Assembly: GCA_947379755.1 (NCBI GenBank)
Contig: CANCOC010000019.1
Coordinates: 1-44,746 of the forward strand
From: Alcaligenaceae bacterium
GTDB lineage: Bacteria; Pseudomonadota; Gammaproteobacteria; Burkholderiales; Burkholderiaceae_B
Direction of reading: 5' to 3'
DNA: 44,746 bases
In this document: one piece after another, positions 1-44,746 of the stretch
Layout: the number at the start of each line of letters is the position of its first letter
Numbering within the stretch: position 1 is the first letter of the stretch
Notes under the pieces: model-generated
What the model was told of the DNA's origin: nothing
Seen by the model: only the letters and a program-made list of their open reading frames with translations
Database searches by the model: none
Translations under genes and position numbers: made by a program

Positions 1-549
1 GTACGCAACAGCGTAGGCATGGCTTTTCACCCTGTCACCAAAAAACTCTGGTTTACAGAACATGGTCGTGACTGGATGGGTGAAGACGGCCCGAACGATG
101 AGCTCAATGTCCTGAACAAAGAAGGCGAAAACTTTGGTTTTCCATTCTGTCATCAGGGCGATACACCAGACCCTGAATATGGCAAGTTCAATACTTGCGC
201 CATGAGCACACCGCCAGTACTCAAACTTGGTGCACACGTCGCGCCTCTGGGTATGCGCTTTTACACAGGCAACATGTTTCCTGCCGAGTACAAGAACAAC
301 ATCTTTATCGCACGCCATGGTTCCTGGAACCGTAGCACCAAACAAGGCTACGATGTGATGCGTGTGGTACTCGATGCCAACGGCAAGGTCACCAAGTACG
401 AGCCCTTCCTGACCGGCTTCCTGACAGATGACAAGGCTGATCCTCCGATGTGGGGCCGTCCTGTTGACGTGCAATTGCTCGGTGATGGATCGATGCTTGT
501 TTCTGATGACTATAACGGCGTGATCTATCGCGTCAGCTACAAAAAATAA
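1..549 (+). CDS. PQQ-dependent sugar (sorbosone/glucose) dehydrogenase, C-terminal part
   Basis: The frame is open to the left edge, so only the last 182 residues are present. They match the C-terminal blades of the soluble glucose/sorbosone dehydrogenase beta-propeller: TEHGRDWMGED, ENFGFPFC, FIARHGSWNRS and a final GDGSMLVSDDYNGVIYRVSY stretch. Such enzymes oxidise sugars or aldehydes in the periplasm with PQQ or a related quinone. The stop codon overlaps the ATG of a di-haem cytochrome c (TAATG), which is the expected electron acceptor partner. The true substrate cannot be read from this fragment; no PQQ synthesis genes are in the window. The signal peptide, if any, lies outside. Confidence 0.85.
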   Translation, partial: VRNSVGMAFHPVTKKLWFTEHGRDWMGEDGPNDELNVLNKEGENFGFPFCHQGDTPDPEYGKFNTCAMSTPPVLKLGAHVAPLGMRFYTGNMFPAEYKNNIFIARHGSWNRSTKQGYDVMRVVLDANGKVTKYEPFLTGFLTDDKADPPMWGRPVDVQLLGDGSMLVSDDYNGVIYRVSYKK

Positions 550-1157
550 TGATCACTCTACACTCAGTAAAATCAGTCGCAGTGGCGCAGTTAGCCGCTG
601 CGGCTTTTTTAATATTCCCTCTTGCTTCCAATGCGGCGGATATTGAAGCGGGTCGTGCGCGTGCACAAACCTGCATCGCCTGTCACGGGCCAGGTGGCAA
701 TTCAATCGATCCAGTCATTCCTTCTCTGGCAGGACAGCCCGAACAGGCCATCACTACTGCTCTGTATCAGTTCAGGGAAGGCAATCGAAAAAATCCAGTC
801 ATGTCGCCCCTTGCGGCAGACCTGAGCAATGCTGACATGAATGACCTGGCGGCCTATTTCGAATCTGAAAAACGCACCGCGCCTACCCATCAGACACAAG
901 CAGAAAATCTTGTACTGGGCCCCACGCTTGCCAAGCAATACAACTGCACGCAGTGTCATGGTCCGGCATTCATGGGCATCCAGCACATTCCACGCCTGGC
1001 TGGCCAGCAACACGATTACCTGCTGGCACAATTACGCAGCTTCAGGGCAGCGACACGCGCAGACATGGATGGCACCATGACGTCTGCAGTGAGCCGCCTG
1101 ACAGATCCGGAAATTGTAGTACTGGTTGACTACATTTCCGGTCTGGGCACAAAGTAA
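549..1157 (+). CDS. Exported di-haem cytochrome c (c4-like)
   Basis: A 202-residue protein with a signal peptide (about residues 1-29, ending SNA-A) and two class I cytochrome c domains. Haem attachment motifs are CIACH (residues 42-46) and CTQCH (133-137). Methionines near 85 and in GTMTSAV near 176 are plausible axial ligands. The two-domain length fits cytochrome c4-type proteins. It starts one nucleotide inside the stop of the upstream sugar dehydrogenase, so translation is probably coupled. It most likely carries electrons from that periplasmic dehydrogenase to the respiratory chain; that role is inferred from position. Confidence 0.9.
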   Translation: MITLHSVKSVAVAQLAAAAFLIFPLASNAADIEAGRARAQTCIACHGPGGNSIDPVIPSLAGQPEQAITTALYQFREGNRKNPVMSPLAADLSNADMNDLAAYFESEKRTAPTHQTQAENLVLGPTLAKQYNCTQCHGPAFMGIQHIPRLAGQQHDYLLAQLRSFRAATRADMDGTMTSAVSRLTDPEIVVLVDYISGLGTK

Positions 1158-1160
1158 AAG

Positions 1161-1547
1161 TTAACGGCGACCTGCGCGATCCTGTGGGCCACCACGATTG
1201 CCCTCTTCGCCACGTGTCAAGCCTGGACCGGCTGCACCGGCACCCGCGCCTGGCCTGGCTCCTGCACCTGGCGCACCGACTCCAGGTGCACCGACGCCTG
1301 GTGCGGCACCCACTCCGGGTGCGCCTACGCCGGGTGCGCCCACGCCAGGCGCAACGCCTACTCCGGGTGCGCCCGCCCCAACACCTGGCACGACACCGAC
1401 ACCAGGTGCGCCACGATCAACCGGACGCACGACACAGCCAACAGGCACACCGGGTCCATTGCAATACACAACAGCAGAAGCTGTCTGTGCGCACAGGGCA
1501 AGCCCCAGGCATGCCAGTGTTTTAACTAGCGTAGAAATTTGTTTCAT
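1161..1547 (-). CDS. Small exported protein with elastin-like APGVG/VPGVG repeats
   Basis: The start at 1547 is chosen because AAGGGG lies 5 nt upstream and the protein then begins with a good signal peptide (MKQIST...QTASA, about 25 residues). The 128-residue product has a short head with two cysteines (C29, C38), then a low-complexity stretch at about residues 46-107 made of tandem pentapeptides APGVG, VPGVG and APGAG, and a basic tail ending AGRR. I do not recognise a family and assign no function. The repeats resemble the elastomeric unit of elastin, including VGVAPG at 63-68. Frames on the opposite strand are also open but lack a signal peptide and ribosome site. Confidence 0.7.
   Translation of the reverse strand: MKQISTLVKTLACLGLALCAQTASAVVYCNGPGVPVGCVVRPVDRGAPGVGVVPGVGAGAPGVGVAPGVGAPGVGAPGVGAAPGVGAPGVGAPGAGARPGAGAGAAGPGLTRGEEGNRGGPQDRAGRR
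1240..1414. repeat. Degenerate 15-bp tandem repeats encoding elastin-like pentapeptides
   Basis: On the + strand the unit reads roughly CCGGGTGCGCCTACG, with variants, repeated about ten times with occasional 3-nt insertions. It is the reverse complement of the APGVG codons of the 1161-1547 gene. The 15-bp period keeps the frame, so copy number can change without frameshift, which makes this a likely site of length variation between strains. Confidence 0.75.
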
Positions 1548-1770
1548 ATCGACCCCTTGTTGTGTGTCACCCTTTTTAATCCAAAACTGATCGGGATGTC
1601 CGTCATATTCTGGCAAATACTGTCAATATGAATCATAGTGATCAATTGAAAAAATAGCCCCATTTTTTGCAGAAATATTTGTGACACCGAATTTTGATTG
1701 AAATATGACGTAATACTCAATTAATTAGTAAAATAGTCAACTATTCCTCACTTTTTCAAGGCCTCTCAGC

Positions 1771-3993
1771 ATGACCGCTCGCACAACGTGTAATCGCCTT
1801 CAAGTTGCAACTGTTCTGTACCGTTTCATTGAAGACAAAGTCTTGCCTGGTACTGGTGTAGATAGCGCCGCCTTCTGGAAAGGATTTGATGCGCTGGTTA
1901 ACGATCTGACGCCTAAAAACGCTGCACTGCTCAAAGAACGTGATCGCATTCAGAGCGAAATGGATGCCTGGCATCGCGCCCACCCCGGCCCGATTGGTGA
2001 CATGACGGCATACCGTAAACAGCTTGAGTCAATTGGGTATCTGGTACCGGCTCCTGCAGATGCGATCGCAACGACCACAAATGTCGACGCTGAACTCGCC
2101 TTGCAGGCAGGTCCTCAGCTGGTCGTGCCCGTCCTCAATGCCCGCTACGCCCTGAACGCGGCCAACGCCCGCTGGGGTTCGCTGTATGACGCACTGTATG
2201 GTACGGACGCAATTCCTGAAGCCGGCGGAGCTACAAAATCGAGTGCGGACGGCAAAGGCTATAACCCTGTTCGCGGTGCAAAAGTCATTGCCTTTGGTCG
2301 TGACTTTCTAGATCAGGCAGCACCACTTGCCAAGGGTTCACACCGAGATGCAACGCTCTACTCTGTTCAGGATGGCAAATTAACAGTCGCACTCAAAGAC
2401 GGCAGCAGCACGGGCCTGGCAGTTGCCGGGCAACTCGTAGGCTACCAGGGACAACCAGCGGCTCCGTCAGCGATCCTGCTGGGCAATCACGGCATCCATA
2501 TCGACATACAAATTGACAATTCCAGAGGCATCGGCAAAGACGATGCTGCCGGGGTCAACGACATTGTGCTCGAATCTGCTCTTTCCACGATTCTGGATCT
2601 CGAAGACTCGGTTGCAGTGGTCGATGCCGATGACAAAGTACTTGCGTATGACAACTGGCTTGGCATCCTGAAAGGCACCCTGGTTGAAAGCGTGACCAAA
2701 AATGGCAAAACGTTTAATCGCACACTGAATCCAGATCGCACATACACCGCGGCAGTGGGCGCAAACAATGCCAGGGACGGCGTCGTGACCTTGCATGGTC
2801 GTTCTCTTTTATTCCTGCGCAACGTCGGCCACCTGATGACCAACCCGGCGATTCTGGATGGCAACGGTCATGAGATATTTGAAGGCCTGCTTGATGCAAT
2901 GATTACCGTGACCATTGCAATGCATGACATTAACCGTAACAAAGAACATGCTTTTGGTAACTCACGTACCGGTTCGGTCTATATCGTCAAACCCAAGATG
3001 CACGGCCCTGCCGAAGTTGCCTTTGCCAACGAACTGTTTGGTCGGGTTGAGCAGGTGCTCGGATTGCCTGTCAACACAGTCAAGCTTGGCATCATGGACG
3101 AAGAGCGGCGTACAAGTGTCAATCTCAAGGCTTGTATCAACGAGGCGCGTGCACGCGTGGCGTTCATCAATACAGGCTTCCTGGATCGAACGGGCGACGA
3201 AATGCATACAGCCATGTATGCAGGCCCAATGATTCGCAAAGGCGACATGAAGTCGAGCGCCTGGCTGTCGGCTTATGAGCGCAGCAACGTCCTGACGGGT
3301 TTGTCATGCGGTTTGCGTGGTCGTGCACAGATCGGCAAAGGAATGTGGGCCATGCCTGATCTGATGGCTGCAATGCTTGAACAGAAAATCGCACATCCCA
3401 AGGCGGGTGCAAACACCGCATGGGTTCCCTCACCTACAGCGGCCACCCTGCATGCGCTGCACTACCATCAGGTCAAGGTTGACGAGATCCAGAAGGCACT
3501 CGAAAAAACTGACGCCCCGGTTGAGATTGATCGGCTGCTCAATGAAATTTTACAAGTGCCTGTTGCCACAAATCCTTCCTGGTCAGCCACTGATATCCAG
3601 CAAGAACTCGACAATAACGCACAAGGCATTCTAGGCTATGTGGTGCGCTGGATCGATCAGGGTGTGGGATGTTCAAAAGTCCCTGACATTCATAACGTGG
3701 GCCTCATGGAAGATCGTGCGACGCTGCGTATCTCCAGTCAGCATATGGCCAACTGGCTATTGCATGGCATTGTGACGCGCGACCAGGTGAACGAAACCTT
3801 TCAGCGAATGGCCAAAATCGTGGACCAACAAAATGCAGCTGATCCACTCTATCAGCCCATGGCTGGACACTTTGATACCTCCGCCGCCTATCAGGCGGCG
3901 TGCGACCTCGTCTTTAAAGGTCTGGAGCAACCGAGTGGGTATACAGAGCCGCTCCTGCATGCATGGCGCCTGAAGGTCAAGGCACAACGCTAA
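1771..3993 (+). CDS. glcB: Malate synthase G
   Basis: Condenses glyoxylate with acetyl-CoA to give malate in the cytoplasm. The 740-residue length fits isoform G (E. coli about 723). Highly conserved blocks are visible: [91 protein letters not shown] and the C-terminal [12 protein letters not shown]. It stands alone, without glcDEF or isocitrate lyase nearby, and has its own AT-rich upstream region (1617-1770) where I see no clear promoter. It would serve growth on glycolate, glyoxylate or C2-yielding compounds. The N-terminal start at 1771 is the only reasonable one. Confidence 0.97.
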
Positions 3994-4054
3994 ATTTCTG
4001 CCGCAGTCTAACTCGCATCCATGCCGCCTCATATTTGCATGTCTTAGGAAAAAA

Positions 4055-5515
4055 ATGAACGCACCCGTCCCAATGCTCAACACAACAAAAATGCTTGCAG
4101 ATGTCAGTCAGGCATGGGACGGGGATCTTGTTCAGCAGATCAGCGACTATATTGAGATTCCCGCCAAATCTCCGGCCTTTGATCCAAACTGGGAAAAATC
4201 CGGCTTCCTCGAACTGGTCATTCAGCGCGCGGCCACCTGGATTGCAGCACAAAAAGTCCCCGGACTGACGACTGAAATCATCCGCTTGCCAGGCCGCACG
4301 CCTGTTTTATTTTTTGAAGTTGCCGCCACCCGCGCCCACACGCCGGGCAGCCAGACTGTCTTGATGTATGGCCATCTTGACAAGCAGCCTGAATTTGATG
4401 GCTGGCGGGCGGGTCTTGGACCCTGGACCCCTAAATATATCGACGGCAAACTCTACGGGCGCGGCAGCGCGGATGACGGCTATGCAACCTATGCAGCAAT
4501 CACCGCTATTCAAGCCCTTAAAGCTCAGCATACTGAACACCCGCGTATCGTGGGCGTGATCGAAACCTGTGAAGAAAGTGGCTCACCGGACTTGCTTCCA
4601 TACATCGAAGCTCTCAGACCCCGGCTGGGTGATATTGGACTAGTCATCTGCCTGGATAGTGGTGCAGGCAACTATGATCAGCTATGGCTCACGACGAGTT
4701 TGCGCGGCATGGCGGCAGGGGTGCTAAAAGTCGAAATTCTGACCGAAGGTATTCACTCGGGCGACGCCTCAGGACTGGTTCCGTCAAGCTTCAGAATTAT
4801 GCGCCATGTCCTGGACCGGCTCGAAGATAGTGAAACCGGGCGTTTGCTGCCAAAGAGCTTCCATTGTGAAATCCCCGCAGACAGAATGATTCAGGCCAGG
4901 GCAACTGCAGCGATTCTTGGCGAAGAAATATACAAACGTTTCCCATGGGCACATCATGACTGCGGCGGCTCCAGTCTCGTTGCCATTCCGACAACGCTTG
5001 ACCCGTGTGAGGCCCTGGTGCGCCGGACCTGGATGCCGACCCTGAGCGTGACAGGAGCCGAAGGATTTCCCGCATTAAAAGACGCAGGCAATGTGCTGCG
5101 TCCCTACACCGCCTTCAAACTCAGCCTGCGACTGCCTCCTTTAATTGATGCGGCAGCAGCTGTTGCTGAGCTCAAGACGCTGCTCGAAGACAATGCACCT
5201 TATCAGGCAAAGGTGACATTTCAATCCGAAAGCGCCTCCAGCGGCTGGAATGCGCCAGCCATTGCCCCCTGGTTCGAGCACGCCCTGAATCAGGCAAGCC
5301 AGGCGCACTTTCAGGCGCCAGTAGGCCATATCGGACAAGGTGGGACGATTCCCCTCATGAATCTACTCAGTCAAGGCTTTCCAAAAGCTCAAATGATGGT
5401 TTGTGGCGTGCTAGGCCCAAAATCCAATGCGCACGGACCCAACGAATTTTTGCACGTGGGCTATGCAAAGCGGCTAACAGCGGCGGTGGGCCAGATTATT
5501 GCCCAGATGCCTTAG
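4055..5515 (+). CDS. M20 family metallopeptidase (carboxypeptidase/dipeptidase-like)
   Basis: A 486-residue cytoplasmic hydrolase with no signal peptide. The di-zinc M20 signature is present: MYGHLDKQPE (His-x-Asp ligands), GRGSADDGYATYA (bridging Asp), CEESGSPDL (catalytic Glu plus ligand), ICLDSGAG and a late GGTIPLMN/NAHGPNE region. The insert between these carries the usual dimerisation domain (HSGDASGLVPSS). An AGGA ribosome site lies 6 nt before the ATG. It follows glcB after about 60 nt and could be co-transcribed. Members hydrolyse dipeptides, N-acyl amino acids or carbamoyl compounds, and substrate cannot be told from sequence alone. Confidence 0.9.
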   Translation: MNAPVPMLNTTKMLADVSQAWDGDLVQQISDYIEIPAKSPAFDPNWEKSGFLELVIQRAATWIAAQKVPGLTTEIIRLPGRTPVLFFEVAATRAHTPGSQTVLMYGHLDKQPEFDGWRAGLGPWTPKYIDGKLYGRGSADDGYATYAAITAIQALKAQHTEHPRIVGVIETCEESGSPDLLPYIEALRPRLGDIGLVICLDSGAGNYDQLWLTTSLRGMAAGVLKVEILTEGIHSGDASGLVPSSFRIMRHVLDRLEDSETGRLLPKSFHCEIPADRMIQARATAAILGEEIYKRFPWAHHDCGGSSLVAIPTTLDPCEALVRRTWMPTLSVTGAEGFPALKDAGNVLRPYTAFKLSLRLPPLIDAAAAVAELKTLLEDNAPYQAKVTFQSESASSGWNAPAIAPWFEHALNQASQAHFQAPVGHIGQGGTIPLMNLLSQGFPKAQMMVCGVLGPKSNAHGPNEFLHVGYAKRLTAAVGQIIAQMP

Positions 5516-5651
5516 CCACCGCATGTGCGAGCAATTAAGAGGTTTACTATCATCGCAGTGTTTAAAATTAACTGTCGTAGTGCAAGCGGTTTTTTTCTGC
5601 GCTGTTGACCCGCTATTCAAAATTTGATGTACGACCCCACAGGTAAAACCA

Positions 5652-5891
5652 ATGACTGATTCCACCACAGAAAATATCAATGCTTATACGATTGACGGCG
5701 ACCTGCTTAAGGTCATCATCAACGGCGAGGGCCAGTACTCGATCTGGCCTGCAAAAAAAGAAACACCTGCTGGCTGGAAGGAATGCGGTTTTTCAGGCTC
5801 AAAAACAGAATGTTCAGACTATGTCGATGCCAACTGGACAGACATGCGTCCTCTCAGCCTGCAAAAGGCCATGCAAAAAACAACGCATTGA
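5652..5891 (+). CDS. MbtH family protein (orphan)
   Basis: A 79-residue protein with the full MbtH signature: NGEGQYSIWP, then PAGWKECGFSGSKTECSDYVDANWTDMRPLSL, keeping the characteristic tryptophans. MbtH proteins bind adenylation domains of non-ribosomal peptide synthetases and aid their folding and activity. No synthetase, phosphopantetheinyl transferase or siderophore gene lies within the window, so its partner must be elsewhere or may be a stand-alone adenylating enzyme. A TTGACC box at 5605-5610 could be a -35 element, but the -10 is poor. A strong hairpin follows at 5950. Confidence 0.93.
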   Translation: MTDSTTENINAYTIDGDLLKVIINGEGQYSIWPAKKETPAGWKECGFSGSKTECSDYVDANWTDMRPLSLQKAMQKTTH

Positions 5892-5949
5892 GCGGCACCT
5901 AGCAAGAACTGAGGTGACTTGACACGTCAGGCACCGATAAGTAAAAAGC

Positions 5950-6005
5950 ATGGGGAGTCACCGGATACGTCATACTGACTGATTCGGGGGCTCCCCATAA
6001 TTTTT
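5950..6005 (+). terminator. Stem-loop with T-run just before the deacylase start
   Basis: A perfect 8-bp stem ATGGGGAG (5950-5957) / CTCCCCAT (5991-5998), extendable inward by several pairs (CC/GG), is followed by AA and TTTTT (6001-6005). This is a typical intrinsic terminator for the MbtH gene, but its T-run ends only 16 nt before the ATG of the next gene (6022). It may therefore also act as an attenuator. Confidence 0.65.
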
Positions 6006-6021
6006 GCGAGACGATCTAAAA

Positions 6022-7734
6022 ATGACACTGCAAGCCTCCCTCATTATTCGTAACGGTATGCTCGTCGATGGTACCGGCAATGCGCCCTATCACGGCGATA
6101 TCAAAATTGTCGATGGAACAATCACCGAAGTCGGTCAAGTCACAGGCTCAGCTGATGAAGAGATTGATGCTAAAGGCATGCTCGTCACGCCGGGCTTTGT
6201 TGATATTCATACACACTACGACGGCCAGGTCACCTGGAGCCACCAGCTCGCCTCTTCCTCGCAACTCGGTGTCACCACGGTGGTGATGGGAAACTGCGGG
6301 ATCGGCTTCGCGCCCTGCTTGCCTGAGCATCGTGCCATCATGATGCGTCTGATGGAGGGAGTGGAAGACATTCCTGGAGTCGTGCTGGCAGAAGGCCTTC
6401 CCTGGAACTGGCAAACGTTCCCGCAATATCTGGATGCACTTGAGGCCAGAAATTACGATGCGGATATCGCCACGCAGATTGGACACGCGCCTTTGCGTAT
6501 TCATGTCATGGGGGATCGTGGAGCGGCCCGTGAGCCTGCAACAGAGTCGGACATCGCAGCGATGGCGCAACTCGCAGGCGAAGCCGTTCAGGCGGGTGCA
6601 CTGGGATTTAGCACCTCGCGCACGATCCTGCATAAAAGTAGCGATGGCTCAAGCACTCCGACACTGGGAGCGGCTGAAAAAGAACTGGCTGGCATTGCTC
6701 TGGGTCTGAAAAAAGTCGGCCTCGGTACCCTGCAACTGGTGACAGACTTTGATGATGTCGATTCTGAGTTTGCGATGTTGCGCCGGATCGTCGAGCAGTC
6801 CGGTCGTCCCCTGTCGCTCACTCTGCTTCAACACGAACATCTGCCAGACCGCTGGCGCCGTGTCATGGCACTGATGCACGAGGCCACAGATGCAGGGCTC
6901 AAGATGAAAGCACAAGTTGGTGCTCGCCCGGTAGCCCTGATTTTTAGCTTTGCCCTGTCGCTCTGCCCCTTTTCCCAACTGCCGACGTATGAGTCGCTCA
7001 AGGATTTACCGGCGCAAGAACGACTCGCCAAACTGAGAGACCCCGCTGTGCGTGCCAGTATTCTTGCCGAAGAACACCAGGAGGCGATGTACAAGCGACG
7101 TGTTGCCAACTTTGAAAACCTGTACCCGCTAGGTGATCCGCCTGAATATGAGCCAAGCCCCGACAGCTGTATTGCTGCGATCGCGCAGCGCCTGGGCAAG
7201 CCCGCTGCAGAAGTCGCCTACGATATCCTTCTTGGGCAGGAAGGCCAGGCCATGCTCTACCGCCCGCTTTACAACTACTTCGACCAGAACCTGGAGGTCG
7301 TGCGCGAGATGTTGCTCGATCGTGACACAGTACCTGGCCTGTCCGATGGAGGTGCCCATTACGGATTTATCTGTGATGCGAGCTTTCCAACCTATCTGCT
7401 AACGCATTGGGCGCGGGATCGAACACGCGGAGAAAAAATCCCTCTAGAGCAACTGGTGAAATGGCAGACACAGGATACGGCTGCAACAGTCGGACTGCAT
7501 GATCGCGGTCTGCTGCTACCGGGCTACAAGGGCGACGTCAATATTATCGATTTCGAAAACCTGCATTTGCATGCTCCAAAGATTGTGCATGACTTACCAG
7601 CTGGCGGGCGTCGTCTGGGTCAGAAGGCCGAGGGGTACCGGGCAACGATTGTGTCCGGCGTGGTGACCTATCGTGATGGCGTCGCGACCGGTGCGCTGCC
7701 CGGACGACTGATCCGTGGTGCGCAAAAAATTTAA
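6022..7734 (+). CDS. N-acyl-D-amino-acid deacylase (D-aminoacylase), amidohydrolase superfamily
   Basis: A 570-residue amidohydrolase. The family begins with a beta-sandwich (LIIRNGMLVDGTG) and the metal motif DIHTHYDGQ (H63, H65). The Cys ligand typical of D-aminoacylases is in MGNCGIG (C93). LSDGGAHYGF holds the late catalytic Asp region, and the end returns to the sandwich (KGDVNIIDFENL). It hydrolyses N-acyl-D-amino acids or related amides, releasing the amino acid. The ATG at 6022 is preferred over a TTG at 6004 because the latter lies in the terminator T-run. It heads a stretch with a NIPSNAP protein and a Liv-type transporter, suggesting uptake and hydrolysis of an amide-linked amino acid. 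Confidence 0.9.
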   Translation: MTLQASLIIRNGMLVDGTGNAPYHGDIKIVDGTITEVGQVTGSADEEIDAKGMLVTPGFVDIHTHYDGQVTWSHQLASSSQLGVTTVVMGNCGIGFAPCLPEHRAIMMRLMEGVEDIPGVVLAEGLPWNWQTFPQYLDALEARNYDADIATQIGHAPLRIHVMGDRGAAREPATESDIAAMAQLAGEAVQAGALGFSTSRTILHKSSDGSSTPTLGAAEKELAGIALGLKKVGLGTLQLVTDFDDVDSEFAMLRRIVEQSGRPLSLTLLQHEHLPDRWRRVMALMHEATDAGLKMKAQVGARPVALIFSFALSLCPFSQLPTYESLKDLPAQERLAKLRDPAVRASILAEEHQEAMYKRRVANFENLYPLGDPPEYEPSPDSCIAAIAQRLGKPAAEVAYDILLGQEGQAMLYRPLYNYFDQNLEVVREMLLDRDTVPGLSDGGAHYGFICDASFPTYLLTHWARDRTRGEKIPLEQLVKWQTQDTAATVGLHDRGLLLPGYKGDVNIIDFENLHLHAPKIVHDLPAGGRRLGQKAEGYRATIVSGVVTYRDGVATGALPGRLIRGAQKI

Positions 7735-7775
7735 TACTTTATATACATACCAACAATAATTATCGGAGATATGGC

Positions 7776-8093
7776 ATGGCGATTTATGAACTGCGTACTT
7801 ATACTGCGACCGTCGGCAAAATGAGTGAAATCGTTGCACTCTACCAAACGCTTGGCTGGCCGGCGCTTTCAAAGCATCCAGACAGACTATGCGGCTATTT
7901 CACAGGCGATATAGGCGCCATCAATCAAATTATCCATTTGTGGAAATTCAATGATGATGCAGATCGTCGCAGCTTTTGGACTGCTGTATTTGCAGATCCG
8001 GAGTTCATGGCATTTGCAAAACAATTGCGACCCTTGCTGCAGTTACAGGAAAACAAGCTAATGCTGGCTGCTCCCTGGGGACCTCAAGTCTGA
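7776..8093 (+). CDS. NIPSNAP family protein
   Basis: A 105-residue single ferredoxin-like domain. The opening IYELRTYTATVGKM and the later QIIHLWKFNDDADRR and LRPLLQLQENKLM are characteristic of NIPSNAP proteins. A GGAGA ribosome site precedes the ATG. The biochemical role of this family in bacteria is undefined; members are often found next to catabolic hydrolases and ABC transporters, as here (42 nt after the deacylase). Some dimeric alpha/beta-barrel relatives are ring-modifying enzymes, but no catalytic residue can be assigned. Confidence 0.85.
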   Translation: MAIYELRTYTATVGKMSEIVALYQTLGWPALSKHPDRLCGYFTGDIGAINQIIHLWKFNDDADRRSFWTAVFADPEFMAFAKQLRPLLQLQENKLMLAAPWGPQV

Positions 8094-8349
8094 AGGTGTT
8101 GCGCCGCACCAAACCGAGAAACCAACCTCTCATACCCATACATCTAGGGTAATGACTGACAGGGCAAACCCCCATGATTTCAAGTCTCATTGCTTAAAAA
8201 TTTCATTGATAATGTACGCAGCTTAAACAAGCAGCTGTGCCCTTGAGATCAGTCTGAAAGAATCGTCGCAAAGCGGTCGCTCGACTCATTGGCCGCAGTG
8301 CAACCGCCTAACATCCCGCCAAGAGGATGGGCAGATCTTTGGAGGCAAG

Positions 8350-9234
8350 GTGACAAATTTTATTGTGATTAATTTCCAGGTGCTGTTTTCCGGGCTCGCG
8401 CTCGGATCCATCTACGCCCTGGTCGCACTCGGCTTCGTGCTGATTATCCGTGCCACAAACGTGGTGAACTTCGCGCAAGGTGACTTTGCCATGCTGGGCG
8501 GATTTTCCATGGTGGCCTTTCTCGCCGCCGGAGCACCCTACTGGCTGGCAATCCCTCTTTCTCTTCTTGCCATGGGCGTGTTTGGACTGATCTTCAATCT
8601 GGGCGTGTATTACCCATTGCGTCACCGCTCATTCCTGCCAGTCATCATCAGTACGCTTGGCGCGTCAATTTTCATGCAGAACACCGTTCTGTATTTTTTT
8701 GGCCCCCAACCCCGTCCGATGGAAAAAGTATTCAAAACATCAGGCATCGAGGTCGGTGGGGTATTCATGGATACCCAGTATCTGACGATTCTTGGCGTCA
8801 CAGTCATCGCAGTTGCCTTTCAATATTTTTTATTTGAACGCACTCTGTTTGGCAAGAAGCTGCAAGCGGTATCTCAGGACAAGGACATGGCAAGACTCGT
8901 AGGCATTCCTGTGGCCACGATGATTGCTTTTACCTTTATCTACAGTGCGGTGCTCGGTGGTGTCGCCGGCATTCTGGTCTCACCCGTGCTGTTCGTTTCA
9001 ATAGGTATGGGCTCGATCATCGCGCTCAAGGCTTTTTCTGCAACAATCATTGGCGGCTTTGGTGATGTAACAGGTTCGATTGTCGGTGCCTTGCTGCTCG
9101 GTGTTGTTGAAAGTTTTGGTGCGCACTATATTTCAGTACCTTACAAAGATGCCTTTGCTTTCCTGCTCTTGTTCATCTTCCTGCTCCTGAGACCTCAGGG
9201 TATTTTCGGTGAAAAGATTTCGGAAAAAGCATGA
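8350..9234 (+). CDS. livH: Branched-chain amino acid-type ABC permease LivH
   Basis: A 294-residue inner-membrane protein with about eight hydrophobic helices and the family's N-terminal GLALGSIYALVALGFVLI and NFAQGDFAMLGG motifs. The EAA-like cytoplasmic loop includes AVSQDKDMARLVGIP. It starts at GTG, supported by GGAGG 4 nt upstream (8341-8345). The last codons overlap the next permease gene by 4 nt (ATGA). With the fused LivM-LivG, LivF and the binding protein at 11807 it makes a complete HAAT-type importer. The 256-bp leader (8094-8349) holds no gene and no certain promoter. Substrate is unknown; HAAT systems also carry amides, urea and aromatic acids. Confidence 0.93.
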   Translation: MTNFIVINFQVLFSGLALGSIYALVALGFVLIIRATNVVNFAQGDFAMLGGFSMVAFLAAGAPYWLAIPLSLLAMGVFGLIFNLGVYYPLRHRSFLPVIISTLGASIFMQNTVLYFFGPQPRPMEKVFKTSGIEVGGVFMDTQYLTILGVTVIAVAFQYFLFERTLFGKKLQAVSQDKDMARLVGIPVATMIAFTFIYSAVLGGVAGILVSPVLFVSIGMGSIIALKAFSATIIGGFGDVTGSIVGALLLGVVESFGAHYISVPYKDAFAFLLLFIFLLLRPQGIFGEKISEKA

Positions 9235-10967
9235 AAAAAATTCTTGTACTTCTCGCCCTTGGCATACTGGTTGCCACACTGCCCTACTACATCAAGATTT
9301 CGCCGTACATCCTGAATATTTTCATGCAGGCGGCAACCTATTCGATCGCGGTGCTCGGCATGACCGTGGTGCTTGGTTATACCGGGCAGATCAACCTGGC
9401 ACAGGCAACATTCTTTGGTCTTGGCGCCTATGCGGTCGGTCTGGGTACTGTTGATGCAGGACTGAATTTCTGGATCACGCTCGCCCTTGGAGTTGCCGTG
9501 GCGACCATCTCAGGCTTTATTCTGGGACTGACGACATTGCGCCTCAAAGGCCATTATCTGGCGATGATCACGATCAGCTTTCAACAGATCTTTGACCTGG
9601 TGCTCAACAACTGGATCGACTTCACACACGGACCGGATGGTATCGCAAGCATCGCACGCCCTTCGGTATTTGGCTACACGCTCAACGACGACCGCGCCTA
9701 TCTGCTGATGTGCGCGGTGGTGTTGTATGGCGTCATTTATTTTGTCTGGCGACTGCCCCAGACTAGCACCGGTCGCTCCATGCGCGCGATTCGTGAAAAT
9801 GAGCTCGCAGCAGAAGTCACGGGTGTCAATAGCCTGAAAATCAAAGTGATTGCCTTCACGATCAGTGCAGGTCTGGCGGGACTGGGGGGTGCGCTCTATG
9901 CCGCAGGCTTTGCCTATATCAGTCCGGATAATTTCAACTTTGCACGTTCGGTCGAGTTCCTGACCATGGTCTTGCTTGGAGGCGCGCAATCCGCCTTTGG
10001 CGGCGTACTCGGCACCAGTTTGCTGATCCTCCTGCCAGAGTGGCTGCGTTTTCTCAAGGAAGTCTACCTTGCTGCGTATGGTCTGGCAGTGATCCTGATC
10101 ATGGTCTTCCTGCCCACTGGTATCTGGGGGCTGATCAGCTCTCAGGCTGCCAAATACAGGAAAATTCCTCCCGTCGATATTGATGCTATTGAGCCGCTGG
10201 ATGTGACCGTACCGATTACCGACCCAGCCCCCATCCTGATCCTTGAAAATGTGCAAAAACACTTTGGCGGAGTCAAGGCCGTTGATGGACTCAACATCAA
10301 GGTCGCCCGCGGCACCGTGCATGCGCTGATCGGACCGAATGGCTCAGGCAAGACGACCACTCTCAATGTGCTCAGTGGCATTTACAAATCCACGGCAGGC
10401 AAAATGACCTTTGATGGTCAGGACATCACCGCGTTTGCACCATATGAACGCGCCGGTCTCGGAATGGGCCGAACCTTCCAGAACATCCGTTTGTTCCCGG
10501 CCTTGTCTGTGGTTGAAAACGTCATGGTCGGTGCGCAAAGAGAAAACAATCCCATTGCCCCCGGACAGGCGGCCCTGCGTGCACGCGCACTCTCTGCCCT
10601 GAAGTTTGTCGGTATGGCTGAGAATGCAGAAGTCATCGTGCAAAACCTCCCGTATGGTCATCAGCGTCTGGTTGAAATCGCCCGCGCGCTGGCAGGCCAT
10701 CCAAAATTCCTGCTGCTGGATGAACCCGCTGCGGGTTTGAACCAGACCGAAAAACAGGAACTGGTTGAATTGCTCAAACGACTGCGTGGACATGGCCTGA
10801 CGATATTCCTGATTGAGCATGATATTGGCTTGATCGAACAGGTTTCTGACCGGATCACGGTGCTCAATTTTGGCAAACAGATTGCCGAAGGTGAACCTGA
10901 TTATGTGTTGCATCATCCCGATGTGATTACTGCTTACTTGGGGGAGAGCTCACATGGCGCTGCTTGA
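9231..10967 (+). CDS. Fused ABC permease/ATPase, LivM-LivG
   Basis: A 578-residue fusion. Residues 1 to about 310 are the LivM membrane domain (YTGQINLAQATFFGLGAYAVG and the conserved RAIRENELAAEVTGVN loop). After a linker rich in Pro and Asp, residues about 335-578 form the LivG ATPase with Walker A GPNGSGKTT (near 368), the LivG-type signature LPYGHQRLVEIARAL, Walker B LLLDEPAAGLN and the H-loop LIEHD. It overlaps livH by 4 nt and livF by 14 nt, so it belongs to a tightly coupled operon. The fusion is intact, with no frameshift; similar fusions are familiar in Burkholderiales. Confidence 0.93.
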   Translation: MKKILVLLALGILVATLPYYIKISPYILNIFMQAATYSIAVLGMTVVLGYTGQINLAQATFFGLGAYAVGLGTVDAGLNFWITLALGVAVATISGFILGLTTLRLKGHYLAMITISFQQIFDLVLNNWIDFTHGPDGIASIARPSVFGYTLNDDRAYLLMCAVVLYGVIYFVWRLPQTSTGRSMRAIRENELAAEVTGVNSLKIKVIAFTISAGLAGLGGALYAAGFAYISPDNFNFARSVEFLTMVLLGGAQSAFGGVLGTSLLILLPEWLRFLKEVYLAAYGLAVILIMVFLPTGIWGLISSQAAKYRKIPPVDIDAIEPLDVTVPITDPAPILILENVQKHFGGVKAVDGLNIKVARGTVHALIGPNGSGKTTTLNVLSGIYKSTAGKMTFDGQDITAFAPYERAGLGMGRTFQNIRLFPALSVVENVMVGAQRENNPIAPGQAALRARALSALKFVGMAENAEVIVQNLPYGHQRLVEIARALAGHPKFLLLDEPAAGLNQTEKQELVELLKRLRGHGLTIFLIEHDIGLIEQVSDRITVLNFGKQIAEGEPDYVLHHPDVITAYLGESSHGAA

Positions 10968-11682
10968 ACTTAATAATGTCGAAAGCTTTTATGGCAACGT
11001 GCAGGCGCTCAAGGGTGTTTCATTGCATGTCAATCAAGGTGAAATCGTCACGCTGCTCGGTGCAAACGGTGCCGGCAAGAGCACGACCCTGCGCAGCATC
11101 TCAGGACTTGTTTCAGTGACCCGCGGCGATATTCTGTTTGATGGCCAGACGGTACTGAATATTCCATCCGAAAAAATTGTCAGTCGCGGCATTGCACATG
11201 TGCCAGAAGGAAGACGTATTTTTCCTGGTCTGACAGTCAAAGAGAACATCATGATCGGCAGCTCGGCACGCCGAAATGTCAGTCGTGCACAACTTGAGTC
11301 CGAAGTCGAAGAAATGTTCGAAATATTTCCGCCTCTGGAGCGACTATCCAAGTCGCTTGGGTGGAGCCTGTCGGGTGGAGAACAGCAGATGCTAGCTGTT
11401 GCGCGGGGGCTGATGTCCAAGCCTAAACTGCTTCTGCTGGACGAACCTTCACTCGGACTGGCTCCAATCATTGTTCAGCAGCTCTTTGCAACGATCCGCA
11501 AAATCAGGGAGCGTGGCATGACAATTTTGCTGGTGGAACAAAATGCCAACATGGCACTGTCGGTTGCCGACCGTGGCTATGTGCTTGTAACCGGGCAGTT
11601 AACGGTCGAAGGCACGCCTGATCAGCTGTTGAACAATGACGAAGTTCGCTCGGCATATCTGGGTGGTGGCAAAAAAAGTTAA
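10954..11682 (+). CDS. livF: Branched-chain amino acid-type ABC ATPase LivF
   Basis: A 242-residue ATPase with Walker A GANGAGKST, Q-loop region, HVPEGRRIFPGLTVKENI (typical of LivF), signature LSGGEQQMLAVARGL, Walker B LLLLDEPSLGL and LVEQN in place of the H-loop histidine context, as usual in LivF. It pairs with the LivG domain of the upstream fusion to energise transport. It starts 14 nt inside the preceding gene with GGGGGAGAG just ahead of its ATG. Confidence 0.95.
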   Translation: MALLELNNVESFYGNVQALKGVSLHVNQGEIVTLLGANGAGKSTTLRSISGLVSVTRGDILFDGQTVLNIPSEKIVSRGIAHVPEGRRIFPGLTVKENIMIGSSARRNVSRAQLESEVEEMFEIFPPLERLSKSLGWSLSGGEQQMLAVARGLMSKPKLLLLDEPSLGLAPIIVQQLFATIRKIRERGMTILLVEQNANMALSVADRGYVLVTGQLTVEGTPDQLLNNDEVRSAYLGGGKKS

Positions 11683-11806
11683 GTTTCTTTGATGTTGGTG
11701 TGTATCGATGTATTAAAAATTATTCATTAAAAGATGGATCGAAACAGGCTTGGCAAATTCTATTTTTTTGACCTGGCAATTTTTCAGGTATTTCAGGAGA
11801 CATAAA

Positions 11807-12940
11807 TTGAAAACAAAATTCTTTTCCCTCGGTGCTGCTGCGGCACTGGTTGCCCTGTCGCTGAACGTACAGGCGGCGGATCCCATCAAGTTCGGAATGA
11901 TGGCAGAAAGCACGGGGCCGAATGCCGAGGCGGGCATTTACCAGGTCAATGGTGCGAAGATGGCCGTTGAAGAAATCAACGCTGCGGGTGGCGTCCTGGG
12001 ACGTCCGCTCGAACTGCGTGCAGAAGATAATCAGAGTACCAACCCCGGTTCAGTACTTGCGATTTCAAAGCTCACCAGTGCGGGTGATATGACCGCCCTG
12101 ATCGGTTCAGTTCGTAGCACACAGATCCAGGCCGTTGCCCCCACCGTTGCCAAGGCAGGTTTGCCCATGGTCATTGGCGGAACAGACTACAGTCTGACTC
12201 ATGTCAACAACCCATGGATCTTCCGTGCGCGCCCAAATGACGGTTACTCCGCAAAAGTGATTGCTGATTTTGGTGTTAACACACTCAAGCTCAAAAAATG
12301 GGCCATTGTGCATTCAACAGATGCTTTTGGTAACGGCGGCAAAAACAATCTGGTTGAGTCACTCAAAGAGCTCGGCATCACACCTGTGCTGGTTCAAGGC
12401 TTCACCAGCAACTCGCAGGATTTCACCCCGATCGTTCTTGCCATCAAGCAGTCTGGTGCAGATGTTGTCTCGAGCTACATTGCAAACTCGACGGATGTCG
12501 GCATTTTTGCCAAGCAATTGCGTCAACTGGGTGTGAATGCAACGTGGGTGGGTTCGCCTTCGCTGTCAACAGACACCGCAATGAAGCTTGCGGGCGATGC
12601 ATTGTTTGACACCTATTCAATTGCTGACTATGCCATCGAATCGAGTCCGGAAACAAAGGCTTATGCTGACAAGTACAAGGCCAAGTACAAAATCGAAGCC
12701 GATTTGTATTCTGCCTGGGCCTATGATGCAGTCAAACTGCTTGCCATGGCCATCACCAACGGCAAAAGCACCAAGCCAGCTGATATCCAGAAATCCCTGC
12801 ATGAAATCCAGGGCTACAAAGGCGTCGAAGGCACCTACAACTTTGACAAGAACGGCGATGGCCTGCATGGGTACAACATCGTGAAAAACGAAAAAGGTAA
12901 TATTGTTTTCGTCAAACACATTGATTTCGCCCCCAAGTAA
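11807..12940 (+). CDS. ABC transporter substrate-binding protein, LivK type
   Basis: A periplasmic binding protein of about 377 residues (type I fold), with signal peptide LKTKFF...NVQAA and mature start ADPIKFGMMAESTGPNAE. It contains QAVAPTVAKAGLPMVIGGTD and AIVHSTDAFGNGGKN, as in HAAT receptors. The start is taken as TTG at 11807 because AGGAG lies 7 nt upstream and the signal peptide begins there; an upstream TTG at 11750 would add a non-signal extension. It follows livF after 124 nt and supplies the specificity of the Liv-type transporter. The ligand cannot be predicted. A strong hairpin follows the stop. Confidence 0.92.
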   Translation: MKTKFFSLGAAAALVALSLNVQAADPIKFGMMAESTGPNAEAGIYQVNGAKMAVEEINAAGGVLGRPLELRAEDNQSTNPGSVLAISKLTSAGDMTALIGSVRSTQIQAVAPTVAKAGLPMVIGGTDYSLTHVNNPWIFRARPNDGYSAKVIADFGVNTLKLKKWAIVHSTDAFGNGGKNNLVESLKELGITPVLVQGFTSNSQDFTPIVLAIKQSGADVVSSYIANSTDVGIFAKQLRQLGVNATWVGSPSLSTDTAMKLAGDALFDTYSIADYAIESSPETKAYADKYKAKYKIEADLYSAWAYDAVKLLAMAITNGKSTKPADIQKSLHEIQGYKGVEGTYNFDKNGDGLHGYNIVKNEKGNIVFVKHIDFAPK

Positions 12941-12966
12941 ATCTCTGCTGCCAGAACGCATTGAAG

Positions 12967-13006
12967 ATCGGCCTGCCCAACGCTTCACGGCTACGGGCAG
13001 GCCGAT
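12967..13006 (+). terminator. Strong 12-bp stem-loop after the Liv-type binding protein
   Basis: ATCGGCCTGCCC (12967-12978) and GGGCAGGCCGAT (12995-13006) pair perfectly across a 16-nt loop, 26 nt after the stop codon. No T-run follows, so it is either a Rho-dependent or imperfect terminator or a 3'-end stabiliser of the highly expressed binding-protein mRNA. Confidence 0.6.
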
Positions 13007-13063
13007 TACATTGAGAGAATCACTTCCATACGCAGTGCTAACTCAGGACGCAATATTCACATC

Positions 13064-13963
13064 ATGAAAAAAATCCGGCTGGGTGCGATTTCACGTAATT
13101 ACTTCAATATGCCGATATGGATCGCGGCGCACACAGGCCTGTTCGAACAGCAAGGTCTGGATGTCTCGATCGAACTCCATGAGCCCATTGACGAGGTCTG
13201 TACGCGTCTGCAGGACGGCAGGCTGAATCTCGCCCTGGGTGTGACCGAACATATCTTGCTGGACGCTGAAAATGGTGGGCATCTGGAGGTCATCGGTGGT
13301 AATGTGAATCGTCTGCCCTTCTCCCTGATTGCAGCAAAAGACATCAAGTCCTTCGCCGATATGCGAGGACGTACGATCGGAGTATCTTCGATTCAGGCAG
13401 GCAGCTCTTCACTGGTCATGGAGATTATGGCGTCACACGGCCTGCACTATCCACAAGACTACAAGATCGTTGCAGTCGGACCCATCCTTGCGCGCTGGGA
13501 AATGCTACAAAGTGGTGAAATCGATGCAGGGCTTCAAGGTGCACCACTGAATTACATTGCCCAAGACCAGGGCTTTCACTCCCTGTGCGAGCCACGTGAA
13601 CAATTTCCGTGGTTTCAATTCACATCACTCAATGTGGATCAGCGCTGGGCACAAGCCAATCACGATACGGTCGTCGCGTTCATGAAAGCCTTTATTGGTG
13701 CGCATCAATGGTTTTATGACAACAAAAAGGGCTGTCGGAATATTGCCATGCAAGAAACGGGGATTTCGGCAGACTACGCAGACCGGGCCTGGGAGGAGTA
13801 CACCTCGGCAGAAATTTTTCCACGTGATGGCCAGGCAAACCCGGCCTCCATCCAGACACTGATTGACATCAGTGCACTATTAAGAGAAATACCCAAACGT
13901 GCCGGGACTCAGGCGAGATCCTGCATCAACAGTGCGTATTTCGAACAGGCCAGACGGGCTTAG
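13064..13963 (+). CDS. NMT1/THI5-like substrate-binding-fold protein without signal peptide
   Basis: A 299-residue periplasmic-binding-protein type II fold. Recognisable segments are NYFNMPIWIAAHTGLFEQQGLDV, KSFADMRGRTIGVSSIQAGSSSLV and GEIDAGLQGAP, as in SsuA/TauA/NMT1-like receptors. There is no signal peptide or lipobox: the protein starts MKKIRLGAIS and goes directly into the first strand. It may thus be cytoplasmic, like THI5-type enzymes, or have lost its leader. No partner permease or ATPase lies nearby other than the Liv-type system upstream. Its stop codon overlaps that of the convergent MoaD-like gene (TTAG, 13960-13963). Function is not assigned. Confidence 0.75.
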   Translation: MKKIRLGAISRNYFNMPIWIAAHTGLFEQQGLDVSIELHEPIDEVCTRLQDGRLNLALGVTEHILLDAENGGHLEVIGGNVNRLPFSLIAAKDIKSFADMRGRTIGVSSIQAGSSSLVMEIMASHGLHYPQDYKIVAVGPILARWEMLQSGEIDAGLQGAPLNYIAQDQGFHSLCEPREQFPWFQFTSLNVDQRWAQANHDTVVAFMKAFIGAHQWFYDNKKGCRNIAMQETGISADYADRAWEEYTSAEIFPRDGQANPASIQTLIDISALLREIPKRAGTQARSCINSAYFEQARRA

Positions 13964-14244
13964 CCGCCTTCAATCCTGGGGATAAAAAAGACCTCACATC
14001 CGGCAGGAACCGGCTGTGTATAGACCACCTCGTGAATGACACCATCAATTGCGATAGAGGTTTCTTCTTCGAGGTGTTCACCCAACCCGGGATAGAGGGC
14101 ATTCATGGCGCTGAGCACGCCCCGTACGGTTTTAGCCGGCACGGTGAACTCCCTGACCCCGTTGGTATAGCGGCGACTGAAACCGCCGGTCAACATGACC
14201 CGGACGGTTTGCTGTTCAGTCTGTTCAGCCACCATTTTTTTCAT
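13960..14244 (-). CDS. MoaD/ThiS family ubiquitin-like sulfur-carrier protein
   Basis: A 94-residue beta-grasp protein whose last residues are RIEGG: the free Gly-Gly C-terminus needed for adenylation and thiocarboxylate formation in MoaD and ThiS. The body (REFTVPAKTVRGVLSAMNALYPGL and AIDGVIHEV, then a PVPAGCEVFFIP strand) fits the family. The ATG at 14244 overlaps the end of the molybdenum-hydroxylase large subunit by 20 nt (another ATG is at 14235), so translation is coupled to it. That context suggests a dedicated small subunit for molybdopterin synthase or another sulfur transfer needed by this enzyme. No MoaE, MoeB or ThiF partner is in the window. Confidence 0.8.
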   Translation of the reverse strand: MKKMVAEQTEQQTVRVMLTGGFSRRYTNGVREFTVPAKTVRGVLSAMNALYPGLGEHLEEETSIAIDGVIHEVVYTQPVPAGCEVFFIPRIEGG

Positions 14245-16510
14245 CAATTGCCGCCAGCACCTTGGGAGGTGACATGGGCAAGTCAGTCATTCGGCAACCT
14301 GTGGCCATAAAGATTGCGTTCGCCATCGCCGCCATTGGAGGCACAATGTTGGCTTCGCCGACACCTTTCACACCAAACGGATGCAGAGGGTTAGGGACCT
14401 CGACAATCACAGCTTCAATCATGGGCAGATCCGAAGCCACTGGAATCCTGTAATCCAGGAAACCGGCGTTTGCCAGACGACCATTCTTGTCGTAGATGTA
14501 TTCCTCGTTCAGTGCCCAGCCAATGCCCTGAACGACACCACCCTGAATCTGTCCTTCGACATATTTACGATGAATCGCACGACCCACGTCCTGGGCGGCC
14601 ACAAAACGCAGCACCGTGACCTTGCCTGTGTCGGGATCGACTTCCACGTCGCAGAACTGTGTCGAAAAGCCTGGAGCGTTGCCCCCGGCATTAATCGAAG
14701 CTTCTACGCCGATTGGGCCGCCGGTGACCGAGCGCTTGGCTGCAATCGTTTTCAGGGACAAGGGTTCAAAATCACCCACGCTCTTGTCGGCGGGTTTGGC
14801 AAAGCCATCTTCCCAGATCACACCAGTCACGTCGACATCCCACATCAGGGCCGCACGCTGTCGCAGTTCATCGATAATCTTGTTGCAGGCCTGAACAACC
14901 ACCATGCCAGTCGCGAAGGTGACGCGTGATCCGCCTGTGACATGGTTATATCCAATGGTGGCAGTATCCGCGACCGTCGAGCGGACCGATTCGTATGACA
15001 CACCCAGCGTCTCGGCAGCCATCAGAGCCATCGAGGCGCGCGAACCACCCACGTCCATCGAACCGGTCGCAATCACGACCGTTCCGTCTTCGTTGATGTG
15101 GACACTGGCTGTGGATTCGCCACCGCCGTTGAACCAGAATCCGGACGCGACACCACGCCCCTGGTTCTTACCCAGCGGCTTGTTGTACTCGGGGTGGTCA
15201 AGCAAAGCCTGAATCGTCTCTGCATACCCGTCATGTGAATGCTTTGGTCCCCATGATGTAGGTGATCCAGCCTTGACTGCATTTTTTAATCTGAGCTTCA
15301 GAGGATCCATGCCAATCCTGGCGGCCAGCACGTCGAGCACACTTTCCACGGCAAAAGCTGAAATTGGCGAACCTGGCGCACGATAAGCCGCAGATTTGGG
15401 ACGATTGCTCACGACATCAAAGCCCACCGCGCGGGTGTTCTCAATGACATAAGGGGCAAACGAACACATGGTCGCATTCATTACCGGTGAGCCTGGAAAA
15501 GCGCCAGCCTGGAACTTGAACAAACCATCAGCAGCCACGATCGTGCCATCTTTCTTGACGCCGATCTTGACCGTCATGGAGGAGCCTGATGTGGGGCCGG
15601 TGGCCTTGAACACATCTTCGCGACTCATCATGATTTTGACAGGATGACCGGTGCGACGTGAAAGCTCCAGCGCAACAGGTTCAACGTAGACCACAGTCTT
15701 GCCGCCAAATCCACCACCAATCTCGGCGGGATGCACCAGCAAATCGCCCAGGTTGATTCCCAGCAATTTGGCGGTATAGGCACGCACCACAAAATGACCC
15801 TGGCTCGAGGACCAGAGTTCTGCCTGACCGTCAGCACCATAACGGGCCAGACAAGCATGCGGCTCAATGTAGCCCTGATGCACGGGGGCCGTCTTGAAAT
15901 GCATTTCAACGACTTCGTCTGCCGAAGCAAAACCTGCCTCCAGATCACCTACCTTGAACTCAAAGCGTTTGGACACGTTTGAAGGTTTGGCTGGCGCCGG
16001 CTCAACTCCACGCGTCATCATGTCGGCATACAGCAGTGGCGCATCTTCGGCCATTGCATCATCCACGTCAATCACATGAGGAAGAATTTCGTAATCGACT
16101 TCAATCAGCTTGATGGCCTGCTCGGCGATGGCACGTGTCGTCGCGGCAACTGCTGCCACGGCATGACCTTCGTAGAGCGCTTTTTCGCGCGCCATGATGT
16201 TGCGGGTCATGTGCCAGTAATTGACGGCAACGCGTTCCGGACCCACATAATCAAAAGGCTGCTCAGGTAAGTCTGAACCAATGATCACGCACTTCACACC
16301 TGGCAGCGCGAGCGCACGTGCAGTGTTGATCGAGCGAATATTGGCGTGTGCATGGGGCGAACGCAAAATTTGCGACCACAGCATGCCAGGCAGGGAATAG
16401 TCGGCACCGTACTGGGCAAGTCCGGTCACTTTTGGCACACCGTCCGGACGAACTGGACTGGTACCGACCACTTTCATTTCTTTAGGGGTATCTTTAGTTT
16501 GCGTCAACAT
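14225..16510 (-). CDS. Molybdenum hydroxylase large subunit (xanthine dehydrogenase/CO dehydrogenase family)
   Basis: A 761-residue molybdopterin-binding subunit. After the N-terminal a/b hammerhead (RPDGVPKVTGLAQYGADY), the cofactor-binding motif EIGGGFGGK, the AYRAPGSP segment and, near the C-terminus, VKGVGEANIVPP carrying the catalytic Glu are all present. It hydroxylates a substrate, typically an N-heterocycle, aldehyde or purine-like compound, with water as oxygen source. The CO dehydrogenase active-site loop with its Cys (AYRCSFR) is replaced by AYRAPGS, so it is not a CO dehydrogenase. Operon order is FAD subunit, 2Fe-2S subunit, this gene, MoaD-like gene. The substrate is unknown. 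Confidence 0.93.
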   Translation of the reverse strand: MLTQTKDTPKEMKVVGTSPVRPDGVPKVTGLAQYGADYSLPGMLWSQILRSPHAHANIRSINTARALALPGVKCVIIGSDLPEQPFDYVGPERVAVNYWHMTRNIMAREKALYEGHAVAAVAATTRAIAEQAIKLIEVDYEILPHVIDVDDAMAEDAPLLYADMMTRGVEPAPAKPSNVSKRFEFKVGDLEAGFASADEVVEMHFKTAPVHQGYIEPHACLARYGADGQAELWSSSQGHFVVRAYTAKLLGINLGDLLVHPAEIGGGFGGKTVVYVEPVALELSRRTGHPVKIMMSREDVFKATGPTSGSSMTVKIGVKKDGTIVAADGLFKFQAGAFPGSPVMNATMCSFAPYVIENTRAVGFDVVSNRPKSAAYRAPGSPISAFAVESVLDVLAARIGMDPLKLRLKNAVKAGSPTSWGPKHSHDGYAETIQALLDHPEYNKPLGKNQGRGVASGFWFNGGGESTASVHINEDGTVVIATGSMDVGGSRASMALMAAETLGVSYESVRSTVADTATIGYNHVTGGSRVTFATGMVVVQACNKIIDELRQRAALMWDVDVTGVIWEDGFAKPADKSVGDFEPLSLKTIAAKRSVTGGPIGVEASINAGGNAPGFSTQFCDVEVDPDTGKVTVLRFVAAQDVGRAIHRKYVEGQIQGGVVQGIGWALNEEYIYDKNGRLANAGFLDYRIPVASDLPMIEAVIVEVPNPLHPFGVKGVGEANIVPPMAAMANAIFMATGCRMTDLPMSPPKVLAAIDEKNGG

Positions 16511-16512
16511 GA

Positions 16513-16989
16513 TCAGGCTCCGCGCAATTCACGGGCAGCATCCAGCACTGCCTCGATGATTTTGTTGTAACCGGTGCAACGACAGAGATTGCCAGCCAGC
16601 CAGAAACGCACTTGCTCTTCGGTCGGATCGGGATTTTTTTCAAGCAATGCGCGCGCAGCAATCAAAAAGCCTGGTGTACAAATGCCGCACTGCAAGGCTG
16701 CATGCTCAAGGAACTTGCGCTGCAAAACGTGCAATTGCTGGCCGTTGGCCATCCCTTCAATGGTCTGGATCGTTTTGCCATTGGCTTCGACGCCAAGCAC
16801 CAGGCAAGAGCACACCAGACGACCATCAAGCGTCACGCTACAGGCACCACAATCGCCTGTGCCGCAGCCTTCTTTGGTTCCGGTCATGTTCAGATCATCG
16901 CGCAACACATTCAGAAGTGTTTGCTGGGTTTCACACAAAAATTCGACTGGGTCACCGTTGATGACCGTTGATACGTGATGCTTAGACAT
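16513..16989 (-). CDS. Molybdenum hydroxylase 2Fe-2S subunit
   Basis: A 158-residue two-domain iron-sulfur protein. The N-terminal plant-ferredoxin cluster motif is EGCGTGDCGACSV plus RLVCSC, and the C-terminal four-helix domain carries CGICTPG and CRCTGY. It passes electrons from the molybdenum centre to the FAD subunit. The ATG is adjacent to the FAD-subunit stop (no gap), and its stop is 2 nt before the large-subunit start, so all three are translated from one message. Confidence 0.96.
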   Translation of the reverse strand: MSKHHVSTVINGDPVEFLCETQQTLLNVLRDDLNMTGTKEGCGTGDCGACSVTLDGRLVCSCLVLGVEANGKTIQTIEGMANGQQLHVLQRKFLEHAALQCGICTPGFLIAARALLEKNPDPTEEQVRFWLAGNLCRCTGYNKIIEAVLDAARELRGA

Positions 16990-17862
16990 TTAATTGTTCC
17001 CCTTGGCTCGGTTCAAGGCCACGACTGCCGTACGGCGAGCCAGCACACCTGCAATTTTGATACGGAATACTTTTGTTCCGCGTTTGTCATCAATCGGACG
17101 GGCTGCAGCACTTGCTGCAGCAGCAAGTGCTGTGAGCGCAGCTTCGTCGACGGTCGTGCCGATCAGTGCAGCGGCAGCTTCTGGTACGACCAGTGCACGT
17201 TCAGCAACTGCGCCAAGCGATACACGTGCGTGCGTACAGACGCCTTTTTCATCGAGCGTCAGGCTGATCCCACAACCCACCACGGCGATGTCCATTTCTG
17301 AACGAGGCGTAAAACGCATATAAGCATCGGCCGAGCGTGGGGCACGCTGCGGCAGGAAAAATGAGGTGACCAGTTCCCCTTTTTCGAGGGTTGTCTTGCC
17401 AGGACCGGCAGCAATCTGCTCAACCGGAACCTCACGACGGCCTTTGGGTCCGACGATGCTGGCAATCGCGCCTGCGGCAATCATTGCAGGGACCGTATCG
17501 GCAGCAGGAGAAGCGTTGCATACGTTGCCACCAACTGAAGCACGGCCGCGTACCTGCACGGAACCTACCCAGTTACAGCCGTCAATAACACCTGGCCAGA
17601 CTTTAGCAAACGCTTTATTTTCAACCAGATGCATACAGGGCACCGCGGCACCAAAGCGATAGCCACCGTTCTCAATTGCCACCGAGGTCATTTCAGTGAT
17701 GCCTTTGACATCAATGACCAGCTCCGGCTTTGTCATGCCCGAACGCATCTGAATGAGCAGGTCTGTGCCCCCGGAGAGTACTTTGGCCAGGCCTGAGGCG
17801 CCGGCAAGCAGGGCAGAAGCTGCCTCAGCCGTCTTAGGTGTTTCAAAACGTATTTCGTTCAT
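16990..17862 (-). CDS. Molybdenum hydroxylase FAD-binding subunit
   Basis: A 290-residue subunit with the FAD motifs VLSGGTDLLIQMRSGM and RGRASVGGNVCNASPAAD, typical of CoxM/XdhB-type subunits, and the C-terminal CO-dehydrogenase flavoprotein domain. The start at 17862 is supported by AGGGA about 7 nt upstream; an alternative TTG at 17889 has no ribosome site. It is the first gene of the minus-strand hydroxylase operon. The final alanine-rich helix is encoded by DNA that forms a perfect 12-bp inverted repeat at 17106-17132. Confidence 0.94.
   Translation of the reverse strand: MNEIRFETPKTAEAASALLAGASGLAKVLSGGTDLLIQMRSGMTKPELVIDVKGITEMTSVAIENGGYRFGAAVPCMHLVENKAFAKVWPGVIDGCNWVGSVQVRGRASVGGNVCNASPAADTVPAMIAAGAIASIVGPKGRREVPVEQIAAGPGKTTLEKGELVTSFFLPQRAPRSADAYMRFTPRSEMDIAVVGCGISLTLDEKGVCTHARVSLGAVAERALVVPEAAAALIGTTVDEAALTALAAAASAAARPIDDKRGTKVFRIKIAGVLARRTAVVALNRAKGNN
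17106..17132. repeat. Perfect 12-bp inverted repeat inside the FAD-subunit gene
   Basis: CAGCACTTGCTG (17106-17117), CAG, CAGCAAGTGCTG (17121-17132). The two arms are exact reverse complements separated by 3 nt. It encodes part of an alanine run, so coding bias alone could create it. Confidence 0.8.
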
Positions 17863-17913
17863 CTCGCATCCCTGATCATTTTTTAGCAAACTCCATTTAT
17901 ACGTAACGGATAA

Positions 17914-17942
17914 TTGATTCTATTCTATATATAAACTATCTT
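17914..17942 (+). promoter_or_regulatory. Possible sigma-70 promoter for the formamidase-like hydrolase
   Basis: TTGATT (17914-17919) and TATCTT (17937-17942) are spaced 17 nt in an AT-rich 112-bp region between the divergent hydroxylase operon and the hydrolase gene. Each box matches 4 of 6 consensus bases. The same region must carry the minus-strand promoter, for which I find no clear boxes. Confidence 0.35.
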
Positions 17943-17974
17943 AAAACAGCCCTTATCCCTCTGAGACATATTTC

Positions 17975-18811
17975 ATGAATCCAGCCACCGAAGCCCAGTT
18001 CAATCCTCGCACCACCGTGCCCGATGTGGGGATATACACCCTCAGGGGCGACCGGCTCAGCGAAGAAACCCGCCAACGCTATGCCTATGAAGCCGATGTA
18101 CGCTATGGAACTGGCCCCCTGGCCACCCTGGATTTCTTTCCTGCAAACCGGCCAAACAGGCCGCTTGTTGTCTTTTTGCATGGTGGTTACTGGCGCGCGC
18201 GCGACAAAAAAGACTATAGCTTTGTCGCAAACGGCCTGATTTCGGCAGATTGCTCAGTCATTGTGATGAATTACGACCTGTGTCCGGCAGTCAAGCTGTC
18301 TGAAATCGTGCAGCAAGTCAAAGACGGTTTGGAATGGATTGCACAACAATCTGAGCGCTGGGGATTTGATTCTAAACAAATCTTTGCCTTTGGTCATTCT
18401 GCGGGTGCACATCTGATTGCAGCGGTCCTGGCGCAGACGGGCAAACCGTATCAGCTGTCTTCCGGCATCATTAAAAAAGCCTACCTTATCAGTGGCGTCT
18501 ATGACGTCGAACCGGTTCTGGACATTTCGGTGAATGAAGAAGTGCGCCTGGAGCCTGGCGAAGTGCATGCAATGAGTCCACTGAATTTCAGCTTTGATCC
18601 TGCCACTTCCTATGAAGTCTATGCAGGTGGCGGCGAACCTCGCGACTGGATTCAGGAGTCGACCCGCTTTGCAGAGCATTTGAACAGGCAAGGGTGTGCC
18701 ACATATCATCAGACGATTGGAGATCTCAATCACTATTCCATCATGTTCGAACTTGAAACCCCCGAAGGTCTGATCGCACAGCGCATCCGGCAGGATGTGC
18801 TGGCAGCCTGA
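17975..18811 (+). CDS. Alpha/beta hydrolase, kynurenine-formamidase-like
   Basis: A 278-residue cytoplasmic hydrolase. The oxyanion-hole motif HGGYWR (from His69) and the nucleophile elbow GHSAGAH (Ser142) are the combination seen in arylformamidases of the AFMID/BNA7 type and related carboxylesterases. LNHYSIMF near the end supplies the likely catalytic His. No kynurenine-pathway gene (kynA, kynU) is nearby, so formamidase activity on N-formylkynurenine is not supported by context; an amide or ester intermediate made by the divergent molybdenum hydroxylase is an alternative. It ends 2 nt before the end of the convergent Bug receptor gene. Confidence 0.8.
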   Translation: MNPATEAQFNPRTTVPDVGIYTLRGDRLSEETRQRYAYEADVRYGTGPLATLDFFPANRPNRPLVVFLHGGYWRARDKKDYSFVANGLISADCSVIVMNYDLCPAVKLSEIVQQVKDGLEWIAQQSERWGFDSKQIFAFGHSAGAHLIAAVLAQTGKPYQLSSGIIKKAYLISGVYDVEPVLDISVNEEVRLEPGEVHAMSPLNFSFDPATSYEVYAGGGEPRDWIQESTRFAEHLNRQGCATYHQTIGDLNHYSIMFELETPEGLIAQRIRQDVLAA

Positions 18812-18812
18812 G

Positions 18813-19871
18813 TCAACTCGCCTCAATCCTGATATCGTTGCGCTTGATCACATCGGCAAACAACGTTGAAGTCGCCTGCAGGTAGCGGGCGAATTCTTCT
18901 GTGGGCCGATAATCATTTTCAACAGCGATGCGTAAAAATATTTCAGCTACGTCAGGCGATTGCATCACCTGCTGAACGGCACCACTGAGCTGAGTGACAA
19001 TCCCCTTGGGTGTGCCTTTTGGCACCATCACCCCCAGCCACGCCCCCAGATCAAATCCAGGAATGCCGGCAGCCGTTGCAAGCGGTGGAATGCCGGGTGT
19101 GACCACACTGCCCTTGATCAGGGAAACGCCATACGCCTTTGCCCGACCATCACGCACAAAAGGCATGGTCGCAGCAGCCGTTTCCAGACAATAGGTCACG
19201 CGTCCGGCAATGACATCGGTCAAGGCGGGCGAAGATCCCTTGTACGGCACATGCACAGCTTTTAAACCCAGCGCGGCATTGAACGATTCAGTAATCAGAT
19301 GCGCCGTCGCACCAGTTCCTGACGACGCGAAAGTATATTTACCAGGGCTTGCCTGAATCATCCTGACAAGCTCTCTGGCATCCCTGGCAGGAAAATCGGG
19401 CGCAGTCACCAGCACATAAGGCGACAAGCCCATCATGGCCACAGGCATCAAGTCGCGCGCGACGTCGTAAGGTGTTGGCTGGAACAAAGGCAGTACGGTC
19501 ACAGGTCCGCTCGAGCCCGCGAGAATCGTATAGCCATCTCCCGCAGCCTTCGCCACATTGTCGGTGCCAATCATGCCGCCTGCACCGGCTTTATTTTCAA
19601 CCACAACAGATTGCCCCAGTAGCCTGGACAAACCCATTGCAAGTGCCCGTCCACCCAGATCGGTTGCCTGACCGGGCGGCCAGGGTACGATCATTTTGAT
19701 CGTTTTAGATGGATAGGTTTCCTCTGCATGGCTGGTGCCTGCGACTCCCAGCACGCTGGTCAGCCCCAGGGCAGATGCCGCGCCAAGGATTTTTCTGCGT
19801 GACGCATTATGATCAGGTCTGGTTTGTCCGGCTTGCGCATCCATCGCGCCTCTTTGCGAGTGTTGTTTCAT
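18813..19871 (-). CDS. Bug-type tripartite tricarboxylate receptor (periplasmic binding protein)
   Basis: A 352-residue solute receptor with a long N-terminal region containing NASRRKILGAASALGLTSVLG and HAEETYP. The twin arginine before a hydrophobic stretch suggests Tat export. Bug hallmarks follow: TIKMIVPWPPGQATD, VVVENKAGAGGMIG, GDGYTIL, VPYKGSSPALTDVIAG and a PAGTP-like MVPKGTPKGI. The ATG at 19871 has AGGAG 6 nt upstream. The start shares the palindrome CATG with the divergent ligase gene. No TctA/TctB membrane genes are present, so it is an orphan receptor, as is usual in Bordetella and relatives. Ligand unknown, probably a carboxylate. Confidence 0.92.
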   Translation of the reverse strand: MKQHSQRGAMDAQAGQTRPDHNASRRKILGAASALGLTSVLGVAGTSHAEETYPSKTIKMIVPWPPGQATDLGGRALAMGLSRLLGQSVVVENKAGAGGMIGTDNVAKAAGDGYTILAGSSGPVTVLPLFQPTPYDVARDLMPVAMMGLSPYVLVTAPDFPARDARELVRMIQASPGKYTFASSGTGATAHLITESFNAALGLKAVHVPYKGSSPALTDVIAGRVTYCLETAAATMPFVRDGRAKAYGVSLIKGSVVTPGIPPLATAAGIPGFDLGAWLGVMVPKGTPKGIVTQLSGAVQQVMQSPDVAEIFLRIAVENDYRPTEEFARYLQATSTLFADVIKRNDIRIEAS

Positions 19872-21444
19872 GGTGATCTCCTGGTCTTATTCTTTGAACG
19901 TGCTTGCTGCACGCTTTGGTCCTCATCCTGCTGTGATGGATCATGATGAACAGGCCTTAAGCTTTAGCCAGCTCAATCAATATGCACACGCACTTGCGGC
20001 ATATCTTGTTGAACTGGGCGCCCAGCCGGGTCAGGCCATTGCATCATTCCTGCCAAACTCCATCGAAGCAGTTTGGGTATCTTACGGGATTCGCCTCACA
20101 GGTGGAGCTGAAACACCACTGAACCCTGGGTATACCCTAGACGAAATCAAGTGGTGCGCTGCACTCGCAAATTTTGACTTTGTCGTGACCGACAGTACAG
20201 GTCAGGCAGCCCTTATTGGCATGGGCTTCAAAACCATCAACACGGACGACTTGCTCGAAAGGCTGGCCGCAGCAAATGCCGGGTCAGTCATGCCCGAGGT
20301 CAGGAGCACGCAGCAGGGAAGAATATTATTTACCTCCGGCACGACAGGCAAACCTAAAGGCGTGCCCTATACACATGGTGCACGCTGGGCAGGAGAACAG
20401 CTTCTCAAAGCAACCCTGCCCTTTACTCCCACCCCGGGCTCACGGTTGTTATTGATGACACCTTTTGTTCATGGTGCGTCACTCCTGACCTATGCCTGGT
20501 GTGATTTTGGTGGCACGGTTCTGCTCCATCCGGGCGTGGATCCCGCGCGGATAGCTCCCCTGCTTGACTCAGGCACAGTGGACGCCATCTTTGCACCACC
20601 AACTGTACTGGCCAAAATCACAGCCGCCTTTGATGGGCAGGTGTTTCAGGGCATCCGCTGCATATTCACAGGCACCCAGCCGCTGACACAGACGCTCTAT
20701 CTGAAAACCTGCAAAATGTTTGGTGCAAACGTACGCATCACCTATGGCAAGTCCGAATGTATCAATCCGATTACTGTTTTGTCGCCAGAGGCGACGCACA
20801 GTTATTTCACCTCGGAGGAGCCAGCCTGCGGAACATGCGTGGGATGGCCAGCACCTGGTGTGGAAATTAGAATACAGGCGCCTGACGCCGCCCCCGAGCA
20901 TCTCATGCGCCAAGAGAACGGGGATGAGGCACAACCAGATGGAGAAATTTATTTGCGTGCGCCGCACATGTCATCAGGTCTGATTGATCACACAGGCTTT
21001 CATCCTCATGCGCCGGATGGCTGGCATCAGACAGGCGACCTGGGTTACGTTGACGCGCAAGGACGACTCGTGCTGTCAGGTCGTGTCGCCGATGTCATCA
21101 AGACCGGTGGGTATCGCGTCAATCCGGATGAGATCGAAGCTGCACTGGCCGGCAACACTCTCTGCACGGCAATCTGTGTCACCTCGATCGGCTCGGACTA
21201 CTGGGGGGAGATCATCATTGCTGTCGCACAGGACGCACAAGCCGGCTGGGCATCACGCTGCGAGATGTTGCTCGAAGGGATGTCGCGCCACAAAAAACCG
21301 CGGCAGTACATTTCAGTCCAAACCTTACCCCGTAATCCACAGGGAAAAATCAACCGACGACAGGTGAGCAAACTGATTGTTGACACCCATCTGTTAAAAG
21401 ATGGTCCCTACCCCGAGCTCACCGCTCTTCACACAACAGACTGA
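19870..21444 (+). CDS. AMP-dependent synthetase/ligase (acyl-CoA ligase-like)
   Basis: A 524-residue ANL-superfamily enzyme. The phosphate loop ILFTSGTTGKPKGVPYTH, the YGKSE motif (in place of YGxTE), the TGDLGYVDAQGRLVLSGRVADVIKTGG core hinge and the NPQGKINR catalytic lysine region are all present. It probably activates a carboxylic acid to its CoA thioester through an acyl-AMP. The ATG at 19870 overlaps the start codon of the divergent Bug gene and lacks a good ribosome site; TTG or GTG codons a few residues downstream could be used. It precedes an MFS carrier with an 8-nt gap, suggesting uptake and activation of the same acid. Confidence 0.88.
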   Translation: MVISWSYSLNVLAARFGPHPAVMDHDEQALSFSQLNQYAHALAAYLVELGAQPGQAIASFLPNSIEAVWVSYGIRLTGGAETPLNPGYTLDEIKWCAALANFDFVVTDSTGQAALIGMGFKTINTDDLLERLAAANAGSVMPEVRSTQQGRILFTSGTTGKPKGVPYTHGARWAGEQLLKATLPFTPTPGSRLLLMTPFVHGASLLTYAWCDFGGTVLLHPGVDPARIAPLLDSGTVDAIFAPPTVLAKITAAFDGQVFQGIRCIFTGTQPLTQTLYLKTCKMFGANVRITYGKSECINPITVLSPEATHSYFTSEEPACGTCVGWPAPGVEIRIQAPDAAPEHLMRQENGDEAQPDGEIYLRAPHMSSGLIDHTGFHPHAPDGWHQTGDLGYVDAQGRLVLSGRVADVIKTGGYRVNPDEIEAALAGNTLCTAICVTSIGSDYWGEIIIAVAQDAQAGWASRCEMLLEGMSRHKKPRQYISVQTLPRNPQGKINRRQVSKLIVDTHLLKDGPYPELTALHTTD

Positions 21445-21451
21445 TTGCCAC

Positions 21452-22729
21452 ATGCCCTCTCCTGCACGCTCCACACTGAAGCCACCTGCACACAGCACAA
21501 CTTTCAAATCAGACATCAGCGGCATGCTCGCAGTCAGAATCTTTCTGGTGTTTGCCCTTGGCTATTTTTTGTCGTATGCCCTGCGCACAGTCAATGCTGC
21601 CCTGGCGCCCATGCTGGCGACAGATCTGAGCCTGACTGCGGGTGCCCTCGGATGGCTGACATCGGCTTATTTTCTCGCCTTTGCCGTGATGCAAATTCCC
21701 GTAGGCATCTGGCTGGACCGTTATGGAGCCAGGCGTACCGAAGCGGCCCTGCTGATTGTTGCCGCCATCGGTGCTGTCGTGGTCGCGCTGGGCGACTCAC
21801 TCTGGTCAATTTCACTGGGCCGTGTTCTGATCGGCATGGGTGTGGCCCCCTGCCTGATGGCACCCTATGCCTACTTTCGCCGGTGCTTCGCACCTGAACA
21901 GCAACCCAGGCTGGTGATGGGCATGCTCCTGATGGGGGCGGCCGGCGCATTGCTTGCGACACAGCCCGCGCTGACACTTGCCAATTCTGTGGGCTGGCGG
22001 CAGTTTTTTGTAATCGCCTCGGGTTTGTTATTGCTCAGTGCCACCGCCATCTATTTTTTGACGACCGATGCAGACCGCCTGACACACACTCCTGCAAAGA
22101 GCGACCAGAAAGCTGATTTCATTACGCTGTCAGTTCATCCGGTCATGCTGCGCTGCATTCCAGTCTGCATCTTTACCATCGGCGGCTTTGCGGCACTGCA
22201 AACTCTTTGGGCCGGCCCCTGGCTCACCCAGGTGCTCGGTATGGATCCCGGGCAGGCCAGCATGGTGTTGCTGTACTTAAATGCCGGACTCATGGCGAGT
22301 TATCTGGTGATGAGTACGATCAGCCCCATACTGCTTCGTTCCGGACTGAGCTTGTTCAGGCAGTCCATGATCGCGCTGACCTGGTTGCCACTGATTTTTG
22401 CTCTGATGATTGTTTGGCAAGGGAGCTTTTCCTGGATCTGCTGGCTATTGCTCACTCCAGTGATTCCGGCGATGTATTTATTGCAAACACAAACCGCACT
22501 TGAATTCCCGGGTCATGTAGCGGGCCGGGTACTCACGACGTTTAACCTGATGACCTTTGGAGGAACTTTCATTGTGCAATGGGGAATCGGACTGGCGGTC
22601 GATCTCTTTATCGCACGCGGCCACAGCCAGTCCAACGCCCTCAGGCTCGCCTTTGCAGGCCTGGTCGTCTTGCAAGTCATGAGCCTGGGCTGGTTTATCT
22701 GGCGCCGCACCCACAAAGGCCAGAGCTAG
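21452..22729 (+). CDS. Major facilitator superfamily transporter
   Basis: A 425-residue membrane protein with about twelve hydrophobic segments. The first loop has the MFS signature IWLDRYGARRTEA, and LRTVNAALAPMLATDLSLTAGALGWLTSAYFLAFA is typical of the N-terminal helices of anion- or carboxylate-type carriers. The ATG at 21452, 7 nt after the ligase stop, is preferred; an in-frame ATG at 21401 would lie inside the ligase gene. The C-terminus overlaps the convergent Bug gene by 4 nt (CTAG). Substrate unknown. Confidence 0.87.
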   Translation: MPSPARSTLKPPAHSTTFKSDISGMLAVRIFLVFALGYFLSYALRTVNAALAPMLATDLSLTAGALGWLTSAYFLAFAVMQIPVGIWLDRYGARRTEAALLIVAAIGAVVVALGDSLWSISLGRVLIGMGVAPCLMAPYAYFRRCFAPEQQPRLVMGMLLMGAAGALLATQPALTLANSVGWRQFFVIASGLLLLSATAIYFLTTDADRLTHTPAKSDQKADFITLSVHPVMLRCIPVCIFTIGGFAALQTLWAGPWLTQVLGMDPGQASMVLLYLNAGLMASYLVMSTISPILLRSGLSLFRQSMIALTWLPLIFALMIVWQGSFSWICWLLLTPVIPAMYLLQTQTALEFPGHVAGRVLTTFNLMTFGGTFIVQWGIGLAVDLFIARGHSQSNALRLAFAGLVVLQVMSLGWFIWRRTHKGQS

Positions 22730-23697
22730 TCCTTGCCTGCCAGGCCCAATCTTTCGATCATGACTTTTTCAGACATGAAGCTGTCTTTTGCAAACTTTGT
22801 GTAGTCGGCCGTATTCAAATAAATCACAGGCTGATCGTATTGGCTGAAGGCCTTTTGCACAGCGGGATCATCCAGCGTTTTTTTAAAACCATCATGAATG
22901 ATTTTGACAAGCCTGGGATCCATCCCTTTGGGACCACAGACGCCATAAGGCGAGTCTGAGACAGTGTCATATCCCAGTTCATTGAGCGTCGGGACATCAG
23001 GCCAGCGCGTGGTACGTTTGCTGCCATACGTCGCCAGTAATCTGAGCTTGCCTGCATCGACCATCGGCCCCCAGCCAGTTGAATCACTCACACCCATGAC
23101 ATGGTCGCCCATGATGGCCTGCAGACTCTGGGCATTGCCCTTAAATGGAATATGGGTCAGCTGGATGCCTGCTTTCTGTGCAAACTCTTCAACGGCAAGA
23201 TGCGGACTGGTTCCGGTGCCAGGAGTGCCATAGGTAAACTTTGCCGGATTGGCTTTAGCAAAAGCGACGAGATCCCTGATATTTTTAATGGGAGAGTCCT
23301 CCCGTACGACCAGGCCAAAAGTGTAGCCAGTCAGGCAGATGATCCAGGTAAAGTCATTGAGAGTGTCGTACTGAACCTTTTGCATATGAGGAATGCGAAA
23401 GGCACCCACTGGAATCTGGGCAAGCGTATAGCCATCGGGTTTCGCATTGACCAACTCAATCCCACCCAGCATGCCACCAGCACCAGGCTTGTTTTCAACA
23501 ATGACCGTCTGATGGAATACTTTACCGGCGCTTTCAGCCAGCGCACGCATGACCACATCTGTCGATCCGCCGGCAGGCCATGGACAAATATATTTAATCG
23601 TATGCGTGGGATAGGACTGAGCACTGGCCAGGCCAGGAAAAACCGCGGCTGCCGTTAAAGCAGTTGTCGATGCAAGAAAATCACGACGATCAGTCAT
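22726..23697 (-). CDS. Bug-type tripartite tricarboxylate receptor
   Basis: A 323-residue receptor with an RRDFLASTTALTAAAVFPGLASAQ leader (twin-arginine type) and the Bug signatures TIKYICPWPAGGSTD, VIVENKPGAGGMLG, PDGYTLAQ, IPFKGNAQSLQAIMG. Typical of the family in length and layout. It is convergent with the MFS gene (stop codons overlap in CTAG) and divergent from the next Bug gene. No membrane subunits are adjacent. Confidence 0.92.
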   Translation of the reverse strand: MTDRRDFLASTTALTAAAVFPGLASAQSYPTHTIKYICPWPAGGSTDVVMRALAESAGKVFHQTVIVENKPGAGGMLGGIELVNAKPDGYTLAQIPVGAFRIPHMQKVQYDTLNDFTWIICLTGYTFGLVVREDSPIKNIRDLVAFAKANPAKFTYGTPGTGTSPHLAVEEFAQKAGIQLTHIPFKGNAQSLQAIMGDHVMGVSDSTGWGPMVDAGKLRLLATYGSKRTTRWPDVPTLNELGYDTVSDSPYGVCGPKGMDPRLVKIIHDGFKKTLDDPAVQKAFSQYDQPVIYLNTADYTKFAKDSFMSEKVMIERLGLAGKD

Positions 23698-23841
23698 ACT
23701 TGTCTCCTACCTTCTTCAATGAGGTGAGTGACTGCATGGTAAGTCCCGATTTGCGGCTTGGCAAGCACGACTGTATGCTGCGGACTGATTGAAAAATTCG
23801 GACAGGTGTTTACCCTGCCCACACAAGACAAACGAGACTGC

Positions 23842-24810
23842 ATGAAAAACCCTAAACAACTGCTGGCCTGTCTGGCCCTTGCACTAGCGAGCTCTGCGTG
23901 CGCCGCACAAACATACCCTGTCAAGCCCATCCGCTGGATCGTTCCCTATACACCTGGAGGCTTCACCGACAACGTGACGCGCATGGTGACTGCACGCTTG
24001 CAGACGCTGCTTGGACAAACGATTATTGTTGAGAACAAGCCGGGTGCCAACTCGATCATTGGTGCAGATATGGTTGCCAAAGCTGCGCCCGACGGCTACA
24101 CGATCCTGACCGTGATTACCGCACATGCCGCCAACGCGACCCTGTATGAAGGACGTCTGCCTTTTGACCACTTCAAATCCCTGGCCCCAGTCTCGCTGGT
24201 GGCGATCTCGCCTTTGATACTGTCTGTGAGTAAAGACTTTCCTGCAAAAAATATGGCGGAACTCATCGCCTACGCAAAAGCAAATCCAGGAAAAGTCTCT
24301 TATGGTTCTTCGGGTGTCGGCTCTGCAGCACACCTCACATCAGAATTGCTTAGTCACACTGCCGGAATCGAAATGGTGCATATTCCCTACAAGGGAACCG
24401 CCCCGGCCGTAGCAGACCTGATGGCCAATAACATTCAGATGCTGATTGATGTACCCAGCTCAATGCTGACCCATTACAGTGGGGGCAAAGTCCGCGGGAT
24501 AGGTCTGTTTGCAGATAAACGGCTCGCCGTCGCACCAGACGTTCCAACCATATCTGAATCAGGCGGCCCCTCCATCCAGTCTTCAAGCTGGGTGATGTTC
24601 CTCGCGCCTGCTGGCACGCCACAGGAAATCCTGTTAAAACTTTCACAGGCTGTCGAAGAAGTGGTCCAGTCACCCGAGATGAAAACGCGCTTTACCGAAC
24701 TGGGTATTATTCCAGTCGGGAGCTTGCCGGGTGAGACGACTAAATTCCTGAAAGATGAAATTGACAAATGGGGAAGCGTCATCAAGACCGCGAATGTCAA
24801 AGCTGAATAA
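23842..24810 (+). CDS. Bug-type tripartite tricarboxylate receptor preceding senB
   Basis: A 322-residue receptor with a Sec signal peptide (MKNPKQLLACLALALASSACAAQ) and the signatures IRWIVPYTPGGFTDN, IIVENKPGANSIIG, PDGYTILT, IPYKGTAPAVADLMA, APAGTPQEI. The ATG at 23842 is chosen because the signal peptide starts there; an upstream in-frame ATG at 23758 would add an unlikely extension. It ends 30 nt before the ATG of senB on the same strand, so the two may share a transcript, though a functional link to selenium chemistry is not evident. Confidence 0.92.
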   Translation: MKNPKQLLACLALALASSACAAQTYPVKPIRWIVPYTPGGFTDNVTRMVTARLQTLLGQTIIVENKPGANSIIGADMVAKAAPDGYTILTVITAHAANATLYEGRLPFDHFKSLAPVSLVAISPLILSVSKDFPAKNMAELIAYAKANPGKVSYGSSGVGSAAHLTSELLSHTAGIEMVHIPYKGTAPAVADLMANNIQMLIDVPSSMLTHYSGGKVRGIGLFADKRLAVAPDVPTISESGGPSIQSSSWVMFLAPAGTPQEILLKLSQAVEEVVQSPEMKTRFTELGIIPVGSLPGETTKFLKDEIDKWGSVIKTANVKAE

Positions 24811-24840
24811 CTTTCACAAGTCAGTTCAATCCTGATGTAG

Positions 24841-25833
24841 ATGAATGTGAAAAAAATCGTCATCGTCACGCCCGCCAAAGCGGGGACATTGCATGGCAAC
24901 CGGACAACCGCCCTGCGCTGGGCGCAGCATCTGACCGCACTCGGACATCAAGTCGAACTGGTCACACAATGGCGCCATGGTGACCAGGACCTCATGATTG
25001 CCTTGCACGCAGCACGCAGTCACGATTCGATTCATGCATGGAAATCTTGTGCGCCTCAAAAGCCTCTGGTGCTCATGATGACCGGCACCGATATCTACCG
25101 CGACTTGCCTGCAGGCAATCCACAGGCGCTGGCATCTTTGCAACTTGCTGACTACCTCGTTGTTCTGCAGACCGAAGCACTCAAGATGATTCCGCATGCG
25201 CTGCAGGGTCGCACGCGAGTCATTTTTCAATCGATTCAGTCCGGTCGCAAACTTTTCCGACACAATTCGTGCTTTCTCGTAACAGTGATCGGTCACCTGC
25301 GCGCAGAGAAAGATCCTTTTCGGATTAATCAAGCCTTGCAATACTTGCCCGCCTCCAGTCGAATCCAGGTGAGGCATCTGGGCATGGCGATGGATGATGT
25401 TTTTGCACGGCAAGCCGAAAAAAATCATATCCAGGATTCACGTTACCGCTGGATTGGACAACGATCGCATCCCAACACCATGCGCTGGCTGGCAAGCAGT
25501 CACCTCATGGTGATCTCAAGTCTGATGGAGGGAGGAGCCCACGTCGTCTCCGAGGCGATCGCACTGGGGATTACTGTCATTGCCTCGGATATCGATGGTA
25601 ACCGTGGCTTGCTTGGAGAGGACTACCCGGGACTGTATCGTGTGGGCGACGGTCAGGCACTTGCAGCGCTGCTGCACCGGGCGGAAACAGAGCCCGCCTA
25701 CCTCGACTTGCTGGAATCAGCCATACAGACTCGGCAGGCTCTAATTATGCCCGCACGGGAGCGTGCGTCGATTGCCAGCCTGCTTGACGAGCTTGACACA
25801 CCAGATCGCAGCGCAGTTCATCCACGGGCATAA
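24841..25833 (+). CDS. senB: Selenoneine biosynthesis selenosugar synthase SenB (GT-B glycosyltransferase)
   Basis: A 330-residue GT-B glycosyltransferase. The N-terminal IVIVTPAKAGTLHGNRTTALRWAQHL, the internal LMMTGTDIYRDLP and the C-terminal EGGAHVVSEAIALG nucleotide-sugar motif fit the SenB family, which joins selenophosphate to a UDP-sugar to give a 1-seleno-sugar and pyrophosphate-type leaving groups. Assignment rests on these motifs plus the neighbours egtD, selD and senA. It is convergent with egtD and overlaps it by 16 nt, so it is not in the same transcript as the other sen genes. No strong ribosome site precedes the ATG; GTG at 24847 is an alternative. Confidence 0.85.
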   Translation: MNVKKIVIVTPAKAGTLHGNRTTALRWAQHLTALGHQVELVTQWRHGDQDLMIALHAARSHDSIHAWKSCAPQKPLVLMMTGTDIYRDLPAGNPQALASLQLADYLVVLQTEALKMIPHALQGRTRVIFQSIQSGRKLFRHNSCFLVTVIGHLRAEKDPFRINQALQYLPASSRIQVRHLGMAMDDVFARQAEKNHIQDSRYRWIGQRSHPNTMRWLASSHLMVISSLMEGGAHVVSEAIALGITVIASDIDGNRGLLGEDYPGLYRVGDGQALAALLHRAETEPAYLDLLESAIQTRQALIMPARERASIASLLDELDTPDRSAVHPRA

Positions 25834-26759
25834 AACACAGCAAACCACTGGTTCGGATCTGTCCAAAATTGCGAAGAAGAAAACCCCGCCTGCAACAACA
25901 TTTCCGCAAAGAGCTCAGTCTGATATTTATAGCTGTTTTCGGAATGAATCGAGTCACCCGAAGCAAAAAACCTTTCGCCTGCCGACCAGCCAGGGCCACT
26001 GGGCCAGTGGACAGTCACATTGCGTCTCGCATAGAGATGCATTTCTATCCGTGATAAGGCCTGATTAAAAAAGGCATCATGTCCCCAGTCCTCAAGCTTG
26101 AAGTCACTGCCCAACAGAGAATTGATATGCGTGAGCATATTGCGGTTAAAAGCCGCGGTGATGCCGAGCTCATCGTTATACGCTGCATGAAGTACAGAAT
26201 TTTCCTTGACCAGATCAACCCCGATCAGCAAACCACCCGGGGTGCCTCCCCCCTTCTGTCCAACGAGTTGCCGCATACGCTTGAGCAACTCAATCGCCTG
26301 ACCAGGATCAAAATTTCCGATCGAGGAACCAGGATAAAAACATACTTTTTTTCCTTCACCCAGGTCTGTCGGCAGGTCAATGACCTGCGTCAGATCCGCA
26401 GCCAGCGACTGCATGCGAATATCGGGAAACGAAGCCCGCATTTCTTGGAGCGCACTTTCCAGAAACTCTGCAGAGATATCCACAGCGACATACTGTTTCG
26501 GACGTACGCTGGCAAACAGATCACGCGCCTTTTGACAATTTCCGGCGCCCAGATCAACCAAGGTTGCAACTTCGCCAAGAGCGCACGCAATCTCTTGACG
26601 ATATACAGCCATCACGCTTTGCTCGGTACGTGTCGGATAGTATTCAGGCATGAGGGTAATGAGCTCGAACAGGCGACTGCCCACCCCGTCATAAAAGTAC
26701 TTGGGTTCGATGCGTGCGGGCTCTGACAGCAGCCCTTCAATAAGCGTAAGCATTGGCAT
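25818..26759 (-). CDS. egtD: L-histidine N-alpha-trimethyltransferase EgtD
   Basis: A 313-residue SAM-dependent enzyme that trimethylates histidine to hercynine, the shared precursor of ergothioneine and selenoneine. The N-terminal KYFYDGVGSRLFELITLMPEYYPTRTE block, the SAM motif LVDLGAGNCQKA, CFYPGSSIGNF and the late NQALSRIEMHL and NSYKYQ segments are diagnostic of EgtD. It is the last gene of the minus-strand sen directon, 24 nt after the second PhnE-like permease. In the model it supplies hercynine to SenA. Its 3' end overlaps senB by 16 nt in convergent orientation. Confidence 0.95.
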   Translation of the reverse strand: MPMLTLIEGLLSEPARIEPKYFYDGVGSRLFELITLMPEYYPTRTEQSVMAVYRQEIACALGEVATLVDLGAGNCQKARDLFASVRPKQYVAVDISAEFLESALQEMRASFPDIRMQSLAADLTQVIDLPTDLGEGKKVCFYPGSSIGNFDPGQAIELLKRMRQLVGQKGGGTPGGLLIGVDLVKENSVLHAAYNDELGITAAFNRNMLTHINSLLGSDFKLEDWGHDAFFNQALSRIEMHLYARRNVTVHWPSGPGWSAGERFFASGDSIHSENSYKYQTELFAEMLLQAGFSSSQFWTDPNQWFAVFYARG

Positions 26760-26783
26760 GAGGTCTTTTTATATACAACTGGA

Positions 26784-27596
26784 TTAACCAGCAGCGTGAA
26801 TTTGAATGCGCCGCATTTTTGCACTCAGAAAATCGACGATGATTACCAGACCAAACATCGCGATCAAGACAGTCGATGCCTGAGGCTCGTGCAACAAGGA
26901 TAACTCGTAGTACAGAATCTGACCGAGTCCGCCGGCACCGACAAAACCCAGAATAGTCGCCATCCGGATATTCATTTCCCATCGATACAACGCATAGGAA
27001 AGGAGCTGAGGCGCGGCATCAGGCAGCGTTCCATAAAGAAACGCAGTCAGCGGACGCGCACCCGCCAGTACGAGCGCATCGGCAGGGACCGGCGATCGGT
27101 TCTCCAGCGTCTCTGCAAACAATCGGCCAAGCACGCCGATCGTGTGCAAGGCCAGGGCCAGTGTGCCTGCAAACGGTCCAAGCCCAACCAGCAATACCAT
27201 CAGGGTGGCCCAAACCAGCTCTGGGACTGCACGTAAGAAATTTAATACAAACCGAACCGTCTGCTGTGCGGGCTTGCCAAAACGATTGGCTGCGGGTAAT
27301 GCCAGCAGCAAACCGAAGAGCGCTGCAATCAGGGTAGCAATCGCTGATATCGCCAGCGTCTCAAGCGTGCCTCGCGCCACTTTCATTAAAAAGGACGTAC
27401 TGAAGTCCGGTGGAAAAAACCTGACGACAAAGCCAGCGATACTTGAAAATGACTTGGGTGTGAACAGTTCGAAAGGGTTGAAGGCGAGAAAGTAAAAACT
27501 GGCGATCACTGCGGCCAGAATCATGACCGCGCAGACCAATCCCCTGACTGGCAGGGCTGGTTTTGGATCACGCATGACGTGTTCAGCCACCTTCAT
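26784..27596 (-). CDS. phnE: PhnE-family ABC permease (second copy) of the sen locus
   Basis: A 270-residue inner-membrane permease with about six helices and the PhnE-type features FLRAVPELVWATLMVLLVGLGPFAG, the EAA loop PADALVLAGARPLTAFLYGTLPDA and IRMATILGFVGAGGLGQILYYE. It starts 4 nt inside the preceding permease gene (ATGA) and probably forms a heterodimer with it. In typical phosphonate systems one or two PhnE proteins work with PhnC and PhnD; here no C-P lyase gene is present and neighbours point to a selenium compound. Ligand assignment is inference. Confidence 0.88.
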   Translation of the reverse strand: MKVAEHVMRDPKPALPVRGLVCAVMILAAVIASFYFLAFNPFELFTPKSFSSIAGFVVRFFPPDFSTSFLMKVARGTLETLAISAIATLIAALFGLLLALPAANRFGKPAQQTVRFVLNFLRAVPELVWATLMVLLVGLGPFAGTLALALHTIGVLGRLFAETLENRSPVPADALVLAGARPLTAFLYGTLPDAAPQLLSYALYRWEMNIRMATILGFVGAGGLGQILYYELSLLHEPQASTVLIAMFGLVIIVDFLSAKMRRIQIHAAG

Positions 27597-28426
27597 GCCA
27601 GCGCCTTTCTGATAAAAAAACTGATTGCGTCAGCCATTAAGACCAATAGCAGGAACACAATCACGATGCTTGAAACTTCACTGCCATTGAGCATCTTCAT
27701 TGATTGATCCATCAATTGCCCGAGACCGCCCGCCCCCACAAAGCCCATGATGACTGAAGCGCGTACCGCGCACTCCCAGCGGTAAACCGTATAGGATGCC
27801 AGCTCCTGTGCGGCACCTGGCAACAATCCGTATAAAAAAGCCATGCTGCGCCCACTGCCCGTCAGCAACAACGCGCGAGCAGCACGGGTGTCACTGGCTT
27901 CGAGTATTTCTGAGTAGACCTTGCCCAGCATGCCTGAGTAAGTAATGGCGAGGGCCAGGACACCAGCTGCCGGTCCGAGTCCAAAGACACGAACGAGCAA
28001 CAGCGCCCAGACGATTTCGGGCACACCGCGCAAAAATAAAAGCAACAGTCGTGCCGCCGCGCGTAAATACTGCCCGGACAATCTGCCAGGGCCGGGCCCC
28101 AAACGTGAGATCGACAGGCTGTGCGTCAGCAACAGACTCAGAGGCACAGCCAGCGCAATCGCGAGCGCAATCCCCGCAGTCGCCATCGCCAGGGTTTCTA
28201 TTGCCGCCTTCAGAAGCAGTACAAGGAACTCCTGCCCTGTTTGCGGCGGGAAAAACTGTCTGAGGAAATTGCCAAAGACTTCAAGATTGTTTGTATCGAA
28301 CAGCGCCGACAAATCAAACCCGGCAATGTTGAACAACGGCCATAAAATCAGTATGCCGAGGAGCACACCCATCAGGCGATTGCGTGCGGCAGGATCATGA
28401 CGTACGGGTTGGGAAGGGTTCAACAT
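27593..28426 (-). CDS. phnE: PhnE-family ABC permease (first copy) of the sen locus
   Basis: A 277-residue permease paralogous to the following gene: FLRGVPEIVWALLLVRVFGLGPAAG, the loop ARALLLTGSGRSMAFLYGLLPGA, and VRASVIMGFVGAGGLGQLMDQS. About six membrane segments are visible, the first shortly after an N-terminal basic stretch. It follows the ATPase gene after 13 nt and overlaps the second permease by 4 nt. Presence of two different PhnE subunits suggests a heterodimeric pore. Confidence 0.88.
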   Translation of the reverse strand: MLNPSQPVRHDPAARNRLMGVLLGILILWPLFNIAGFDLSALFDTNNLEVFGNFLRQFFPPQTGQEFLVLLLKAAIETLAMATAGIALAIALAVPLSLLLTHSLSISRLGPGPGRLSGQYLRAAARLLLLFLRGVPEIVWALLLVRVFGLGPAAGVLALAITYSGMLGKVYSEILEASDTRAARALLLTGSGRSMAFLYGLLPGAAQELASYTVYRWECAVRASVIMGFVGAGGLGQLMDQSMKMLNGSEVSSIVIVFLLLVLMADAISFFIRKALA

Positions 28427-28439
28427 AAACTCAGAACAT

Positions 28440-29258
28440 TCACGACAGTGGCCTGATCACTGGATCCTGAGTGCGATCCGCCTCAGATATCCCTTGCCTG
28501 GGAATCACACTCGCTTCCGACGCATAGAGATCCAGCAAGCGCTCTGTACTGACATCTGCAGGCGCGCAGTCAAAGGCAATCTCTCCTGCCTTGACGCCGA
28601 CGATCCTGTCAAACCATTTCATGGCGATATCCACAGCATGCAAACTGGCCACTAGCGTGACACCTCTCTGGGTAGCGGTCTGGTGCAGGCTCGCAATCGT
28701 CGTATCCGACAAGGTGGGGTCCATGGCGGATACGGGTTCATCGGCAAGGATCAGGTCAGGTGCCTGATACAGCACGCGCGCGACGCCCACCCGCTGCAAT
28801 TGCCCCCCCGACAACTCATCACAGCGGTCAAACAGTCGATCAGCAATTTCGAGTTGTGCGAGAACGTTCCGCGCACCGGTCATGTCAAGGGGATACATCA
28901 AAGAAAGCAATGCGCGCAGACTGGACCACTGCCCTAACTTACCTGCCAGCACGGCTGTCACGACACGCTGCTTGGGCGGAATCGGTGCATGCTGGTGCAC
29001 CATTCCGATTTTTGACCTGACCGTGCGTAATGCTGATTTCTTTAACTTCCACACGTCCTGGCCATGGATCAAAACCTGGCCTGAACTCGGACGCAGGGCT
29101 GTCGCCAACAAATTCAACAGCGAGGTTTTACCTGCACCTGAAGGTCCAATAATGGCAATTGTTTCACCATGCATTGCCTTCAAAGAAACATTGTTTAATG
29201 CACGCTGACCATTGCCATGGATCAGCGATACGTCAATGAGTTCAAAACCTGGAGTCAC
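28440..29258 (-). CDS. phnC: PhnC-family ABC transporter ATPase of the sen locus
   Basis: A 272-residue ATPase with Walker [15 protein letters not shown], signature [15 protein letters not shown], Walker [14 protein letters not shown] and a [18 protein letters not shown]-loop region typical of PhnC. It starts at GTG, four nucleotides inside the end of the binding-protein gene (GTGA), indicating coupled translation. It energises the two PhnE-like permeases. Confidence 0.9.
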
Positions 29259-30145
29259 TTGATCAGTCCGGCAGAGCGCGCTGCTTTTTCAATCCCATCG
29301 TAATTGGAAGCTTGAGTTGGAATAAATCTCGAAGCACGCTGCAGATCCAGCAATTGCTTTTGACCGGCATCCGAGGCATCCAGTTTTAAAAATGCTGCAG
29401 TAATCTTTTTGATCAGCGCTGGATCCAGATTGCCACGCACGGTCCAGTTATAGTCAAAATAGGTAGGCGTCGTGTCGAGCACTCTGACCTTCTTGGCATT
29501 TTCATTGCCCGTTTCAACCAGCTTGTCCCACACAGAAGCATTCAGCACTCCCGCCTGGGCTTTACCACTGGCCACGAAGGCAACAGTCGCATCATGCGCA
29601 CCCGAAAAGGCAACATTTTTAAAGTCTGTATCCGGATTGATCCCTGCTTGCAGCAAATAGTATCTTGGCATCAAATGTCCGGAGGTTGAGGACGGCGCAC
29701 CAAAGACGAAGGTCTTGCCTTTCAGATCGGATAGGGATTTTGCATCGCTATTGATGGGAACGATATACCTGCTGGTAAAAATTTCGTCTTCCTTGCGCTG
29801 TACGATCGGCAAAGCCGTGCCATTGGTCCGGATTTTGGCCTGAACATAGGTAAAGCCACCCAGCCACGCCATATCAATCTTGTCTGTGGCCAGTGACTCC
29901 ACCACCGCGGCGTAATCCGTCACGGGAATAAACTCAACTTGCATACCGATTTCTTTTGCAAGATACTCACCAAGTGGCTTGAACTTGCGCTGCAATTCAG
30001 TTGGAGATTCATCAGGGATCGCTGAGACGCGCAGGACGCTCTGGGCGTGCGCGGCAGATAAGCCCAGCGTACAGGCCACGACCAAACCGAGAGCGGTGAT
30101 CGTGCGGGCGATCGTATTTTTTAAAGATGCTGAACGTAAAATCAT
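29255..30145 (-). CDS. PhnD-like binding protein, putative selenium-oxyanion ABC receptor
   Basis: A 296-residue periplasmic protein with a signal peptide (…GLSAAHAQ, about 34 residues). The mature protein, [31 protein letters not shown], followed by [29 protein letters not shown] and [17 protein letters not shown], has the PhnD/phosphite-receptor fold. From memory, a PhnD-like family found beside selD is labelled as putative selenate receptor in protein family collections; this sequence fits that description, but ligand specificity has not been checked. It lies 51 nt after selD. Selenite, selenate or phosphonate binding would all be compatible with the fold. Confidence 0.85.
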
Positions 30146-30196
30146 AATGAGCCCAAATGGTTAAATGGCAAAAAAAATACTCAGCCTGTGCGAGGG

Positions 30197-31243
30197 TTAT
30201 TCGTGGACAACGACGCCACTACCTGCCACAACCTGGCCGATCCTGCGCGCATCGTCAAACCCATGCTTTTTGAATAAATCAAGCACCTCCTGCTCAGACT
30301 CAGGGGAGCAGGCCAGGAGCAGCCCACCGCTCGTTTGAGGATCCGTTAACAGGTTTTTTTGCCATTCTTCAATTCCTGTATCCAGGTGCACATCCGCACC
30401 GAATCCTGTCCAGTTGCGTCCTGATGCACCGGTCACCACGTTTTGCCTGGCAAAATCGATCGCTTGTGGAATCAGGGGAATATTCTTCCACTGGAGCTGG
30501 GCCTGGACCTTGGCGCCGCGACACATTTCGAGCAAATGACCTGCCAGGCCAAAACCCGTCACATCAGTCAATGCATGCACGCCAGGCATATTGGCCAGCG
30601 CCACACCCGGGGTATTGAGCTTGGTGGTATAGCGAATCATGGCTGCGTAGCCTTCATCAGAGAGTTTTTGCTGTTTAAGCGCCGCACTCAATACTCCCAC
30701 GCCAAGCGGCTTGCCCAGAATCAGGCTGTCACCCACACGTGCGCCACTGTTGCGTTTGAGTTTGTCAGGGTGAACAATGCCGAGAACCACCAGACCGTAA
30801 ATCGGCTCAACCGTATCTATAGAATGGCCACCAGCAATAGGAATGCCTGCTTCGGCACAAACCGCCTCCCCGCCCGCGGTGATTTTCTGAATGACCTCGA
30901 TTGGCAGTACGTTAATTGGCATCCCGAGCAAAGCCAGGGCAAAAATTGGCTGGCCGCCCATGGCGTAGATATCTGAAATCGCATTGGTTGCGGCAATACG
31001 TCCAAAGTCATATGGATCATCCACGATCGGCGTAAAGAAATCGGTCGTCGCAATAATGGCCTGATGCTCATTGAGCTGGTAGACCGCAGCGTCCTCATTG
31101 TTCTCACTACCCGCCAGTAACGCCGCAGGCAAATTACGAATGGGAGAGGCCTTGAGAATATCGCTCAGGACGCCCGGTGCAATTTTGCAACCACAGCCCC
31201 CGCCATGTGCCAGCGAGGTCAGTCGAATTTCTGATGTGTTCAT
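30197..31243 (-). CDS. selD: Selenophosphate synthase (selenide, water dikinase) SelD/SenC
   Basis: A 348-residue enzyme that makes selenophosphate from selenide and ATP. Cys17 and Lys20 of the E. coli enzyme are kept at the same positions (HGGGCGCK), so this is the cysteine form with no selenocysteine. TTDFFTPIVDDPYDFGRIAATNAISDIYAMGG and LLTDPQTSGGLLLA are also conserved. AGGA lies about 8 nt before the ATG. It follows senA after 37 nt. No selA, selB or selC is in the window, and the setting suggests the selenophosphate goes to SenB; in this pathway the enzyme is called SenC. Confidence 0.96.
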   Translation of the reverse strand: MNTSEIRLTSLAHGGGCGCKIAPGVLSDILKASPIRNLPAALLAGSENNEDAAVYQLNEHQAIIATTDFFTPIVDDPYDFGRIAATNAISDIYAMGGQPIFALALLGMPINVLPIEVIQKITAGGEAVCAEAGIPIAGGHSIDTVEPIYGLVVLGIVHPDKLKRNSGARVGDSLILGKPLGVGVLSAALKQQKLSDEGYAAMIRYTTKLNTPGVALANMPGVHALTDVTGFGLAGHLLEMCRGAKVQAQLQWKNIPLIPQAIDFARQNVVTGASGRNWTGFGADVHLDTGIEEWQKNLLTDPQTSGGLLLACSPESEQEVLDLFKKHGFDDARRIGQVVAGSGVVVHE

Positions 31244-31280
31244 GCTTGTATTCCTATTAATCGTGACTGATCAAACTCAA

Positions 31281-32435
31281 TCACTTTGCGCAGGTTCTGA
31301 ACCCGCAAAAAATATCTGAACGATTTTTCTGATAAAAATTTCTGTAGCCTGAACGCCGAAGTCGTTCAGGCGTGACCCAGCTTGCACCTCGCAAGACCTG
31401 ATACGTGCCATCGAACCATGGTGCTGAATAATCCCGATACGGATCAGCTGAAAAACCTGCATAGGGCAAAAATGTAGAAGATGTCCACTCCCAGGCATAC
31501 GAGTGCGCAACACTACCCGCGCGCCACTGGGGGCTGACAGACAGATACTGCCACTCGGCTTCAGTGGGCAACCTTCGATTGGCCCAGCTGCAATAGTCCT
31601 GCACAAGATCATAGCTGAGATGCATGGCAATCGCTTGTGGATCAACCGCGAACCAACCATCAAACTGCCGCTCAAACCAGCCTTGAGAACGCAGTTCCCA
31701 ATACTCTGGGCGCAAAGTCGTGCCGCTTTGGTCTATAAAACTTATCACTTCCTGATTGCTGACCATGCGGGGAGAAATAGAAAAAGCTTCCAGTTCAACG
31801 CGTTGGCTGCCTTTCTCATTATCAAAGAAAAATCCCTCACCAGGCTGTGCACCAAGTTCGATGGAACAACAATCAAAATGCAGGTCACCGTTCATGGCAA
31901 GGGAATGATTGAGCTGATTGGCCCTCAGGCGTTTGGTGGCAAGTCTCTGGCGGAATTTATCCGGCAGAGCATAACCAAGACTTTGCCGGGTATAACAAAA
32001 GGCTTCGTTATGCATGTCCTGATGAAAAACCGATAGCTGAATAAAATACGATTGCTCGGCACTCAATGGTGCTGCAAGTAAGGCTTGTGTCTTTGCATGG
32101 ACGTCAACAAGATAAGCACGTGTCGTGGCGATGTCTGGCAGGCACAGGCCCCAGCGTGTGCTGTGTGCAATTGCCGAGGAGTCATACAACCGATCTGCAT
32201 TTTCGAGAAGGGATGGTTCGGTCTGAACGCCATGCCTGTGCAGCCATAACTCATGAAACCACGCCACATGTCCAAGCTCCCACAAGGGAAGATTGACACG
32301 CGCGTGCTGACTGACTGCATACATGCTCTGCGAGAGGTCATCCATCAGGCATAGCGTATTCTGCTGGGTATCGTCCAGCCACTGGGCCAGTGTGTGCATG
32401 TCCGGAACTGGCAGATAGTCATTGAAATCCGTCAT
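31281..32435 (-). CDS. senA: Selenoneine synthase SenA (EgtB-like non-haem iron enzyme)
   Basis: A 384-residue two-domain protein. The N-terminal DinB-like helical domain holds the iron ligands: H56 in ELGHVAWFHE, and H138 and H142 in HQDMHNE (HxxxHxE). The C-terminal formylglycine-generating-enzyme-like domain has RLPTEAEWQY, WEWTSSTFLPY, QVLRGASWVTP and YRNFYQKNRSDIFCGFR. Both EgtB and SenA have this layout; SenA is preferred because of the adjacent selD and nearby senB. It would couple hercynine with the selenosugar using O2. AGGAAG lies 8 nt before the ATG, and the start is one nucleotide after the stop of the transporter gene (TGATATG), so the transporter and enzyme are co-expressed. Confidence 0.88.
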   Translation of the reverse strand: MTDFNDYLPVPDMHTLAQWLDDTQQNTLCLMDDLSQSMYAVSQHARVNLPLWELGHVAWFHELWLHRHGVQTEPSLLENADRLYDSSAIAHSTRWGLCLPDIATTRAYLVDVHAKTQALLAAPLSAEQSYFIQLSVFHQDMHNEAFCYTRQSLGYALPDKFRQRLATKRLRANQLNHSLAMNGDLHFDCCSIELGAQPGEGFFFDNEKGSQRVELEAFSISPRMVSNQEVISFIDQSGTTLRPEYWELRSQGWFERQFDGWFAVDPQAIAMHLSYDLVQDYCSWANRRLPTEAEWQYLSVSPQWRAGSVAHSYAWEWTSSTFLPYAGFSADPYRDYSAPWFDGTYQVLRGASWVTPERLRRSGYRNFYQKNRSDIFCGFRTCAK

Positions 32436-32436
32436 A

Positions 32437-34071
32437 TCAGGATCTTCCTGTGGCGGCCTGGCGATGAGGGTCTGCGGTCAACCCTGCAGGCACGAGCCAG
32501 ACCTCGAGATATTCAAACACACCATGCACAAGCAAGGCCAGTGCTGCGGCCGGGATGGCACCTGCCAGTAACATCGCATGATCGTTCAACGCGAGACCCT
32601 GGGCAATTCGCTCGCCAAAACCTCCTGCTCCGATAAAGGCGGCGATGGTCGCCGTGCCAACATTGATAATCGCCGACGTCTTGATGCCAGACAATATGCT
32701 GCGTGCAGCCAGTGGAAGTTCGATGTGAAACAGTCGATACATGCCACCTAAGCCGAGCACGGCAGCCGACTCGTTGATTTCGGCCGGGATATCACTGAGT
32801 CCAGAATATGTGTTGCGTACGATCGGTAACAAGCCGTAGAGAACCAGTGCACAAATAGCAGGAACTACGCCAATCATGCCCAGGAGCGGAATGAACAAGG
32901 CAAAAAGTGCAAGTGAAGGAATGGTATGAATCGCACTGATCAGACCCAGTACAAAATGACGCGTCGCCGAAAAACGACTCGCCATGACACCCAACGGAAT
33001 GCCCAGTACGATCGAGATCCCAAGCGAGACCAGCACAAGCAGGACATGTTCCCGTGTCAGTCGCCAGAAATCGCTGCCAAATAATATATTTAAAAAATTA
33101 CGTGAACTGCTTGCTGATGATGCAACGGCGACCGCCAGACCGCTTGCACGAAGCGATCCCTGATTATTTATAAAATCACGTGCAACCTGCTCAACACCGA
33201 TTTTGCCTTGTTCGGCCTGACTATTCATATGAATCATGTCGCGCACGCTGATCGCCTGGGTCAGCTTGCCCAGTGCTGACCAGGTCAGCGGCAGCCTGCC
33301 GGACAAATCGGCGCGATACAGCAACACTGCATCATAAGAAGGAAAGTATCCCAGATCATCACGCAAAATCCTGATCGGCTCATGCAGGAGCATTGCATCG
33401 GTCGTGTAAGCGTCCATCACGTCGACCTGCTTTGCTTGTATTGCCCCATAAATCAGCCCGTGATCGATGCCCCGCGGTCTTTGTTGTGGCAAAGCATAGG
33501 TGGCTTGCAAGCCTGGCCAGCCATCCTGACGTCCAATGAACTCCTGTGTCAGTCCCAGCCTGAGTTCTGGATGCTTTTTCAGATCCGAAATTGATTCAAT
33601 CCTGAGTTGCTCGGCCAGATCTTCACGCATCGCCAGCGCATAGGTATTGTTAAACCCCAGCGCTACGCTTGCGGCCAGCCCCATTGGAGCAAGCAACTGA
33701 TTCATCTCATTGATATTGAGTGCAGCCTGGCTATGCAGAATTTCGCGCACGATCGTGCCCGTGTACTCGGGGTAGATGTCAATCTCGCCAGATTTAAGCG
33801 CAGAGATCAAAATACCCGTGTTACCAAGCCCTGGTCGCAAGACGACTCTGGCCTCCCCGACCTGCCTCGCCACGTTCGCGATCACCTCACCCAGAATATA
33901 GGATTCGGTAAAACGCTTGGATCCCACAGTCAGAGTGGGCCTCGTGGCAACATGATCAGATATTTGCGCGACAGCGTGCTGCGACAAGATGGCCATTGCA
34001 AACAAAGCAAGACAGGCCAGCGCCCAGCCTCGCACTGCGCAAAACCTGGCGCATTTCAGCACGGAACGCAT
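32437..34071 (-). CDS. Binding protein-permease fusion of OpuB/EgtU type, permuted domain order
   Basis: The ATG at 34071 overlaps the stop of the ATPase gene (TGATG); a longer frame to 34188 would run inside that gene. The 544-residue product has a signal-like segment (about 1-36), then a glycine-betaine-type receptor domain (about 45-300: VGSKRFTESYILGEV, DIYPEYTGTI, GFNNTYALAM, FIGRQDGWPGLQ, DVMDAYTTD, DDLGYFPSYDAV), then a permease domain with about five or six helices (about 340-530; EAA loop at 433-455; FIGAGGFGE). Fused permease-receptor proteins of this class import betaines, choline or ergothioneine (EgtU), but there the permease comes first. Its place directly before senA suggests a trimethylated histidine betaine as ligand. 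Confidence 0.87.
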   Translation of the reverse strand: MRSVLKCARFCAVRGWALACLALFAMAILSQHAVAQISDHVATRPTLTVGSKRFTESYILGEVIANVARQVGEARVVLRPGLGNTGILISALKSGEIDIYPEYTGTIVREILHSQAALNINEMNQLLAPMGLAASVALGFNNTYALAMREDLAEQLRIESISDLKKHPELRLGLTQEFIGRQDGWPGLQATYALPQQRPRGIDHGLIYGAIQAKQVDVMDAYTTDAMLLHEPIRILRDDLGYFPSYDAVLLYRADLSGRLPLTWSALGKLTQAISVRDMIHMNSQAEQGKIGVEQVARDFINNQGSLRASGLAVAVASSASSSRNFLNILFGSDFWRLTREHVLLVLVSLGISIVLGIPLGVMASRFSATRHFVLGLISAIHTIPSLALFALFIPLLGMIGVVPAICALVLYGLLPIVRNTYSGLSDIPAEINESAAVLGLGGMYRLFHIELPLAARSILSGIKTSAIINVGTATIAAFIGAGGFGERIAQGLALNDHAMLLAGAIPAAALALLVHGVFEYLEVWLVPAGLTADPHRQAATGRS

Positions 34072-34820
34072 CACGCATCGCTCCAGAGCGCATCCGAGCT
34101 GCTGCGCCACGCAGCGACAAACCGCTCGACATAGCGTGTTGCGGGATGCTGGATCAAGTCCTGCAAGCTGCCGTCCTGCACAATACACCCCTGATCCATC
34201 AACACAAGATGACTGGCCAGTCTGCCGGCTTCGTTCAGATCATGCGTGACAAGTAAGACGGTTTTATTCAGGCGCGCAAACAATTCCTTGAGTTCCTGCT
34301 GCAAATCACTACGAATGATTGGATCGAGCGCCCCCAGAGGCTCGTCGAGCAAAAGTACCGGTGGATCGAGCATCAGCGCACGCATCAGTGAGGCGCGCTG
34401 GCGTTGCCCGCCTGACAACTGATGAGGATAGCGTTGCATCATGCTCAGGGGCAAGTCAACCAGATGACAAAGATCCTCGAGACGCTGCTCAAGCAGCCCT
34501 GGATTCATTTTTAAATAACGTCCAGCAATCAGTACGTTGCCAGCAATATCGAGATGTGGAAAGAGCCCGCCCTGCTGCACCATAAAGCCTATCTGACGAC
34601 GATAAACGGAGATGTCGGACTGCTGGACATTCATATTGCCGACCAGGACCGAGCCCTGATCAGGCACAATCAGACCACTGATCAGCCTCAAAATGGTGGA
34701 TTTACCCGAGCCACTGGAGCCGATCAAAGCGGTCGTTGCGCCCTGCGGCACGCTCAAAGTGATGTTTTTAAGCTCAAAACCGTCACTTAATCGCTTGGAA
34801 ACGTCCAAAACCCTTATCAA
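34071..34820 (-). CDS. ABC ATPase of osmoprotectant/ergothioneine (ProV/OpuBA/EgtV) type
   Basis: A 249-residue ATPase with Walker A GSSGSGKSTILRLI, FMVQQGGLFPHLDIAGNV, signature LSGGQRQRASLMRAL, Walker B LLLDEPLGALD and TVLLVTHDLNEA. The start is taken as TTG at 34820 since GGGAG lies 5 nt upstream; the open frame extends further but runs through the intergenic region. It lacks the C-terminal CBS domains of ProV, as in OpuBA/EgtV short forms. It heads the nine-gene sen directon and its stop overlaps the fused permease start. Confidence 0.88.
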   Translation of the reverse strand: MIRVLDVSKRLSDGFELKNITLSVPQGATTALIGSSGSGKSTILRLISGLIVPDQGSVLVGNMNVQQSDISVYRRQIGFMVQQGGLFPHLDIAGNVLIAGRYLKMNPGLLEQRLEDLCHLVDLPLSMMQRYPHQLSGGQRQRASLMRALMLDPPVLLLDEPLGALDPIIRSDLQQELKELFARLNKTVLLVTHDLNEAGRLASHLVLMDQGCIVQDGSLQDLIQHPATRYVERFVAAWRSSSDALWSDA

Positions 34821-34903
34821 AATGACTCCCGATTCATTGACGACTATACAGTTTAAGAGTCTATATCTATAGTGTTGCAGATATTCAGACAAAAATTTCA
34901 ACC
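34821..34903. promoter_or_regulatory. Divergent control region between the sen directon and the Fsr-like gene
   Basis: An 83-bp AT-rich spacer between the TTG start of the ABC ATPase and the MFS gene. It contains TTGACG (34837-34842), a possible -35 for the + strand gene with a poor -10, and three direct copies of CTATA at 34844, 34861 and 34867, with TATAGT on the far side. I cannot name a regulator; no regulator gene is adjacent. Confidence 0.35.
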
Positions 34904-36148
34904 ATGAACAACACAGCGACTCCAACTGCCTTGCCTGCCGCCACCGCCGCGCCTGCAAGTGGCATCACCGCTCAGAGCGCTGCGATCCCGATCCTGATTT
35001 CACTGAGCTTTTGCCATTTGCTCAATGATCTCATTCAATCGTTGATTCCAGCCTTGTATCCCTTGTTCAAGCAGGAGTTTGATCTGGATTTTGCCCAGAT
35101 CGGAATCATTACCCTGGCCTTTCAGATGACGGCCTCGCTGCTGCAGCCAACAGTAGGCTTTTACACGGATAAGCGGCCGCAGCCCTACTCACTTGCGCTT
35201 GGCATGTGCTCCACACTGATCGGGCTGTTGCTGCTTTCGGTCGCACATAACTATCTTGCCATTCTGTTTGCCGCCGCGCTGGTCGGTACGGGCTCTGCAA
35301 TCTTTCACCCCGAAGCCTCTCGGGTCGCGCGGATGGCCTCAGGTGGTCGCTATGGCACTGCACAGGCCTTTTTTCAAGTGGGGGGCAACCTGGGGCAGGC
35401 GGTCGGCCCGTTGCTTGCAGCCTTTATTGTTTTGCCACGCGGCCAGGGCGCGATTGCCTGGATCTCGCTGGCCGCGCTCGTAGCGATGGGTTTTCTGACC
35501 CGTATCGGTCTATGGTACCGCGCACGTTCACGGCCCGGCCATGGGCCTGCGCGTGCCACGACTGCATCCCACGGTTTATCTCACGCCCGGGTTCTGTTCC
35601 TGGTGAGCGTGCTGATGTTGCTGCTGTTCTCCAAGAACGTCTACAGCTCGAGTCTGACTTCCTTCTTTACTTTTTATCTGATCGAACGATTCAATCTGCC
35701 CGTGCAAGCCGCTCAGGTCCAACTGTTTATTTTCATGGCCTCGATTGCAGTCGGCACCCTGCTTGGTGGCGCGCTGACAGACCGGATCGGTCGCCGCCCC
35801 ATGATCTGGATATCAATTCTGGGTGCCCTGCCCTTTACACTGGCACTGCCCTATGCGGACTTGTTCTGGACTGGCGTGCTCACGATTATCATTGGCTTGT
35901 TGATGGCCTCGGCCTTTCCGGCGATCCTGGTCTTTGCACATGAACTGATTCCGGGTCGTGTGGGTCTGGTCTCAGGGATGTTCTTTGGTTTTTCGTTCGG
36001 ACTCGGCGGACTCGGTGCAGCGGCGATGGGTTATATCGCAGACTCGCATGGCATCGCATTTATTTATCAGCTCTGTTCATACCTGCCGGCGCTTGGACTG
36101 GTCGCATGGTTCCTGCCAAATCTCAATTCACTCAAAGCAAAAGCCTGA
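34904..36148 (+). CDS. MFS transporter, fosmidomycin-resistance (Fsr) type
   Basis: A 414-residue carrier with about twelve helices. The segment SFCHLLNDLIQSLIPALYPLFKQEFDLDFAQIGIITLAFQMTASLLQPTVGFYTDKRPQPYSLALGM is characteristic of Fsr (only key parts quoted: HLLNDLIQSLIPALYP, DKRPQPYS). The second half has GALTDRIGRRPMIW. Fsr proteins export fosmidomycin and related phosphonates in E. coli. It is divergent from the sen directon with only 83 bp between starts, so it may share control with it; whether it exports a metabolite of that locus is open. Confidence 0.88.
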   Translation: MNNTATPTALPAATAAPASGITAQSAAIPILISLSFCHLLNDLIQSLIPALYPLFKQEFDLDFAQIGIITLAFQMTASLLQPTVGFYTDKRPQPYSLALGMCSTLIGLLLLSVAHNYLAILFAAALVGTGSAIFHPEASRVARMASGGRYGTAQAFFQVGGNLGQAVGPLLAAFIVLPRGQGAIAWISLAALVAMGFLTRIGLWYRARSRPGHGPARATTASHGLSHARVLFLVSVLMLLLFSKNVYSSSLTSFFTFYLIERFNLPVQAAQVQLFIFMASIAVGTLLGGALTDRIGRRPMIWISILGALPFTLALPYADLFWTGVLTIIIGLLMASAFPAILVFAHELIPGRVGLVSGMFFGFSFGLGGLGAAAMGYIADSHGIAFIYQLCSYLPALGLVAWFLPNLNSLKAKA

Positions 36149-36162
36149 CAGCCGAATCACCC

Positions 36163-36699
36163 ATGCATACATTTAGCGATCTTCCCAACGTATATGAGTT
36201 TCTTCATACGCTGTTTCAAGGCCTGCATAACAGAGACCTCTTCCCTCTGGGTCTGAATTTGACGCTGATCACGATGCTGACGATTCATGGCATGTTTGTA
36301 CTGATGCTGACGGTCATGTTTCATCGCATCGTGGAAAAGTACGTCAAACCGGGCTCGATGCTGATGGCAAGTATTCTGTATTTTTTTGTCATCAATATGA
36401 TTTTTGCCAGCCACATTATTGACATTCTTGTCTGGACGTACATCACCGTATTTCTCAAGGCCATACCCGGAACGCTCAGTGCATTTTTCTTTGTTGGCGA
36501 AATGTACACCACGCTTGGTTTTGGTCAGTTCGTCATTGATCCGGTTTGGCGCTCACTACCAATCCTGATTGCGATCTCAGGCATTTTTTCGTCCGCCATC
36601 TCTGGCGCGGCGCTCTACTCAATGCTCAATGCCCTGTTAATTAATCAAAAAAAACCCTTGCCGCTCAACGTGGCGCAGCATGAATGCAGTACTGTCTAG
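36163..36699 (+). CDS. Ion-channel-like membrane protein with atypical selectivity filter
   Basis: A 178-residue membrane protein starting at MHTFSDLP (an earlier in-frame ATG at 36106 lies inside the MFS gene). Four hydrophobic segments are visible (about residues 32-52, 65-85, 92-105 and 130-155). Between the last two lies FVGEMYTTLGFGQF, which resembles the pore helix and TVGYGD filter of two-TM potassium channels but reads TLGFGQ. It may be a member of the bacterial ion-channel (Ion_trans_2) families. It follows the Fsr-like gene after 14 nt. No regulatory domain is attached. Function is not established. Confidence 0.6.
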   Translation: MHTFSDLPNVYEFLHTLFQGLHNRDLFPLGLNLTLITMLTIHGMFVLMLTVMFHRIVEKYVKPGSMLMASILYFFVINMIFASHIIDILVWTYITVFLKAIPGTLSAFFFVGEMYTTLGFGQFVIDPVWRSLPILIAISGIFSSAISGAALYSMLNALLINQKKPLPLNVAQHECSTV

Positions 36700-36756
36700 A
36701 CTCAAAACAATAATCACATTCTTCATCCGAGACTCAATTTACATAAGAGGCGTTCT

Positions 36757-37524
36757 ATGTCCGTACATCAATTAAACACTACACAACAAGCTGATCCTGT
36801 GCGTCAGATCAAAATCCACCTGGCGGCTGCCAATCGGCTAGCCGTGCAGGATGAGCTGGACGAAGGTATCGACAACCACTTTACGGTGGCCGTGCCAGGC
36901 CAGAAAGATCGCTACCTTATTCTGCCGTTTGGCTTTCACTGGTCCGAGGCGCGTGCCAGTGACATGATCATGTTCAACGAAGCGGGAGAAACAATCGAGG
37001 GCAATGGTGTAGTTGAACTCTCCGCCCAATGCATTCATGCGCCGATCCATCGCATTACAGGCGCGAATGTTGTGCTGCACACTCACCAAACCTGGGCAGT
37101 TGCGCTCAACATGCTCAAGGATAATCGGCTGCTCCCAGCCAGCCAGACCGCAGCTTTTTATCATGGCCTGGTCGCCTATGACGACACGTATACCGGTACG
37201 GCCGACTTTCTGAGTGAAGGTGAGCGCCTGGCTGCAGCGATCGGGGATAAAAAAGTGCTGTTCATGAAAAACCACGGCGTGCTTGTCGTAGGCGACACCG
37301 TCGCCCAGGCCTACAAGCGTCTGTATAAACTTGAACGCGTCTGTCGCGCGCAGGTCCTCGCCATGAGCACAGGCAAGGAAATACAGCTGTTGTCAGAAGA
37401 AGTAATCGAAGCTGTCAAGCGCCCTCCTTCAGATGATCGCCATACTCGCAGTGGTCGTGACAATCTGTACTTCGAGGCCATGATGCGCGTGCTGGATCGT
37501 GACCTGCCCGGCTACGCTGACTGA
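36757..37524 (+). CDS. Class II aldolase/adducin family protein
   Basis: A 255-residue soluble protein. The zinc-binding HTHQTWA and the later FMKNHGVLVVG are typical of the class II aldolase/adducin fold, as is GIDNHFTVAVPG at the N-terminus (GNxS position altered). The family contains fuculose- and ribulose-phosphate aldolases or epimerases and decarboxylases; the usual phosphate-binding residues are not obvious, so a sugar-phosphate aldolase role is doubtful. It ends 88 nt from the convergent dioxygenase gene. Confidence 0.85.
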   Translation: MSVHQLNTTQQADPVRQIKIHLAAANRLAVQDELDEGIDNHFTVAVPGQKDRYLILPFGFHWSEARASDMIMFNEAGETIEGNGVVELSAQCIHAPIHRITGANVVLHTHQTWAVALNMLKDNRLLPASQTAAFYHGLVAYDDTYTGTADFLSEGERLAAAIGDKKVLFMKNHGVLVVGDTVAQAYKRLYKLERVCRAQVLAMSTGKEIQLLSEEVIEAVKRPPSDDRHTRSGRDNLYFEAMMRVLDRDLPGYAD

Positions 37525-37551
37525 TCCACGTCACAGCAGGGTCGGCCGGGA

Positions 37552-37613
37552 CCTGACAACAAGCGGGTCAGGCCGTGGGAGTGGGCAGGACGGACGTTCT
37601 CGGTCGTCCTCCC
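37552..37613. terminator. Two stem-loops between convergent genes
   Basis: CCTGAC (37552-37557) pairs with GTCAGG (37567-37572). AGGACG (37587-37592) pairs with CGTCCT (37605-37610), extended by GGG/CCC across one bulged base. Neither is followed by a T-run on either strand. They fill the gap between the aldolase-family gene and the dioxygenase gene and probably help end both transcripts. Confidence 0.4.
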
Positions 37614-38668
37614 TATAGCGGATATAGCGGCGCGTTGACTGCGACGTCTGTATGCATCACGCCACCGCGCATCCCGGGTTCGACAGAGCCATAGCGCTGT
37701 GCAAAAACAGGCGGCAAAGCGCGTGCCTCGGGGGACGAGAGCCAAAGCCGTAATAAATGTCGCTTCTGATCCGGTTGCGTCCAGTCCTCAAACGCAGTGC
37801 GATCATGCAGCAGGGTATGGTTGTGCACAAACTGCATATCACCCGGCTCAAGTCGCATTAAAAAATTCAGCCGCGTATCGTTTGCCAGATGGTCAAAGTA
37901 ATCGAGCGCCTCGACATGCAGGGGACTGAGCCGCATGGCCTGAGCAAAGCGCTGGGCCGAATCAATGTATTGGCGCTGATAGATTGTTGACATCAATCCT
38001 TCGTACCAGTTGAATACCGGAATTTCAAAAAAGGGCTGATGTCCAGCCGGAACCTCGCCTCGGCGATCGGTTGCAATCGGATCAAACAGCGCCGCAGCCA
38101 GATGAGGCACCTCCCGACGCATCTCGTTGTAGATCGTGTTCGAGGAGACCAGAGCAGAATCGCCTCCTGCCCTGGCCTGCTGCAGACAGAGCAAGCCGAC
38201 GATATCGGAGGAATCCGTGTGATAGGTTTGACGTTCATGCGTCTGATAAATGCGCACATTCGGATCATTGGCCTGCAAGCCCATATCCATCACGTGCCCC
38301 AGTAAATGCCCTTTGGCATTTTGCGGTCGCGGTTGACCCAGATGCGTGCCGAGTCCATAAAAAACTGCAGCACTGATCTCGCGCGACCATTCACGCACCG
38401 GCAAGGACTTGATCAATGCAAAACCGGGGCCATGAATCAAATGGTCATGAATCCCCCTTAGCCGTATTGCCAGGCCAGGTAATACGAAATTTGCCCGGCT
38501 GATGCGGCTGACATCAGGGCTTTGATCCAGGCAGCGATGCGCAGCCCGTTCGAGCTCAAGGGTGTCCTCATCATTGAGTGCAAACTGCCAGTTTTGTGCA
38601 GCCTGCGCTGCGGGGCCAAACCAGGCCGTCGGCCCCTGAATTGTTGCGGGCAGCTCATTGATCAACAT
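37613..38668 (-). CDS. TauD/TfdA-family Fe(II)/2-oxoglutarate dioxygenase
   Basis: A 351-residue oxygenase. The iron facial triad is likely H150 and D152 (QTYHTDSSDI) with H288 in HNHTLLHDRTAF, followed by the 2-oxoglutarate-binding Arg in KRHLLRLWLS. PGFALIKSLPV and YGLGTHLGQPRPQN are typical early blocks. Such enzymes hydroxylate small carboxylates, betaines or sulfonates using O2. It is divergent from a Bug receptor and convergent with the class II aldolase-family gene, suggesting one catabolic unit. Substrate unknown. Confidence 0.9.
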   Translation of the reverse strand: MLINELPATIQGPTAWFGPAAQAAQNWQFALNDEDTLELERAAHRCLDQSPDVSRISRANFVLPGLAIRLRGIHDHLIHGPGFALIKSLPVREWSREISAAVFYGLGTHLGQPRPQNAKGHLLGHVMDMGLQANDPNVRIYQTHERQTYHTDSSDIVGLLCLQQARAGGDSALVSSNTIYNEMRREVPHLAAALFDPIATDRRGEVPAGHQPFFEIPVFNWYEGLMSTIYQRQYIDSAQRFAQAMRLSPLHVEALDYFDHLANDTRLNFLMRLEPGDMQFVHNHTLLHDRTAFEDWTQPDQKRHLLRLWLSSPEARALPPVFAQRYGSVEPGMRGGVMHTDVAVNAPLYPL

Positions 38669-38776
38669 GATTCATCCAGATGACTTGTTCCAGGTTGTTT
38701 TAGCGCTAATATCGGCTCGAGCCATCATATCTCAATCCATCTCACTCCTGGTCCGGCATCACCGTCCCCACTTACC

Positions 38777-39739
38777 ATGCTTGTCAATCGCCTTTTACTG
38801 ATCATCTTATGCCTGCTTGGCTTCAATGCTCAGGGGCAGGATTTTCCGAACAAACCCATTCGCCTAATTGTGCCGTTTTCCGCAGGTGGTGGCAATGATG
38901 CAGTCGCCAGAGTGATCGCACAGCAGCTCACCGCCGAACTCAAACAATCAGTCATTGTCGAAAATCGACCGGGTGCAGGCGGTGCGGTGGGTGCCGAAAC
39001 CGCTGCACGCAGCCCTGCCGATGGCTACACCTTGTTCCTGGGAGGCATTGGCAGCCTGGCCGTCAACCCGAATCTGATTTCAAAACTCCCTTACGATGCC
39101 ATCAAGGATTTTGAACCCATCATATTGCTTGCTTCAGCACCATCCGTCCTGGTGGTTTTTCCAAAGTTCGCTGCACAGGATGTTCAGGAGCTGATCCTTC
39201 TGGCCAAAAAAGAACCGGGTCAAATCAATTTTGCATCCAACGGCAATGGCAGCTCTGCACACATTGCTGCGGTCATGTTCAATAGCATGGCGGATATAGA
39301 CATGGTGCATGTGCCTTATAAAGGACTCGCTCCAGCGCTCAACGACCTGCTGGTTGGACGTATAGACCTGATGTTCAGCAGCATCGTGGCGATTCTTCCA
39401 CATATCCAGGCGGGAAAGCTGCGCGCGCTGGCGGTCACAAGTGAGCACCGTACGCCATTATTGCCCGGAGTCCCGACTATTGCTGAGACCGGCCTCACCG
39501 GCTACCAGGCTGGCTCCTGGTACGGTTTGCTTGCACCCGCAGGCACACCCGCGGTCATCATCAAAAAAATTCACGATGCGAGCATGCGTGTACTTGAGCA
39601 AGAATCTGTTCGTACACAGTTTGCCAGTGAAGGAGCTGAGGCGATTGGCGGCTCATCCGCAGATTTTGCTGCACATATCCAGGCTGAATTTCAGCGTATG
39701 CAAACCGTGATTCGAGCCGGTCGAATCCAGATAGACTAA
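38777..39739 (+). CDS. Bug-type tripartite tricarboxylate receptor
   Basis: A 320-residue receptor with a signal peptide (MLVNRLLLIILCLLGFNAQGQ) and Bug signatures IRLIVPFSAGGGNDAVAR, VIVENRPGAGGAVGAE, PADGYTLF, VPYKGLAPALNDLLVGRID and APAGTPAVI. It is followed after 9 nt by the MmgE/PrpD gene, so the two are co-transcribed and probably deal with the same carboxylate. A 108-bp divergent spacer separates it from the dioxygenase gene. Confidence 0.94.
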   Translation: MLVNRLLLIILCLLGFNAQGQDFPNKPIRLIVPFSAGGGNDAVARVIAQQLTAELKQSVIVENRPGAGGAVGAETAARSPADGYTLFLGGIGSLAVNPNLISKLPYDAIKDFEPIILLASAPSVLVVFPKFAAQDVQELILLAKKEPGQINFASNGNGSSAHIAAVMFNSMADIDMVHVPYKGLAPALNDLLVGRIDLMFSSIVAILPHIQAGKLRALAVTSEHRTPLLPGVPTIAETGLTGYQAGSWYGLLAPAGTPAVIIKKIHDASMRVLEQESVRTQFASEGAEAIGGSSADFAAHIQAEFQRMQTVIRAGRIQID

Positions 39740-39748
39740 AGGGCCAAC

Positions 39749-41146
39749 ATGAGCGACGCATCACAAGACAATCCATACACTCTGGGCATTGCACAATTTG
39801 TTTCTGGTTTGCAATACGAAGATATTCCTTCGGAAGTCCGGGCACGTATCAAGCTCCTGATCCTTGATTCTCTTGGTTGTGCTTTGTATGGTTCACATCT
39901 CGAATGGTGCAAAATTTTGCAGGAGACCCTGACGCGCGTCGATCAGACCCGCGACTGTGCCATCTGGGGAACAAAATTCCGTTTATCCGCGCCTCACGCG
40001 GCACTGGTCAACGGCACTGAAGTTCAGGGCTTTGAACTCGACGATGTGCATCGCGCCGGCGTGCTGCACGTTGGGGCCGTTGTCTTGCCTGCGCTGGTGT
40101 CATTGGCTGAAGTGCATCCATCCATGAACGGCCGTGATTTTTTGACCGCAGCAGTCGCTGGCTATGAAATCGGTCCGCGCGTGGGTTTGTGCATGGGACC
40201 CGAACATATAGGCCAGGGCTGGCACTCAGGCGCCACGCTGGGCGTGTTCTCTGCGGCAGCAGGTGCTGCGCGCGGACTGGGTCTGGATGTGCAAAAGACA
40301 GTGCATGCGCTTGGAATCGCCGGCACGCAGGCAGCAGGTCTGATGGCGGCACAGTATGGCGCGATGGTCAAACGCATGCATGCGGGTCGTGCCTCGCAGA
40401 GCGGCCTGTATGGTGCGCTCTTTGCACAAGGCGGCCTGACAGGAATCGTCAACGTACTTGAATCTGAGTACGGCGGATTTTGCACGACATTTTCCCGCTC
40501 GACGGACAGATTCAATCTGGAAGAACTCACCGCCGGCTTTGGTGACGTGTGGCAAACCATGGCGATTGCACTCAAGTTCTATTCCTGCGTTGGCAGCAAC
40601 CACACCACGCTGGATGCGATCCGGGAGATGCAGACGCAAAAATATTTTGGCGCAAATGATGTAGAACGCATCAAAGTGCACGGTTCACAAGTGACGATGG
40701 ATCATGTCGGCTGGAAGTACCAGCCGCAGGGCCTGACGTCCGCACAGTTAAACCTGCCCTTCTGCGTGGCGACCTATTTACTGGAGGGAGATTGCTTCGT
40801 CGAACAATTCAGTGACAGCATCGTGGCAGATCCTGCCCGTATGGCTCTGGCAGAAAAAGTCGAGGTGTATCACGATGCAGAAATTACCAGTCGCGGCGCG
40901 AAGTTTCGCCATATGGTCAGAGTCGAGGTCGTGCTCAAGTCGGGGGAAACGCTTTCATGCACAAAGGAATATGCACGCGGGAGCGAACGGAATTTTTCAA
41001 GTGATGCCGACGTCATCGCAAAATTTGAAAAACTCGCCTCACATGCGTTGCCAACGTCCCAGGTTGAACAATTGCGCGATGCGGTGCTCGGTATGGAGCA
41101 ATTAAGCAGTGCCAGCCAGCTTGCCGATCTGCTGACTGCGCGCTAA
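39749..41146 (+). CDS. MmgE/PrpD family protein
   Basis: A 465-residue protein of the 2-methylcitrate dehydratase / cis-aconitate decarboxylase superfamily. Typical segments are ILDSLGCALYGS, ALVNGTEVQGFELDDVH, HSGATLGVFSAAAGAARGLGLD, MVKRMHAGRASQSGLYGALFAQGGLTGI and YSCVGSNHTTLDAI. AAAGGG lies 6 nt before the ATG. True PrpD works with PrpB and PrpC, which are absent; members next to Bug receptors are generic carboxylate dehydratases, decarboxylases or isomerases. Confidence 0.92.
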   Translation: MSDASQDNPYTLGIAQFVSGLQYEDIPSEVRARIKLLILDSLGCALYGSHLEWCKILQETLTRVDQTRDCAIWGTKFRLSAPHAALVNGTEVQGFELDDVHRAGVLHVGAVVLPALVSLAEVHPSMNGRDFLTAAVAGYEIGPRVGLCMGPEHIGQGWHSGATLGVFSAAAGAARGLGLDVQKTVHALGIAGTQAAGLMAAQYGAMVKRMHAGRASQSGLYGALFAQGGLTGIVNVLESEYGGFCTTFSRSTDRFNLEELTAGFGDVWQTMAIALKFYSCVGSNHTTLDAIREMQTQKYFGANDVERIKVHGSQVTMDHVGWKYQPQGLTSAQLNLPFCVATYLLEGDCFVEQFSDSIVADPARMALAEKVEVYHDAEITSRGAKFRHMVRVEVVLKSGETLSCTKEYARGSERNFSSDADVIAKFEKLASHALPTSQVEQLRDAVLGMEQLSSASQLADLLTAR

Positions 41147-41186
41147 ACCTCTGCGCACACGGGCGATGAATGATTTTTACTTTCAT

Positions 41187-41216
41187 TTGCTAATGATACA
41201 TATTCTCATTTAGAAT
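41187..41216 (+). promoter_or_regulatory. Promoter of the OprB-type porin gene
   Basis: TTGCTA (41187-41192) and TAGAAT (41211-41216) are spaced 18 nt. The -10 matches 5 of 6 consensus bases. The spacer is occupied by the Fur-box-like sequence, so repressor binding would block RNA polymerase. Confidence 0.55.
41192..41210 (+). promoter_or_regulatory. Fur box
   Basis: The 19-mer AATGATACATATTCTCATT is a near-match to the AATGATAAT-N-ATTCTCATT form of the Fur operator, differing only at the two bases before the centre. It sits inside the spacer of the predicted promoter, the classical position for iron-dependent repression. Confidence 0.6.
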
Positions 41217-41271
41217 GCGTATTGTTAACTTTTGATTAGATTTGTCACAATTCTGTGGCATCCTGCATGCC

Positions 41272-42618
41272 ATGTTTTTCAAGTTCAGCCCCTTCTGTCT
41301 CCTGCGCTCCTTCTCTGTCTCTGTCATCCTGGCTGGAGCGACTCTGTTCGGCTGTGCCGCGCACGCAGAGGAAGAAAGCTTTCAATATTTCACAGGCAAG
41401 CTGCAAGGCACGTGGGTCTGGCAAAAGCATCCCGGGTTCGATGCTCCCTACTCCGGCCCCAGCAGCCTGAGCAACGACAATGAAGTTGGTCATACCCTGA
41501 CGGGCACCGCCTATCTGGGAGCACGTCCCTGGAAGGGCACTGAGTTTTTCCTGGACCCAGAAGTATCCCAAGGTTTGCCATTTTCGGGGCTGCGTGGCTT
41601 TGGTGGCATCACCAACGGTGAGGCACAGAAAGCCGGCAGCACGGATGCCGTCACGTACTGGGCGCGCGCATTCATGCGCCAGACCATCGGATTTGGCGGT
41701 GGCACAGTGGACCAGGAAGCAAGTTTCAACCAGTTTGCAGGGACGGTCGACAAGCGGCGTCTGGTCCTGACGGGCGGTATCTATGCGATTACAGATATCT
41801 TTGACCAGAACGCCTTTGCACACGACCCTAAAACACAGTTCTTGAACTGGGCCATGATGGATTACGGTGCCTGGGACACGCCAGCAGATGCACGAGGCTA
41901 TACGCGTGGCCTCGCCGCCGAGTACTACCATGACGACTGGGTCTTGAGGATCGGACGCAACTTGCTGCCTGTGGAATCCAACGGGCAGCAGCTCAATGGC
42001 GACTGGTCCAATTCATACAGTGATAACGTCGAAATCGAAAAGGCACATGAAATTTTTGGTCAGCCTGGCAAGCTGCGCGTACTGGGATTTCATAACCAGG
42101 CAAATTTCGGCAGTTTCAATGATGCCTTGTCCTACGCGCAAAAAAATGGTGGCACGCCTGATGTGGCCAACGTGCGCACGCTACAAAGCAAGTATGGCTA
42201 CGGCCTGAGTCTGGAGCAAAACCTGACTGATGATATCGGTATCTTTGCACGCTACAGCTGGAACAACGGCCAGACAGAGGCGTACTCCTTTACCGAGATC
42301 AATAACTCTGCGCTCATCGGCGTATCGATCAAAGGTCGCCAGTGGGATCGCCCCGATGACGTGCTGGGCCTGGCCTACGCATCCAATGGCATATCAAGCG
42401 CAAACATTGATTATCTCAAGGCAGGCGGCTCCAATTTCTTTTGTGGTGATGGCAATATCAATTACCAGCGCGAAGGCATCTTTGAACTGTATTACAGCCT
42501 GAAAATCAATCAAACCCTATGGGCGACAGCAGACTTTCAGCGCATCAACAATCCCTGCTACAACGCCGACCGTGGCCCAGTGAATGTCTATTCGGTTCGC
42601 ATGCACTTTGAATATTAA
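41272..42618 (+). CDS. OprB-family carbohydrate-selective porin
   Basis: A 448-residue outer-membrane protein with a signal peptide (about 1-31, ending AAHAE) and a C-terminal aromatic residue in the final strand (RMHFEY). Family traits are the early LQGTWVWQKHPGF, the middle GFGGGTVDQEASFN and the end NPCYNADRGPVNVYSVRMHFEY. The ATG at 41272 is chosen because the signal peptide begins there; a TTG at 41242 is the only longer option. It would allow diffusion of sugars or other small solutes. Iron control, suggested by the upstream Fur box, is unusual for this family, and an iron-chelate role is possible but speculative. Confidence 0.88.
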   Translation: MFFKFSPFCLLRSFSVSVILAGATLFGCAAHAEEESFQYFTGKLQGTWVWQKHPGFDAPYSGPSSLSNDNEVGHTLTGTAYLGARPWKGTEFFLDPEVSQGLPFSGLRGFGGITNGEAQKAGSTDAVTYWARAFMRQTIGFGGGTVDQEASFNQFAGTVDKRRLVLTGGIYAITDIFDQNAFAHDPKTQFLNWAMMDYGAWDTPADARGYTRGLAAEYYHDDWVLRIGRNLLPVESNGQQLNGDWSNSYSDNVEIEKAHEIFGQPGKLRVLGFHNQANFGSFNDALSYAQKNGGTPDVANVRTLQSKYGYGLSLEQNLTDDIGIFARYSWNNGQTEAYSFTEINNSALIGVSIKGRQWDRPDDVLGLAYASNGISSANIDYLKAGGSNFFCGDGNINYQREGIFELYYSLKINQTLWATADFQRINNPCYNADRGPVNVYSVRMHFEY

Positions 42619-42633
42619 GCCCAGCCCAGACAA

Positions 42634-43332
42634 CTACCAGGGAATCGGCTGACCTGCATAATCAATAAACTGCGCCCCCGCAGTCACCTTGAGCGCATCC
42701 ATCGCTCGAAGCATCGCGCACGCAGCATCCTCCGGGGTCAGACAGTCCTCTTGCCTGACAAAGGGAGTGGTCAGCGCAGACGCAACTGTGCCAGGCTGGA
42801 GCGCGACAAACAAGGCCTCAGGTTTTTTTCGCAAGGTTTCGATCGCAGCACATTGCAGCAGCATATTGAGTGCAGCCTTGGAAGACCGATAGCCATACCA
42901 GCCCCCTTTTTTATTGTCACCAATGCTGCCCACGCGTGCAGAAAGCTTGGCATAGATGGCACGTGATTTGCCGTCTAGTAGTGGGATGAAATGTTTCATC
43001 ACCAGTGCAGGACCGATTGCATTGATCTGAAAGCTTCGCATCATATGGTCGGCGTTCAGAGCACTGAGACTTTTTTCTGGCCCCTGTCCGTCTAGGGTCA
43101 GGGCACCCGTGGCATCAATGATGCGTGCAAAGGGGCCATACTGCGCGACCGACTGCGCAGCCTCAGCAATACTTTGCTCGCTTTCAAGATTCAGAGCGGG
43201 AACGGATTGTCTGGATAATTCAATCACGTGCAAGCACGAGGTATCGCGCTTGAGCACACGTACAAAAGCCGAGCCAATCGATCCTGTCGCACCAATCACA
43301 AGCGCAGAATAAGTAGATCCTGAGTTTTTCAT
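42634..43332 (-). CDS. Short-chain dehydrogenase/reductase (C-factor-like)
   Basis: A 232-residue SDR with the nucleotide motif VIGATGSIGSA, the KLSARVGSIGDNKKGGWYGYRSSKAALNM active-site region (YxxxK) and QPGTV. The layout resembles cell-cell signalling C-factor/SDR proteins. It starts 4 nt inside the DUF2805 gene (ATGA) and is followed by the porin gene in convergent orientation. Confidence 0.9.
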   Translation of the reverse strand: MKNSGSTYSALVIGATGSIGSAFVRVLKRDTSCLHVIELSRQSVPALNLESEQSIAEAAQSVAQYGPFARIIDATGALTLDGQGPEKSLSALNADHMMRSFQINAIGPALVMKHFIPLLDGKSRAIYAKLSARVGSIGDNKKGGWYGYRSSKAALNMLLQCAAIETLRKKPEALFVALQPGTVASALTTPFVRQEDCLTPEDAACAMLRAMDALKVTAGAQFIDYAGQPIPW

Positions 43333-43592
43333 GATTGCTTATATTGTGTTGGACAGTAGGCCCGCATGACCTCTACACTGCGCAGAGCCCGGTGCTTGGT
43401 CACGCGCCCCGTCACCCGCTCTCGCCATAATTTAAAAGACGAGGACTTTAAATGCCGCCGCATCAATGCAATCACCTCAGGCTCACGCAAGCCGAAATTT
43501 TTATCGATCGCGTCAAAGGGCGTTCTGTCTTCCCAGGCCATTTCTATGACTCTGGAAAGATCTGCTTCATTTAACTGCACACGCACGCGCAT
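43329..43592 (-). CDS. DUF2805 (TIGR03643) family protein
   Basis: An 87-residue protein: LSRVIEMAWEDRTPFDAIDKNFGLREPEVIALMRRHLKSSSFKLWRERVTGR is the helix-turn-helix-like family core. The start at 43592 is supported by AGGATGG 8 nt upstream; longer frames would overlap the divergent gene. The function of the family is unknown. Its neighbours (SDR and FAD oxidoreductase) are recurrent partners. Confidence 0.88.
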   Translation of the reverse strand: MRVRVQLNEADLSRVIEMAWEDRTPFDAIDKNFGLREPEVIALMRRHLKSSSFKLWRERVTGRVTKHRALRSVEVMRAYCPTQYKQS

Positions 43593-43616
43593 ACATCCAT
43601 CCTGACAAACATAAAC

Positions 43617-44588
43617 ATGACGACACAACATATTGCCATCATTGGCGCAGGGATCGCAGGCTTAAGCTGCGCCACGACTTTACAACAGGCTGGCCATACT
43701 GTGCACCTCTTTGACAAGGGCCGCGGCATCGGCGGGCGTTTAAGTACGCGACGCAGCGACCTGTGGCAATGTGATCATGGCGCACAATACTTTACCGCCA
43801 GCGACCCTGCCTTCGGACAGCAAGTCAGAGAGTGGATAGATGCTGGCGTGGCAGCACTGTGGGAGCCTGCGCTCCAAGTGTATACGGAAGGTCTCTGGAA
43901 CGCTCCAAAGGGTATGACAAACCGCTATGTTGGCGTCCCTGGCATGTCCGCCCCTGCCCGCGCACTGGCCAAAACCCTTGATGTGCAGACGTCCACCACG
44001 ATAGAGCATCTGTTGCACACGCCCGCCGGCTGGCAGCTGCACAGCGCCGAACACGGTGCACTCGCGCAGCGTTATTCACAGGTCGTCATCGCGGTACCGC
44101 CCATTCAGGCGAGTGCCATACTGGGTGAAGCTTCAAGTATGCTAAAAAAAGTCGCCCAAAGCATTGTGATGCAGCCCTGCTGGACTGTGATGATGCAATT
44201 CACCGTCCCTCTTGCCCTGCCCTTTGACGCCGCATTTATCAACACAGGCCCTTTGAGCTGGGTTGCACGCAATACCAGCAAGCCGTCACGATCCGGACTG
44301 GAGACCTGGGTGCTGCACGCTACGCCAGCCTGGGCGCAGGCGCATCTGGAGCAGACCGCACAGGAGATTGGTCCCGAGCTGATCCAGGCCTTCAAATCGC
44401 TGGGTGGTGCAGAGCCGGATAGCTGGTCAGCGCATCGCTGGCGCTATGCAAGCTCCGAACCGGGCATCAATCTCAGCTCAATCTGGGATCAGCAAACAAG
44501 CATTGGACTATGCGGTGACTGGCTCAATGGCGGTCGCGTTGAGGGCGCCTGGCTCAGCGGCCGGTCACTTGCCGCGAAAATGTTATAG
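43617..44588 (+). CDS. FAD/NAD(P)-dependent amine-oxidase-like oxidoreductase (renalase-like)
   Basis: A 323-residue flavoprotein with the Rossmann motif IAIIGAGIAGLSCATTLQQAGHTVHLFDKGRGIGGR and a C-terminal LCGDWLNGGRVEGAWLSG dinucleotide-binding segment. Renalase-type proteins oxidise reduced nicotinamide isomers; bacterial relatives often neighbour photolyase or cryptochrome genes. Its ATG lies 24 nt from the divergent DUF2805 start. Confidence 0.9.
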   Translation: MTTQHIAIIGAGIAGLSCATTLQQAGHTVHLFDKGRGIGGRLSTRRSDLWQCDHGAQYFTASDPAFGQQVREWIDAGVAALWEPALQVYTEGLWNAPKGMTNRYVGVPGMSAPARALAKTLDVQTSTTIEHLLHTPAGWQLHSAEHGALAQRYSQVVIAVPPIQASAILGEASSMLKKVAQSIVMQPCWTVMMQFTVPLALPFDAAFINTGPLSWVARNTSKPSRSGLETWVLHATPAWAQAHLEQTAQEIGPELIQAFKSLGGAEPDSWSAHRWRYASSEPGINLSSIWDQQTSIGLCGDWLNGGRVEGAWLSGRSLAAKML

Positions 44589-44646
44589 ACTTTGACCACA
44601 ACAATGGCTTGCAGATCGCGAGCATGAAACAGACGGAGCAAAAATA

Positions 44647-44746
44647 ATGATGCAACTTTATTACGCGGCCACTTCACCCTATGTCCGCAAAGTCATGATC
44701 GTCGCGCACCATCTGGGCGTGGTCGACAAGATTGAAAAACTGACAG
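44647..44746 (+). CDS. Glutathione S-transferase, N-terminal part
   Basis: The frame runs off the right edge after 33 codons: MMQLYYAATSPYVRKVMIVAHHL is the thioredoxin-like N-terminal domain with the glutathione-site Ser (SPYVRK). GGAG lies 8 nt before the ATG. It follows the FAD oxidoreductase gene after 58 nt. Class and function cannot be settled from this fragment. Confidence 0.8.
   Translation, partial: MMQLYYAATSPYVRKVMIVAHHLGVVDKIEKLT

Follow-up and report, generated by a model that had tools for sequence, protein, structure and literature searches.

A selenoneine locus with two sets of ABC importer genes: a candidate selenium-oxyanion importer and a betaine-type importer in an Alcaligenaceae bacterium

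The locus considered here raises the question of whether the genes for selenoneine biosynthesis and the two sets of ABC importer genes packed among them serve one pathway and, if so, what these importers carry. In the window (the whole 44,746-nt stretch of DNA analysed), the ORF list places ten ORFs at the positions and on the strands given in the preliminary description, and the ORF coordinates, combined with the family assignments, bear out the gene identities, order, strands and tight spacing described there. Nine of the genes lie on the minus strand. The gene for the betaine-type ATPase is separated by 2 nt (with an ATG start at 34068) from that for the fused betaine-type importer, which is followed after 1 nt by senA; the gaps are 37 nt between senA and selD, 51 nt between selD and the PhnD-like gene, 13 nt between the PhnC-like and PhnE-like genes, and 24 nt between PhnE and egtD, with 4-nt overlaps between PhnD and PhnC and between the two PhnE-like genes. 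The tenth gene, senB, occupies the plus strand and converges with egtD, the two overlapping by 16 nt; senB therefore falls outside any single transcript with the minus-strand genes, contrary to the original proposal of one transcript for all functions. In a scan of the window, promoter-like sites did not exceed those in shuffled sequences (7 vs 7.8), and terminator-like sites did (21 vs 11.6, sd 3.5), being mostly intragenic. The order of all ten genes is identical in another genome of the genus (G008, locus L107), and a Burkholderiaceae MAG (L026) contains SenA-SelD-PhnD-PhnC-PhnE-PhnE-EgtD with a convergent SenB; because of this recurrence, the arrangement is more than a chance association.

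Three of the four biosynthetic enzymes are assigned without difficulty, each scoring above its NCBIfam cut-off in the profile scan: the selenosugar synthase SenB (24841..25833, plus strand; TIGR04348, 373.5 bits vs 300), the selenophosphate synthetase SelD, also denoted SenC (30197..31243, minus strand; TIGR00476, 428.7 vs 125), and the histidine N-alpha-methyltransferase EgtD, the enzyme of hercynine synthesis (25818..26759, minus strand; TIGR03438, 353.6 vs 290.9). The SenB translation also contains the EGGAHV motif named for this family (PMC10891094). The selenoneine synthase SenA (31281..32435, minus strand) misses the cut-off of its model, NF041186 (383.1 vs 420 bits), which could be taken to mean that it is the sulfur enzyme EgtB and that the locus makes ergothioneine. 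However, the cut-off of 420 is passed in only 8 of the 25 genomes of the genus that have SenB and a SenA match, and thus looks too strict for this group, whereas the EgtB model TIGR03440 yields only 187.2 bits against a cut-off of 360. In sequence comparisons, SenA scores 228 bits to a solved SenA, 182 to OvsA and 93 to EgtB. In a phylogenetic tree of 120 rows, built by a quick method with SH-aLRT support only, it belongs to a group of 109 rows, of which 95 have SenB within 4 kb and which also includes a solved SenA; 11 rows of the EgtB type are set off from this group by a long branch with a support of 100. Within the tree, the SenA of the window occupies a different branch from the solved SenA 8ryz, which we take to be that of Variovorax paradoxus. 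The grouping of SenA with EgtB, chosen beforehand as the finding that would speak against selenoneine, is not seen, and SenA sits instead with the SenB-linked SenA. SenA as an EgtB was accordingly rejected on this tree and, with SenB and SelD encoded in the same locus, ergothioneine synthesis is highly improbable.

The enzyme families and the position of SenA in the tree thus agree with the preliminary assignment and support, at the level of sequence, a selenoneine locus. No second NF041186 match was detected in the genome at E <= 0.001 (the assembly is 94.6% complete), so that no EgtB was found that would use the hercynine. SelD is the sole TIGR00476 match above the cut-off in a genome that also encodes SelU, and therefore probably serves SelU as well and is probably not dedicated to selenoneine. 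The sen cluster of V. paradoxus consists of SenA, SenB and SenC/SelD (PMC9814287; PMC10891094), the same three selenium enzymes as in the window, to which the block described here adds EgtD and two importers. Searches of the open-licence literature brought up no account of transporters within sen loci; in two papers on SenB (PMC10891094; PMC10702425), the word "transport" occurs 0 times.

The first set of importer genes, all on the minus strand, encodes a PhnD-like periplasmic binding protein (29255..30145), a PhnC-like ATPase (28440..29258) and two PhnE-like permeases, 1 (27593..28426) and 2 (26784..27596). The binding protein passes the cut-off of TIGR04553 (371.8 bits vs 250), an NCBIfam hypothetical equivalog named putative selenate ABC transporter substrate-binding protein; the idea of selenium import, put forward in the preliminary description, is thus already known through the name of this family. 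Three of the four subunits miss the respective phosphonate equivalog cut-offs, namely PhnD (TIGR03431, 196.5 vs 261.1), PhnC (TIGR02315, 227.5 vs 266.1) and PhnE-like permease 1 (TIGR01097, 198.5 vs 216.7), and permease 2 passes (TIGR01097, 243.6 bits). A C-P lyase operon elsewhere in the genome reads as having its own PhnC, PhnD and PhnE. Given this separate operon and the missed cut-offs, classical phosphonate import was not retained as the first choice.

The PhnD-like protein shares its fold with the phosphite-binding proteins PhnD1 and PtxB (Pm_PhnD, 5lq5; PtxB, 5o2j), and its AF2 model (mean pLDDT 85.4) has 5lq8, 7s6g and 5lq5 as best Foldseek matches. All ten pocket residues compared are the same as in the phosphite-binding Pm_PhnD (residues from PMC5700983), and a selenite-like oxyanion would therefore fit. 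The same ten residues are also found in Synechococcus PhnD solved with phosphate (7s6g), so that selenite, selenate, phosphite and phosphate are not told apart by them. In contrast to the "selenate" of the family name, we lean toward selenite as the preferred candidate for what the sequence suggests is a pocket suited to a small oxyanion.

These same pocket identities are what would be expected if the PhnDCEE set imported phosphorus, in the form of phosphite, phosphate or phosphonate, and resided in the sen locus by chance. Consistent with such a role, the binding protein passes the broad phosphate/phosphite/phosphonate subfamily TIGR01098 (246.2 vs 112.05), and of the 18 solved sequences compared, 0 are described as selenium binders. 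Among the relatives of the TIGR04553 protein examined, the pocket is of the DND type in 10 rows and of the EDN type in 19, and 15 of the EDN relatives lie outside sen loci within the stretches fetched. The window protein itself has the DND pocket (D45, N202 and D231), whereas a Polynucleobacter protein has the EDN type. In 8 of the fetched loci whose PhnDCEE set lies apart from sen genes, inspection of the neighbours by eye revealed no selenium gene. Of the genome's 13 matches to 2-hydroxyacid dehydrogenases, 10 were scanned, and no family named for phosphite dehydrogenase was listed. Against a phosphorus substrate stand, besides the C-P lyase operon and the phosphonate scores, the recurrence of PhnDCEE in sen loci of differing layouts and the phyletic pattern: among 61 genomes, a TIGR04553 protein above the cut-off is present in 21 of the 33 with SenB vs 2 of the 28 others. 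The association does not reach significance when the comparison is confined to the genus (p = 0.19). SenB and the TIGR04553 protein are on different contigs in 17 of the 21 genomes that have both; some of these contigs are only a few kb long, and in G046 a contig break within selD probably interrupts what is in fact a linked pair. The set also differs from PhnD1/PtxB systems in its two permease genes, its sen-locus context and its location apart from the C-P lyase genes. On balance, a phosphorus substrate is unlikely, and family, pocket and co-occurrence together support the assignment of PhnDCEE as a putative selenium-oxyanion importer.

The second set comprises an importer of the OpuB/ProX class (32437..34068, minus strand), in which the binding domain is fused before the permease (PF04069, then PF00528; in the 583-aa ORF, OpuAC at 85-341 and permease at 396-562), and a betaine-type ABC ATPase (34071..34826, minus strand; PF00005), whose best NCBIfam match, TIGR01186 (proV), is under the cut-off (214.5 vs 326.6 bits). 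The start of the fusion is more plausibly the ATG at 34068 than the GTG at 34188 because a stretch that by eye resembles a signal peptide comes after the ATG. For the ATPase, the start at 34826 is our choice and is uncertain.

In the preliminary description, these two proteins were labelled EgtU-like and EgtV-like, and a true EgtUV would take up ergothioneine. As in the EgtU of Streptococcus pneumoniae and Helicobacter pylori, the binding domain is fused to a permease, the fold is shared and the betaine cage is present: the cage and carboxylate residues K242, T275, T296, Y341, E375, R379, D381, Y419 and Y443 (SpEgtUC numbering) are all kept. Nearly all of them are found in Archaeoglobus fulgidus ProX (1sw1) too, so that they appear general to betaine importers. 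The AF2 model of the fusion has a mean pLDDT of 76.4 and a pTM of 0.52; among the 50 matches listed, its binding domain has the top TM-score by target length to the unliganded H. pylori EgtU 8dp6 (0.92), with 0.75 to the ergothioneine-bound form 8dp7, a likeness of fold only. According to PMC9732360, the determinants of ergothioneine specificity are a Y-to-F switch and G244, but proteins related to that of H. pylori also have a part in taking up ergothioneine, at a lower affinity. In the window protein, G244 is replaced by Phe, F293 by Tyr and Y337 by Phe, that is, by ProX-type residues at all three diagnostic positions, and the sulfur contact I243 by Arg; the domain order is also the reverse of that in the permease-first EgtU relative L103. 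With the specificity determinants of SpEgtUC absent, a true EgtUV that imports ergothioneine is quite improbable, and the label is not supported.

The replacements bring the protein closer to ProX, which also outscores EgtUC in sequence searches, and an ordinary importer of osmoprotectants (glycine betaine, choline or proline betaine), without a role in selenoneine metabolism, has to be considered. The pocket table of 15 positions in 33 rows (23 sen-linked, including the window, and 10 unlinked) contains no selenium-specific pocket in the sen-linked domains; 12 positions are invariant and the other three (243, 274 and 339) vary slightly, regardless of linkage. Because the specificity residues are of the ProX type and the same in unlinked rows, import of a histidine betaine, as first proposed, is something that we infer and do not read from the pocket. 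Furthermore, one relative, encoded on a plasmid, carries the annotation of a glycine betaine binding protein, and adjacency to SenB is rare across the order: among 250 genomes, 57 have the EgtU-like gene, 70 have SenB and 35 have both, a co-occurrence that in itself favours a link with selenoneine (Fisher p = 1.4e-9, although Fisher values overstate the evidence because genomes are related), and of these 35, nine carry the two on one contig, with only the window genome having them within 10 kb.

Linkage nevertheless points the other way. Unlike in ProX/OpuB importers, the window domain is fused to its permease, and its gene shows linkage with sen genes within the genus: in 24 of the 26 genomes with SenB, the contig that carries SelD or SenB also carries the EgtU-like gene, either whole or as a piece at the contig end. 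In the set of 61 genomes, it is present (fragments counted) in 30 of the 33 with SenB vs 4 of the 28 others, and a NF041186 match counted as full length (SenA- or EgtB-like, with at least 300 bits; G019, whose match is split in two, was also counted) is found in 33 of 34 genomes with the EgtU-like gene vs 7 of 27 without it. The gene also lies near SenA-group genes in Armatimonadota, Acidobacteriota, Myxococcota and Poribacteria, and the top listed fold match is to EgtU. In the culturable relative Polynucleobacter hallstattensis (L027), the stretch fetched contains the betaine fusion and lacks PhnDCEE. The EgtU tree contains five changes of the sen-linked label, at least three of them forced by starred branches, which may be gains or losses. 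An osmoprotectant importer is thus a real possibility that falls somewhat short of an even chance.

Taken together, these observations make it reasonably probable that the locus is one for selenoneine production carrying its own supply lines. PhnDCEE would bring in selenium as an oxyanion; hydrogen selenite, the likeliest one, would suit the small buried pocket of the phosphite-binding PhnD type. After reduction of the oxyanion to selenide, SelD would make selenophosphate and SenB the selenosugar; EgtD would methylate histidine to hercynine, and SenA would join hercynine and the selenosugar into selenoneine, these four steps following the established functions of the families. The cargo of the betaine importer and its ATPase may be a trimethylammonium carboxylate, for which hercynine and released selenoneine are plausible candidates. 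That the locus is a complete circuit for acquiring, making and reclaiming a selenium antioxidant is more doubtful and is offered tentatively. Selenium import by TIGR04553 proteins having already been proposed, what is new here is the double-importer block. With a probable importer of selenium salts inside a block of selenoneine genes, the locus is a concrete candidate for a dedicated bacterial selenium uptake system, offers a short, testable set of genes, and raises the question of selenoneine uptake, or uptake of its precursor, by bacteria.

The assembly holding the window comprises 3.37 Mb in 154 contigs, of which the window is contig 19. Ten ORFs were found between 24841 and 34826, bearing out the layout given in the preliminary description. 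SenB on the plus strand (TIGR04348, 373.5 bits, cut-off 300) is convergent with EgtD on the minus strand (TIGR03438, 353.6 bits, cut-off 290.9), which it overlaps by 16 nt. The other minus-strand genes encode SelD (TIGR00476, 428.7 bits, cut-off 125), a PhnD-like protein exceeding the cut-off of the "putative selenate ABC transporter substrate-binding protein" model (TIGR04553, 371.8 bits, cut-off 250), a PhnC-like and two PhnE-like proteins assigned by profile scan, SenA (NF041186, 383.1 bits, under the cut-off of 420), and an OpuAC-permease fusion and a betaine-type ATPase, both recognized by domain scan. The enzymes, gene order, conservation and pocket residues of this block can be read directly from sequence; the nine minus-strand genes, joined by gaps of at most 51 nt or by 4-nt overlaps, are presumably co-transcribed. 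Upstream (34904-38668), translations read as an MFS transporter, a small membrane protein and a TauD-like gene, a set kept in two further genomes, G008 and G003.

Among solved proteins, the window SenA scores highest with SenA (228 bits), followed by OvsA (182) and EgtB (93). The NF041186 model is also matched by EgtB, and the possibility, raised in the preliminary description, that the protein groups with EgtB was checked in a 120-row tree (quick method, SH-aLRT support only). The window protein sits with SenA, not EgtB, in a 109-row group containing the solved SenA 8ryz, across a branch with support 100 from 11 EgtB-type rows; OvsA forms a long branch of unsure placement. SenB lies within 4 kb in 95 of the 109 rows, 3 are unlabelled, and 11 are without it, although two of these (G008 and locus L026) do carry SenB more than 4 kb away. 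EgtD is found within 4 kb in 10 of the 11 EgtB-type rows and SenB is in reach in two, L157 (genome G057) and L081 (HR33). At these two loci EgtB-type and SenA-type genes lie a few kb apart, so ergothioneine and selenoneine may both be made from one region. In three Poribacteria loci (L069, L095 and L097), SenA-group proteins adjoin EgtD and a betaine importer with its ATPase; SenB was not found in the fetched stretches.

No EgtB was found in the window's genome (assembly 94.6% complete), given that no second NF041186 match was obtained at E <= 0.001. The same genome holds one SelD above the cut-off and one SelU, and SelA was not found in it; therefore, SelD probably serves selenouridine as well as selenoneine.

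The ten-gene order is identical in G008 (L107), which belongs to the same genus. In L026, the order is SenA-SelD-PhnD-PhnC-PhnE-PhnE-EgtD with SenB convergent, and the betaine importer is absent from the fetched stretch. Three loci from two named Polynucleobacter and one Burkholderiaceae (L029, L030, L088) show PhnDCEE-SenA-SelD-EgtD with convergent SenB and the betaine fusion behind SenB, and two genomes of the window's genus (G006, L113; G009, L114) have both importers beside differently ordered SenA, SenB and SelD. In the best 80 of 582 related loci, many of which end at contig breaks, our score thresholds gave a PhnD-like gene in 7, the betaine fusion in 10 and both in 3. G003 (L106, 4434-7981; L143, 1-1239) has flanks as in the window and keeps EgtV-EgtU-SelD and SenB, with no SenA between the EgtU and SelD genes; the Phn genes and EgtD were not recognized on the rest of the short contig. 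Either the selenoneine locus is incomplete here or the assembly is at fault.

The window SenA groups with Polynucleobacter-type SenA (support 99) and shares 60% identity with that of G008, the remaining 19 SenA rows of the genus falling in a fully supported 27-row group with 8ryz. The SelD tree gives the same split: it separates the window, G008 and G003 from the nine other genus rows, and two changes are forced. The betaine fusion tree does not share it: beyond G008 and G003, the closest rows come not from Polynucleobacter but from other families (G058 and G051; the join with G058 has support 94/92 and no star). It is thus likely that the block was assembled from parts of differing history.

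All ten compared pocket residues of the PhnD-like protein (D45, Y78, F123, S153, T154, S155, H184, N202, D231, Y232) are those of phosphite-binding Pm_PhnD, the roles of which are taken from the available text of PMC5700983; there, a tyrosine cap closes the pocket on a three-oxygen anion, the fourth group being just hydrogen. The AF2 model (mean pLDDT 85.4, 8 sequences) best matches 5lq8, 7s6g and 5lq5. Hydrogen selenite is similarly pyramidal to the three-oxygen anion held by Pm_PhnD, and the pocket leans toward selenite over selenate or phosphate; this is a lean because Synechococcus PhnD, solved with phosphate (7s6g), carries the same ten residues. For phosphonates the genome should have no need of the sen-locus Phn set, since a separate operon with phnJ (profile match) on its contig 18 (L177) appears, from names in the ORF list, to carry a PhnC, a PhnD and a PhnE of its own along with more C-P lyase genes.

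Two pocket types, in which three residues change together, were seen among the TIGR04553-type rows: D/N/D (10 rows; D45, N202 and D231 in the window) and E/D/N (19 rows). The former lie at sen loci in 8 of 10 cases (one inferred across a split contig) versus 4 of 19 for the latter (Fisher p = 0.0045, with related rows used and some non-sen E/D/N rows on short contigs). Among 61 genomes, a TIGR04553 protein above the cut-off is found in 21 of 33 with SenB versus 2 of 28 others (p = 4e-6); the corresponding fractions are 4/7 versus 0/22 outside the genus (p = 0.0015) and 17/26 versus 2/6 inside it (p = 0.19). It shares the SenA contig in the window's genome, G006, G008, G009 and probably G046, and lies on another contig in the remaining 16 SenB genomes that have it; G018 has a below-cut-off fragment on the SenA contig.

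The fusion, which has the binding domain first in all ten representatives of the 80-locus set, was previously labelled EgtU-like. Its pocket retains K242, T275, T296, Y341, E375, R379, D381, Y419 and Y443 (SpEgtUC numbering; roles from the available text of PMC9732360), but I243 is replaced by Arg, and G244, F293 and Y337 by Phe, Tyr and Phe, residues that AfProX shares at these three positions. The SpEgtUC pocket for ergothioneine is thus missing, and the label is not supported in the ergothioneine sense. No pocket difference between sen-linked and unlinked fusion rows follows linkage. When the fusion was modelled with AF2 (mean pLDDT 76.4, pTM 0.52), the binding domain has its top TM-score by target length among the matches listed, 0.92, with unliganded Helicobacter pylori EgtU (8dp6), and 0.75 with ergothioneine-bound 8dp7 and likewise with the SpEgtUC complexes.

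In the 61 genomes, the fusion, fragments counted, is found in 30 of 33 with SenB versus 4 of 28 others. For three of these four (G036, G045, G058) the NF041186 matches fall among the EgtB-type tree rows; the fourth, G014, has a match of 321 bits outside the tree, with EgtD nearby. Within the genus, 24 of 26 SenB genomes carry the fusion or a contig-end piece on the SelD or SenB contig, the exceptions being G021 (fragment on a different contig) and G023 (none). Among 250 genomes of the order, only one of them from the genus and with at most five candidates scored per genome, 57 have the fusion, 70 SenB and 35 both (p = 1.4e-9). The two genes share a contig in 9 of the 35, within 10 kb only in the window's genome and 17 to 35 kb apart in four more. 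A type-matched ATPase lies near the fusion in the window, G008, G003 and six loci of distant phyla; in the fetched stretches, none adjoins it in 10 of 10 genus loci of the other sen type (L108-L115, L125, L145) or in 4 of 4 Polynucleobacter-type loci (L027, L029, L030, L088).

The reactions of SelD, SenB, EgtD and SenA are established for the families; PhnDCEE would bring in a selenium oxyanion and the second importer would take up a betaine. SenABC is already known, and the binding protein already has a selenium role in its NCBIfam name. In the main texts of open-licence papers, we found neither the double-importer block and its recurrence in differently arranged loci, nor the D/N/D versus E/D/N split, nor an "EgtU" without the SpEgtUC ergothioneine pocket. 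The Phn-like importer is worth testing because, in its available text, a review states that a specific high-affinity transporter for selenium is still to be identified in prokaryotes (PMC13188914).
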